Assembly (NCBI GenBank): GCA_028753945.1
Contig: JAPNXP010000007.1
Coordinates: forward strand, 2,356,001-2,420,000
Direction of reading: 5' to 3'
Length of the DNA stretch: 64,000 bases
DNA from: Hexactinellida sp. DTS-2022
Lineage: Eukaryota > Porifera > Hexactinellida
The position numbers and the translations under genes were made by a program. The notes beneath the pieces are model-generated. The model made no database searches. It had not been told where the DNA came from and saw only the letters and a list, made by a program, of their open reading frames with translations. Below are positions 1-64,000 of the stretch, piece after piece; the first letter of the stretch is position 1; the number at the start of each line of letters is the position of its first letter.

Positions 1-29
1 ATATAATTTTTTGAACAATGGTGTGAGTT

Positions 30-251
30 GATCAATTGCGAACCCAAAGTGAGAAACAATCAATATGATGGAAATCATAGCATATTAGAGGTTGCCAATT
101 GATTAACAATATAGTTTATGTTGTTGATTAATTGTAAACTATGTAGTTGATCAATTGTAAACATTTGTTGATCAAATGCAAAGGTTAGTTGATCAATAGC
201 AAACCATCGAAATTTGACCAATTGCTAAACTCATTTGTTGATCAATTGCAA
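30..251. repeat. Degenerate minisatellite, TTGATCAATTGCAAAC-type unit
   Basis: The motif GTTGATCAATTGCAAAC and variants recur at uneven spacing across this stretch (near 32, 140, 163, 190 and 236). The same core appears in much denser form inside the element at 19286-19969, so this is probably a decayed copy or a fragment of that family. The motif is close to palindromic around TTGATCAA. No coding potential. Confidence 0.6.
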
Positions 252-626
252 GCTCCTCTTAAATTATATCTTATGTGGTTACCAAGTTTGTAAGTTATAT
301 AGTAATTTTTATCCACTGATGCCGAGTTCTACTGTACTTATAGGAATTTAGCCACATAATTACCAGCCAAGGAAATATCTAATTTTTAATGAACCACAAT
401 TCCTGGAATTACATATTTATCTAATTTAGCTTTTTCCCAATTGTTAATTAGAGTTAGCACTTAATTAATTATATATTACATATCCTAATCTATTTCCTCT
501 TTTGCTACGCATTTTAATGCACTAACGTTAATTAATTCAAAGACAGCTTTTAATATAATAATACCGGCTAGATCCTCAGCCCCCAATTGCCGCACTGGTT
601 GCGATGGCGACGAACCAATTCCAATC
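252..626. other. AT-rich, nothing recognised
   Basis: No open frame, repeat boundary or inverted repeat that I can support. Confidence 0.5.
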
Positions 627-1285
627 TTTAAAATCCAAATTGCAGGCTGTGCCGACGCATTTCCCTTTGTAGGAACTATATCTTGGTGTTTGGGTAACTA
701 GTAGTCCCTCCAAAGGAAAATACTTTCGGCACAGGCTGCAATTTTGGGATTTTTTCGCCATGTCATGAGCGCCACATGGTGTTTAGACTAATTTTCCAAG
801 TTGTTGCGGGAGAAAAGAACGATTGATGAATTTGAAGTTTGTTTCTATCATAAACCATCTTGAGTTTAATGCCATATGTATTGATAATAAATTATAATAT
901 AATGTTAATTAATTAAGCAATGTTATCCACGGTGATTTGAGTTGAGTCAACAAATTCCTTATATCATTATATTTTATTTAATCCATTGTATAGTAATACT
1001 ACAATTAAATAGAAGCCAGCTGGAATTTATTTGTTAAATCAATATAATTATCGCAAGTTGAATCATTAGAGTAAGATTTAACAAGTTAAATCAATATAAT
1101 TATTACAAATTGAAACAATAGAATTTGATTTAACACGTTCAATTGAACTGAAGTGTTGGTAAACAAAGGGAATTTTTTACCTCCATTTATGGCATGAATT
1201 AAACCCATTATTAAAATTTGTCTTCTCGTATTGAAGCAGATATTTATGGTGAATCCAATGGTAAATAAAAATTGAGGGTATAGTA
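627..1285 (+). repeat. Dispersed repeat, copy 1 (partner at 28045)
   Basis: This ~650-bp stretch is plainly alignable, same orientation, with 28045-28656. It opens with a ~130-bp imperfect hairpin whose arms carry TTGCAGGCTGTGCCGACG and its complement CGGCACAGGCTGCAA. An AT-rich body follows, with shared landmarks such as GCAATGTTATCCACGGTGA and TTTAATCCATTGTATAGTAA. No protein-coding content seen. Probably a non-autonomous element of unknown superfamily; no target duplication recognised. Confidence 0.7.
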
Positions 1286-1677
1286 TAACATTTCTTTAGT
1301 TATGGACCATAAGTTCTCTGAAAGGTGTTAAAAATGTGTCCAAAATTTGTTATCTCAGAAAATTTATTAAGTGGTGATGAGAAGTGGATTTCAGGTCTAC
1401 ATAATCTCTTAAAATTAATTTTTTTTTAAACTTTATAGATTAATTTCCCAATAACTCTCCTTATATCCAACAGACCGACTAACTGGTTAATAAAATCTCT
1501 AACCGTTAACCGATGTCAGCAACGGTTAACCGGTTAGCCGGTTAACCGAATCCAGCCTTGGTTTGATTTTGAAATAAACTGAAAACAAACAGAAATAATT
1601 AGTCCAATCAAACAGATTGCAACCGGATATTCATTTCTTAATTGTTTGATAGCTTATGTTACAAATACAGCTACAAT

Positions 1678-1845
1678 CAGGGCCGGCGGGAGAGGGGCAG
1701 TTGGGGCGGCCTGAGCCGCCCCACTTTTTCAATGATTTATTTGGTACTCTGAAATTTCCCGGGCGTGTTTTTTGACTCTGCAATCCTCACAATTATCATC
1801 ATAATACAAGGCCGCCCCACCTCTCAAGAGCTTCCGCAGGCCCTG
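1678..1845. mobile_element. hAT-like MITE in the P-type remnant
   Basis: Starts CAGGGCCGGCGGG and ends CGCAGGCCCTG, with ctacaat directly repeated on both sides (7 bp in register). GC-rich ends around an AT-rich middle. Taking it out with one target copy leaves the flanking transposase frame reading through as NTATMEDVKLLFKSEQ. Confidence 0.75.
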
Positions 1846-1972
1846 CTACAATGGAAGATGTCAAGTTGCTATTTAAATCAGAACAGTTTGTCTCAGTCAA
1901 ACCAGCTCACAAGCTGACTTCTAAATCTTACTGGGCAACAAAACTTGAACATCAGAATGTACATTTGGGTCC

Positions 1973-2184
1973 GTCTGTGGAAAATTGGTCCCTCTGAGGT
2001 TAGTCTTTATTTAGTTACCGTATTTACTAGAAGTAGCCTAGGCGATATTTCGCCATATTGGGACCAAATCTTATTATGAATAAGCCTATCACTTGAAAAT
2101 TGGATCCGAAAAATTGCCGGGACAATTGGACTAGGACCAGTTTTTATGGAATATTGGTCTCCCGGACCAATTTTCCAATGACAG
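1973..2184. mobile_element. Possible short inverted-repeat element
   Basis: GTCTGTGGAAAATTGGTCC on the left faces GGACCAATTTTCCAATGACAG on the right. It lies where similarity to the P-type transposase is lost. No clear target duplication, so the boundaries are approximate. Confidence 0.4.
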
Positions 2185-2208
2185 AACTATAAATACTATA
2201 ATAATATA

Positions 2209-2394
2209 CAGTGGAGCCTCCCATAACGGACACTCCAAATAGCGGACAGCCTCTAAATTTCGGACAACCCTCGTAGCAAGGATTTATTTATTTAGCATAT
2301 ATCTAATAGAAAAACAACCTCTAAATAGCGAACAACCTCTAAATAACAACAACGGTTCCGGTCCCAAGATGTCCGTTGTTCAGAGGCTCTACTG
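2209..2394. mobile_element. pogo/Tigger-like MITE
   Basis: Ends CAGTGGAGCCTC / GAGGCTCTACTG, flanked by TA on both sides. The interior repeats TCTAAATAGCGGACAACC-like motifs. Typical of Tc1/mariner-superfamily pogo derivatives; no transposase. Confidence 0.75.
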
Positions 2395-3333
2395 TAATAC
2401 TAATTGAATGCATCCTACAGTTAATTAATTATGGGAAACTTTAGATCATTTACTAAATATCAAAAGTGACAAGATTAGTAAACAAGTATAATGGTAAGTC
2501 TGCGGCACCCCTAAAGGAAGCGAACGGTGCCGAGGCACCCTGGTTGGGAACCACTCGACTAAAAGTTTTTAATCCTTTACGCATTGCTGATTGGCTCGAA
2601 GTTGCAAAGAAATACCCGTAAAATATGGAAAATTCCACAAACCTTCCCTAGTTTCCACCATACCTCCATGTGTCTCCCTGATTTTCAATTATTTAACAAA
2701 TAGCTGTGGTTTTAAATACGTTCTCAGTTCATTTTTGCAGAATTATTCACTGAGTACCATTTCGGGCTATACAGAAAATTATCAGGAGCACAATATGAAG
2801 TAACTGCATGTCAAGTTTACGAAAGTCAATGACGGTTGAAAATTTCTAGTATCCTCAAACTTTTTTATAAACAAACTACAATCACAGTGTATCATTAAAA
2901 ACATTCATTGATACCTTCTCATCCACATTCAAAGACGACGAAGAGATATTAATTTGAAAATATTCATTCCTATTCTTGAAGAAGAGATAACAGAACCACC
3001 TCTCTCCACTATTTAGTATCTGGCATTTATAGGATGATATGCAATTCATTCTTTATTTAAGAAATTAAAGAAAAAATCCTTGATTGCTTGATAATTCTAA
3101 CAGAGGACAAAGTTATTGACTTCGTTGATTATCAATCTGCTTATACACTTATTGAAATCATAGATCGTGGATCCTTGAAATGGCTTCGATTGAATCTAAC
3201 CCAGAATTATTCGATGATCACAAAGTACGTACGTATATTAGTTAGGCGGACACTTTTCATATTGAGGCAGAACATGATGAAATATGTCGCGCACATTGTT
3301 CAAGCTGGAAAAATTCCGTTGGAATATACTTAA

Positions 3334-4160
3334 GAAACATATTCTCAATACATGTAATTTATTGTTTCTAATACAGTTAGGTGGTTCAATGAATGTCAAA
3401 AACCTCCCAAATTAACAAATTTCGGAATTTAAGCTCATTTATTTTATTCTTAATGCCAATTTTGCAAAGTACAAATTCAATTGTATTATTCATTGATAAA
3501 TAAAGAGTATAAGCTAATTAATTCATTGTGATAATACTCACTAAAGTATTAAATACTAATAAACTAATACACGTATAAGCTTAGTCAAATCTCCACATGA
3601 CTTAATCTAGAAAATTCATTCTAACCGTGTTTCGACCAAATCATGGTTTGAATGAATTGGAATCATTTCAATTCATTTTCCACTGTTAACATTCAAAAAA
3701 ATGAGTTTTTTGCCAACTTAAAATGAGTTGATACAGCCCTGCTCCGGTCAAGTGCCCATAAAAATAGGTTCAAAATTAGTCAATCATCTTTTAATTGGTG
3801 TATTCTGGTTCGGATAAATTACCGATAATTAAATGTATCACATTATTATATTTGGAAGATATTTTCCATAGCAACCCTGGAATGTATCAGGAATGGGTAA
3901 AAGTCATCATAATGTGTCCTACCCATCAAGTAACCCCTCTTTCGATTCCATTCAGCATCCTGCAAATAATATAACATACCAACCTTCTCAAACATGATTT
4001 ATAATATTATTAGATATTTAGCGTGATTACCATAAATCTTTCCAATTGATAATGTGGAATATCATATTATCGGAAATTTTACTCCGAACAAGAATTCAAC
4101 AACAAAAAGACGACATGACTAAATTTGAACAAGTTTTTATAGTGGAAAATTGCGGGTAAC
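3334..4160. other. No recognised feature
   Basis: AT-rich sequence without a supported frame or repeat boundary. Confidence 0.5.
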
Positions 4161-4761
4161 CAGGGAATGAAAGGTTCACGAACGAACTTATTGAACTTGA
4201 ACTGAACGAACAGAACGCAGAATTTTAATGGATTCACGGTGAACGAACTGAACGAACGCCAACGGTTTCCGAACGGCAATTGAACGAACTGAACGAACTG
4301 AATTGAACGGATTGAACGGATTGAACGAACTGAACTGAACGAACTAAACAGAATAAAGATAAATTATAAATATGGATCCAATAAATATGATAGGTGACTG
4401 CAAAAGTGCTAATTCCGGACATCCCTAGTGGACTCGTGTCTCTTAGCTTTGATTCTAGCTTCTTAACCTACTTCAATTTTAGCTTGGAGGTTAGAACAGT
4501 CTATCATAAACCGAATAGTTCGACATTCTAACTGTACACTGAACGAACTGAACTAAACGAATTGAACGGATTGAACGAACTGAACGAACTTAATTGAACG
4601 GAATGAACGGATTGAACGAACGCGGGTTAGCCCGTGAACGAACTGAACGAACGCTGGTGGAGCTGAAGTTAGGAGGTGAACTTGAACGAACTGAACGTGC
4701 GTAAATTTGAGATGAACTGAATTGCGTCTATTCAGTCCGTTCGTGAACCTTTCATTCCCTG
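4161..4761. mobile_element. CAGGG-ended foldback element filled with GAACGAACT repeats
   Basis: Both ends read inward as CAGGGAATGAAAGGTTCACG (at least 24 bp identical). The 8-bp sequence cgggtaac lies directly outside each end (4153-4160 and 4762-4769), a hAT-style duplication. The interior has two arrays of the pentamer/decamer GAACGAACTGAAC, around 4170-4350 and 4540-4700, separated by ~190 bp of ordinary sequence. No transposase. Open frames across it are by-products of the simple repeat. Confidence 0.85.
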
Positions 4762-4769
4762 CGGGTAAC

Positions 4770-7700
4770 ACTATAGGAACGGTGGTAAATTTCGCGAGCT
4801 TTCATGTACGATATATGCAGTGTTTCAATTTACTCAATTTCCAAAATATTTGCATTACATCAATGTAGATATGTACAATTTTTGTGATTTTTTCAAAATT
4901 TAGACATTCTGTTTAAACTTTAAGGCTATGCTGGACTATTAGTAATGACTTCTTGTTTATCAAAACAATTTTACGAAATTTGCTCGTTTTCATGCTCTGA
5001 AAAATAAATCCGACGAGTATCCTAAGCATTGACGGATTTCTTCGAGATTTGGATTTTTCACTTAGTCTTCCAAGCGATGATGGTTGAGAGTAGAAGTTTG
5101 CAGCATAATCCAATATAATTAATAACAACCCGAAATCTCGAATAGTCATGAGTCATGACTCATGGGAATCCGCGCCATCCCGAATCTCAAGGTTCTGTTG
5201 AGAGGACAATCCAAGACATTAAGTACCACTTTATTTCCCTTATGTTTTGCTGCAATTCATTGGCAGGTCATGTATGTCAGGTGCAGTACAAAGTTATTAC
5301 TGTCTTTCATAGACACGTGTGATGACACCATTTCAAGCGAATGTATAACAAAGGTTTCCTGATTATTTCTCAGAACTAGTCATTCCAAAGGAAATATATA
5401 AAGTCATTATTTCGAAACAAAAACTGTAGCAAGTAGTAAATGAGATCAATTGACTTAAACCTGATACCCCATTTTGTCTAGACTTTATAAAATCATCAAT
5501 TAATATATATTCAATAATGTAGTCAATATCTCTCTCCAAAGTATAGTATAAAAATAAATCAATTAGATTCAATGTTATTACCATTTAAATTGATTCCTAA
5601 TTGTCTAGCGGAATTATAGCTTTATACATACTAGGTGGAAATTTAATTCAATTGAACTGTTATTATATTCATTCGAATTCTGATATATTAACAATTTGAT
5701 AGTTTATGTGACGATCAATGGCGAAGAACGAGAAGAAAAGAAGGTCAGGGGTCTGAAAAATATTGCAACCTAGATGCCCTGAAACCCATTCCAGCACTCT
5801 CGTAATAAATATTCAGTAAAAAGATGTAATAAATCGATCGCATGGGGTAATATGTATTTACGTTAATGATACGAATTAAAGTTGCAATAGTACTGGTAGA
5901 AAATCGACAACATAGATTCCAAAGATTTTGTTAATTTTTTTCTAAACAACTAGAAATATTAAAAATGACACCCTCATTTATTAATTTTGAATATTTTGAT
6001 ATGGGTCAAGAATAATCAAATATTGATCACTCAATATTTTATGCTAATTATTAATACTTTAAATCACAAGATTGTTTAATTTATAACAATAGTATGCAAT
6101 TTATAGTCATTTCAGAGTAGTTTAAACAGCCGTTAAAAAGTTAGCGACGAATTTTGTGTCTGCATTTAAATTTTCTTTTGCTCAAATAATTATGACTGGT
6201 TATACGTTAGTGTATAAGTTTTGAATAACCACGAATCAAGTAAATTAAATAAAGCAACGAACGCTAACAATAGAAATTTGTAGTTTTTAGAAATTGAATT
6301 TTCCAATTTCACGCTTAATCTTGAGACTTTGTGTAAGCATGATATATTTAGCCAGGCAAATGATATTTTTTTTCTAAATCTTTCAATATTGTGGAATTGA
6401 ATGCATGCATTTAATCTATCAGTCAGCGATGTCAAAATTTGGCAGATTACCTACCCATGGTTCCATACTGTGCCACATTGCAATAAATTATTTTAATACA
6501 ACAGCGATTGAAAATATTTCAAATTGTTAATCTGAGTTAATCATAGTGCCAGTGATTTGAATTCTGCCCAAACCACAGTACTAAGCAGAGTCATTATTTG
6601 AAATCCTTGTTTCAGAGAGGTAGGTTCCTCCATAATATAATGGTATAAATCATTTTAATTTGATGGACGAAAGTTACTCTAATTATTGACAGAATGAACT
6701 CGCTGGTGTAACCATGATAAATTGAGATTAGTGTTTTTAACAGCATAGTGTAATAAGTATATAATAGGTGCACTGAATATTTCAAGTCAATAGGACAAAT
6801 TACTAACATTTTAAAGGCCATTGAATATCCAATAAATCATACGTCCCCATGGTAGTCAATTAAAATAATAAAATGGATTTGAAAATATCCTGGCATATAT
6901 AGATGGATGAAAATGTTCAGTGAGTGTCTAATAGCTTACATATTATTATAGGGAAAACCTGAATTTACCACTTTGATAAAACAAAATATCAAAAAACAGC
7001 CCTTTGACGTTAAGAATGTTAAGAAATTGACGGAAAAAACTGGGGGAAAAATTATCTGCATCGTCACCCCTATGTGAGGTCCCTTGATGAAATAGACTAG
7101 ATAATTTGGATATATTAGCGGGGTTGCTATGCATATTAGCCCAGTTTAAAATTTCAATTGATTCTGAGCATTACTCACCGTTTGAGAGCCAACATCCTTT
7201 CAAATCGATACTTTCAGCATTTGACCTTCAACGATGATGACGGAATCTCAGCCAGACTAAACAAAATCTACTTGTGTGAACTAAACAAATCAATTCCAAA
7301 AGGAGCAATCAAAGTAATATATGCACCCTACTATACGAAGTGAATACAGTCAATCTCCTTATAACAATCAGCAAGTGTAAATAAGTTAGGCTACTATACA
7401 AATACTTTGGGAAATTCTGAAAAAATCCTAATTTATTAGGCACCCATACCCAAAGTGGATGTCCGATTGACTTGAAGCTTTCAGAGGATTTCGATCCACT
7501 ATGCTAGGATAAGAAACTGCATTCATGAAATGTTTATAGATTTTATTTACTCAAGAGGAGTCAAAAGAACAGAGAGTGCCCTAGAGTTGTTCCTGTCTTA
7601 TATTCAGCCATGAACAATAAAAATCAAATAATGGACAAATCGAAGTGTTTCGATATTTTGTCTATTACAATTAGTTTTGAACTATAAACGTTAAATATGT

Positions 7701-9318
7701 TGTTTTAGCTGGATTCAAACGTAATGGACTGGAAGTGTATTTAAAAAATTTCTATTAAAGGTATTATTTATGACCCATGAAAATTTAAACTTTATTTAAC
7801 TTTATGTATTGCTTTCAAAATAAATTATGTGTTTGGAATAAATTTTACGGGATTTTGCTATCAATAATTGTGAACTGAAACTATACAATAATTTTGAATA
7901 ATTTGTCTTGTCACATTCCTAACACATGTTCTGTTTCGAGTACAAGACAAATTACAGAGGCCATGATGCTAGTGGCAGTGTTTTTATATATTCTAAAGGT
8001 CCACCTAAAATAGCCTACGTTTGGATTAGACTTCTCCATAGAGAAAAAAAATAAGATCTGCATATTTTAAAACTTTAATCTGCATTTGCCACTTAGAAGA
8101 AGATGACCTAATAATACTCGTATTAATTTACAAACAAATGGGGCTTACAGTAAAGACAACTTGAAAGACCTACCTATCGTTTTAATGCAGTACTTTCATT
8201 TTCCAAGATTGCCAATTCATTTCAACTCAACTACAGATAGTATTAACCGGAGACTACCCAATAGTTACACGTTGTAACCGGTCGAAAACCAGTTGAAAAA
8301 TTGTTCAAATTTCGTGAAAACTCGGATTTAGACATTATTTTGTATTCTCTCACGATTTCATTCAAAAAATCAATATGTTCATAATTTTTGATATTGACGT
8401 AGCATAAAGGTGAACTGTTCCAGTTGCCTGACACTTTATTTTGGATATAAGAAATGTAAAAAATTCACCGTGGAAATAACCATTGCAAGATAATAATCTA
8501 CAATGTCTTCATAATACCTATTTTGCATATTTGGTGGAGCAAATATAGAGTAGTGATGGATATATTTTGTATATATTCGTCATCCATCGTTCATAAAAAA
8601 CAGATTTTCGATTATCAAAAAGAAGTAAATTTCGTTTTCTGAAACAGAATTGTTAAAATTTTCAGATCAAAGAACTGTCAATATAGTCGAATATGGTCAA
8701 TTTTGAAACCAATGATAACATACAGTATACGTATGTTTAGGTGGTTATATCGATTTTAAGAGAAAGTGTGTGTCATCACTTTTTGTCAAAATCCTAGAAT
8801 TTTTGTATAAAAATTGTTGCATGATCATACATTATTGTGCTCTTTTTTGATTTCAAATTACTCGGTTTTATATATTAAATACGAAGAACTGTAGTGTTTT
8901 CTATTTTCCTGTAAAGGGTATAGCAGAGAGTCATGATGAGGAAATTTTTTATTAACAGCCTCAAAGAAAGTATAATCGAAGAGCAACGAGAAATAGCGCA
9001 ATATGCTTGGATTCTCTTGATGATATCAGACAAAAACTATCCCTGACAATTAAATACAATAGGGCAATTTTGTATTTTTCATGAAATACACCACATCTCA
9101 TCAAGCCTCTATTTTCTACTACGAGCAATAAAGATTTAATCGTTTCAGCGATTAGTTGCGAACAGCACGTACATTTAGTTGCCTATTAACAAATCACTAC
9201 CTAAGACGAATAGGTTAACTTCTTAATATATTCAAGATTTCAAGCAGAATTTGGATGTGTTTGAAATTCACGCTGTTCTCAAAACATCAAAGAATCATCA
9301 GAGATTTTACGATCAGAA
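4770..9318. other. Long AT-rich stretch without recognised genes
   Basis: Only short uncorrelated open frames. No domain, tRNA-like structure or clear element ends were recognised on either strand. Confidence 0.5.
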
Positions 9319-9385
9319 ATTTCTACCCATTGATGAAATTTTTTTTCATCAATGGGTAGAAATGTTCACTACCCATTGATGAAAT
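9319..9385. repeat. Short hairpin plus a third copy of its arm
   Basis: TTTCTACCCATTGATGAAA is followed after ~6 nt by its complement, then a direct copy TACCCATTGATGAAAT at ~9371. No larger element recognised. Confidence 0.7.
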
Positions 9386-9861
9386 TTTGAAGAACCACAT
9401 TATACATCTAATTTAGCGAGTTTATCTTCCCAATTTGTCACCTCTAAAACTTTCGTATTCCCGAAAACAAACGGAGGTATACGTGCTTGCACAGGTTAGA
9501 TTGTATTCCTTAATTTTAAATTAAAAGATTTAAATAATTTTGTGGTAATTTTCGACTATTACCTTATAACTTAGAAGCAAATTAATTTCAACTGCCTGCT
9601 ACAAGTTGCTTCATTCAATCGACAGTATCATTCTCGATAACAAGATCACTTCGTCTATTTTCTTCGTATATTGGATAGAAGAATTATATTCCATTACCGT
9701 ATTTCCCCGAATAAGCGCCCCGGCGCTTATTGTTTTCGTGGGCCAAAATTATCCTAAAAATTTTGTGAAAAATCCAGAATATAATATTTAGGTGGGTTAT
9801 AATGGTTTCCACCAACAGTTTACCTACTGAAGTTGCCAAAATAAATGGAATTACAATACAG

Positions 9862-12101
9862 CAGCGGTTCTCAAACTGGGGGCGCGACCCTTAGGGGGCG
9901 CGCGAAGATTTCTAAGGGGGGGCGCGAAACTTTCTGGCGAACACAATATAAATTTTGTGGACTGTTAATTCGATAAATAACAATGTATATACAAGTAATA
10001 ATTATTAATTTTTATTTTTATTAACTAATATACTACAGAGATCAAATTAATTGTTATTATTTCAACTTAAATTGAATTCTAGAACTAAATAGATTATTGC
10101 TTTTGATGAATTGGTATTTGGTGATGGACAAGTTCATTCTAGTACGAAAATAAAAGAATTATCTGATACTTCGTCAACAGTTGAGCTGTCCTCAAATGTG
10201 CCCAAGGTAAGCGGAGAAGATATATTGACGATTATATTTCATTTGGTTTCACTAGTATCGACCTCAGTGTGTCATTTGTTCTGAAATATTAGCTGCAGAT
10301 AGCATGAAACCATGTAAACTTCAACGACATTTGTCAACAAAGCATGGAAATATAGTAGATAATTCTCACGACTTTTAAAAAAATTAACTGAACTTTTTCG
10401 TAGTCAAAAAGAACAACTTCATAAACTCGCTTCAGTTCCTGAAAAATCCCTCTTGGCTTCATACCATGTTGATTATAGAGTAGCTCGATGTAAGAAACCT
10501 CACAATATAGCTGAAAAGTTAATCCTTCCTGCAGCTTTAGATATCAAAACTACAATGCTTGGTGGTGAATATGCTCGAAAAGTTCAAATATTCCTGTTTC
10601 AAATGACACAATTGCTAGACGAGTAAATGTTCTGTCTGAAGATTTGGAACTACAGCTAATTGACAAACTTCGGGATAATCACTTTGCTCTTCAGGTTGAT
10701 GAAGCGAGTGATAGCAGTAAAGATTGTCATTTGATTGCGTATGTTCGCTATGTGCATGGAAAAGAAGTATATGAAGACTTGCTGTTTTGTAAACCAATAT
10801 TGAAAAGAGCCACTGCAAGGGAACTTTTCAATATCATTGATAACTATATTCAGAAATTCGAATTGCGTTGGAATAACTGTGTTGGAACATGTACAGACGG
10901 GGCAAGCAATTCATCAAGGTCTTCAACCATTGATAAAAAGAGAAGCACCAGAAGATATTTGGACGCATTGTATAATACATCGAGAAGCTCTAGCTTCCAA
11001 AGAATTAAGTATTGAAATTAATGAAGTGTTACAATTCGTTATTAAATGTGTGAATTATATAAAAACAAGGCCAGTCGAAGCCAGATTATTCTCAATTTTA
11101 TGTGATGAAATGGGCGCCGAGAATAAAACATTACTCTTTTATTGTGAATCCAGATGGCTATCGAGAGGGAAAGTATAACACGCGTATTTAAACTTAGAAA
11201 AGAATTTCATGTTTTCTTGGTAGAAGAAAAGTATAATGGTGCTGAGTATTTTTCAGATGAAATATTCTTGTTAAAGTGGCTAACCTTTCTGATATCTTTG
11301 AAAAGTTAAATGAACTCAACATTAGCATACAAGGCAAATTTACAGATATTTTTGAACTCTCAAGCAAAATTAAAGCATTTCAGAGGAAAATAGAACTATG
11401 GGACAGAATTTAGAGCAAGAAAATGTTGATATGTTTCCAAATCTTAGAGAATTTATTGAAACAAATTGTCCAGTTGAAAAGCTTTGTATACAAACCAGTA
11501 TTCGAAATCATCTTGCATCGCTAAAAACACAATTTCTTAAGTATTTTTTAGACTTTGGATTAGAAAGATACATATAGGTATTTCACCCATTCAATACCCC
11601 AATCCCTGAAGATTTTCAAGTACATGAGCAAGAAAATACATTGATCATACTTCAGACATGACATTACAACTAGAATTTCACACCAAATAATTATTTGAAT
11701 TTTGATCTGGTGTAATGAAAGAATATCCACTAAATGCAAAAAGGCTATGCTAATACTTCTCCCTTTTGCGAGTTCTTACTCATGTGAAATTGGGTTCCCG
11801 GCGGCAGCTACTTTGAAAACAAAGTATCGATCAAGGCTAAATTTTGAAAGTGACCTGAGGGTAGCAGTTTCAGATCTAAATCCACGATTTGATAAGCTTT
11901 GAAGTAAAAGCAAGCTCACCCAAGTCATTGAAAACTTGTTAGAAAATTACTATTGTCTATTCTAAAGAGATTTAATTTACAAACGTATATTAGATTTTTT
12001 GCTATATCACATAGTTGAAATGGGAATTTTGAGGTAAGGGGGGGCGTGAGATTTTTTAAAACTCTAAAGGGGGGGCGGTTGTAAAAGTTTGAGAAACGCT
12101 G
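9862..12101 (+). mobile_element. hAT transposon, ZBED5-like, decayed
   Basis: Begins CAGCGGTTCTCAAACT and ends AGTTTGAGAAACGCTG, the classic hAT-Charlie type of end. Flanked by caatacag (9854-9861) and cattacag (12102-12109), an 8-bp duplication with one difference. Runs of G/C just inside both ends are typical of this group. It holds one broken transposase gene on the plus strand and sits inside a MITE. Confidence 0.9.
10205..11902 (+). pseudogene. hAT transposase (ZBED5/SCAND3-like), broken
   Basis: hAT transposases cut and paste DNA through an RNase H-like DDE fold, using a BED zinc finger to bind the ends. Seen in order: a BED-like stretch near 10205-10350 ending HLSTKHGN; the first catalytic region near 10645-10730 (HFALQVDEASD); CVGTCTDGASN near 10880-10905; a stretch near 10945-11170 with WTHCIIHREALASKELS and SRWLSRGKV; and the C-terminal dimerisation domain at 11702-11902 (CEIGFPAAATLKTKYRSRL). 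Pieces lie in different frames with stops between them, so the gene is dead. Family matches of this kind usually have ~600-700 aa, which fits the span. Confidence 0.88.
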
Positions 12102-12196
12102 CATTACAGTGATCCACTAATGTGCAAAGATTTTATCATACCAATGTCATTTTTATTGACCCGGCGCTTATTCGGGGAAATACGGCATACTCAAAA

Positions 12197-13537
12197 ACAA
12201 GTTATGACGTAATTGTCACATTTCGAGAACTGTGAAAATTCACTCAATTGCACATAATTCCCGCCCTTTAAGAGATAAAAATCTCAAAATTTAATAGAAC
12301 ATTGACATTAATGATATGGACACGTTGGTCATACCAGATTGCCATTATGCTTACTCAATATCGCAAGATGACGTAATAACTAAATTACGTCATCATGCGA
12401 TAATTCTGCCGCTACGCACTCGAACTAGCAAGCGAAGCGCGCTAGTATCTATATATATTGATGCTACAGTGTATCTATATATATTGATGCTACAGTATAT
12501 ATATATAGACTAGCGTGCTTCGCTTGTTAGGTCGCTTCGCGGCAGAACACAAACCACATACCAACCGCTTCGCGGTTGGTGTGTGGTTTATATACTTCTA
12601 ACATTGATTATAAAACGTAAATAGGCCTAAATAGTCTAATTTAAGGAGATACAATGGAGCATTTATACAAAAATACATAAATACCATATTTAATGTATTA
12701 GCATTTCCAAATCTACATTGATATGCCGGGTTTCCGATTCTGAAAGCAAAATTCGAAATTTGTAACTATTTTGACCTTTTTCACTTCACTAAAGGTCAAA
12801 GTCACCGTCATTTTGTAAAAAAAAAAATCTCAAGATTTCCGGATAGTGACCTTTGTATAGCTCGCATATCTCAAAAAGTATAAGTCGGAGAGAAAAAGAC
12901 TATCCCTCAAAAATGATCCTTGTCAGTTGTTCTTGAAATTATGCCGTGTCGATTTTCAACTTTAATACAAAGTTATAGAGTTAATAATTATATAATGCCA
13001 AATTTCTGATAAAATCGAGTGATTATTTGAAAATCTATAGAAAAAAAGAATCAAATCGATATCGCAAATTCTGTGTGGCATAATCCCTTGTACTAATGTA
13101 GTAGAGTGAAACTTGCACTATAACAGAACTTGCGCCTAATAGAGTAAATAGCTAGAATTTATATTGACTAGTATGGATTCACTATTAGGCTATTTTAAAC
13201 TAACAATATCTAATTCAAATTTCCATTTTAGAGAATTGTGACAATACTGAAATTTGTTCCTATCAAAAAGTCATGTCTAAAAACGCAATAAAAATTGGGG
13301 GTTATCGGGTGTCGAAAATGCTCCATTGTATCTCCTTAACAATGTGAAATTAAAACGATTACGTCATCATGCGATAACGAGTAAGCATAATGGCAATCTG
13401 GTATAACCAACGTGTCCGTATCATTAATTTCCATGTTCTATTAAATTTTGAGATTTTTATCTCTTAAAGGGGGGAGTTATGTGTAATTAAGTGAATTTTC
13501 ACAGTTCTCGAAATGTGACAATGACGTCATAACTTGT
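12197..13537. mobile_element. Large inverted-repeat non-autonomous element
   Basis: About 180-195 bp at 12197-12390 is repeated inverted at 13360-13537 with roughly nine in ten bases agreeing. Landmarks are ACAAGTTATGACG, CATTTCGAGAACTGTGAAAA and CCATTATGCTTACTC. Inside the left part is a hairpin region near 12435-12590 (GCGAAGCGCGCTAG; CCAACCGCTTCGCGGTTGG). The terminus may extend a little past 13537, because similarity to 59700-59790 continues there. A related decayed copy lies at 58200-59800. Confidence 0.7.
12645..13335. mobile_element. TTAA-flanked MITE (piggyBac-like)
   Basis: GGAGATACAATGGAGCA at the left faces its exact complement at the right. Both ends abut TTAA (12641-12644 and 13336-13339), the target of piggyBac-type elements. 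The 691-bp interior is AT-rich and has no open frame. It is nested in the larger inverted-repeat element. Confidence 0.7.
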
Positions 13538-13559
13538 CGAGGTGTGAGATATTTTCAGT

Positions 13560-15688
13560 GGAAACCTAAACTTGTTGACGGGTGCCAAAAGTTACCAATA
13601 TATGCCAAAAATAACATTTGGAAACCGGAAACCTAATGCTTTATTCAATTTTAAAATTGGAGCCTCTCAGACTCTAGTTAAAACCCCGAGTTCGCGACGT
13701 TCTAGTCCTTATCTAAAGGAGTCTATGGTTACATCAGATATTTCATACAAAGGTGATTCATAATGATATAATTCAAGGCATGTTTACTATTTACGTAGTT
13801 ACTGACTTAAACCCTTCATCATTTAGGGGGAAAGATCATGGAAAGATAGATCCTATAGCTCCAACTGAAAAAGTATTTGGTCTGATGGTTTCTAGTAATT
13901 TAAGAAATGTTTACCAGTTGTGACCCCTTATCCCTCCAATCTTTCTACTACAGAGGAACTTTATCAGTTGTGATATTTGTTATATTAGATATTGACAGTT
14001 ATGGTATATTCATTGAAGTACGTACTGCAGATAATTTCCCAATGAATGTCAGTTTATTTATACAAAATCCTCAGATAAAAGACCTAAGCCCATGAGGTTC
14101 CACACCAAACACTGTAATCTGTTTAATTTTGACACAACTAAATCGATGAAACAACCGGCTGAACCATGAAAGATCCTGATCGTACATTTATATATCCAGA
14201 GTTCCCATTCAATCCCTCGTTCAGCTGAAATTTATACATTGAATAATTCCAAGCTAAATTACATAAGATTAGTGTAGAAGTCTGAAGTAGACTCTATCGC
14301 TCAACAAGTTCATGGGTAAATTCTGAGTAAAGCTGGATTAAAAATTTTGAACGCCAGAATGTATACACAATTCGTGTGCTCGATGAATCAAAATGTGCAG
14401 AGCTTAGATTCAGAATTATACCTTCCCTGATTGAAAAATGACACTCCAAATTTCGTACATATTGTCACATAAATGGAAGATATTCAATGTAAATGCACTC
14501 AAAAACATGTGCACTTGAAGGATGAATTTTCCAGTCCGCTTATGGAAGCTGATTGGCTTTTTGGATTCTTGATCTGAACTCTAGATAACTTGACAAATTG
14601 AGTTCCACTATTTACAGGGATGGAAACTCAGTTAACAAAACTTTGTGAGTTTTAGTACTCATGTATAACTCTTCCCTTAATTGTTTCTTAGCTAATTAAA
14701 AATTGTGGATATTCGTATGTTTTGTCTCCAAGACTTCAAAATGACCGATAGAACACAAATTCGGGTTATATCAATGGTAATTGGGACTCAATATCCCATT
14801 TCTTATCCCCAAATGATAGAAAGTCAAAGGAGTCTAAATTTTCCAAAATTCTTAAATTGGTGTCACACCAAAAGAAAAGAGAACATTCAAAGGATAATTT
14901 ATTCAGACTTTCCAAAATTACAACATAATATACTCATCCTCGTGTCATACATAAACTTCATCGAACTTGACATTTTATTCTTCACTCTATTGTCTTTATA
15001 GGTGGTTAAACAGTTTATTCCTCTCTGAAAACCACTAAATGTAAACTCTGCTCTGAATTTCATATTTTTAAAAGAGATTTAGAATTCAGTTTTGCTACAA
15101 AATATGACTTGGTACGTATGTGGATCGCTGTCCAAACTGCACCACATTGGGTTGGGATAAACTAAAAAATACCGCACTCATCATAGGCAGTTATTACATT
15201 ATAGCAAATAAGATTCGAATCTTGAATTCTTTAATCACATCAGAAAGGATAAATAGTCGAAAATGCTAACGATTTGAATCTATATAGAAGTAGTTAGTAG
15301 GGTCAAAATCTAAGATTCCGTGACCAACCTCTGGCAAGTTAAGTTTTATGCCTAATTCTGATACTTTATGTTATTTCTCGTGATTTAAGCTCCCATGCCA
15401 GTCTCGAAATTTGGGCAAACCTTTTATAGGGACAAATTCAAAGAGCCTCCGGCAATCATTGAGAAAGATCTTGCTGGGAACAGTGTCTATCTTAAGGAAC
15501 TTTCTTTTGCAAACTCCAAATTCATTCTTGGATACATGGAAGTCAATTATATTTTACCTGATCTAATTGAATAATGGTCATTTATTTATTTGAGAGACAC
15601 CTATCAAGTTTAAGAGTTGAATCATTACATCAGGTTTGAAATTTTGTAAATCCTAGCTGAATGTAGAACAACTGCTTAAGATTGGAAC
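13560..15688 (+). other. Coding-like but unrecognised, decayed stretch
   Basis: Several moderately long plus-strand fragments read like protein but match nothing I can name. Examples are near 13990-14090 (VRTADNFPMNVSLFIQNP), 14705-15001 (98 codons) and 15400-15565 (YRDKFKEPP, ELSFANSKFILGYMEVN). They are in different frames and separated by stops. This may be an old gene or element of unknown type, or chance. No boundaries seen. Confidence 0.3.
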
Positions 15689-16151
15689 CATAGGCGGCGG
15701 AAGCACTGCGAGCATTGCGAGCATGCTCGCAACTATATTTTCTATGAAAATTTGGGCCTAATTATTTTTAAGGGCATCAACTGCATTTATAACATCAGTG
15801 ATCAGAATATTCAGATATTCTATTTGGGTTTAATAGATACTGTAGACTCCGCTTAATAGAGCAACTGGTTAATCGGATCAACCTGACTAATCGGGTCACT
15901 TGGCTAGAAACAGAAACATATAAATAGCGTTAAATTACTCCGGTTAATCGGGCCAACACCTTTATTCCGCTTAATCGGCTCAAAATGGCCTGGTCCCGAC
16001 TCCCGATGTGACCCTATTAAGCGGGGTAAACTGTAAATTCTGTAATTATGTACTATATTAATAGTCACTTAGTCAGCTATTATTTGGGCCTATTTTTTGT
16101 TTTTTGGGCCTAAATGCTCGCACCTACATCTAAATGCTTCCGCCGCCACTG
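15689..16151. mobile_element. hAT MITE with a nested pogo-like MITE
   Basis: Ends CATAGGCGGCGGAAGCA and TGCTTCCGCCGCCACTG, flanked by perfect 8-bp copies of attggaac (15681-15688, 16152-16159). The interior carries GGGCCTAAT/GGGCCTAAA motifs near both ends. Split by the element at 15840-16033. Confidence 0.88.
15840..16033. mobile_element. pogo/mariner-like MITE
   Basis: CTGTAGACTCCGCTTAATAG faces TATTAAGCGGGGTAAACTG, with TA on both sides. Same family as 47216-47561, which shares the GACTCCGC ends and TTAATCGG/TTAAGC motifs. Confidence 0.8.
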
Positions 16152-16648
16152 ATTGGAACAATGGTAAATACCGTGTATATACTCTAATAGTAGACCCTAT
16201 TCGAATAATCGCCTACTTCCAATAATAGCCCCCCAAAATTAGCAAATATAAATTTACTACCGGTACCCTGAGTAAATTTCTTTATCCAATATATGTCGCA
16301 AAACGATAATCAACCGACTATACTAAATAAATTGTATCAACATGTGATATTCTCGAAAGTCACAAAAATTATTGTTCAGAAAATGGCCTGAAAAACAATA
16401 ATCGCATAGGCTACTATTCGAATAAATACGTTATTGATTTTCTCAAAATATTTGTAATTTATACAATGTAACCATAAAATTACGAGCGTTGCAAAATTAT
16501 AGGATTGTACCGATTAGTGACAAATTTAGCCCTCAAATATAATTTTAGAAAATAACTAAATAATTCCTTAAAAAAAATCCTAAAGTCAGGGTTTAAAATA
16601 TCAAAAATCGAAATTCCAAAATGGGGCAATGGAAATGTGGCTATGTTG

Positions 16649-16840
16649 CAGTGTATGTGCACTTTTGGTGTACATGCGTGTACACTAAGAAGTTGATGTA
16701 CATGCATGTACACTGGTGTATATGCACTTTATGAAATATATTGGCTACAAGTGTACATATGCATGTACGCTGGTGCACATGCACTTTATGAAATATATTG
16801 GCTACAAGTGTATATACACAAAAAGTGCATATAGTCACTG
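16649..16840. mobile_element. Inverted-repeat element with internal tandem repeat
   Basis: Outer ends CAGTGTATGTGCACTTTTG and AAAGTGCATATAGTCACTG are inverted copies. Inside, a ~65-bp unit containing GCACTTTATGAAATATATTG and GGCTACAAGTGTA occurs twice in tandem, around ACATGCATGTACACT palindromes. No target duplication recognised. Confidence 0.6.
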
Positions 16841-17074
16841 CACAGCTAAACCTCAGTAGACAACAATCGTGATGATTTGAAATTATGCTTCTAGAGTAAT
16901 TAGATGATGATGTCTCCAAATATCAAATCATAAATTGTATATTCTTATTCCTTCAAAATCTTCAGAATTATTTATTTAATAAGCTCATTATATAGTTAAT
17001 TAGTCTAGCAACTCCATAAAACTTTCATAAAAATTAATATTAATAATACTAAACATGTCGTTTTATGTAAACAC

Positions 17075-17238
17075 CAGGGCCGGATTAACAGAGGTGGAGG
17101 CACTGGGGCAACCCGTGTTGTGGAGGTGGAGGCCCCTAACTCCTTCCACTATAATTGTCCAGTGAAAATGAAGTACAACTTTGGTGGTGGAGGCCCCGGG
17201 GCAGTTGCCCCGGTTGCCCATGGGTTAATCCGGGCCTG
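17075..17238. mobile_element. hAT MITE, CAGGGCCGGATTAAC type
   Basis: CAGGGCCGGATTAAC faces GTTAATCCGGGCCTG. Flanks gtaaacac and gtaaactc form an 8-bp duplication with one difference. GGTGGAGGCCCC-type motifs inside. A 164-bp GC-rich island in AT-rich sequence. Confidence 0.9.
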
Positions 17239-17246
17239 GTAAACTC

Positions 17247-18271
17247 CCATGTTGAAGCATTGACAAACGTTAATGTGCTGGTAGAAGGTTAATAGTAAGC
17301 ATACAAGTTATTGTTGTTCAAATAATTATGGTCTGTTAGTGTATAATACCAGGATACCCAGTGTATCATCATTATAGGAAAATCATCAATGTAAATAAAA
17401 TATTTAAATGTTAGGTATATCTAGATACGTACTATAAGAAATCAGGGTAGTTTTTAAAAATACAAAGTATGTTTGGGGTGTCTATAAAACAAGTACTAAA
17501 CTAAAATGCAGGCCTTTCAGGAATCCATGCAAAGTGTGCATTTTCGTCAAATTGTCAATCGTGAAAATCTCAGAACTCACTTATAATGCGATTACTTTAG
17601 AGAAAAATCTAAAACTATAATTTAACATTTACAATCATCATGTGGACATGTACGCTAAGCCATAGCATTTTTTAGCTTAAATATTTCAGTAATTACTAAA
17701 GATACAAACTTATAAAGGCGAAAACAAAGTGACAAGTGTTCAACAACAAAACAACCGTTTAGCGGTTGTTGTGTGTCATGGCGAACTATAATGCGAGCAA
17801 GGATAAAAATAATAGTAATAAATTACGCTTTATTTAAACATTATTATCATACTTAAATCCACCTCCCTATACCCAGGGTTTTTTAAATGCCGATCTTGGA
17901 GTAAAATTTGCACCAAGATCTTTCGGAATTAAACCACGATTCCGTTCGGCAGCGACCTCTGCACAGTGGTTTAAAACGGCATTTTGTAGGGAATAGGTTT
18001 TTGGGTGCCAGATAGACTTATAAAATGTAGTATTAGCCTATAGGTTATCGCCAATTTTGAATTGATTGGCCATATTATTATTTCTGTATGGTTTCGTTTT
18101 ACCAAACTATGACGTAATCAATATTAATATATATTTATTTTTTACATTTTTTATTTAGAATATACTACACATACTTCTTTAAGTACTACGATGGTTATTT
18201 CTTGGACTGTGTGGGGATAAATATATCAGTAATATATTTTTACAGTATACAGAATACATTAAATAAATAAA
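17247..18271. other. No recognised gene
   Basis: AT-rich. The only structured spot is AACAACCGTTTAGCGGTTGTTGT near 17750, a short hairpin resembling the CCGCTTCGCGG hairpins at 12570 and 58350. Confidence 0.5.
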
Positions 18272-18817
18272 CTAATAAATTATAACAGAACTTATTAACG
18301 AATCTACTAGAACATCAATATTAGAATTGGATTCAGTTTCTTTCTTACATTTTCTCAAATGACCACATTCTCCACAGCGCGGGCAAATTAATATTTTTCT
18401 GAAATTGAGCAAAACTGGGTCACTCTCAGAAGCCAGCCTGACGAAAATATCCATTACATTCGACTAAAAACTATTTTTCCTGGACAAATTCTCCCTGAAT
18501 CGCCTGATCAATTTGTTGCAAGACTCCAGACCTTCTTCTGAGAAGCACTTGAGACCATAACCAGAATTACAATCGCGTATCAATTCTTCTGAATGGGCAA
18601 GCAGTTTGTGAAGAGTTGGAGTAATGCTGGCCATAGGAAAAGAATCGAGAATGAGTAGGTAAGTAATTCTACACAGATTCCCGAGTTCTTCTGTATTTAC
18701 TCTCCAGTCAGAATTAAAAATCCTTAGTATAGCTGCAAGTTTAGAGTGAATTATAGAGAGGGCTGGTCTATGCTGATCTTCTACCACCCTTAACACACAT
18801 TCAATATATTTAGCAGT

Positions 18818-19131
18818 CAGGGTCGATAAAAATCATGATTTTTTTAAAAAAATCAAAAAAATCCGATTTTTTGATTTAAATCAGAGTTCTGATTTTAATT
18901 GTTTTTTTGCAATCTATATAACACTGGCGTAGATTATTTGGATAATAGATTAATTATATTGATAATTACTCATTATAATTGTAATTTGACTCATTATCAA
19001 TGTATTTCTTTTCTTTTCGCAAAAAACAATAAACATGAAAAATCGGATTTAAATCTAAAAGGTCTGATTTAAATCAAAAAATCACATTTTTTTGATTTAA
19101 ATCATATTTTGATTTAAATCAAACAACCCTG
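18818..19131. mobile_element. CAGGG-ended foldback element rich in TTTGATTTAAATCA
   Basis: Left end CAGGGTCGATAAAAATCATG, right end GATTTAAATCAAACAACCCTG. Near each end the interior is built from repeats of the palindrome TGATTTAAATCA. The host sequence gctaaat (minus-strand sense) lies on both sides. Deleting the element plus one copy joins the transposase frame as SVEAKYIECVLRV. Confidence 0.8.
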
Positions 19132-19285
19132 ATTTAGCTTCAACTGAAAAAGCTTTTTGGGCAACGTTACCAGTTGATGATGTACCTCCTTTAGGATCTG
19201 GTTGATCTACTTTAAGCTCTTTTTGGTCCTGAATTAAACCACGAACAAATACCATAGATTGCTTTATATGGACATAGGTTGGAGA

Positions 19286-19969
19286 GGAAGCACGGCAATT
19301 GATCGACTGACAACGTTTGCAATTGATCGAATTTCTAAGGTTTGCAATTGATCGACTTCGGTTTGTAATTGATCGAATTTCTAAGGTTTTCAATTGGTCG
19401 ACTATTCTAAGGAGTATTCTAAGTGGAGTTTTTTTCACTTTTATCTTTACAAACTATTATTACTATGCATAGTTCTTTCTCTCGAATGCACTGACACACA
19501 TCATAACCCAGCTAGAGTTATTTCAATGGTATTCAACAAATTACAATGAATAATGGATAAAACCTAGGTCTACGGTGACACTGAGATTTTCACCTAGGCT
19601 CCATACCATCACACTTAAAATGGCCTGCTTTTACCACTGATCCATAAATGACAATTAGAAAAGCTTACGTTTTCAATAGGATGCATACGTATAACATACA
19701 TTTGAAAGGCGATTCTATTCACTATAATCAATACAAGTCAATTAGAAAGCGATTCTTTTCACCTTTTTCCATCAAAAAAATGTCAAAATGTCAAAATGAA
19801 ATAGTCGACCAATTCCAAGCCTTAGAAAATCGATCAATTAAAAACCTGTAGTCGATCAATTGCAAACCTTAGAAAGTAGATCAATTGAAAATCTGTAGTC
19901 GATCAATTGCAAACCTTAGAAAGTCGATCAATTGCAAACCCTCAGAAGTCGATCAATTGCAGGCGCTCC
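19286..19969. mobile_element. Minisatellite-bearing element with 8-bp target duplication
   Basis: Ends GGAAGCACGGCAATTGATCG and, inverted, GGAGCGCCTGCAATTGATCG. Perfect 8-bp flanks gttggaga lie at 19278-19285 and 19970-19977. Each arm carries an array of a ~25-bp unit (GTCGATCAATTGCAAACCTT plus AGAAA), running inverted relative to the other arm, around ~350 bp of ordinary AT-rich DNA. Removing it joins the transposase frame as KYQWSPTYVHIKQ. No transposase of its own. Confidence 0.85.
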
Positions 19970-21730
19970 GTTGGAGACCATTGATATTTTCCTGAGTTTA
20001 GGTGATAAATTAACAAATTAAACCACCTAAAAACACAAGTATAGTAGTGAAGTGGTGATGCTGAATTGATATCAATTGTTGAAATGGGTTCATGTGTTAA
20101 GTTGAAGCGTTGATTGGAGGGAAGTGAGAAAAATGATTCAATGACTTCCATTTATCCAAACATCTCAACTGCCCATCTGAATTCTCCTATTTATGGGGAA
20201 TCCTTGAACAACGAGTTCACGGCCTTTAAGATATTTGTGTTTGCGGTGCACATTTGACAACTCGCTCCTCCAGCCCCGGAAAGTAATGCCGACATCTTTC
20301 CTTCAAACATAGATCGTATGATGTTGATATTGACATGATCACCATTCGCGAGATCTATTCCACTTTGCTTCATAGTTTCTGTGTCTTTGTTTATCAATTC
20401 ATTCATGAAAGTACGAATGGTTTCCTCACAAGCCTTGCTGCGCAGAGAAAAATCATAGATGCATTATACGAATATACGTTCGAAGAGCGTATAATGGACC
20501 ATATATACGTTAAAATCTTCTGCAGATGGCGGACTAATTAATCTTAGTATTCGCTCAACGGTTTGTTTAACAAATGAAATATACGAAGTACATACACCAA
20601 TTGGTTTAGACGGATTAGGATAGATGTGAATAAGATCTCGTAAATCAAAGAATCCCTGAGTTCAGCGAGCTTTTTGAAGGCAGGAAAGTTAACTCCACAA
20701 GGGAGCAACAACTGAAGTAATTGAGTATACTTCCTTCTTCCTAGTTCTAATTGATCGACTAAGAAGAGAGATTTGTTGATTGGAACACCTTTTACTAATT
20801 CTTTGCCAAAGTCTCCACCAAAAGCTATACTTTTCGCGGTAGAAGCGATATCACGATCATTGCTTTCATTAGCTAAAAATTGCAATACTAATGAAGCAAT
20901 TTGTAATTGGGGAAGTTAATTCACTCTCTGCTACAAGTCTAACACATTCTAAAAGAGATTCTAACCTTGTTCGCTGTTGCTTGATGGTTAGTGATAAAGA
21001 TGCTCACGAAATTCTTTGAAAACAGTAAAGGAAGTAACACTTTCTGTATGGCCAAGGATATTGATATTCTTTCTTGGACATGGTTGCCAGGGTATTTCAT
21101 GATTCCACCATTTGTCTTCGAATATAGATTCAATCGGGTTTTGATAAATAATAAGTTCAAAAGTACAGGAATTCAAGGTTAGAATAGTAATTATGTAATC
21201 ACTTTCAGTCCATTTATAGGATGTCTTCAGTTATGGTTTGTTGTATCTTTAATGTTATGATTTTTGTGCCTAGAGTTCGGGTATGTGATTTCGGATTCAG
21301 CCATAATAATATTTTGATTATAAACGGATTTCTGTCGATAGTAAATTTGTACAGGTTATAATATGCAATTGTTACTACTTATATTTACAATGATATGATA
21401 AATTCTTTTATCGAAGTTATTGTTCCGGAGACTGAATTTATAGCCTGGAATGTGTAATATTAGAATAATCTTTTAGAAATTCATGCCACAAAAGAGCATA
21501 TCATATATCTGTAATACCACAAGAGTTTATTGTGATGATACATTATTTAGATATAGTAAGATAACAAAATTTGATCATCTGATTCCCTAGCAACAGATAT
21601 TGTAGAATGGAATGTATTATCAACCTATTGTTTCTCTAATTTTCGGCTCCTGAAATTTTCACCATATCTTCAGAATATACTAAAGATCGCCTAGCAAGAG
21701 TATTTCGTTGACCTTTTATGAGTGGACATT

Positions 21731-21782
21731 TACTTTTAGACAGAAGTATAAATGTGGACATTTATACTTCTGTCTAAAAGTA
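21731..21782. repeat. Perfect 25-bp-stem hairpin
   Basis: TACTTTTAGACAGAAGTATA begins a 25-nt arm followed, after 2 nt, by its exact complement. The tiny loop suggests a snap-back repeat or an inversion artefact rather than a microRNA precursor. Confidence 0.85.
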
Positions 21783-22539
21783 AAAGTGAGAATCGGACAG
21801 TTGCCAATTAAAAATTGCAAAAACAACAAAACTTGATGACTTTCAAAAGATTAAGTTCAACTATAACGAATAAACCATAGACTAAATCACTAGAATAAGT
21901 GTTACATGAGTAGTGATGGCAATAAAACTAAAGATATGAAAGAATGCATATAGAAGAGATTTTAGGATTTCGAAATCCTAAATTTAGATGCATTGATTGT
22001 TTCGCTTAGTAATTCATTTAAGCAAGAAATAGGCTTTGAATGAACTTGAATTTTTGGGTATATCCTCCTTATACATTCTAGTATCAATGTATGATATAAG
22101 ATACAATATTTATAACAGGATTTTCTTCTCTATTTCCTGCTATAAACCACTGTGCTCTGTAGTGTTGAGTTACACCATGATTAAGGGTCGGCCGCAGCCG
22201 CTGCAGTTTTGAGTTACACCAAGGCCGCGCTGAGTTGCACCAAGGTCTTAACCTTAAAAAAAACCCTGCTATACCTATTAATAAAACTAAACAATAGCAA
22301 CAATAAACTGGCTACTTAGGTAATTTGAAAAGTACTGATCACCCCCAGCAATTCGAATATAAGTAATAAGTGACATGCAGTTGAATTATAAATTCTCGAA
22401 ATAGTCTCCCTTAATCACCCTCCCTGTTCCCATATTTGTTGCTTTCAGAGCTGAAAATTCATGTTTGACAAGGAGTCGCGATCCATCAGTACCTTAAGTG
22501 GATCCCACAGACAGTACAAAAAAATTCATAGTTGGATAT

Positions 22540-22710
22540 ACCGTTTAGAAGAGTGTCAGGAGCGTGCTGGCCATACAATCGATGCGGAGTTCCCGATCGG
22601 GCCCCCCTTTGAAGGCTTCCTTGGCCCACTTGTGGGACTGCAGGCCCCACAGCGAATCCTTCTGAATGGAATCCCGCATGGACCCCCAACCCCAGCACGC
22701 CACTGAAGAG
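22540..22710. other. GC-rich patch with overlapping short open frames
   Basis: About 170 bp is far richer in G+C than its surroundings and is open in both directions (plus 22461-22706, minus 22486-22734). Neither translation resembles a protein I know. It may be a gene or element fragment, an exon, or a captured sequence. Confidence 0.3.
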
Positions 22711-22980
22711 TGTATTTGCGCGCGAAGTGTTCACATCCCTATATCCTCAATGTATGCGGCTACCTGTTTGGTTTTATGCCTTTTGGCTATACCATGCTAA
22801 AGACTAATCCAACCGTGCATTTCCGCATTTTTCCGTGACTCTTCCAAATGCAACCAATATTTCTTTAGGATACGACATAAACATCCGGTTGAGATCTCAA
22901 TATGATTACAAAAATATACAATCGAGCAGCAGGCAGGCATCACTTCGTGGAGATTTATGAACTAACTCAATAGACAAAAA

Positions 22981-23056
22981 GATGGACTCAGCTAATTAAA
23001 AAGGGTAGGGAGAGATTAAAATCTCTCCCTACCCTTTCTAAATAGCTGAGTCCATC
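22981..23056. repeat. 76-bp near-perfect hairpin
   Basis: The arm GATGGACTCAGCTAATTAAA continues through AAGGGTAGGGAGAGATT and is mirrored 3' with two mismatches in 37 bp. The loop is 2 nt. Confidence 0.85.
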
Positions 23057-23418
23057 TACGTAACGTGGAAAATGCAAGAGGTACAACGCCACAAAATTCC
23101 ACGAGATTGCTGTGCAAGTGCCGGTTCGAGTCTTTGAGAAAATAAATATATTTGATAAACCATATTTGCTCATGTTCAATAATCGACGATTTTGAAACCA
23201 CAATTTTAGAAGTAGCCAAAACTTAGAAAATTCAATAGATAGTTCAAAGAAAAGTATTGAGCGAATATCACTTTCTTATTGGGGGTGAGAGCGAGAGGGC
23301 AGATATATTAATTAATTAATTCTTAATTGGATTAATGAGGGTGTTTGATATATATTAACTATGAATAATCAATAGAGATCTGTAGTTATGAGATGACCCA
23401 AGGAAAGTAACCTGTCAT

Positions 23419-23580
23419 CAGTGTTGGCGCTAGCCATCCGCAACTGGTGTGGCACAATTGCGTAACAGGTGGGGCACAGGCAATTAAACTGGGGCATACT
23501 TACATTAATGAGGTGGGGCACACTAAATTAAGGTGTGGCATAGGCCCCACCTGGCCCCACCCTGGCGCCGCCTCTACTTG
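23419..23580. mobile_element. Probable hAT-like MITE
   Basis: A GC-rich 160-bp island with CAGTGTTGGCGCTAGCC at the left and CTGGCGCCGCCTCTACTTG at the right. Multiple GGTGGGGCACA units lie inside. The target duplication is not clear. Confidence 0.5.
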
Positions 23581-24605
23581 CCATGAATCAATTTACTTTC
23601 GCATTCCTTATTAACATAGGAAATAATAGTAAATAAACATTGAGGAATAAAAAAAAATTGAAACCATAGTTTTAAATGAATCTTCCAAAATATTCTTAAT
23701 ATTACTAGACTGTTTCGCACCTCCATAATTTATTATGATAAACAGGTATAAATGAATTTAAGAAATAGTGAAGGATTAAGTGAGTTAAAGATTAAACAAA
23801 ACCTTTTGGATTTAATTTAAGGAGAAATAATGCTAAAACATTTAAATGAACATCATACTACTCTACCTTATACATTAACCATCCAATTAGTGCAACATTG
23901 GGTTGGCTTTCATCAAGAAACACGCCAATGATAGTATTCATTGATTGATTGCTTGGAAGTAAGTCAAGGAGAATATGGTGAATAATCTGAATCGTAAACC
24001 GTGCTTCTAAAAATCCGGATATTCGTATGATATTCAAGAGCAGTGAAATCTTATCTCGTGTTTGAGCTATGAGGTCAATGTTGTGAGTCATTGGATCAAT
24101 TTCCAATTGAGTTAGACTTTCTAAATGATAACTAACAACCAATGAATCCTCCAAATCACCTAATAAAGATCAACCAGTAAATAATTGAAAAAGTAACAAA
24201 AATAAATAAATTGAACAATAAACACTCAACATGAAAGGGAAGAAATACGTACTATTGCTTTAAACGAATAAAAACAAAAAATAAATACACATGAATGTAA
24301 ATTTATTATCAATATTTTAAAAGGGCGAAATATATCTCATACGTAAATATAATAACACATAGCCTACTCTATATACGGCCTGACAGTAACCTAGAAAATG
24401 CGGACCAAGGATGAAGGAGAAGATGGTAATATTTATCCAACCACAATATTTAATTTCAAAAATAATAATAATAATCAACCACATTAATTAGAAATATTCT
24501 TGAAATATATACAATTATTGATCAGCTTTTATTCCAAACTCTCTATTGACGTAAATCTCATCCTTTAATTTCGCTTTGGTATTTTATTCATATTAGCTTC
24601 TATTC

Positions 24606-26834
24606 ATGCCTAACTCATGTTCTGTTCCCGGATGCAAGAGCAACTACAACCCAGATGACCATGTTCCTGTGTTCAAGATGCCCCAAATCCACCTACCCTG
24701 AATCATGCCTGGACATGAGGTCTTCGTCGCGAAGATATTGGTGACCTGAAGGTGGCCTATGTATGTATCAACCATTTTCAGAAAGAAGACATAGACATCA
24801 CTTTCCAAGTCCCAAGAGGAGATAGTACTTTACTGAAGTACCGCGGGCGAAGCCAAAGCTGAAGGAAGGCGCTGTACAAAGTTTACTAACTCTCTGCCCG
24901 GCGTATTATTCATCCAAACCTAACAAACGGAATCGCTTCTCATACGATGCAAAAGAGGAAGAATTGATGAACCAAACACTACAACTCAGCTTGAGATCCG
25001 AGAGTCAAGAGAAAGAGAAGTTTGTGGTAACTCTCCACAGGACTTGAAAAATAAGTTAACCTTGATTTATTTACCTAATAGTTGGTTGGTGTGGTTTCCT
25101 TAATGAGAGCAACATAACGTTTGTTCTTGCTAAAATGGCTGACAAAAATATCTCAGTAGATTTGTACCTTGAAATCAATGCTTATTTATCCACTTCAGCC
25201 GATTTTAATGGACAAAGTGTATCCGTTTCCATTGCTGTAATTAGTGACATCCGATAAATTGAATCTATTTTACAGGAACTTGCTTTAAAATACAACTCTA
25301 GTTCTTATTGTGATTATCCCCCTAAGTTCGGTTGTGCATCCTTTGAAGATGTATGTCAATTATATAATTCAGAAAGAACAAGTTTATCCAAATTAGCTCC
25401 TCATTTGACTATGGAGTAATGTTTTCCGTCTAGCAATGAGCGTCAAAATGTCAAACTGGTTTTGAAAGTTGTTAACAAATTAACAATATCTGCGCTAACT
25501 ATCCAGAACGAATTGCGTTTCCAGAATATAGGAAGAATACTCCTGAGTTTGTTGATACCCTTCTTACTGTTTGGAAATTATTCAACGCTAACACACCATT
25601 TAAAGGAACACGTTTGAACGATAATTTCTCTAGACCTTTGATTTTTAGTGACGAGCGATTTCTATTTTTGACTCGTGTAATTTGCGTTAGATGCTTGGCA
25701 AGCTTTACCAGAAGAAATTGGCAAGCTGAGTAAACAAACATACATCAGTTTTAGACATGTAGTATTAACTTACCACAAATTACCAATCAATTGACTGAAT
25801 CTTGTGGCTTTACATATGTGTTGTCCTCTTATCTACAGACGTGTCCCTTGGAACACCATTTCGGTCTATACCGTATGATGTCGGGTTCTAATTATCACAT
25901 CTCCTATCTTCAAATCATTGAACCGAGCGTCGACTTAAACTTTCTAGCATAATCAAAATATTTACTGACCAACAAGACACTTCCTTTCAATCTATTCAGT
26001 CATTTGTTAAGTCATTTTCTTCTCCGTATCGCGTATTCCACTACTGATGTTGAGTTCAATTTGGAGCCATTTCTTGATGAGATTCATGACCTATCAACAA
26101 TTGATTGTGGTTCACCAGGGATTGATACAGAAATTTTTCCTCGGGGGGGGGGAACTTTCCTAGAAACAGACTGTTCCCTTGGATAAAGGAGCAGCATATA
26201 CATGTATAGGCCAAAATTAATGTAATTAGTTGGCAGAATAATTCTATGCTTTAATCCTGTTTATATTAGCAATTACATATCCTTTATTTAATAACTATGA
26301 GGCAAAGTTAAGCAATTCCTGGGATGGGGGCATCTTTCCTAGGGGGGGAACTTTTGTTGGGGGGGGGGGGAATCCCAGGCCCCCCCCCTCTGTATCACAC
26401 AATGTTCACAGTTGATTCAATCATTAGCCTTTATTGCAGGCTATTCTGTCCATCAGTACCTGAAACAAACAAAACCGTGCCATGTATGTCTACATATGCT
26501 AACAGTTGATAAAGAATTTCTCCTTGATTTAGACTTGGACTCTCAGTATAAACTTCTGCAGCTAACGGACCGTGGCGGACTTAAATATCCATCTGAGCCA
26601 GTTTTAAATTCCATATTTGTTATATGGAAGACCTTTAGTGCCATCGAAAACAATAAAGAGCTGATGGCGAAGCTTGTAAGTGGACCTTCTAGAAAAATAC
26701 TAGTTGAACTCACGTTGATGTATTTAGAAGATTGCGATAATCGTGATCCAAGTATTTGGAAATCTACTTGTATTAGCTGTGGTGTGTTTAGTTGGAACAT
26801 CTTATCGAAGCTCGTCTTTACTGCAGCGAATTGA
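24606..26834 (+). pseudogene. THAP-domain P-type transposase, copy A, broken
   Basis: The start ATG at 24606 opens a THAP domain: MPNSCSVPGCKSNYNPDDHV gives the C-x4-C pair, and a C-I-N-H-F-type motif near 24765 gives the C-x2-H pair. THAP domains bind the element's ends. Downstream pieces match the RNase H-like core in order, through a conserved LEHHFGLYR stretch near 25850 (catalytic-Glu region). The C-terminal part follows: SLAFIAGYSVHQYLKQ, a C-x2-C pair and LLQLTDRGGLKYPSE near 26410-26600. The gene ends in TGA at 26832-26834. Multiple stops and frame changes, plus a nested MITE, inactivate it. It is closest to copy B. Confidence 0.88.
26116..26403. mobile_element. G/C-run element inserted in P-type copy A
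   Basis: Begins CAGGGATTGATACAG and ends CTGTATCACACAAT, with runs of 9-11 G or C just inside. gttcac lies on both sides (6 bp exact). Copy B at 43.9 kb lacks this insert at the same place, confirming it is an insertion. A relative with a similar start (CAGGGTATTATACAGAGGGG) lies at 61171. Confidence 0.75.
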
Positions 26835-28044
26835 TTTCTTGCAAACAAATGAAAGAATTATAACTCGCTGGTTCTTTCAAAAAGTATAGAAAGCGTAAAT
26901 TTAAGAAATTATCTTAATAATGTGTCTACTTATTTGTATTTACCATGATTTGTATTACTCTGTTATTCTTATTTCTATTATGTAGTTAAGTGTGTCATGT
27001 GTCACTGCTAGAGCCAGAGAGAGAAAGAGGATAGAGGAAAGAAAGCAAATAATTGTGTATTATTTACTGTATATAAATATTAGAAATAGTACTGTTTGTG
27101 TTTATTATTACTATTAAATTATGAAAATCCAATCACCGTCGTCATTACAGCTAATACTAATCACGGGCTAGCAGGGCTGAGTTATGTTTACGACCTAGAG
27201 ACGTATAAAGAACTTAGTAGTTCAATATAGAAAACATTAAAAAATTAAAATTTCCCATCTTCTTGTGCATCCCTGGTACAACTACTGTCAGGGCATATAT
27301 AGAGTAGGCTATGAATAACAGTATTCACAATTCAAATTGTAATTAAACTAAATAAAGTTTAAATAATTTGTGTTATATTGTAAAATAAAGATTTATATTA
27401 TTTAAATCATTTTCAATTTATACAGTTAATAAATAAAACACTCAATGTGAATTGATAATATTCAAGAATAGTGAATAAATTATTGTATTAGTTTACTCTA
27501 AACAAAAATATAATAAAAAATAATATTTTAACTCTAAATTGTATTCAAAAGCAGTAACCAGAAAAATGCACACAAATACTTATTTATAGTGATAAATGAA
27601 TATATAAATTAGCAATTATCCTAGGGAAATGCAGTGGAACTCGCTTAGTACGTACTCGGCTTAAGACGTACTCTCGGATATAACGTACTGTTCTCTAATA
27701 ACCGATTTTTCCTCCTATCTGATCCATTATAAATGATTCGGTTTATACGTACTCGGATAAGACGTACCAATTTATATTCCCAATTAAATAAAATGTATGT
27801 ATTTTTATTCGGTTAGTACGTACTCTAGAAAACTATCGGGGGAACTCAGGTATTAATAGGTTTAAGTGAGTAGGTGGCAACTAAGATACTTTAATCATAT
27901 CGTTTAGTATGTTATATACTTGTATACCATACATCGATTCACATCATTGAACAAGTCAGTGCCGTCTTTGGAGTTTTATAGGCCCTGGGCACCGATGAGA
28001 TGTTAGGCCCTATTTCACCGATGAGATGTTAGGCTTTATCCTTT

Positions 28045-28656
28045 ATTAATTAAAATCCAAAATTGCAGCCTGTGCCGACGAATGTTCCTTTGGTGGCACT
28101 ATATTGTTAATGTGGTTTATTGATAGTGCCTCCAAAGGAACATGCTGTCGGCACAGGTTGCAATTTTGGATTTTTACGCCAAGTCATCAACTCCTCAAGG
28201 TGTCAAGAACCATTTGTTAATTGGTACGAGTCACAAAGAAGGTAGATAAATTTGAAGTTTGTTTCTATCATAGACCATCTTGAGTTTACTGCAATTCGTT
28301 CATTATGTATTGATAATAAATTATATTATTAGTTATTTATTTTAGCAATGTTATCCACGGTGAGTTGAGTTGAGTTAACAAATTCCTTATATTATTAAAT
28401 TTTATTTAATCCATTGTATAGTAATACGACAATTAAATAGAAGCCAACTGGAATTTATAAGTTAAATCTATATAATTATCGCGAGTTGAATCAATATAGT
28501 AAGATTTAACAGTTTTACTGAAACTGAAGTGTGAGTAAATAATGAAATTTAAACCCCCACTAGTGGCATGAATTAAACAATTATAAAAATTGTCTTCTCC
28601 CATTAGACGCAGAGTTTTATGGTGAATTCAATTATGTTAAAAAATTTGGCGTTTAG
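28045..28656 (+). repeat. Dispersed repeat, copy 2 (partner at 627)
   Basis: Starts with a ~120-bp hairpin (TTGCAGCCTGTGCCGACG against CGGCACAGGTTGCAA) and continues with the body shared with 627-1285. The right end meets the pogo-like MITE at TA 28657. Its hairpin arms are better conserved than in copy 1, suggesting a younger copy. Confidence 0.75.
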
Positions 28657-28658
28657 TA

Positions 28659-29158
28659 CAGTGGAACCTCCATAAGTGGGGAGCATGGGACGGGGAAAAT
28701 TTCAATTGCCCCCCATTCCCCGGTTATAAAATTCAATTGGAAAAACATTATATATGCTATATTATACAAAGTATTCATATAACAAACACATTAATGCACG
28801 TTATAGTTATTATTTGTATATTATGACAATTTAGTTAACTGCTGATCTACACTAGGTGATTTCTTCCAAAAACATCAGAGTAGATCCATCGAAAATATTT
28901 TTTCTGTAGAACTTTTGAGTCGATTTATTGGAAATATTGTATTATTTTATAAGAATCATGTTAGGATTTGTCCATTCCCCCCATTTATGGAGGTTGTTTT
29001 GTATGCAGATAAAAACTCCTTGAAATTTATGGTCCCCCATTCCCCACTTCCCCGCTTATAGAGGTTAATTTGTATGGATATATACGAATATGGTAAAAAA
29101 ATTCCCCACTTATGGAGGTTCCCCATTTATAGAGACCCCACTTATAGAGGTTGCACTG
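28659..29158. mobile_element. pogo/Tigger-like MITE
   Basis: CAGTGGAACCTCCATAAGTG and CACTTATAGAGGTTGCACTG are its ends, with TA at 28657-28658 and 29159-29160. CCCCATTCCCC / GGGGAATGGGG motifs near both ends extend the inverted repeat. About 500 bp, no open frame. Confidence 0.85.
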
Positions 29159-29162
29159 TACT

Positions 29163-29283
29163 AATAAAGGCAGTGATTTTAGAACTGGGCCACTATACTA
29201 TTGTATAGTCGGCACAGTAAAATAAAGGCAGTGATTTCAATACTGGGCCACTATACTAAAGTATAGTCGGCACAGTAAAATAA
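29163..29283. repeat. Two tandem ~58-bp units
   Basis: AATAAAGGCAGTGATTT...CTGGGCCACTATACT and TATAGTCGGCACAGTAAAA occur twice in tandem. Each unit contains an ACTATAC/GTATAGT dyad. It immediately follows the MITE. Confidence 0.8.
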
Positions 29284-29487
29284 TAAATAAATAATATATA
29301 TAAGTATATACTATATATGCAAACGATACATACAAACAAACTTGACAGACAGACAAAAATCTTTAAATAATGCATCAATATTCTACGATAATGGATGTAA
29401 TCGGTTGCATATTAACGTACTGTAAGAAAGTAAGATGCTAATACTTTGTGTGGTATGCTAATACTTTTGTTGTGTATGTATACAAAC

Positions 29488-29942
29488 CAGGGTTGCCAAT
29501 CCAATCCAATCGAGAAGATTTTAGATTGCCGATTGCTGTATTTTTCATCGATTGGATTATCGGTTGGATTGCTGCACTTTTCATCGATTGGATTGTCGAT
29601 TGGATTGCATCGATTTTTATCGATTGGATTGCAATCGATGAATTTTCATCGATTTTTTTGATTGTTTGTTTTTTCACTTTCTAAATAATGCCAAAATTTA
29701 AAATACTCGTCAATTAAACCCAATAATATATGTTTTAAGTTTGAACATATGATGAAACATAACTCTTTTTGATATAATACTGAGGAGTGAACGATACAAA
29801 AAAATCGAAGATATTTTGGATTGTCGATTGCGATTGGATTCTCATCCGAATAATCGATTGTCGAAATTTGGATTGCCGATTGTCCAAATTTGGCTCAATT
29901 GGATTGGATTGTCGATTGGATTGGATTGGATTGGCAACCCTG
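29488..29942. mobile_element. CAGGG-ended foldback element with ATTGG repeats
   Basis: Left CAGGGTTGCCAATCCAATCC, right GGATTGGATTGGCAACCCTG, exact inverted copies. Perfect 8-bp flanks atacaaac (29480-29487, 29943-29950). Interior near both ends is ATTGGATTG(C/T)CGATTGGATT-type repeat. Open frames here are by-products of the repeat. A one-ended copy occurs at 40383. Confidence 0.88.
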
Positions 29943-30355
29943 ATACAAACTTACAGAGCATATTTTACTGAACTTTGGTTACGTGTTGTACTACATAAAA
30001 ATAAATCTAAAAATGACACATCCAATTATTGAAAGAATTTATTATTTATCGAATCAGCTAATCAGCTAACAGTAAATACACATCAGGAAAGGTAGGCCCC
30101 ATTGTGGTAGGCCCTGGGAAAGTGCCCAGTTTGCCCATGAATAAAGACCGTACTGGAACAAGTCATTATTTCGACTTGTGGATTATGCATACGGATAAGA
30201 CGTACCTCGGTTAGTATGTACTTTTCCTGTCTCCCAAGGTGTTACGTCTTAACCGAGTTCTACTGTATGCAGAATGGTGAATATAATCCTAATCGGTACA
30301 GCAATACCGACTGCATTTGCTTTTACAATCAATAATATTTAATGTTTGACTGGTA

Positions 30356-30509
30356 GCATGGGCGGAAAAGTGGGGGGGCAGGGGGGGCGCGTCCCCCCAA
30401 ATTTACAACTAGGCCCCATAGTTGTAATAATACTAATATGTACAACCTATAATTGACTGGTCTCGCCCCCCCCAGAATTTTAGGAATTTTTAGATAACTT
30501 TCCGCTTAT
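30356..30509. mobile_element. hAT-like MITE
   Basis: Perfect 8-bp flanks gactggta (30348-30355, 30510-30517). Ends GCATGGGCGGAAAAG and CTTTCCGCTTAT are roughly inverted. Poly-G and poly-C tracts inside. Confidence 0.75.
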
Positions 30510-30662
30510 GACTGGTAGATAGTACAGCCATAAGAAAAATGATGTCATCAAACCTAACTTTAGTCATCTTTAGGGCTGTACCAGAACTCTGATCCAGATT
30601 TATCATAAAGAAGAGTCAATATTATGTAATAATATCGTCAGAATAGGAAATTAATATCATGG

Positions 30663-31515
30663 CAGGGTTTCATGGAGAAATCTTACCTTGGGGGGGGGGG
30701 GGAGAAGTTTTTGGATCCACATTATAAAACTAATTCCAAGAGCAAAGCTCCTGGAAGCCAGTTAGCCAGTGCTAGTGTTAGTGCTAGTACAGTATAGAGT
30801 TGTAGAGTATCATTATTTTGATGTACTAAGTTTTAGAGCACTGCGCGGGGCGGGTTAATAAATGCGGGTTGCGGGACCCGCAACCCGAGGGTTCTTGCGG
30901 GTCAAAGGATCAGAATGTTTTCGGGGCGGGTTTGCGCAAGAGTTCTCGCTAAGAATTATTTGGGGACCAGTGTCCACTAATTGTAACAATGTGCCCTCTA
31001 TAGTTCTAAACAAAATTAATCATCAATATAATCCTAAGATAGCAGAAGTCCTGCGATGGAACGAATTGTACGGTAAATTATTTCGTAATCCCGAAATCTG
31101 CCCAAAAACAAATTGCCGTCTCCTTTATTCCTTAAGGTTGTAAATATTTTTGTGCCCGCATTGTGCGCCGAGTGTTTACACCCTATTATATTATCCTAGC
31201 GATAATACTGGTCATCGAGTGTTATTGCGGGTTTGGCGCGGGTTAATGTGAGTTAGTTGCGGGTTGGTGCGGGTTCATTTGTTTATATTGTCGGATTTTC
31301 GGGGCGGGGCGGGTCAATCACTAATAGATGCGGGGCGAGTGCGGGTCCCGCATATGACCTGCGCAGAGCTCTACAAAGTTTATTATAGGATAGCTATTAT
31401 AACTACTGCAAAATCTTAATAATAACATCAAATTTCCAAATTTCTGGAGGGGGGGAAATCAAGCCTGGAGTGGGGATTGGGGAAGCCCGGGCGCCTCCTC
31501 CAATATGAAACCCTG
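30663..31515. mobile_element. Possible CAGGG-ended element holding a nested MITE
   Basis: CAGGGTTTCATGGAG at the left faces ATATGAAACCCTG at the right, with G runs just inside each end. No target duplication seen, so this pairing is tentative. Confidence 0.45.
30834..31373. mobile_element. hAT-like element, TAGAGCNCTGCGC ends, GC-rich
   Basis: TAGAGCACTGCGCGGGGCGG and, inverted, TAGAGCTCTGCGCAGG. Flanks ctaagttt and caaagttt differ by one base. Interior arms are GCGGGTTGCGGGACCCGC-type repeats, making it far richer in G+C than its surroundings. The 93-codon open frame across it looks incidental. Confidence 0.75.
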
Positions 31516-31682
31516 CAAGGCGCATAAATATATAATTTTATCTCATAATAAATCTTCGGTCAGTTCAGTAGTGTATAAAAATCAAATTCAAATTACAGAC
31601 GATCGTGAAGCGGTTGTTCTATGGGTGATATTTGACGCGATGCGATACTTCAAGCGAAATCCGTTTGTAGCAATTACACATG

Positions 31683-32172
31683 AGGATTTCCATGTCAAAT
31701 CATCCAGCCATTTCACCAACTAAAATCGATTTCTCTCAAAGTCGGTTAGTTGAAAGCCCCAGTACAACCATTATATATGTGTAAGTTTTAGATTGTTTGG
31801 TCAAATTGTTGTTGAATTATTGCGAAAAATAATTATTTTAAAATTTATTAATTCGACTCATCTGTATAAACTCTTATAAAAATGCCAGTTTATACAATAT
31901 TGAGATTAAATTCACCAAAACGATAGTTTATAATATGCAGATTGCGTCAATCATATCAGCAATCGAATTTAAACACATTTTGTATCTCAACATTGGAATT
32001 GAAACTATGACGTGAAGTGAAATCGGAACTATGATATAGCATTTGAGGATATTTTGGGAACCAAACTTTTAAATTTTTCTAAATTGGCATTAATTAAGGA
32101 TGTTGCAATATCTCGAAAGTTTGATTTGGTTCCCCTGTATTCCCTTCCAGTTATTGTAAATTTTCGTCATTT
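31683..32172 (+). repeat. Left terminal inverted repeat of the 8.2-kb transposon
   Basis: Outermost shared sequence AGGATTTCCATGTCAAATC against AGGAATTCCATGTCAAATC (inverted) at the right. Best-matched blocks include TATATATGTGTAAGTTTTAG and CACCAAAACGATAGTTTATA. Differences are substitutions plus a ~20-bp gap and a ~20-bp local duplication. Similarity fades after a shared CGTCATTTT. Confidence 0.85.
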
Positions 32173-32236
32173 TTAACCAATTTCCAAGTTGTTTGGTAGC
32201 TGTTTATTTTGTTGGATTGGATATATATATCAATCA

Positions 32237-35200
32237 CACAGACTACGTTACTATAGACTATTCACTGAATTTACCATGGATTACTTCAAGTCTAGTTACT
32301 TAGATAAGTCAAATCTAAAATATACTCTCTAATATTTAATATCATGCTTTGTATAGTTTAATAACTTGAATGATAACGAAATGGTTGCATTCAACGATAT
32401 TACGAATACTTGAACGCATACAATTAACTAATAATAATAAAATACATACTATCGAATTCACTTTGACTGCAACTTTAGTAGCTTTTTATTCGATCTTGTA
32501 GGATTGTTTAGGCCACGTTTAGAATTCAAATTTCTTATTTTATTCTTCAATAAACAATTAGTAGTAGCAGAGAGAATTTGAGCCAGATAGTACATAAAAG
32601 GTTTCTGGCAGTCAGGACATTCATTTCTCCAGAATTCGAAACTAACAAATTCTATTCTAGATATCGCTAATTGAATTAAAACCTTTCTGTCTGATTCAGC
32701 AATGAATTGTCTCAACAAAGCTGGGTTCTGTTCAAGAATAGTAAGTATTTGCCATTGAATAGTAACTGCGCTTATTACATCATTGGATGGGTATTTAAGT
32801 CCACCCCGGTCAGCTAAGTGAATTAGTGTAAGATCGGACTCTTCACACTCGAGAGAGAAACATTCTAGTTCAGTGAGTAGAGATACACAATGATTACAAT
32901 ATGTAGTGAATTTAGACTTCTTTGAATAGAGCATATTCTTACAGATGTTGTGAACTGCATATCCACCAATAAAAGCCAATGCTTGGCGGATTTCCACTGT
33001 AGGTGAGAATTCAAAATTTTCATGTAGAAGAGAAGAATAAATGTTCAAGTCTGATTGGCGAACTCCAGCATCCTGTTGAACTGAAAAACCTCTAACGAAT
33101 TCCTTTAGTGACGACTCATATTTGCCATCTTGGGCTTGGTACAACTTCAGAATGTTACCAATCTTGATCCGTCGCTCGCTCTCAAGAACTTGACAAAAGG
33201 AAACGTTGTATTGGCAACCAGACATTAGCCGGTAAACACCAAAATGCTTCTCTAGAGAGTCGTTTTGTAAGAATCCGGTTAACACATAGGAAAATCCACA
33301 TTCATCGCTGGTCAAATGATTGATAATTTTAGGAATTACTTTAGTAGTGTGAATTAAGCTGGTAAAGGTCTGTGGGCTAAGTTTGCCGGCTTTTCCTGTA
33401 CAGCTATGTATTTTCCAATTCTCAAGCCAAGAACAAAATTTTGCAAGAAATTCAAAACGTTCATCTTGGTGTTTGAATACTTTGGAATCAGAATCACGTA
33501 GACGAATATCTTTACCAGGACAATGAATGTTGCACATCTTCCAAAATCTGGATATAAGATCGATAAATTGATGAGTCTGGTTGAAAATTTTGTTTCTCTG
33601 GTTGAATACAAAGATAGCGTTGTGTGTTGATTGATCCCAAACTGCTAGAGCTAAGGGTACACTTTGTCTCTCAAAGGTTGATGGCCAGACTACTTGTGAA
33701 GTTAACTTGTGGGCTGTCTTAGCATTTGAAAATTGCTCGAACTTGTACAAGTTCCTGATATCCTGGAAAGAAGCCGTTGCTAGTTGATAAGGAAAGGTAT
33801 TATTGAAATAATCAGTGATAGATGGGAAAATAAGCGTGGTAAGGGGATCTTTCTGATTTATCCAGTTATTCCTAATACATTTAACAATATGTACTGGATC
33901 GAACATCAAGAATATAGCTCGAGTGGGATCAGCTGGGTTCGGAAAACTAAACTGCAAGTTAGATGAATTAGCTAACGATTTGAATAAACTCACGTTCAAC
34001 TGGTAATCGTCAGTGCAGATTGCTATTACCTTTAGGCCACAACTTTCGATGTCTATAATTACTTGATTAATTACTGGAAGTAATTCAGAAGATTTAGCAT
34101 TACAACATGGAAGGAGTCTTACAATTTCGGACCATTTGGTGAAGAGACTTGAAATTTGAAAAGCCAAAACAGTTTTAGCTGGATCCAGGTCAGAAGATTG
34201 GCTGACAGACGTGATGGAATCGGAATTAATAAAAGGCGAACCAAAGATTCTTCCTCCCTTGTAGGTATACTTAGACTGTACGTGAATTTCATCAAGTTTT
34301 AAAATAACATGTCTTTTGAACTTAACAAAATTCTGGCACTCAACTTTCAAATAATCAACAAAATTTGTATCTAAACCAATGTTAGAATAGAGTCTTCTGA
34401 GTGTTGAAGGATGGGGTAAACTAAGACAATCCAATGATTGCAAATATCTGTAACAACCAGAAGATATCAATTGAGCTTTAAGGGAGAAGACTAATGTAAA
34501 GACGTTATAGCGACGTCTTGTTTTCGACATATCTAAGTTTTCGAGCTGACAGAGAATAAATTGCAAACGATTAAGTAAAGTTTGAGAATCATGTATTGTG
34601 GTATCTTCGTTAGTTGTTAACTTTCCTACTGTGTACTTAACACTATCGATAGCTTTGGTGATTCCTAACTCAATATCATCTGGCTTTTGATACGTGTCGA
34701 GTTCTTGTATTAATTGAGAAATTTGACGCATGTCAGTAATCTGAGAAATCCGTGTTGGAATTTGTACCCCGTTAAGAAAACATTTGACATTCAATTCTTC
34801 ATTTAATATTATCTGGTGAGACATTATTAGTAGATGTCCAGACAAGATTTTTTTGAAGATGTGCAGGGTAGTTGGACTAGAGCGAAAATATAACCATTCT
34901 TCATACAAGTTTAAAATTGTATATTTCTGTTGCATTTCATCAATGCTCATCACGGAGTACTTTTCATTCTCTGTTTGGTGTTCAGCAATACTCAACTGAA
35001 GCGCTTGACGAAAATGTCGGATATCTAATTCATCGCGGTCAAGACGTTCAGGAAGTACATTTTGATCTTGTAAGTAAGATGGGCAATTTGGTAGAATAGT
35101 AGGCTTAGCACCCTTGCGAAGACCAGGCTTACGGGGAAAATTCTTGATAGAACCATCGCCTTGAGGAATTGCAACAGAAAGTAACAGGTCCTGCTCACTA

Positions 35201-35609
35201 AAATGTTTAGCGCAGATGAAAATTCTGCACAATTGCCAGGCATCATCTCGATGTAAAAACTTTTTCCAATCATCTTGTACATCCTTTGGCCAGTGATGTA
35301 ACATCTCAAAAATAGGAGTGTATTCAGTACCATCATAATTAGAAGTGCAATTAGCAACACTACACCTGTTTGGCATGATTCTAGTATATATAAAAATGAA
35401 AGAAAAGATAAATAAAGAGTAGAAGCATAAAAGAGTAAGTGGTGTGGTAAATAGAAAGGCACAAAGAATGTGTAGAAAAGAGATTGATCTAGACTGAATG
35501 GTAGTAAACTTATATTCAAATATTGTGGGTGGTTTACAAAATAGACTTGAAGTAATCCATGGTAATGGAAAAATCAATCAGTGAATAGTCTATAGTAACG
35601 TAGTCGGTG
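32237..35609 (-). mobile_element. Complete-looking P-type DNA transposon
   Basis: Terminal inverted repeats of 32 bp with one difference (CACAGACTACGTTACTATAG... at 32237-32268, complement at 35578-35609). A second, subterminal inverted repeat of 22 bp (TACCATGGATTACTTCAAGT) lies at 32272-32293 and 35543-35564, comparable to the internal repeats P elements use for activity. tatcaatca is repeated directly outside both ends (32228-32236, 35610-35618), consistent with the 8-bp P-type duplication plus a chance base. One long transposase gene fills the minus strand. It is inserted between the left TIR and the gene of the 8.2-kb element. With no inactivating lesion visible, this is likely the youngest element in the window. 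Confidence 0.95.
32458..35376 (-). CDS. THAP-domain P-type transposase (THAP9-like), 972 aa, intact
   Basis: P-type transposases bind element ends with a THAP zinc finger and cut DNA with an RNase H-like core, using GTP. I chose the ATG at 35376, since the frame upstream has no ATG and this one opens the THAP domain. C5-x4-C10, C55-x2-H58 and the AKPTILP motif (~90-96) define THAP. A helical DNA-binding/coiled region follows to ~290. The catalytic core shows LDEIHVQ (D362), CTDDYQLN (D456/457, where the family often has TDG), MFDPVHIVKCIRN (D493) and NDSLEKHFGVYR (E709). The C-terminal part has AFIGGYAVHNIC, C827-x2-C830 and LADRGGLKYPS (~854-864). The length is close to human THAP9 (903 aa). 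TGA stop at 32458-32460. A TATATA run lies ~10-20 bp before the ATG; a spliced 5' exon within 35400-35577 is possible. Confidence 0.95.
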   Translation of the reverse strand: MPNRCSVANCTSNYDGTEYTPIFEMLHHWPKDVQDDWKKFLHRDDAWQLCRIFICAKHFSEQDLLLSVAIPQGDGSIKNFPRKPGLRKGAKPTILPNCPSYLQDQNVLPERLDRDELDIRHFRQALQLSIAEHQTENEKYSVMSIDEMQQKYTILNLYEEWLYFRSSPTTLHIFKKILSGHLLIMSHQIILNEELNVKCFLNGVQIPTRISQITDMRQISQLIQELDTYQKPDDIELGITKAIDSVKYTVGKLTTNEDTTIHDSQTLLNRLQFILCQLENLDMSKTRRRYNVFTLVFSLKAQLISSGCYRYLQSLDCLSLPHPSTLRRLYSNIGLDTNFVDYLKVECQNFVKFKRHVILKLDEIHVQSKYTYKGGRIFGSPFINSDSITSVSQSSDLDPAKTVLAFQISSLFTKWSEIVRLLPCCNAKSSELLPVINQVIIDIESCGLKVIAICTDDYQLNVSLFKSLANSSNLQFSFPNPADPTRAIFLMFDPVHIVKCIRNNWINQKDPLTTLIFPSITDYFNNTFPYQLATASFQDIRNLYKFEQFSNAKTAHKLTSQVVWPSTFERQSVPLALAVWDQSTHNAIFVFNQRNKIFNQTHQFIDLISRFWKMCNIHCPGKDIRLRDSDSKVFKHQDERFEFLAKFCSWLENWKIHSCTGKAGKLSPQTFTSLIHTTKVIPKIINHLTSDECGFSYVLTGFLQNDSLEKHFGVYRLMSGCQYNVSFCQVLESERRIKIGNILKLYQAQDGKYESSLKEFVRGFSVQQDAGVRQSDLNIYSSLLHENFEFSPTVEIRQALAFIGGYAVHNICKNMLYSKKSKFTTYCNHCVSLLTELECFSLECEESDLTLIHLADRGGLKYPSNDVISAVTIQWQILTILEQNPALLRQFIAESDRKVLIQLAISRIEFVSFEFWRNECPDCQKPFMYYLAQILSATTNCLLKNKIRNLNSKRGLNNPTRSNKKLLKLQSK

Positions 35610-35867
35610 TATCAATCAGTATATAATTTAATGACTCAACTAGACTACTGAAATCTACATTTGCAATGCTTACGCATTAATTTATATAAATATATATTGG
35701 CTTATAATACTTAGCCTCAGACATTCCTCATTATATATAGATGGTTGTTATACCTTGATTCACATTACTATAGTGAACTCTTCTTATATACTATACTATA
35801 CAAATTCTGTTGCAATTTCAAATTACAATCTACAATTCTCTTTACTGCAATACTTCGCTCTTGAATA

Positions 35868-38800
35868 ATGGCACTACAGTCCTGTTCAATCGGACGAATT
35901 GAAGAATCTGTGTGTCATAATTTAGTACATACCCATTGAAAAGTCGGGATATTTCCGACTTTAGATCTCTCAAAGGATGACTTCGAATTATTAGTTAGGA
36001 GAACAGGTATTCGTAAGAATAGTTTAAAAACTATTTGTCTCCATCATCAAAAGCAATACATCGACAAGTTTACTCTATTTAACCCTTATTGCTGTGATCC
36101 ATTGGAACATCACATTGAGTAGAAAAGTTACAAAGGTAATAAGTTTATTTGTATTCAAAGTATACAAACTAGACACATTTCATTCAAATTAATTTTAGGA
36201 AAAGTAATAATTACCAAAAGTAAGGGTCTAGACTTAGTATGCTTTGAGATTTCAATTGTCCCTCGGTGCAAAGTATGTTCGAGTTGTTCTTCTGAGCTAT
36301 CAGAAATACTAAGTGGAAAAATAGTACATAATCCCTCTAAAAAGACTATCAGTTCCCCTTTAGAATTAAAGATGTTACCTAACTTCATAAGCACTGATAT
36401 GCAAAGCCTACAGTCAACTCTAACTCAGGTATGTTTCTTTAAGATTTAAAAACTGTAAAATACAATCTGTAAGTGTTTATCATTTTAATCTCCAAGGATA
36501 TGTAAGAAGATGTAATTAGTGGACTGCCCAAATCCTACGAAATATCCCCAATTAGAACACATTGATCACATATTCAAGCTCGGAGAATACAGATTAAAGA
36601 AAAATTAGCAAGATTAGAGGTTGTACTAGTTGTACAACCTCTAAACTTTTACTACTCCCCAGAATTGAAGAATCTCGTGAAGAGGGTTGTACTACTCCCC
36701 AGGATTGAAGAATCTCGTGAATAGCTTATTGAATCTTCAACAGCCTTGAGTATCTCATTATCAGTTGAACAAAAAGCTGAACAGCATGATATAATAATGG
36801 CTTTAATTAGAGAGAAAATTTACCAATCCAATACTACACAAGAACAATTACACCTCCTTACCCTAGCGCCGCAAATTATCTCTCGTGAAACTCTGTCAGA
36901 ATTCTTCGGTGTTTCTGAACACTTAATTTGTGAGTCTCGCAAGGTATTCAAGAAGACAGGCATACTTGGAGAAATTGACTGTAAAACGGTACAGCTATTG
37001 TTAAGATAAAAATGATGTTTTAATTTTGCAGTTATTGATAAATTCTTTCTAAAAATAGGGAAAACATTACCTGATGAAACTATCAGAACGGTTGAGTGTT
37101 TTTACCAGGATGATGAAAACACACGGCAAATACCTGGTATGAAAGACTATGTTAGCATAGCACGTAACGTCCACGTGCAGAAAAGATTGATACTTTGAAT
37201 TTAAAAGAACTATATGCAGAGTTCAAAGAAAAGTACAAAGACTTAAAGCTTTATTTAGACTTATTATTTAATGATTATTGAATACTTTTGCAAATCCAAT
37301 GTGGGACAATCCTCGAATTTAATTGATCCAAGGTTTTGTCACCTTTTGGAGAAGAAATTATAAATATTTTCTTAGATATTAGAATTTTTTTCTAGATACA
37401 GTATTTCCACCCTCCCGCCAATTTTCAAGTCTGTAGGTCTTACCAGTTCCTAAATAAATTGTGAACAAAGAAACAAAGAAACAAACAAACAAACAAACAA
37501 ACAAATCATAGAGATTTGATAAATAGGATAATTAATGTATTATACAAATTTACAAATATATTTTTAGATATAATTTTCTAAGTTTTGCGAACCACGCCCA
37601 AAGTGGTGTGTACTTTCAGATTCATGTGGAACACATACTGTATTTATTTGCTCTATTCATCAAAATGCCATCCTCCTCGTAGATGCTCTTGATACCCATG
37701 ATAACTACAAAGAATAGTTTCTAAATTGGTATGTTCAGCTGATAATGCAAACTGTATGATTCATCAGTGTGAAAATTGTCCAGGGACCGAGAATCTCCGA
37801 AACTATCTCAAAACAATCACCAAGAATAGAAATGATCAGGTAATATATTAGTAATTAATATTTTAGTTACATGTACCATACAATTGCTGTTATTTGAACA
37901 TAAAATTTTAGTAATTTTGAATTCGTTATAGGTACAAGTTGAGTATCGTCAATGGGACAGTACTGATAAAACGAGTTTAGAGACCCATTCAGCTACCGTC
38001 AGCCCATATATCGAAGCATTAATCACGTTGATGAATAAACTGACCTCTCACTCATACATTTCACGAGCTCAAACTTCCTACTATAAAAAGCGAAAAGATC
38101 TGCTTGATAATCAATCTGCAATTGTTTTGCTTGACTTTGCTGAGAATTACTCATTTGTTATCCAAGATGAAATCCATGGATTTCATTGGAATAATATTCA
38201 AACAACTGTGCATCCGATCGTCATCTACTACCGGCAAGATGGTTAGTTAAATATTATTGTATAACAAAATATATATAAAGAAGTTAGCAATAAATTAGTC
38301 GCTTAAATTTAGGAATTCTCTGCAACCAATCATTTTGTTACATTTCTGATGAAACAGAGCATGATGTCATTATGGTTCACTTGATCCAACGATTGATCAC
38401 CCAGCATTAGAGATTCACGCTTCCACAAATTCGAAAACATGAGTACTTCAGTGAGGGTAGGCTGGTCAATATAAAAATAGGAAAATTTGTTTAATTTGTG
38501 CCAGCATATGAACGACTTTGGATTTGAAGGTATTTGGAACTTCTTCGCAACTTCGCACGGGAAATCACCATGCGACGGCATTGGTGGAACAGTGAAGAGA
38601 GTTACTGCAAGGGCAAGTCTACAAAGGACGAAGACAACCATATAATAACACCATTACAAATGTTTAACTTTTGGTCGTCAACTCCTAATCTTTCAACAAT
38701 TAAGTTCTTATCATACAAAAAAAACAAGGTAATCTTTTTTTATAAATGACATGTGATTTATTGTTCGATTATAAACCTAATTTATCTATAGATTCACTAA

Positions 38801-39199
38801 TATACAAACTATTCCAGGAACACGTAGCTTCCACCAATTTACTCCATTAAACGAAACAATGATTACACCCAAGAAAATAAGCGAACAAAGCGATAACAGT
38901 ATTGTATATAATTTCATGAAGAATCGGGAAGAATATTCAACAAAACCTCTTGAAATATCTTACCTAAATTAAGGTGCCTATATAGCCAGCATTTATGATA
39001 GTGACTGGTTTATTGGATTAGTTGAAGAAGTGTGCGAGGAAGAGGGTGACGTGAAGGTAAGTTTTCTGCATCCAAAGGGCCTGGAAGACCAGAAAATTAT
39101 TTCTTCTGGCCATCAGCAGAGGATATCTGTTATATTCCTCGAACAGACATCCTGTGTATTATAACAGCTTCAAAATTTCTTCACTTGATGCAGAATTAA
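35868..39199 (+). pseudogene. Transposase-like gene of the 8.2-kb transposon, multi-exon, decayed
   Basis: Exons inferred from AG/GT borders and protein continuity: 35868-36135, 36199-36428, ~36498-36988, 37059-~37225, 37568-37839, 37932-38241, 38313-38728 and 38818-39199. Landmarks in order: ICLHHQKQYIDKF; KVCSSCSSEL; ETLSEFFGVSEHL; KDYVSIARNVHVQKRLIL; EPRPKWCVLSDSCGTHTV; CENCPGTENLRNYL; IVLLDFAENYSFVIQDE; FHWNNIQTTVHPIVIYY; SFCYISDETEHD; FFATSHGKSPCDGIGGTVKR; and a C-terminal YDSDWFIGLVEEV ... SFLHPKGPGRPENYFFWPS. I know this architecture from many unnamed invertebrate proteins but not a named superfamily. The Asp residues in LLDFAEN and YISDETEHD are candidate catalytic acids (inference). 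Stops interrupt several exons (after LEHHIE, RLIL and NYKE, among others), a 40-bp tandem duplication sits at ~36650-36725, and a usual FSDG is FSEG here. Confidence 0.75.
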
Positions 39200-39409
39200 T
39201 TTCATTAAATATAGAATCTCGAGTATGTAAATACAATATTTTATAATTAGTGATGAGTAAATATGTGAATCTAGCTAAATAGAGTGAAATAACAACATTC
39301 TTGCCTAAGATTTAGAACATGAGAAACATCATTCCACCTAAACTAATTGAAAGAAGCGAATAAAGGAAAAAATTAGTATTTTCGAAGTTTTTCAAAATAT
39401 TTAAAGAGA

Positions 39410-39891
39410 GCAAAATGACGGAAATTTACAATAACTTGAAGGGAATACATGGGAAACAAATCAAACTTTCTAGATATTGCAACATCCATAATACCAATTT
39501 AGAAAAATTAAAAAAATGTGGTCCCCAAAATATCCCCAAATGCTATGTCATAGTTTCAGTTCCAATTTTGAGATACAAAATGTTTTTAAATTCGATTGCT
39601 GATATGATTGTAGCATTCTGCATATTATAAACTATCGTTTTGGTGAATTGAATCCCAATATTGTATAAACTGGCATTTTTATGAGAGTTTATACAGATCA
39701 GTTGAATTTTTAAAAATTTTAATAATTATTTTTGGCAAAAATTGGAAAATTTGTCTCGGAATAATTCAAGATCAACTTCACCAAACAATCTAAAACTTAC
39801 ACATATATAATTGTTGGACTGTGGCTTTCAGCTAACCCACTTTCAGAGAATCGATTTTTGTTGGTGAAATGGCCGGACGATTTGACATGGA
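39410..39891 (-). repeat. Right terminal inverted repeat of the 8.2-kb transposon
   Basis: Inverted partner of 31683-32172. It carries ~20 bp near 39740 that the left copy lacks, and lacks a short duplication present near 32015 in the left copy. The outer flank reads gacctcacag, with no clear duplication of the left flank acacatg. Confidence 0.85.
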
Positions 39892-40382
39892 ATTCCTGAC
39901 CTCACAGTTGTATAGATCAACTTTAGATTCTAAATTATCCAGAAAATCGTGCGAAACGACGCACGAATTATTTTGGTTATATATAATAAGTTGTCATCAA
40001 GCAAAGATTGCTCTTTACCGAATTTCTTTAAACGAATTCAATTATATACAAATGTTAATTTTACGACTGAAATAGACTACTTAATACACAGTGGCAACTC
40101 ACAGAAATCACACAAAAAAGAGAGGTCAGTTTATAATTTTCACTCGAGGGTATGAATTTATATTGAAAGTTGACAATTTCGACATAAATGGGGTAAAAGG
40201 ACATGATTAATCCATTAGGAGGGTTTTTGAGGTTCTCAGAGTTTCGGTTTAGGCGCCATTTATGATGACTTGGCAGTATTTAACATAAAATAAAATAGCA
40301 AATATTTGTTATTTTGATTTAACTCATATTTTCACATATTCACCATTTAGTTTTAACAAATTGCTTTCACGTGTATTAATAC
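39892..40382. other. No recognised feature
   Basis: AT-rich. Short overlapping open frames without a recognisable domain. Confidence 0.5.
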
Positions 40383-40530
40383 CAGGATTGCCAATCAAAT
40401 CCAATCCAATCGATATAAATTTTGGCAATAGATATCGATAACCAATCCAATCCAATCGATAATCCATAAAAATCAGCGATTATTTATTGATTATTTAACG
40501 ATTTTTTATCGATTATCCATTGATTGTGTT
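40383..40530. repeat. One-ended copy of the ATTGG foldback family
   Basis: CAGGATTGCCAATCAAATCC followed by CCAATCCAATCGATA repeats matches the left end of 29488-29942. No matching right end is present, so it is truncated. Confidence 0.7.
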
Positions 40531-40847
40531 TAAATTAATCATATTTATAGAAAATAAATTAGGGTTCTTTATCATGTCTCCAAGATTAAGAAATATGTAC
40601 ACAGTCCGGCCAAAAGTATATGAACAACAATATTAGGAATTTATACATTTAAGCTTATAGCAGCATAATAACATTCAAAATTGCTATTTACATAAAGCGA
40701 TACCGTGTGTAAAGTATAAGCAAATCGCAAAACTTTTGAATTTACATATTTATGCAGGTGTTTAACTCATTAGTAAGAATTATGGCACGTTTTTTCTTAC
40801 TTATTCGTCCAAACAAACAAATATATTAACATGTTTCGCCTTACAAG

Positions 40848-43800
40848 TGTTGAGACGCAGGCTCGGACTAAGATATTATAATAGAATAACCAAATTAAGA
40901 TACGGCTACAATAATACACAACACAAGCAATAGCTTTCCCTATAAATAAGTAAGTATAGTTGGTGAAATCTTAAGACGGCTAACACCATGGGTGGCACTA
41001 CACTTGGAGGTAACTATGTAAGTAACGCTGAGCCCTAACATCACTTCCCCTTCAAAAAGGTTCGCTGTTCGTCTCTCTGAACCGTAGCGGCTTCTTAATC
41101 ATCCTCCCATAACGGGAAATGCGTGGCGTTAATCCGGTTTGCTCTAAGCCAGATACTAGGGAACAAGGTCCACGCGCATCTAATTCCTCTGTCGCTTCAT
41201 CCCTATCGCACCCGTCTGATTCTCGCGGTCCGTTGGTGGGTAGAATGGGGCATTCTGAATTATTGTCTTCGCCCAGAGTCTGGGATTGCGTGATCGTTTG
41301 GAACGGGATGACCTTACAGCGGTCCAGGTGTACAATTCTCGTTTTGCCCCCTCCTACCTCGATTGTAACATTTGGAGGCTTGGCTGATACCACATTGAAA
41401 GGTCCGTTATATCTCGGATCGTGGCTGTCAGCCTTGGCATCGTTACGCAAGTAGACTTGATCGCCATTATTAACATTAGTTGCACCCAGTCTTCTATCGT
41501 ATGTTTGCTTCATGCTATCCCGATACCCTTCCAGACTTGTGCGTGCAGCCTCTATGGCCTGTTCGACATCACGGGAAACATTGTTGTACCACTCCTCAGG
41601 CGACCAATTTTGCTGCGCTTCTTCCTCTATGCATAGTCTGGCGTTGGGGACTGGGTCCACACCATGCATAATATGAAAAGGGGTATTTCTTGTACCTGCA
41701 TTCGGCAGGGTTTTCAGCGAATAAGCGACTTCTTGAAGGACAGAAGACCAACATTCTTTCTCCAGTCGGCGCTCGAAGAGGATACATCTTAAAGTCTGCT
41801 TTACCGACTGGATACTACGCTCGGCCTGTCCGTCGCCTTGCGGATGGTAAGGGAACGATCGAAATTTCTTACAACCTAGCGCATCCAGTACCTGCCTAAT
41901 CATAGTCCCATCCACATTCGGACCCTGATCGGAGATAAAAGCTTCGGGAGGTCCGTGCCTATAAATCCAGAATGTGTTGAGCGCGGTTAGGATGGAACTG
42001 GCAGTCTGGTCCCGCATGGGTGCGATTTCAACCCATTTAGAAAACAGGTCGGTCATTAGCAAGAAATACCGATGTTGTTCACTACCCATGGCAAGGTTGC
42101 TACGTCGAAAGCAACAATCTGACGGGGCTTGTGGGCGGATCGATTGGGTTCAAGAGGCTCGCCGGCCTACTTTTACCTCTCCCGCTGGCAAATACTACAT
42201 TTGCTACAGAACGTCCGAGTATCCTTATTCATTCCGTTCCACCTGAACTGCTGCTTCAGGAGGTAGAGAGTCCTCCTAGAGCCCGGGTGGGATCCATTGT
42301 GTATGGGCCTAAAGACTATCTACTGCAACCGATCTGGGACTAGAATTCGATTGCCGCGGGTTACCATATTATTCGCAATAAAGAGTTGATGATTGCGGTA
42401 GCGTCCGTATGAAATGAGACTCGATGCGTCCAACTGCTTGACTGCACAACTGATCGCCGGGTCGGTGCTTTGCGCCGCTCGAATTTCCTCCAAGAGGGAG
42501 AAACCGTCAGGTAAATTGTAAACGAATCTGTCGAAAAATTCGTACACGTCATTAACTCGTTCAGCGACTCTGCACTCAAGTCTCGAAAGAAAATCTGCCG
42601 CACTGTTGTTGATTCCCTTTACGTACCGAACTTCGTATAGAGATCTTCTAACTCTTGGAAAAGCGCGCAAACTTCGCTCACGGGTCGCGCCGCTTTCGCA
42701 GCCAACGCAGGGGATTGTGATCACTGAGAAAAATGGTCTTGCAGGCCGCCTGTAAGTAGTCCCGGAAGACCCCAGCGCTCTAACTCTCCAGCTGAATACT
42801 TTCGCTGAGCATGACTCAAGCCTGTAGAGTAGTAAGCCAAGGGACGTAATTTCTGATTCTCATCCAATTGGGAGAGTATACCTCCGACGGCCACGCGGGA
42901 AGCGTCGGTTTGGATGTAGAATGGGCTGTCCCAATCAGAATATGCGAGTAACACAGGGGCGTGTGAGGCTCGTTTTCAGGGCGTTAAATGTCTTATTACA
43001 CCCCGCATCCCAAACATAAGGTTCGCCCTTGCGTGTAAGCTTGTACATGGGTTCTGCTATAGTAGCCATACAGGGGATGTAGTCGCGATAAAAGTTCACA
43101 AGTCCCAGGAATCGCTGAAGTTCCAACTTGTCACGCGGCTGTTCGAATCCAGTAATATTTTCTACATTGCTTGAGAGAGGCTAGCGTCCGTCAGGGGTGA
43201 TCAAATGTCCTACAAATTCTGTGTGCTGATATCCTAGCCGAGTTTTGTCGGACGCAATTGGATTTTGGTATCCCGCAGCCGCATCAGTGCTTCGCGTACA
43301 CTGATAATATGAGACTCTAGCTCGGGAGAGTGAATCAGGATATCGTCCACATATAAATGGACTTGTCTCATTCCGCGTAGGATTGTCCATTAGCCTCTGA
43401 TAAGTGGCCTGGCTATTACAGAGGCCAAATTCTATTCGCGTCATCTCAAAATGCCCCCTTGGAGTGGAAAATGCAGTCTTTGGCTGGTCCCGACTAACAA
43501 TGGGGACAGCCCAGTATGCACTTGCGCAGTCAAGGGATGAATAGTAGACTGTCGAGTATATCTCGAGGATTGGGCATCGGGTAGGCGTCTTTTCGATTTA
43601 GGTCATTTAGACCCCTGTAGTCTACGACAAATCGAGTTCCTCCATCCTTCTTCCTGACAAGTATAATTGCGCTGCTCCAAGGGGAGTCGGACGGAAGGAA
43701 TATTCCGTTTTGTAACATCTCGGTCACTTGTTCATTTATCTTTGTCTGTGTGGCTAGGGATACACGTCTCTGCCTGTGTTTGACTACAGGTGGTTCCCCG

Positions 43801-43857
43801 TATCAATTTCGGGGGTCGCGTTTCGTGTGATTGCCGGAGATTTTAGGTTCTCTTTAC
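40848..43857 (-). mobile_element. Ty3/gypsy LTR retrotransposon fossil, 5'-truncated, broken
   Basis: Minus-strand pol parts appear in the Ty3/gypsy order: reverse transcriptase (~43730-43190, with a VVDYRGLNDLN motif), RNase H and tether (~43130-42600, with FYIQTDASRVAVGG and FLGLVNFYRDY), then the integrase core (~42090-41050, with DLFSKWVEIAPM and FRSFPYHPQGDGQAERS) and a C-terminal GPFNVV-type segment. A purine tract just after it is followed by TGATGTTAGGG, a plausible 3' LTR start near 41043. The LTR's other end (~40848) is a guess, because no second LTR is present. Gag, protease and the 5' LTR are missing. It is dead, with about five or more breaks. It meets the second P-type copy at ~43858. 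Moderately old. Confidence 0.85.
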
Positions 43858-45713
43858 CAACTGTTAACATATGTAGACAGACATGACATGGTTATGTTTG
43901 TTTCAGGTACTGATGGACAGAATAGCCTGCGATAAAGGCTAATGATTGAAGCAACTGTGAACCACAATCAATTGTTGATAGATCATTAATCTCATCAAGA
44001 AATGGCTCCAATTTGAACTCACCATCAGTAGTGGAATACGCGATACGGAGAAGAAAATTATTTAACAAATGACTGAATAGATTGAAAGGAAGTGTCTTGT
44101 TGGTCAGTAAATATTTTGATTATGCTAGAAAGTTTAAGTCGACGCTCGGTTCAATGATTTGAAGATAGGAGATGTGATAATTAGAAACCGACATCATACG
44201 GTATAGACCGAAATGGTGTTACAAGGGATCCGTCTGTAGAAAGGAGGACAACACATATGTAAAGCCACAAGATTCAGTCAAATGATTGGTAATTTGTGGT
44301 AAGGCAATACAAGCAAGTCTAAAACTGGTGTATGTTGTTTACTCAGTTTGCCAATTTTTTCTGGTAAAGTTTGCCAAGCATCTAACCAAAAAACGACAAG
44401 AGTCAAAAATATAAATCGCTCGTCATTCAAAGTCAATGGTCTAGAGAAATTATCGATCAAACGTATACCTTTATATGGTGTATTAACATTGAATAATTTC
44501 CAAACATTAAGAAGGGTATCAACAAACTCAGGAGTATTCTTCCTATATTCTGGAAACGCAATTCGTTCTGGATAGTTAGAGCAGATATTGTTAATTCGTT
44601 AACGACTTTCAAAACCAGTTTGACATTTTGACGCTCTATGCTAGACGGAAACATGACTCCATAGTCAAATGAGGAACTAACTTGGCTAAACTTGTTCTTT
44701 CTGAATTATATAATTGACATACATCTTCAAAGGATGCACAACCGAACTTAAGGGGATAATCACAATAAGAACTAGAGTTGTATTTTAAAGCAAGTTCCTG
44801 TAAAACAGATTCAATTTATCGGATGTCACTAATTACAGCAATGGAAACGGATATACTTTGTCCATTAAAATAGGCAGAGGTGGATAAATAAGCATTTATT
44901 TTAAAGTACAAATCTACTGAGATATTTTTTTCAGCCATTTTTGCGAGAACAAACGTCATGTTGCTCTCATTAAGGAAACCACACCTACATCTACTAGGTA
45001 AAAAAATCAAGGTTAACTTATCTTTCAAGTGCTGTAGAGAGTTGACCACAAACTTCTCTTTCTCTTGGATCTCAAGCTGAGTTGTAGTGTTTGGTCATCA
45101 AGTCTTCCTCTTTTGCATCGTATGAGAAGCGATTCCGTTTGTTAGGTTAGGATGAGTAATACGCTGGGCAGCCGGGCAGCAAACTTGGTAAAGCGCCTTC
45201 TTTCAGCTTTGGCTTCGCCCGCGGTGCTTCAGTAAAAGTACCTTCTCCTCTTGGGACTTGGAAAGTGTAGTCTATGTCTTCTTTCTGAAAATGGTTGATA
45301 CATACATAGACCACCTTCAGGTCACCAATATCCTCGCGACGAAGAGCGCATGTCCAGGCATGATTCAGGGTTGGTGGATTTTGAGGAATCTTGAACACAG
45401 GAACATGGTCATCTGGGTTGTAGTTGCTCTTGCATCCGGGGACAGATACATGAGTTTGGTATGAATAGAAGTTAATATGAATTAAATACCAAAGCGAAAT
45501 TAAAATAAAGAGATTTTACGTGAATAGAAGAGTTTGGAATAAAATCTGATCAATAGTTGTATATATTTCAAGAATATTTCTAATTAATGTGGTTGATTAT
45601 TATTATTATTTTTTAAATTAAATATTGTGGTTGGATAAATATTACCATCTTCTCCTTCATCCTTGTTCCACATTTTCTAGGTTACTGTCAGGCCATATAT
45701 AGAGTAGGCTATG
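43858..45713 (-). mobile_element. P-type transposon, family 2, copy B (truncated)
   Basis: Inverted sister of copy A (24358-27313), agreeing at roughly nine in ten positions by eye. The outer end at 45713 carries the same terminal repeat (GACAGTAACC ... CATAGCCTACTCTATAT in its own sense). The C-terminal ~300 bp and the far terminal repeat are missing where the Ty3/gypsy fossil begins. Its transposase relic holds the THAP region (45147-45460, with DLKVVYVCINHFQKED), the core pieces and the YIAGY-type region near 43930. The ATG used by copy A is ATA here, and there are several stops. It lacks the MITE found in copy A. Confidence 0.88.
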
Positions 45714-47215
45714 GAAAGTTCTAATATATATTCATAATATTTTGAGCGTATAAGTTTACTAAATAATCTGAAGGATAAATAGCATTTTATGCTCTGGGAC
45801 ATCTAAGTCACGGTGGTAAGGAAGCCTGCAAAATCCCAATTTGTCAAGGTCATAAAATCGGCAAATTCTTGACAAATTCGTGCTTTTTAGGGTTCCATTA
45901 GTGCCCAATGTACTGGGGAATTACATATACATATGTAAGTCACTATGAATCCTGCCCAGTATATCGGAGTTAACCACAGCGAAACAAAAACCCAGCTAAA
46001 AACAGTTTACTAATGGAAATGGAGTTTTCCAAAGAAAAGAGCTCAGTAACACACTTCCAACGTGGTAGAGAGGAATTTCGAAGTGAATAAAATAAGGGTT
46101 GTGGAGTGGCTAAGAACGCTCCGATATTGCTCCGATTAATAACATATGGATCATTGTTAAAGTAAGATTTCAGAATTTTTATTGCACCCCAAAATACATA
46201 GTTATATGATCTGTGGTCCAAGTGTGGAAAAGAGATCCATAAATCCTGGTAATGTGTAGGGAATCAGTAATGTTGAAATACTATAAGCAGCTTGTTTATA
46301 TATAATCTTCGAAGGTTATTATTATGATTGCAGAATAATCAATTAATAATCACGCTACTAAATCTCAGGGGCGATAGCAGGATCTTGCTAGCCGGATGGG
46401 AACTTTTAGTATAAATCCGGGACTTGCCCCGTGAAATCATATTAACAACACGGGTTGGATTGGGGAAGAATAATTTAACCCTGGCCTGACTTTTTCCTCG
46501 ATTGCCCCCCAAATGGGACCGCCACTGTTATAACTGTGAATTGTTCAAGAGATAATACAGGGATCCCAGAATAGGTCTTATTAATTTTTTGTTTTGTTCA
46601 AACAATCCATCATTAGTCACCTGTGATTATTGATAATGGATCTTAAAGAAGGTTATAATAACTACCGAAACACTTCCTTGGAAAATATAAAATTATATTG
46701 ATGTAAATCTAGCAGACAGTTCCTGGGTGAAAATTATCGCATGAAGAACTAGTGTAAATGGCTAGTCATGGATAACACATTAAATTTACGCAGAAATTTT
46801 GGAAAAGACTCCCTCGAATTAGAAAACATTTTTGAAATTCCTCTATTGACTCCTTGAATAAAATAAGCAAGTTAACAAGAACAATACAGGTTCTTATTGT
46901 GTACTAGTGAATACTTGGGTGTCCCAAATTCATTTCTTCCAAAAGTTAACGGGTCACCTTAAAGGTTACTAAGTTGTAAAATTAATGCTGTAATAATTTC
47001 AGATTAAACTGAGGTCATTTGGTGCGCCCCCAAGCACAATATAACTTAAATCACAACTATTGACATAAAATAACAATAAACTATTTTCAGTCTTGCCTGT
47101 ATAGAATTGTAATTTTAGGGATGGGAGCTCTAGGCAATATTAGAATACCAGAATATCGATATCTAATTGAACATATATTTATCAAAATAACCTGATATTT
47201 TAAGATTTTCAATTA
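45714..47215. other. No recognised gene; possible MITE near 46368-46525
   Basis: AT-rich. CAGGGGCGATAGCAGG (46368) and GGGACCGCCACTG (to ~46525) look like hAT-type ends around a GC-rich interior, but no target duplication is visible. Confidence 0.4.
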
Positions 47216-47561
47216 CAGTGGACTCCGCGTAATATAGTCACCTAGAGACTAGGTCGCTTTGACCAGATTAAACGGAGAAATCTATTAACATAAAATATCT
47301 TTGACCAAAATACAATTTCGTCCTATAAATTCTGTGAAGTTTTGACCCGATTAAGCAGTGAAATCTATTAACCAGTGGCCCTATTAAGCAAAATATTTAT
47401 ATGGAGCTGAGTTACTGGTAACTGAAGTGGTTTTTATTTATGTCTAAATTTCATTTCTGAGCTTATGGGTCTTTTAGAATTCAAACACTTCCTTATATGG
47501 CAGTTCAGTTACCAGTAACTGAGCTCCATATAAGTAATCTGCTATTAAGCGGAGTCGACTG
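47216..47561. mobile_element. pogo/mariner-like MITE with internal palindrome
   Basis: CAGTGGACTCCGCGTAATAT faces ATTAAGCGGAGTCGACTG, with TA on both sides (47214-47215, 47562-47563). Nested at ~47398-47533 is a second inverted repeat, ATATGGAGCT(G/C)AGTTACTGG. Same family as 15840-16033. Confidence 0.85.
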
Positions 47562-47897
47562 TATTAAGAGTATAATGGCTTAATGCATTCGCATCCGATA
47601 TCACGTATGGTTAATTGGCTTGCCGACTGATATAATAGTTGTTTCCAAGCTGCCAAGCGGGCGTAATGTGATGCGCTTCTGCATTCAGCATCGTGAACAT
47701 AGATGCACTCAACTTGATAGTGCTCATGCAACATACAATGAGCAAATAAATATATGGGAAAAGTGCCGTTTCTGTTAAGAAGAGGGATATAATTCACAAA
47801 ATCAAAGATCTCTACAAGTAGCAAACAAACATTATTGAAACACAAGTCACGTAGCACACCGCTTGACATCCAGTTACAAAAGTAATATTCGATTAAA

Positions 47898-48095
47898 CTA
47901 GATAGATTGTTTGATATTGCTCATGCCAATGCAAACCGCATAATCAAAATTGGGGAGGACAGGCATTTCTTGAACAACAGCGCCCGGATCAATCACGAAG
48001 GTTCGGACATTTGATTTTACCCTGGCAGCGCGTGAGAACAGCTTTGATGCTAGACGTGCTCGTGGTGACCAGCGGAATTGCGGCAGAGAAACCAC
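47898..48095 (-). CDS. Unrecognised short open frame, possible host exon
   Basis: A 65-codon ATG frame begins MVSLPQFRWSPRARLASKLF and continues with FVIDPGAVVQEMPVLPNFDY. The first ~25 residues have no acidic residue and many Arg/Ser, resembling a mitochondrial targeting peptide. Base composition is less AT-biased than its surroundings. A second minus-strand frame (47564-47869) follows downstream but ends inside a MITE. I do not recognise either, and chance cannot be excluded. Confidence 0.25.
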   Translation of the reverse strand: MVSLPQFRWSPRARLASKLFSRAARVKSNVRTFVIDPGAVVQEMPVLPNFDYAVCIGMSNIKQSI

Positions 48096-48099
48096 GGTT

Positions 48100-49559
48100 T
48101 ATTTATCAGAAAGTTTAAATTTATAGCACACAGACGAAGATGAAGAGATTACAATGCATCTGACACCTCAAATTCTATGCAAAACTAATCATCAGCCAAA
48201 GTATCAGTACTATTCTTGACAGAACGAACATGAGTGTTCGTCAGGTATCGATGATAACGGCGTGAAACCTGAATGAATCTGGAGACCCTTTCTGCTCGTT
48301 TGATTTATCGAAGAGCACCATTCACCGTCACAAAAAGCAGAAACGTGAGGAATCTTCAGCTCAACGAATTATGTGGTAATTGGGAAGGTAAATTATCGCC
48401 GGACATGGATGATACCACTCAACTTTCGGACCGTATGGCGTGTTGCTCACAAGCTCTGACCATTTCTCTGGTACCCGTGTCTTTCTTGAACGGTATATGG
48501 AACGTCCTTCCTTTGGAAAAGGCCGGTAGGCCATTTCTAAAGAATGGAGGATGTATACACAATGGTACAAACTGGACACAATCTGCAAGTTTCTATTTAT
48601 CAGAGATAGCACCTGAAACAATATTATTTACATATGAGAAATCGTGTAGAATATGTATACTATTGGTATAATCAGATCTTTTATGGCTCCATAGGTTTAA
48701 GTACATTGATTATTTAGATAATTAATCAACACTATTATCATCATCCTCATGAATAAGGTTGCTCATTAGAATATCTTGGTAAATTTAGGTTCCTGGCACG
48801 AAGTAGGCTTTCGAATAGGAACTTTCGATTCATTAACAGTTTGGGATCAAAGTGAGAAATTAATCTAGTAAATATTTCCTTTAAATTATCTTAAATTATA
48901 AATTGCTAACTAGACGATCTATGTATCATCAAATATATTTGTTAGAAGCCTTTAGTATTTCTTTAAATATGTGCTCTAGTCCATGTCCATAGTTAAATGT
49001 TGAGAATACTCATAAGCCCCAGTCATATTCCAGGATAATATAATATTTTATTGAGGTTAAAGTAAATAGTTGGATGTTGAATGAAGCTATCATAAGAGAA
49101 TAATTCTTAGGATGCAAAATCTACAAATCAGCACATTAACTTAAGAATGAATTCATGCTTTATAATTTCAGGAGACAATTGTCTTTGATTCGGAAGAAAT
49201 TTACGACCTTACTCGATTCGACAATTGACAACTAACTATACAACCACGAACGAACTTGGCTCTAAATGTCATAAGTTATATTGTTGTTCATTGGAATCAA
49301 TAAAATATATGGAAACATCAGAAGAAAAAATAAAATGTTAATTTTAGTCAATTTTCCTGAATTGAAATGGGCTTGAGTAGTCAGATACCTATCTCGAAGT
49401 ATTTTGAGCACCCGTCGTGTTTTGAGTACTTTTCATTATAGAAACAATGTACAACATATTTATCGACGTGTTTTGAGTATCGTTGTATTTTGACTCCTAA
49501 TAAATTTAATTTAAAGAAAAATAGAAAGTACAATATTTTTACAAACAACAATCGAAGTA
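48100..49559. other. No recognised gene
   Basis: Open frames on both strands overlap at 48273-48671 (132 codons plus strand, 86 codons minus strand) with no domain I can name. The rest is AT-rich filler. Confidence 0.4.
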
Positions 49560-49868
49560 CAGTCAAACCTCCCTCATCGGGGCACTGTCGTCCGGGGAGG
49601 GTGCCCAGAATTTGGAATTTTCCCGAATCTCAGAAATGCATTGGCTAGTACATGTTCAATCCCGAAGTGTCGATTCCATTTTTTCTAGTTTCATTAAAAT
49701 AATCAAACTTTTGAGGATAATTTAAGATATGTATTTGTTAATAAATTTTGTCATTAAACTCCATTATTGGCTAAATTAATGCATATATAGTTTGCCATTA
49801 ACAAATAAGGGTGGCCGGTTGAGGCAGGTTCCCGGATCTGAAAGGTCCGGATCTCGGAGGTTTGAGTG
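49560..49868. mobile_element. pogo/Tigger-like MITE
   Basis: CAGTCAAACCTCCCTC faces TCGGAGGTTTGAGTG, with TA on both sides. GGTCCGGATCTC and CCCGAATCTC motifs lie subterminally. Confidence 0.8.
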
Positions 49869-50069
49869 TAGTTTATTGGACATTCAAATGTATAATTGTG
49901 ACGTTGACAATGCACATCATTTATAAATTAAAAATATACAAATATTTGAATCAAAATAAATATAATATATTTCTAATTATGACCTTACCGCCCAATTTAA
50001 CCCCCCAAACGAACCGTTAACGTGCTTATTGTTCGAGGTGTACAAAGTCGAGGTTCTAGAGGTTCGACC

Positions 50070-50285
50070 TGTAATGGGTCAATATGTACAAGGGACGTGT
50101 TGTACTGACAGTCAAGTTGTACCGAGCGTGTTGTACCGATAGTCGAGTTGTACCAAAGGTCGTGTTATACCGACAATCGAGTTGTACCTATGTGGTGCAC
50201 CGACAGTTGAGTAGTCCCGAGGGTCAAGTTGTGCCGATAATCGAGTTGTACCGAGGGTCGAGTTGCACTGGGTCGAGGTGTATCG
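50070..50285. repeat. Degenerate tandem array, GTCGAGTTGTACCGA unit
   Basis: About ten imperfect copies of GTCGAGTTGTACCGA-like units, spacing ~15-30 bp. The open frames here are by-products of the array. Confidence 0.8.
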
Positions 50286-50289
50286 TAGC

Positions 50290-51170
50290 GCGGATCCTAC
50301 AATCAATAAACAAATTAACTGTGAATACTTTTCCTCTCTTGAGTTTAATCCCGGCATGGACTAGTCAGTTTTGTTGCCTTTCCAGGATATCACTTGAGAT
50401 GGTTTCATTTTCGACACTGGTGATGTGCCGTTGCATGTCACGTTTCTATTATCTGGGTTCACCATGTATGTATTTAGTTGCCTGAATAACCTCAGGAAGA
50501 GGTCCCCAAAGGTTCCATGTACCTTGCCTTTGAGCGCTTTCGAAAAGAGGAGGAGTAATTCAGAAGAGTGTAGTGTGTTGTATACTGTATTGAATGTTCG
50601 ATGAATGAAGAATTGGGGTAGAATTCGAGAGGTATGCTGTCAAATTTGTAGAATTGGTTGTCAAGGCGACTAGTGATTAAAGTGATTAGAGAGATTGATA
50701 GTGAGGTCGGCTAACTCGTGTCTCTTAAGCATGTTTTTGTGATTGATGGCAAAGTGTGTATAGATATCAGCTAGTTGTAGATAAGGCTTAGAAAGGTATA
50801 CAATTTCAATGGTAAGAAGTGGAGGGATATAAAAATATTGACTGGAGCGTATTTCAAACTTATCGGTCTGTCTACATCCACATTTATTCATTTCGATGGG
50901 TGTAGTTTGGCACTTATTGAATATCGATGTTAGTGATAACAGAGTCGATTATTTCAAGCATATAGGTCCAGGTAAATGTGCTATGACATTAATGGCAGTA
51001 GAAGGTGGATGTATAATTGTCGTTGCAGAGGTTAAGACTTTGTATGTATTTAATGGTTGTACCCTCAGAGCCGTAAATAGTATTGCTCCATCAGGTCTGA
51101 GTGTGTAGTAAGCTTTCCAATCGCTTTTGCAATGAAGTCCTGAACATATCGAAACTAAACTCATTGACAA
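50290..51170 (-). other. Unrecognised coding-like relic
   Basis: Minus-strand translation reads like a real protein in several pieces, for example YYTLRPDGAILFTALRVQPL, IIHPPSTAINVIAHLPGPIC, CGCRQTDKFEIRSSQYFYI and KMLKRH-like stretches. The Cys spacing and pairing of short motifs suggest a secreted or surface protein, possibly from an old virus-like element, but I recognise no family. It is broken. It lies between two tandem arrays. Confidence 0.35.
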
Positions 51171-51418
51171 GGGTCACAGGTTCATGGAATTTCGCATCAG
51201 ATGGTGTAGACCCGAGTACTCCGGAATATTAATCTATCTTCTCCTTAAATATACTTAATATGGCGATGATTTTGTCGAGGGGCAGGTGTGATTTTGTGCA
51301 ATGTTATTGTATTCCCCTTGCATGTTGGAAATAGAAATTATCTCGCGTGAATACTCTATTTTCCGAGTTTTCTTGGGAGGTATTTCTAGAGAATCTGTAC
51401 ATTTGATCGAATGTATTG

Positions 51419-51670
51419 TAGAACTTCGAATTAGATCGGAATAGATCAATGGGCAACTTCAATTGTAGGATGTAGAACTTTGATCAAATGTGTAGAATTT
51501 GGATAAAATGAACGGAACTTTGATCGAATAGATGTAGAACTTTGATTGAATGCGTAGAACCTTGATCGAATGTGTAGAATTTGGATAAAATGAGCGGAAC
51601 TTTGATCGAATATATGTAGAACTTTGATTGAATGCGTAGAACCTTGATCGAATGTGTAGAACTTTGATCT
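51419..51670. repeat. Tandem array, TGTAGAACTTTGATCGAA unit
   Basis: Units of ~18-20 bp (TGTAGAACTTTGATCGAA and variants) are arranged in a higher-order period of ~90 bp that appears at least twice (51503-51593, 51594-51670). It ends about 10 bp before the left end of the Academ element. Confidence 0.85.
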
Positions 51671-51679
51671 CTTTGAAAA

Positions 51680-54600
51680 TAGTCCAGTAATTTTATGGTT
51701 TGACCTTAAACAAATTGCAACACAAACTCTCTCAGCAGTTTCTTGTACAGAAAAATATGCTCTATAACATACAAAAAGTCCTAAGGAATCACTTGGGGGG
51801 AAAGCGCAAAAAGGTTTTCAAAAAATCACATTAATTTCGTGCATTTATAATTTTTCCTTTTTGCATTTTCTCTTCTCTATGAGCTTTTTCATGAACAGCT
51901 AACTCTGTTATAGTCAGGTATTTATTATTTTATATGACCTTTCATCTGACCTTTCATATTTGACCTCAATGCCTTGTGGTTAGTTTAAGTGTTGCAATGG
52001 AGGTATCAAAAGAGTGTGCTATCTGCAAGCAGCCAATTGGGGCATCACCAAAAGCTACCCTGGGTGAAAAAGGAAGTACAAGCATCAACAAGGCAAGTAA
52101 GGAAAGGAATGACACTGTACATTGTACACCTGTGCAGCAGGTACACCAAGAATGTCGTCGTAACTATTGTAAACCAGATCAAATAGCCAAAACTCTTAGA
52201 TTAAAAGTACAAGGTATAGCCACAAATACTGGAAAGCAAGTGCTCAGGTCAGCAGAAAGGCAATTTAATTTTAGCACTGACTGCTTTTTTTGTGGCAAAC
52301 CAGCAACATTAGGAAGAAAGAGAAAAAGTTCAGATGTTGTTCTTGTCAGGACGGTTGAAACAAGGGACACAATTCTGGAAGTTTGTTGTGAAAAGGGTGA
52401 TGATTGGGCAAATGCTGTGCAAGCGAGAATTTTACATGTTCACGATCTGCATGCTGTAGATGCAGTATATCATAGAGCGTGCAGATCAATTTTCGTACTA
52501 TGAAGCAGATACCAGCAGTTCATGAGCATGAAGTGAACCCATCCAAAAAAGTGCAACTGGGTCGACCACAAGAGAAACAAAGGACAGATGCATTCCTCGA
52601 AGTTGCCAGATTCCTTGAAGAGAATGATGATGAACAGATTACCATTCATGACCTGATTCAACGTATGGAGGAAAATCTGGCTGACATGGAACACAGAGCT
52701 TATAGCTATCCACATATGCAACAAATGCTCAAGGAACATTTTGGAGATAAGATTATTCAGACTGAGATCAATGGTAAGCTTAATGTTGTAACTTTTAGAA
52801 ACAATGCGAAGGAAGTGCTCTACGACTTTTACAATAATCGTGATCTTGATCATGAGAAAGACAAAATGAGGATAATAGAAACTGCTGCCAAGTTGATCAA
52901 GGATGACATTAAAGCAGTGAACACATCTCACTGCAACTATCCAGGTTTTGATGAACTGGGGTCTGAAGAGTGCATCAACTTCTTACCTGAATCTTTGAGA
53001 GTACTGCTTGCAGGTCTGATTGTGGGAAAGGAAGTGCAGACAAAAATTGCCTCAATTGGACAGGCAGTAATGCAGGCTGCTCGGCCAAGAGTTTTATTGG
53101 CACCACTTCAGGTTGGTTTGGGTGTGCAACTGCATCACCATTACACATCGCGTTTTTTAATCGATACATTACACAAACATGGTTTCTGTTGCTCCTACAA
53201 CGAAGTTCACCAATTTGAACAAAATGCTGTATTGAGTTATGAAACCGACATTCCCAACTACTCATCACAGTTTGTCCAGTATGTTGCAGATAATGTTGAT
53301 CACAACATCAAAACCCTGGATGGAAATGATACCTTCCATGGCATGGGGATGATAGCTGCCATAACCCCTGGAACAAAGAAAAACAACCGAATTCTTCGAG
53401 TAAAAGTCACACCCAGGGACATAGCAAGTATTGGAAGAGTCCCAATCCGATACCACAGAGAAGAAAGTCTTGGTATGGCTATGGTGACATATGAAAAGTT
53501 ACACAGCTTCAAAGCTAAGGATCCTATAGCCCATCTGGATGTCCTTTGGAAGAGTTCAATCATGTTTGGGTCACCGAGGCCAGCATGGTCTGGAATGATG
53601 CAACTTGTACATCGTGGCAGACACCCTGGTAAATCAGCCGTGATTTTTCTCCCAATGATAGACATGAACCCCAGTGACATCACGTGTGTATACTCCACAC
53701 TGAAGTACATTCAAGAGCATGCACACCGCCATGATGTCACACCAATCATCACCTTTGACCAGCCACTCTGGTGGAAGGCTTTGAAGAATATTGTCACTGA
53801 GCCAGTCGGAAGTGATTTGAGAAGTATAGTTCTTCGCCTGGGAGGTTTCCACACTGAAATGAGTTTTCTTGGGTGCATTGGTCACCTCATGGCTGCATCT
53901 GGTTTGCATGAATTGTTCGAATTGACCTATGCATCTAATGCAGTAGTACACATGCTCAGTGGCAAAGCTATTGCTCGACAGTGCGAGGGCATTTCATTGT
54001 CGATGCAGCACTCAATGCCCTGATTCTAGCAAGCACATTCAATGTGCCCCTACCTGGAGTTTCGGATGTGGCAAATGAAGAAACAGAAGAAGTCATGGTA
54101 ACCGAACAAACACATGAAGAATCTGCTGTAAAGACTGACCTAGAAGAAGCTGCTGTCCTCTATGAGAAGCTGATGCAGGATTCAGTGTCTGCAGATCACG
54201 TTTGCCAGGATAATATAATAACCAAGATTAATGATACCGTTCAAGCAAAAAAGGAATATATGAAATCTTCTAGGACTGCTACAATGTGGTTGCAGTACAT
54301 GGACATGGTTGATATTCTTCGCAAATATATCCGAGCAGAGCGTACGGGCAACTGGGAATTGCATCTCCAAGCTGTTTCGGAAATGCTTCCTTACTTGGCA
54401 GCTTCTGGCCACAACAACTACACAAAGTCTGCATTGATATACCTACAGCGAATGTCTCATCTTCAGAGTGATCATCCAGAGGTATACCAACACTTCCAAG
54501 ATGGTCTCCATGTGATCAGAAGGAGTGATCGTTATTGGGCAGGCCTCTCTTCAGATCTTATCATTGAGCAGGTGCTGATGAGAACCATGAAGACAAGTGG

Positions 54601-56746
54601 TGGCCTCACAAGGGGACGAGGCATGAGTGAGCAACAACGACTGATTTGGTTATTATCAATGCCAGCATGTGCAGAAGTGAATGGAGCAATGCAAGAGCTA
54701 ACTGGTGTATCCTACAACTCAGGGGAGCAGAATAAGGACATGACACAGGCTAGGCAAGCTCGTGATTGGAAGGATACACAGACACTTCTGAGCTACCTCC
54801 AAGAGAGGAACCCCTTTACTTCTGATCCCAGTCTACGAAACATTTGTACTGGAGTGCATGCACACAGCACCGTTAATGCTGACACAGCAAAGGATGATGG
54901 TAATGCCATTCTGGCTAGCATGGAAGGTATTACAGCTGCAGACTACACTTTCAAGAGGATTGATCAGGTTGTCACACTAGACACCAAGTCTGCAGTGAAA
55001 ATTGATGGTGTTACAGTGCAGATAGACCCTCAACTCCTTTTCCAGAGACTGACACTAGCTGCAAAAGCAACCAACACCATTGAGGACATATTCAAATATG
55101 AGCTCTGCAGTTATCCACCAGCACTCTTTGATTCATCGCTGTTGCTTAGAGAGCCACAGAAGCCAGTGCTGGCTAATGCCATTTGGGACATTTTGACACA
55201 AGATATTCCAGGAATATCTGGGGAGGTCCAGTTTGTGCTAGACGGTGGTTCCCTCCTCCAGCGCATCCCATGGACGCGAGGGGCCACTTATAGGGATATA
55301 TGTACAGTGTACACAGATTACGTGGCAAAGAAGTATGGGGAAGCAATTGTTATTTTTGATGGCTACAGTGAATCATCAACGAAGGACATGGTACATCAAA
55401 GACGAGCCAAAGGGCAAGCTGGGGTAACTGTCACGTTCACTGAGGATATGAAACTCACCATGAAGAAAGTGACTTTTCTAGCAAACAGTACCAACAAGCA
55501 ACAGTTTATCAACATGCTTGGCAGCTACCTAGAGAAGAAATGCAAAGTGTACCATGCTCCAGGAGATGCAGACCAACTCATTGTACAGAAAGCAGTGGAA
55601 TCAGCCACAATGGTGAACACTGCATTGGTTGGTGACGATACAGATCTTCTCACTTTGCTGTGTTACCATGCCACTTTGGATTCCCACAACATATTTTTTC
55701 GACCAGAGCCAAAGAAAAATAGCATAAAGCCCAGAGTGTGGAACATCAAGGCTGTCAAGGAGCAACTAGGCCCTGAAATATGCAGCAACATCCTCTTTCT
55801 ACATGCAGTCCTTGGCTGTGATACTACTTCACACCTGTATGGCATTGGAAAGGGCACTTCTCTCAAGAAGTTCAAATCAAGTAGGCACTTTAGAGAACAA
55901 GCCAAGGTGTTTGCTACAGAGTCAGCTACGCCCAAGGCTATCTCTGCTGCAGGAGAGCAAGCATTGGTAAGTGTGTATAATGGGACACCTGGGGAATCGC
56001 TAGACTCTCTGCGCTATAAACGTTTCTACGAAAAAGTGGCTACGAATACTTCCTGCTTCATCCAAAAACTCTACCACCCACTTCAGCTGCTGCAAATTAC
56101 CATAGTCTCCGTGTATACTTCCAAAATCAGGAGTGGAAAGGTTGTGGTGATGAAATTCAACCACTGGAATGGGGATGGAAAAAGAGCGAAGGAAAACTTA
56201 TGCCAGTACTCACTCACTTGCCACCAGCTCCAGATGAGCTCCTGAAAATAATCAGATGTAACTGCCACACTGACTGTAGCAGTATGAGATGCACATGCAA
56301 GAAACACAATGTAAAATGCTCTCCTGCATGTGGCAACTGCAGAGGATCAGGTTGCACAAACTCAGACAATCTTATACATGAGGATGAAGAAGACGATTTA
56401 GATGAAAATACTGAATAATTGCTATTTTTATCACATATCTCACTCTTTTAGATGAAAAATATTAACTAATTCATTACATATTGAAAGTGTTTTCACTATT
56501 ACTTCCTAATTATTATAGTAGACATTTTTAATCCCCAAAATCTCATTTTGTATCATACAAAAAGGGCCAAATTTGGCTAACATTCCATTCGGGTGAGGTC
56601 AATTTCCTATACTTTCCCCTCATAGGATTCCTTAGGACTTTTAGTATGTTATAAAGCACATTTTTCTGTACCAGAAACAGTTGAGAGAGTTTGTGTTGCA
56701 ATTTGTTTAAGGTTGACCCCCTAATTCTCATAAAATGACTGGACTA
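51680..56746 (+). mobile_element. Academ-type DNA transposon, nearly intact
   Basis: Terminal inverted repeats of 111 bp (51680-51790) and 121 bp (56626-56746) differ by a small indel and roughly eight substitutions. The outermost bases are TAGTCCAGT / ACTGGACTA. aaa lies on each outer side, compatible with the 3-4-bp duplication of Academ elements. Between the repeats is one long plus-strand gene (51997-56418). Size 5.07 kb. The protein family (XPG-like nuclease plus Cys-rich C-terminus) is the basis of the Academ call. Confidence 0.82.
51997..56418 (+). pseudogene. Academ-type transposase with XPG-like nuclease, three frameshifts
   Basis: The ATG at 51997 is chosen because earlier in-frame starts are non-ATG. 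N-terminal zinc-ribbon-like CAICKQPIG and CFFCGKPA, with later CCEKGDDWANAV, lie before ~52500. The central region follows, with GLGVQLHHHYTSRFLIDTL near 53120 and PIITFDQPLWWKAL near 53735. The XPG/PIN-like nuclease lies at ~55340-55860: IVIFDGYSESSTKD, YHAPGDADQLIVQ, ALVGDDTDLLTLL and VLGCDTTSHLYGIGKG carry the acidic residues. The C-terminus is CXC-like: CNCHTDCSSMRCTCKKHNV. The reading frame changes at ~52485, ~53980 and ~56065, each explained by one missing or extra base (the last in an A run). Frames are otherwise open over ~1470 codons, so decay is recent. Stop at 56416-56418. Confidence 0.85.
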
Positions 56747-57381
56747 AAAGAGCCATGCCAGGTTAGACTGGGTGTCAGTGCATCAGAAAGAAATAACTGA
56801 GCTTGTATGAGTACAAGGGTAAAGATGTACTAATCCCGGGGATCAAGATGCGAAAAATGGCAAAGACCATCTTCAGATAGGAATAAAGTGTGTCAAGAGG
56901 GAAACGGACCTGTGATTTGCTATCGCTATCAAAGGACAAACCATTATAGACTTTGTAGCAAATCTACATAATTAGTGCAGCTCCTAACAAAGGAGATGCC
57001 TTATGGCTGGAAAAGCAGGTAACGTCAATACTTATGCGTATCCACGCGAACATGAAGCATCAAGTCGACTGACTTGTAACCATTTAGGGCTGTAGAAATA
57101 TTATATAATGGATAGTGCACCTGGAGTAACGATTGATTATACTATCGCACCTAACTCCAAAAGGTGTGCAATTGCTATGAACAAACAATTTACAGAATTC
57201 GAGTAATGCAAGTGCAGTCCGTTCTAATTGATTTATACAACATCGAAAATTCATTTTGATCACTCTATTAAAGTTAAAGTTCTTCGATAACAATTATACG
57301 CATAGATCAAAGTTTTAAATAAATTCGATCAAAGTTCCAATATTCGATCATAATTATGGCATTTTGGATACGGTCGTATTT
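56747..57381. other. No recognised gene
   Basis: Contains scattered GATCAAAGTT motifs near 57305-57350, reminiscent of the array on the other side of the Academ element (51419-51670), but no array. Confidence 0.5.
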
Positions 57382-57660
57382 CAGTGGCGGAGCCAGGGGG
57401 GGGGCAGGGGGGCATAAGTCCCTCCCTTTTTCGCATATGTCACCAATTATATACCCTGACTATTATTATAGATAGATATAACTCGCTCACTATATATTAT
57501 AGTTTTTATATTTTAAGGATTTTGACTATTTGAGATAATTAAGATTTAGTATGTTGAAAATTTAGTTAGGAATTTTAGGAGACAGCCCCCATGAAATAGT
57601 CTTTGCCCCCCCCCCCCCACAAACCTCCCTATGATTTTGGTTGGATCCGCCTCGCCTCTG
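57382..57660. mobile_element. hAT MITE, CAGTGGCGGAGCC type
   Basis: CAGTGGCGGAGCCAGG faces GGATCCGCCTCGCCTCTG. Perfect 8-bp flanks tcgtattt (57374-57381, 57661-57668). G and C runs lie just inside the ends. Confidence 0.9.
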
Positions 57661-57668
57661 TCGTATTT

Positions 57669-58199
57669 TGAGTAATTTTCACTACAAAAACCATGTAAAA
57701 CAAATTTATCGACGTCTATTGAGTATAAATAACAATTAACAATGGACATCGTTTAATAATTCAAATGCGTATTTAAAGAACTTTTTCAAGTATTTACTAA
57801 CTAAGTGACTTTGTTTTTGCTTTAGGAAATTACTTGTCAACACCAATTTGAAATATGGATACACTCGAACTCGAATAAATCCGTGAATATCTTAAGAAGA
57901 AAACAATCCCATTTGAGTTGAAGAAGCAAAGGAGGCATAATTTCATTCTTTTGTGCAGTGTGTTGAGAGTTGAAGTTTGAGACTAACTATTCGAGGTTAG
58001 CTATTCTTAAACTATAAGGTTGTTTCATGCTTCCAACCGTTCTTTAATGCGTAAATCCTATCTTTTGTCACAGTTTTTCCATACGCATTATCTATCACAC
58101 TTTACTAGTCAACCCCTCACTTGTTAGCGTTACGTTAAATATTAACGAACCATTCCGAACAATTATGCATGTTTGTTCCGTCTAGGCATATAAGTCAAA
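57669..58199. other. No recognised feature
   Basis: AT-rich, without supported frames. Confidence 0.5.
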
Positions 58200-59800
58200 T
58201 AAAACAATGTGGAAGGTAATAATCGCTATCATTCGATAATGAGTTAGCATAATTACAATAGGCTGGGACCAATGCGTCTGCATCTTAATGTACACTAGCG
58301 CTTTGCTTGCTAGGTCGCTTCACGGCAGAACAAACCACGCACCAACCGCTTCGAGGTTTGAGCGTGTCTAGTACTTCTAACATTGAATATAATGCGTAAA
58401 TATGACAAAAATTGTCTATTAGTGAATAAGTTATCATGCGATATTGTGTTAGACAGTGGGCATTTTCAGGGGTGTAAGTGGAAATAGGAAAACTATGCTA
58501 GATAGACTCTAATGAAGTATTATTGACATATAGGTTATTGGTAGCTGCAAACCGAATTGCATAATCAAAAATATGGTGTGTAATCTCATAACAGTAGTTT
58601 TGTACGATCAATGGTAAATTCATGATTTATTATATTTTTGGTTTTGTAACAATAATATATTAATCACCGATGGTTATTGATAATACATCTTAAACTTGGG
58701 TAAAATAATTGGAATGTTAGTCTTATCCAAGGTATTCTATATCGCATTGAATTTAAGGAGGGTAGATGGATGCTGAGTGTAACTATCGCAGGTGCAATTA
58801 CTCTTAGGAAACCCTAGATAGTTTTAGGTAGCATAGGTGTATAATATGGAACATTGCTAGCGCCTAAATTTCTTCCCGATCTCATAAAATTATATTACTG
58901 AAATTTAAAAGCATGGATGAATTCCTGACTTGGTAAGCTGATTGAGAGATTTGACATAAAGATATCATAAACGGCTTTGTTATACATTATTAGTATCAGT
59001 TAATGGATGAAAAAAACTAAATTAATTGGATAAATAGTGGGAAATTAAATATATATCATAAGAATTTTCTGAGGGGACAATGGTAAATTTTATAAATATG
59101 TAGAGGGGGGGGCTTGGGGGTCTATTATTTAGGATAGATTAAGTCAATAAGTATTTAGACTAATTAGAATCAATGAAATAACTGACCATTATGGACCACC
59201 TAAGTTTTTGAACTCAATGTGAAAATTAATTAGTGTCAGATCTTTAGAAAATCTCTCTTGATAATCTGGAAACTTCAGACTCAAAACTCAAATCAAATTT
59301 ATCTTAACTGATATCATATTGGGTATGAACACTAGTAAGATAAAACTGCTATTGCGCATCAGATTAGCATACACTATAGTATAGTTATGGTGAATTCAAT
59401 TTTAATGTTTTCTTAACCACAAAATTCTGTCTTGAAAATGAGTATTACACTACTCATTCCTTTTCACAGTAATCATTGTCAATACATTGTATTACTTGAA
59501 ATATTGAGTTTTAGAGGTATATTAGGTTATGCTGAATACAAAAAAAAGTATAAGTAATAGATTTGAGAATGTTATAAAGATACACTATTTCCCCTGCTTT
59601 GCCCACTGTAAATTAGAAATTGTCAATTTGGTGTTGCTACTATGTTCGCATCATTAATCACTACATGTTCAATTAAATTATTATATTATATCTCTTAGAG
59701 GGCGCGAATTGAGGGGATTACTGAATTTTACAATTCTCTCAAAATGTGACAGTGACGTCATAACTTGGCGAGGTGTGAGAAACTCGGGTGGACACCTCGA
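58200..59800. repeat. Decayed relative of the 12.2-13.5 kb inverted-repeat element
   Basis: At the left, CTAGGTCGCTTC(A/G)CGGCAGAACA and CGCACCAACCGCTTCGAGG match 12525-12580. At the right, AAAATGTGACAGTGACGTCA and TAACTT-GCGAGGTGTGAGA match 13510-13550. The interior is AT-rich and not obviously shared. The ends are too diverged to fix boundaries. Confidence 0.55.
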
Positions 59801-60828
59801 AATTTTTGCGGGGATATAAGTTATCCCAATTTTTTATAAATCAGATATCGAAACCGCCCAGGTATTCAATCAACTTGTTACATGCAAACAAATATATATA
59901 TATACCCAAACACCCACCGACTTGTGTTTCAATAGTATAGATATTCTATTAAATTTAAAATATCTCCGAATATGTATAACAAAAAGTTATAACACCATCG
60001 TGTCGGTTTCAATATCTAAATATAGTCAAAAGTGTTCCGAATCTCCACCATATATAGTTTAATTAATTAAGTAAACACGCGAATGTCCTAGGTTCCAAGG
60101 CATAAATAGAAAAAAAATCGCTCTCATTTTCATATAAAATGAAATTCAATTATATTTCACTTTCACTTTCAACTGGCAACTAAGAGTTTTAAAGCCAGAG
60201 ACATTCAAGTGAATGTAAATAATTGCATTTGTAATCGAGTGGTGGAGTGAGCAGAGCTTTTGAAGATTGAAGTTGTATCTAGGTCTCTTTTGAGGGACCG
60301 TTAAATTTCCTACTTAATAAAATATTTAAGTATATATTGAAAGCGATTAAAAGTACATGTTTCGGGAGAATGAGTAACTTGCGGGCTTGAATCTAAGTCG
60401 CGTGGGAAATTAGCGTATTTATTATAGGAAATTGAAACTTAGTGCATCCTGTCTTCCATTCTCATTAATTAATTGATAAATTTACCTGATATCAGTTAGC
60501 AAATCTAATCAACTAAACATAGGTAATTATTCAGAAATGTTTAGGTATGGCCTGTCTTTGTTTCCGTCTATTTTTCTTCTCCAACTGGACACATAAGTAT
60601 AAAGCTTAGCGTCAATAGTAATGTGTAGAGGAAACATTCTAAGAGAAGGTGAATTATCATTGAATTACTCAAACTGATTAACTACTTCAATTAAGTTCAG
60701 CATACGTATTTTTCATTTCAATACAACTTAGAGAAATCTTAGAAATTGATGAATAATTTGGCAAAAATTCAAACCTATAGATTGTTTCAACTATTCGATG
60801 AATTTAGTCATTTAAAAAAAGCTGGTCC
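59801..60828. other. No recognised feature
   Basis: AT-rich sequence without domain-bearing frames or element ends. Confidence 0.5.
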
Positions 60829-60836
60829 ATGGTAGA

Positions 60837-61126
60837 CACGGTACGTGGTATACCGATGGTATAATTAGGTATAACCAAATATACCAAGTTAGTGTCTAGT
60901 TTCGGTATACTACCTTCTGCTTAATATTTATTAAATATTACCTAGATTGCACCTAGATTAGACCAATATTATACAATAATTTTCCACGATAATTTCGAGT
61001 ATTTAAGGTAGTATAGATGTAGGTATATTAAATTAGTAATGGAAGTTTAGAATGTTATACCGAACAATTCCTAATTTGGTATAATTAATTATACCTAATT
61101 ATACCATCGGTATACCACGTACCGTG
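60837..61126. mobile_element. hAT-like MITE with 37-bp terminal repeats
   Basis: CACGGTACGTGGTATACCGA... extends 37 bp and is mirrored exactly at the right. Perfect 8-bp flanks atggtaga (60829-60836, 61127-61134). The interior repeats GGTATAATTAGGTATA-like motifs. Confidence 0.92.
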
Positions 61127-61170
61127 ATGGTAGAGGTAAAATGGAGATTAGAACAGTTTTGAATAGTATA

Positions 61171-61660
61171 CAGGGTATTATACAGAGGGGGAGCGCCCCG
61201 GGAATCCCGCCCCCCCTAGCTTGAGTTCCCCCCCCCCCCCCCCATGGAAATATGCTGCTAAGTTCTTATTTTCAGTTAAAATTAGGTGTTTTTATCCTTT
61301 CATAAAGAGACAATCGACGTATTCTTCTCTAGGCTAGAATATTTCATGTTAAAAGTTCTCTATCTTCCCCACACATACCATTCAAACATTACTGTATGAT
61401 ATTCATTAATGAAATTGTGCCAGAAGCAATAATTATCTTCCATTAGTTACCACAGCTTCAAATACTATGTTATTATTTTACAGCAATAGCTCTCCATTGT
61501 TAGCAATAATACTTTGCACTATGAATTGTATCTGGCTTCCATGGGCTTCGTCCCTGGAGCCTACTGGGGGGCTAGCAGCGCCCCCCAGGCCCCCAGCTGG
61601 CGAAGCAATTATTTAGTGGATCCTGGTACTAGCAGACTTTCCCCCCCTGAAGAAAAAACA
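61171..61660. mobile_element. Probable G/C-run element related to 26116-26403
   Basis: CAGGGTATTATACAGAGGGG at the left is followed by runs of C up to ~16 long. The right part holds GGGGGGCTAGCAGCGCCCCCC and a CCCCCCCTG tract. The right end is uncertain. Confidence 0.45.
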
Positions 61661-62410
61661 TGTATAAAAGCTTTTAGAGATGCCAATAGAAATTGTAAGA
61701 CTCAAACGAATTTGAATATCTAAAGTCGTGCAAGACAATCCTCCAATGATTATAGAAATATTCTATTAATTAAAATCTAGAACACAAAAATGTATGTCAA
61801 TTCTAAAAAAAGAGTTCATAGTCAGGTCGCTTAACATCGATATTCGGGACACGCCGGACGAAAGCTCCAATTTTTATACGTAATCTTTATGACCCCGGAA
61901 TCAATTTTCCCCCGGCCCCACGACGAACGGATACATTTTCGATGTCATCTGGGATTTTTTAAATTGCGGCTCTCTACTAAATCTCCGATATAACCCAGAA
62001 CGCGAACTTATTCAAAATCTATTCTGGTCAACTTTTAACGATCAGATCCGTTGTCCACATAAATTTACCGTCGTTTAAGGGATCACTTGGCCATTGTTTA
62101 TTCCTAGCAACGCAAGAATGTCTTGGGAATGCTACAACATTCCTTCCTCAAATTTTGTCCAAATCTATCGAGTGACCCCTTGTTCGACTCCCATCAGCTA
62201 TCTGAGTTTAGTTATAAACATAGTGACACTCTAAATCGTCAATTGACGCTGTTTAATGACAATTTCCTTAGTTATCTTTACAGTATATTCTCTCTAATAG
62301 TCTACCAGTGGGTAAAGGAGTAATGTGGACTATTAGAAAACATGGAATATAAAGAATTATGCCATAGGTAAGATTAAATATACATAATATACTAACATAT
62401 GGTATAAGTA
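61661..62410. other. No recognised feature
   Basis: No domain or repeat boundary seen. Confidence 0.5.
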
Positions 62411-62665
62411 TAGTAGAACTCGGTTAACACGTACCACCCTGGGAACCAGAAAAAATACGTACGAACCGAGGTAAGTCTTATCCGTTAGCATAATCCACAA
62501 GTCAAGATACTGACTTGCTCAATCGTATGATCACGATGTAGGGTATTCGAGTCGTTATAACATACTTAATATTTAATGATGAGATTAAACTATTTTAGTT
62601 GACACCTACTCACTTAAACCAATTACTAACTGGGTTTTGCTGATAGTTTTCTAGAGACGTGCTAA
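62411..62665. mobile_element. Truncated relative of the 27632 MITE, carrying its empty site
   Basis: In inverted orientation it matches 30265-30164 and then continues directly into 27956-27832: AGTAGAACTCGGTTAA, GAGGTAAGTCTTATCCGTTA, GCAAGTCAGTATCTTGACTTG in its complement, and GATAGTTTTCTAGAG. The 2.2-kb hAT-like insertion and second gaacaagt copy are absent. The other end of the family is missing. Confidence 0.8.
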
Positions 62666-64000
62666 AAGATGTTATTATACGGTAGACCAGGCTTTAAGAA
62701 CTATTTAAAGCATTAATGTGTTAATAGAGCAGAATCTCCGGAGAATCCTAAGGCTCCGTTGTGGTTGGGCTACATTAGACCTATTGCAGCTATTCTAAAG
62801 CTATAATAAAATGCAGTTTGCTTTAGTTGTCTCATTAAATCCCATCAAAAGATTAACAATAATATCTTGCGAAGAACTATCTAAATATTGTCTGAATGGA
62901 GGTAATGGCGGAAAATTTAGATACGTGATGAACTTGATAATATGTGAAAAATATGAAAATTACAAAAATACTATAATAATGAAGAAACAATACAAAAATA
63001 TGAAGGACATACAGGTAGTGATTATGTTCAGAATAGAGTTAAAATATATTTGAATGATCGTTCGGAGGAATGGTGACATACGCGAAATCGTATTGTTTCG
63101 AAATAATTCCGTGCATCTACATGAAACACTTATACTAATACCAATTGTTGCTCCAGGAAGTAAAGACGTGGATTTTTTTAGATTTTCAAAGTAATTGAAT
63201 ATCTCTTTCAATAAGTTAAAAAGTATTTGAACACCACAATTATTGTAGTAATGTAAAACAAAGATAATTTTGATCTTCTTCCAGGCGCTGTGCGCATGTG
63301 ACTTGCTCAGTTTACTATTTGTTTGAAAAATTATAAATTTAATATTTTTCACTTAATTAATACTGTAGTTTGAGATGAAAAGAAAAACCCAAGGATTCAG
63401 TTTCCTGTGACTACCTTCTAAAGTGGTTTCGCATTGGGAGACAAAGAAATTCCCCATCTAAAAATTATTCTGGATGGGAAGGAGACTTTCTTTTCCTGAT
63501 ACCCAGGCACCACCTTCTCCCGCATTTCGCAACTGGTTTTATTTATGCTAGAACAAAATAATTGGGATGAGGTATAAAACACTCACACCGTATAGAATTT
63601 TGAGGAACAAATGTCCACCTAAGCAAATAAATTAAAAATACATTAGTTAAACTCAACTCTTTGTTACATACCTAGTAACTAGTATGTTGAAATAATAAGT
63701 CTATATATTAAGGTGCCCAAGGATTGTAATCTTACTATAATTAACAACTCATGAATTTCAACTAATAGAATTAAGTTTAACAAGAAATTCATCATTATCT
63801 ATGCAAATATATGATTCATAAGATTAGAAGATTGATTACGCACTGTACTAAAATAGATTAGTTTAACCAATACAATGCGGATATACAACCTCGAAAAACT
63901 ATAATGAAAACGATGCTTGTCTAACAAGAGATCAAATAAATAAAACTAACTACAAGTTCAAAATAGTTATAAAATAAATAAAATACCTAAATACATGCAT
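62666..64000. other. No recognised feature
   Basis: AT-rich. Open frames at 62811-63053 (plus) and 62960-63352 (minus) overlap each other and carry no domain I recognise. Confidence 0.5.

Follow-up and report, generated by a model that had tools for sequence, protein, structure and literature searches.

A mobile long-TIR DNA transposon family with a probable D-D-D transposase, traced from a decayed copy in a hexactinellid sponge

We are highly confident that the window, i.e., the whole 64,000-nucleotide stretch of Hexactinellida sp. DTS-2022 DNA analysed here, contains the decayed remains of an autonomous DNA transposon together with its transposase gene. That the element moves is evident elsewhere in the genome from sister copies that are nearly intact, from target-site duplications and from undamaged empty sites; bounded elements have inserted repeatedly, and the gene lies inside each two-ended copy examined. 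The encoded protein is very probably the element's transposase, with catalytic activity suggested by a predicted model, and the element itself probably belongs to the Sola superfamily, a placement set by published description rather than by sequence.

The window copy and its nested insert

The window transposon spans 31682-39898 and is bounded by imperfect inverted arms of ~490 bp, which show 81% identity over 515 alignment columns including 53 gap columns (31683-32173 against 39412-39897); pairwise pieces of these arms matched at 80-93% in the initial inverted-repeat comparison. Sister-copy comparison extends each end by one base, and the ends are thus set at 31682-39898. Between the arms is one spliced gene, as the earlier note had described. 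It runs on the + strand from 35868 to 39231 in nine exon-like blocks, which are 49-94% identical to the exons of one near-intact sister copy. The features are as follows.

31678..31681, no strand: left target-site flank ACAT, with one mismatch in four against the right flank
31682..32173, + strand: left terminal inverted repeat, outer base the G of GAGG (arm alignment and sister comparison)
32237..35609, - strand: nested P-type (THAP) transposon splitting the element, not part of it
35868..36134, + strand: transposase exon block 1, N-terminal Cys/His region, two stops
36198..36428, + strand: transposase exon block 2
36497..36619, + strand: transposase exon block 3, two stops
36695..36985, + strand: transposase exon block 4, helix-turn-helix-like region, one stop
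37040..37195, + strand: transposase exon block 5
37577..37839, + strand: transposase exon block 6, Cys-rich region, frame break
37932..38240, + strand: transposase exon block 7, first catalytic Asp (LLDFAEN; catalysis predicted)
38315..38722, + strand: transposase exon block 8, FSDGCAGQYKN stretch (second Asp) destroyed, third (CDGIGG) out of frame
38802..39231, + strand: transposase exon block 9, coding for the C-terminal Tudor/SH3-like barrel; one stop plus frame breaks
39412..39898, - strand: right terminal inverted repeat (arm alignment and sister comparison)
39899..39902, no strand: right target-site flank ACCT (flank comparison)

Because the gene is interrupted by stops (blocks 1, 3, 4, 8 and 9) and frame breaks (blocks 6, 8 and 9), the window copy is dead; its FFATSHGK/CDGIGG block is out of frame relative to the start of its own exon.

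The ~3.37-kb insert to the left of the gene is a P-type transposon, as had been proposed. It has inverted ends of 33 bp, and its open reading frame of 1039 aa matches the Pfam models TNP-like_RNaseH_N and THAP. Three full-length copies, 100% identical after rounding, are found elsewhere in the genome (contigs C16, C12 and C11), together with further copies at 97-98% and a second P subfamily at about 70%. The P family of the insert has been recently active. The P superfamily was rejected as a home for the window gene, since THAP and TNP-like_RNaseH_N occur only in the nested insert.

Sister copies, target duplications and empty sites

In the searched genome (112.4 Mb, 18 contigs), the left arm of the window copy matches at least 42 places (40 of 49 candidates scored), from which 20 regions were picked for study and six weaker places (on C12, C6, C9, C1, C14 and C18) were left out. 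Besides the window element there are nine two-ended copies, the ends of which start with GAGGAATTCCATGTC or a near variant. Arms within one copy are 96.8-99.7% alike in L009-L012, L014, L023 and L024 and 86% alike in L013, and those of L016 match in pieces only. L010 and L011, which lie on different contigs, are 99.9% alike across 5.15 kb, and the aligned part of L012 shares 98.9% with L011, so the family moved recently. L023 and L024 form a second subfamily, in which the arms approach 1 kb (985 and 978 aligned bases, 99.6-99.7% alike), roughly double the length in the first. Across the family, arms are about 490-985 bp and elements 3.1-6.4 kb long; the P insert brings the window copy to 8.2 kb, and coordinates give 5.7 kb for L031/L035. 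Among the 20 loci fetched by arm match, the gene is clearly matched in 14 and weakly in L019, and five (L018, L020, L021, L022 and L026) have no gene remnant; the contrary finding named in the earlier note, arm copies that never carry the gene, was not encountered in that form.

Using the 3' part of the gene (window 37900-39200) as a query, we found further relatives, mostly at 67-76% DNA identity. Five diverged loci were studied, three of which (L029, L030 with L034, and L033) have ends that read GGGGAATTCC and two (L031 with L035, and L032) ends that read GTGGAATTCTT. The outer ends common to the diverged families start with G-x-GGAATTC, the family consensus being G(A/G/T)GGAATTC, and a search with a 36-base end motif allowing at most 11 mismatches gave 16 matches over 18 loci, compared with none in 20 single-base shuffles per locus.

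Target duplications were scored in 12 two-ended copies, namely ten of the window type, including the window copy itself, and L030/L034 and L031/L035 from the diverged families. A perfect 4-bp duplication is present in seven of them (ACAG, CTTG, CTTT, GGTA, TATT, GATG and, in the two-ended L031/L035, GGGT), and none of the 12 shows a perfect duplication of any other length from 2 to 10 bp; in shifted-register controls the 4-mer match rate was 0.7%, with a maximum of two copies in 12. No fixed target sequence is seen among the seven. Of the remaining copies, the window, L014 and L024 are off by one base, L013 by three, and L030/L034, which is without a duplication, by two. L024 was excluded from the perfect class for three extra bases in its right flank, and its left flank contains, by eye, an uninterrupted duplicate of its target.

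The flanks of L011, L012 and L031/L035 were then fused around a single 4-mer and queried against the genome. Each query yielded 40 or 41 scored matches, nearly all of them across the join, and the nine inspected (three per copy) are gap-free for ~30 bases on each side of it, giving empty sister sites for all three insertions. The 4-mer is intact in the sister sites of L012 and L031/L035, and those of L011 have TTTT in place of CTTT. The empty sites thus fix the element ends and the duplication length independently. L011 and L031/L035 sit in short repeats (1514 and 1942 first-look genome candidates, 40 scored each), which are probably MITEs or SINEs.

These data bear on whether the inverted repeats are merely a segmental duplication or an assembly artefact around an ordinary gene. 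The window copy taken alone, with arms only 81% alike and target flanks that differ at one base in four, would leave some room for such an origin, but the same ends recur at many places on many contigs, with 4-bp duplications and empty sites, and we consider the chance of an artefact negligible.

The encoded protein and its relatives

A gene model built from L010 and L011 comprises nine exons and 868 aa, and the family protein is about 860 aa long; L010, L011 and L012 have one visible defect apiece, either a frame break or an insertion. Three protein searches returned 614, at least 298 (7995 best candidates scored) and 149 homologues at E <= 0.001. Among the homologues listed (120 of each search) are proteins of Hydra vulgaris, Penaeus indicus, Araneus ventricosus, Homalodisca vitripennis, Nymphon striatum and Brassicogethes aeneus, as well as Amphiura filiformis, Antedon mediterranea, Rotaria magnacalcarata, the fish Brienomyrus brachyistius and the frog Anomaloglossus baeobatrachus. 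The earlier note had spoken of unnamed, high-copy invertebrate proteins, but the fish and frog members do not permit a restriction to invertebrates. Database labels of the homologues read uncharacterized, hypothetical or unnamed, or are apparently wrong names. The labels 'ARL14 effector protein' (Nymphon) and 'Cc8L18.2-like' (Araneus), found among P0143, P0158 and P0167, look misannotated. Searches of the accessible literature found no paper with the family motif strings or with 'Cc8L18.2' (the label on the spider homologue P0167) and, at title and abstract level, no account of this protein family.

All the blocks singled out in the earlier note (LLDFAENYSF, ISD-x4-HD, FFATSHGK...CDGIGGTVKR and WFIG...FLHP) belong to the protein family. 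Three Asp residues, D497, D581 and D622, are conserved in all 64 aligned homologues, and a predicted model places them as in the RNase H-like cores of integrase and mariner, the triad motifs being LxDFAEN, FSDGCAGQYKN and CDGIGG. The note's first catalytic Asp, in LLDFAEN, is retained in this assignment; its second, in ISD, was rejected in favour of D581 in FSDGCAGQYKN, which directly follows a core strand. The predicted C-terminal barrel may resemble a Tudor domain of the PHF1/PHF19/MTF2 type, closest to that of PHF19, and appears to keep the aromatic cage positions, the corresponding PHF19 profile match being weak (E 0.59-0.9).

Searches for known domains gave little. Pfam reported only Lipoprotein_21 (E 0.19, below its cut-off) for the gene's protein, with no THAP or TNP-like_RNaseH_N, and sub-threshold matches for six homologues, apart from HTH_23 in P0203 at its cut-off; NCBIfam had no model for four homologues, and no model bearing a Sola name was matched. 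A PDB sequence search with one protein found no relative, and a PDB profile search gave weak matches only, to the ZAD of Serendipity delta (E 0.11), the PHF19 Tudor domain and a designed coiled coil. The ZAD match falls at N-terminal profile positions 82-131 of alignment A2, around PGxKLCxxC. With the whole model, Foldseek found nothing in the PDB at E <= 0.001, the top entries being Argonaute, RNase H1, a terminase nuclease and unrelated proteins, and its two hits among 971 at that threshold against viral models are uninformative. None of the 29 stretches in prokaryotic contigs and 87 in viral contigs matched by two conserved patterns, which distant relatives could escape, was confirmed.

In exon 8 of ten copies, with stop codons skipped, dN/dS between families is 0.04-0.12, where dS is close to saturation. 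Within families the computable values lie at 0.46-1.40, apart from 0 for L031/L032; two pairs lack synonymous changes, which leaves their ratio undefined. There is purifying selection between families, and a transposase would be expected to show such selection across transposition events, with decay afterwards.

It could still be argued that the gene is host or passenger cargo of a TIR transposon moved by another transposase, given that the Tudor-like barrel and Cys-rich regions are dispensable for catalysis and that transposase activity is read from a model. Such a passenger would, however, have to be present in 12 of 12 two-ended copies, be retained in families with gene DNA only 67-76% alike, stand alone as a recognisable long gene in L011 (5.15 kb), and have a core predicted to be integrase-like, with three Asp conserved, and we regard cargo status as very improbable. 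For this genome, the earlier note's proposal of a long-TIR DNA transposon with this protein family as its transposase is upheld by the gene content, the duplications in seven of 12 copies, the three empty sites out of three, the predicted core and the invariant Asp residues.

Classification and possible mode of action

In PMC10741241, Sola elements are described as having a DDD transposase, 4-bp duplications, a size of mostly 2-9 kb and TIRs of 11-1124 bp, and are said to occur in bacteria. The triad, duplication length, arm length and element size of the present family all match that description, and the 'unassigned superfamily' of the earlier note is probably wrong, as far as a comparison by description goes. 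A Tudor-like domain is unmentioned in those parts of the published Sola descriptions that were available. Amoebal Sola2, according to PMC3627910, has an 888-aa transposase, similar in size to the present protein, but TIRs of only 12-21 bp and AT-rich AWWT targets; since the seven duplications are not AWWT and the arms are long, we do not file the element as Sola2. MITEs of Sola2 origin in wasp bracovirus segments, reported in PMC7822920, were rejected as support for that label as too indirect.

Less likely, in our view, the family stands outside Sola as an undescribed superfamily of its own, with D-D-D transposases, long arms and 4-bp duplications. The appeal of this reading lies in the differences from amoebal Sola2 in targets and TIRs, in the failure to confirm prokaryotic or viral relatives although Sola is reported in bacteria (PMC10741241), and in the lack of any substantial sequence match in Pfam, NCBIfam or the PDB. 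Against it, the present features fit Sola as described, and Sola elements are reported in bivalves, a braconid wasp and an ostracod. Sola subgroups differ strongly in sequence and target. Some Sola elements have G-R-G termini.

Other systems share single traits with the element. The predicted RNase H-like core and the order of the acidic triad, the marks of DDE/D transposases and integrases, are found in the model as in retroviral integrase and mariner/Sleeping Beauty, but no sequence match to these was found, and the third acid of the present protein is Asp. Integrases also have a C-terminal SH3-like domain. Tc1/mariner leaves TA duplications (PMC10741241). Kolobok, according to PMC9587614, occurs in animals and resembles the present family in its DDD/E transposase and 4-bp duplication, but duplicates TTAA; Kolobok and piggyBac were both rejected, none of the seven duplications being TTAA.

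If the Sola-like transposase acts as its predicted parts suggest, the N-terminal Cys/His and helix-turn-helix-like regions would probably recognise and bind the arms, and the RNase H-like D-D-D core would cut the DNA and join the element to its target. Target cuts staggered by four bases, as the duplications show, would produce the 4-bp repeats, and the C-terminal Tudor/SH3-like barrel may contact DNA or chromatin. Movement is assumed, from the class of enzyme, to be by cut-and-paste rather than copy-and-paste. A bolder idea, which we think unlikely, is an animal-wide transposase lineage, perhaps its own superfamily, with a built-in histone reader; by analogy with PHF19 and H3K36me3, the aromatic cage of the barrel, which is conserved, would hold a histone tail in its methylated form and guide insertion into chromatin bearing that mark. 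Chromodomains are thought to steer some retrotransposon integrases likewise.

Many animal proteins that are labelled 'uncharacterized' and lack a dedicated Pfam model thereby gain a likely identity as transposases. With the ends, the duplication length and a predicted active site to go by, annotators could drop the family from gene counts, and mobility may be the reason why such genes are numerous and orphaned. The near-identical copies make recent activity testable, as a possible reader domain in a DDD transposase does for chromatin-guided insertion.

Other frames are present in the window. A frame at 42320-42859, with no Pfam match, lies beside a retrotransposon-type integrase frame (Pfam rve) at 41052-42149 on the - strand. 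At 51964-56245 on the + strand, three long adjacent or overlapping frames of 179, 515 and 768 aa have no Pfam match at E <= 0.01; the 768-aa frame shows, by eye, motifs reminiscent of FEN1/XPG-type nucleases, and the three may represent another unnamed repeated gene.
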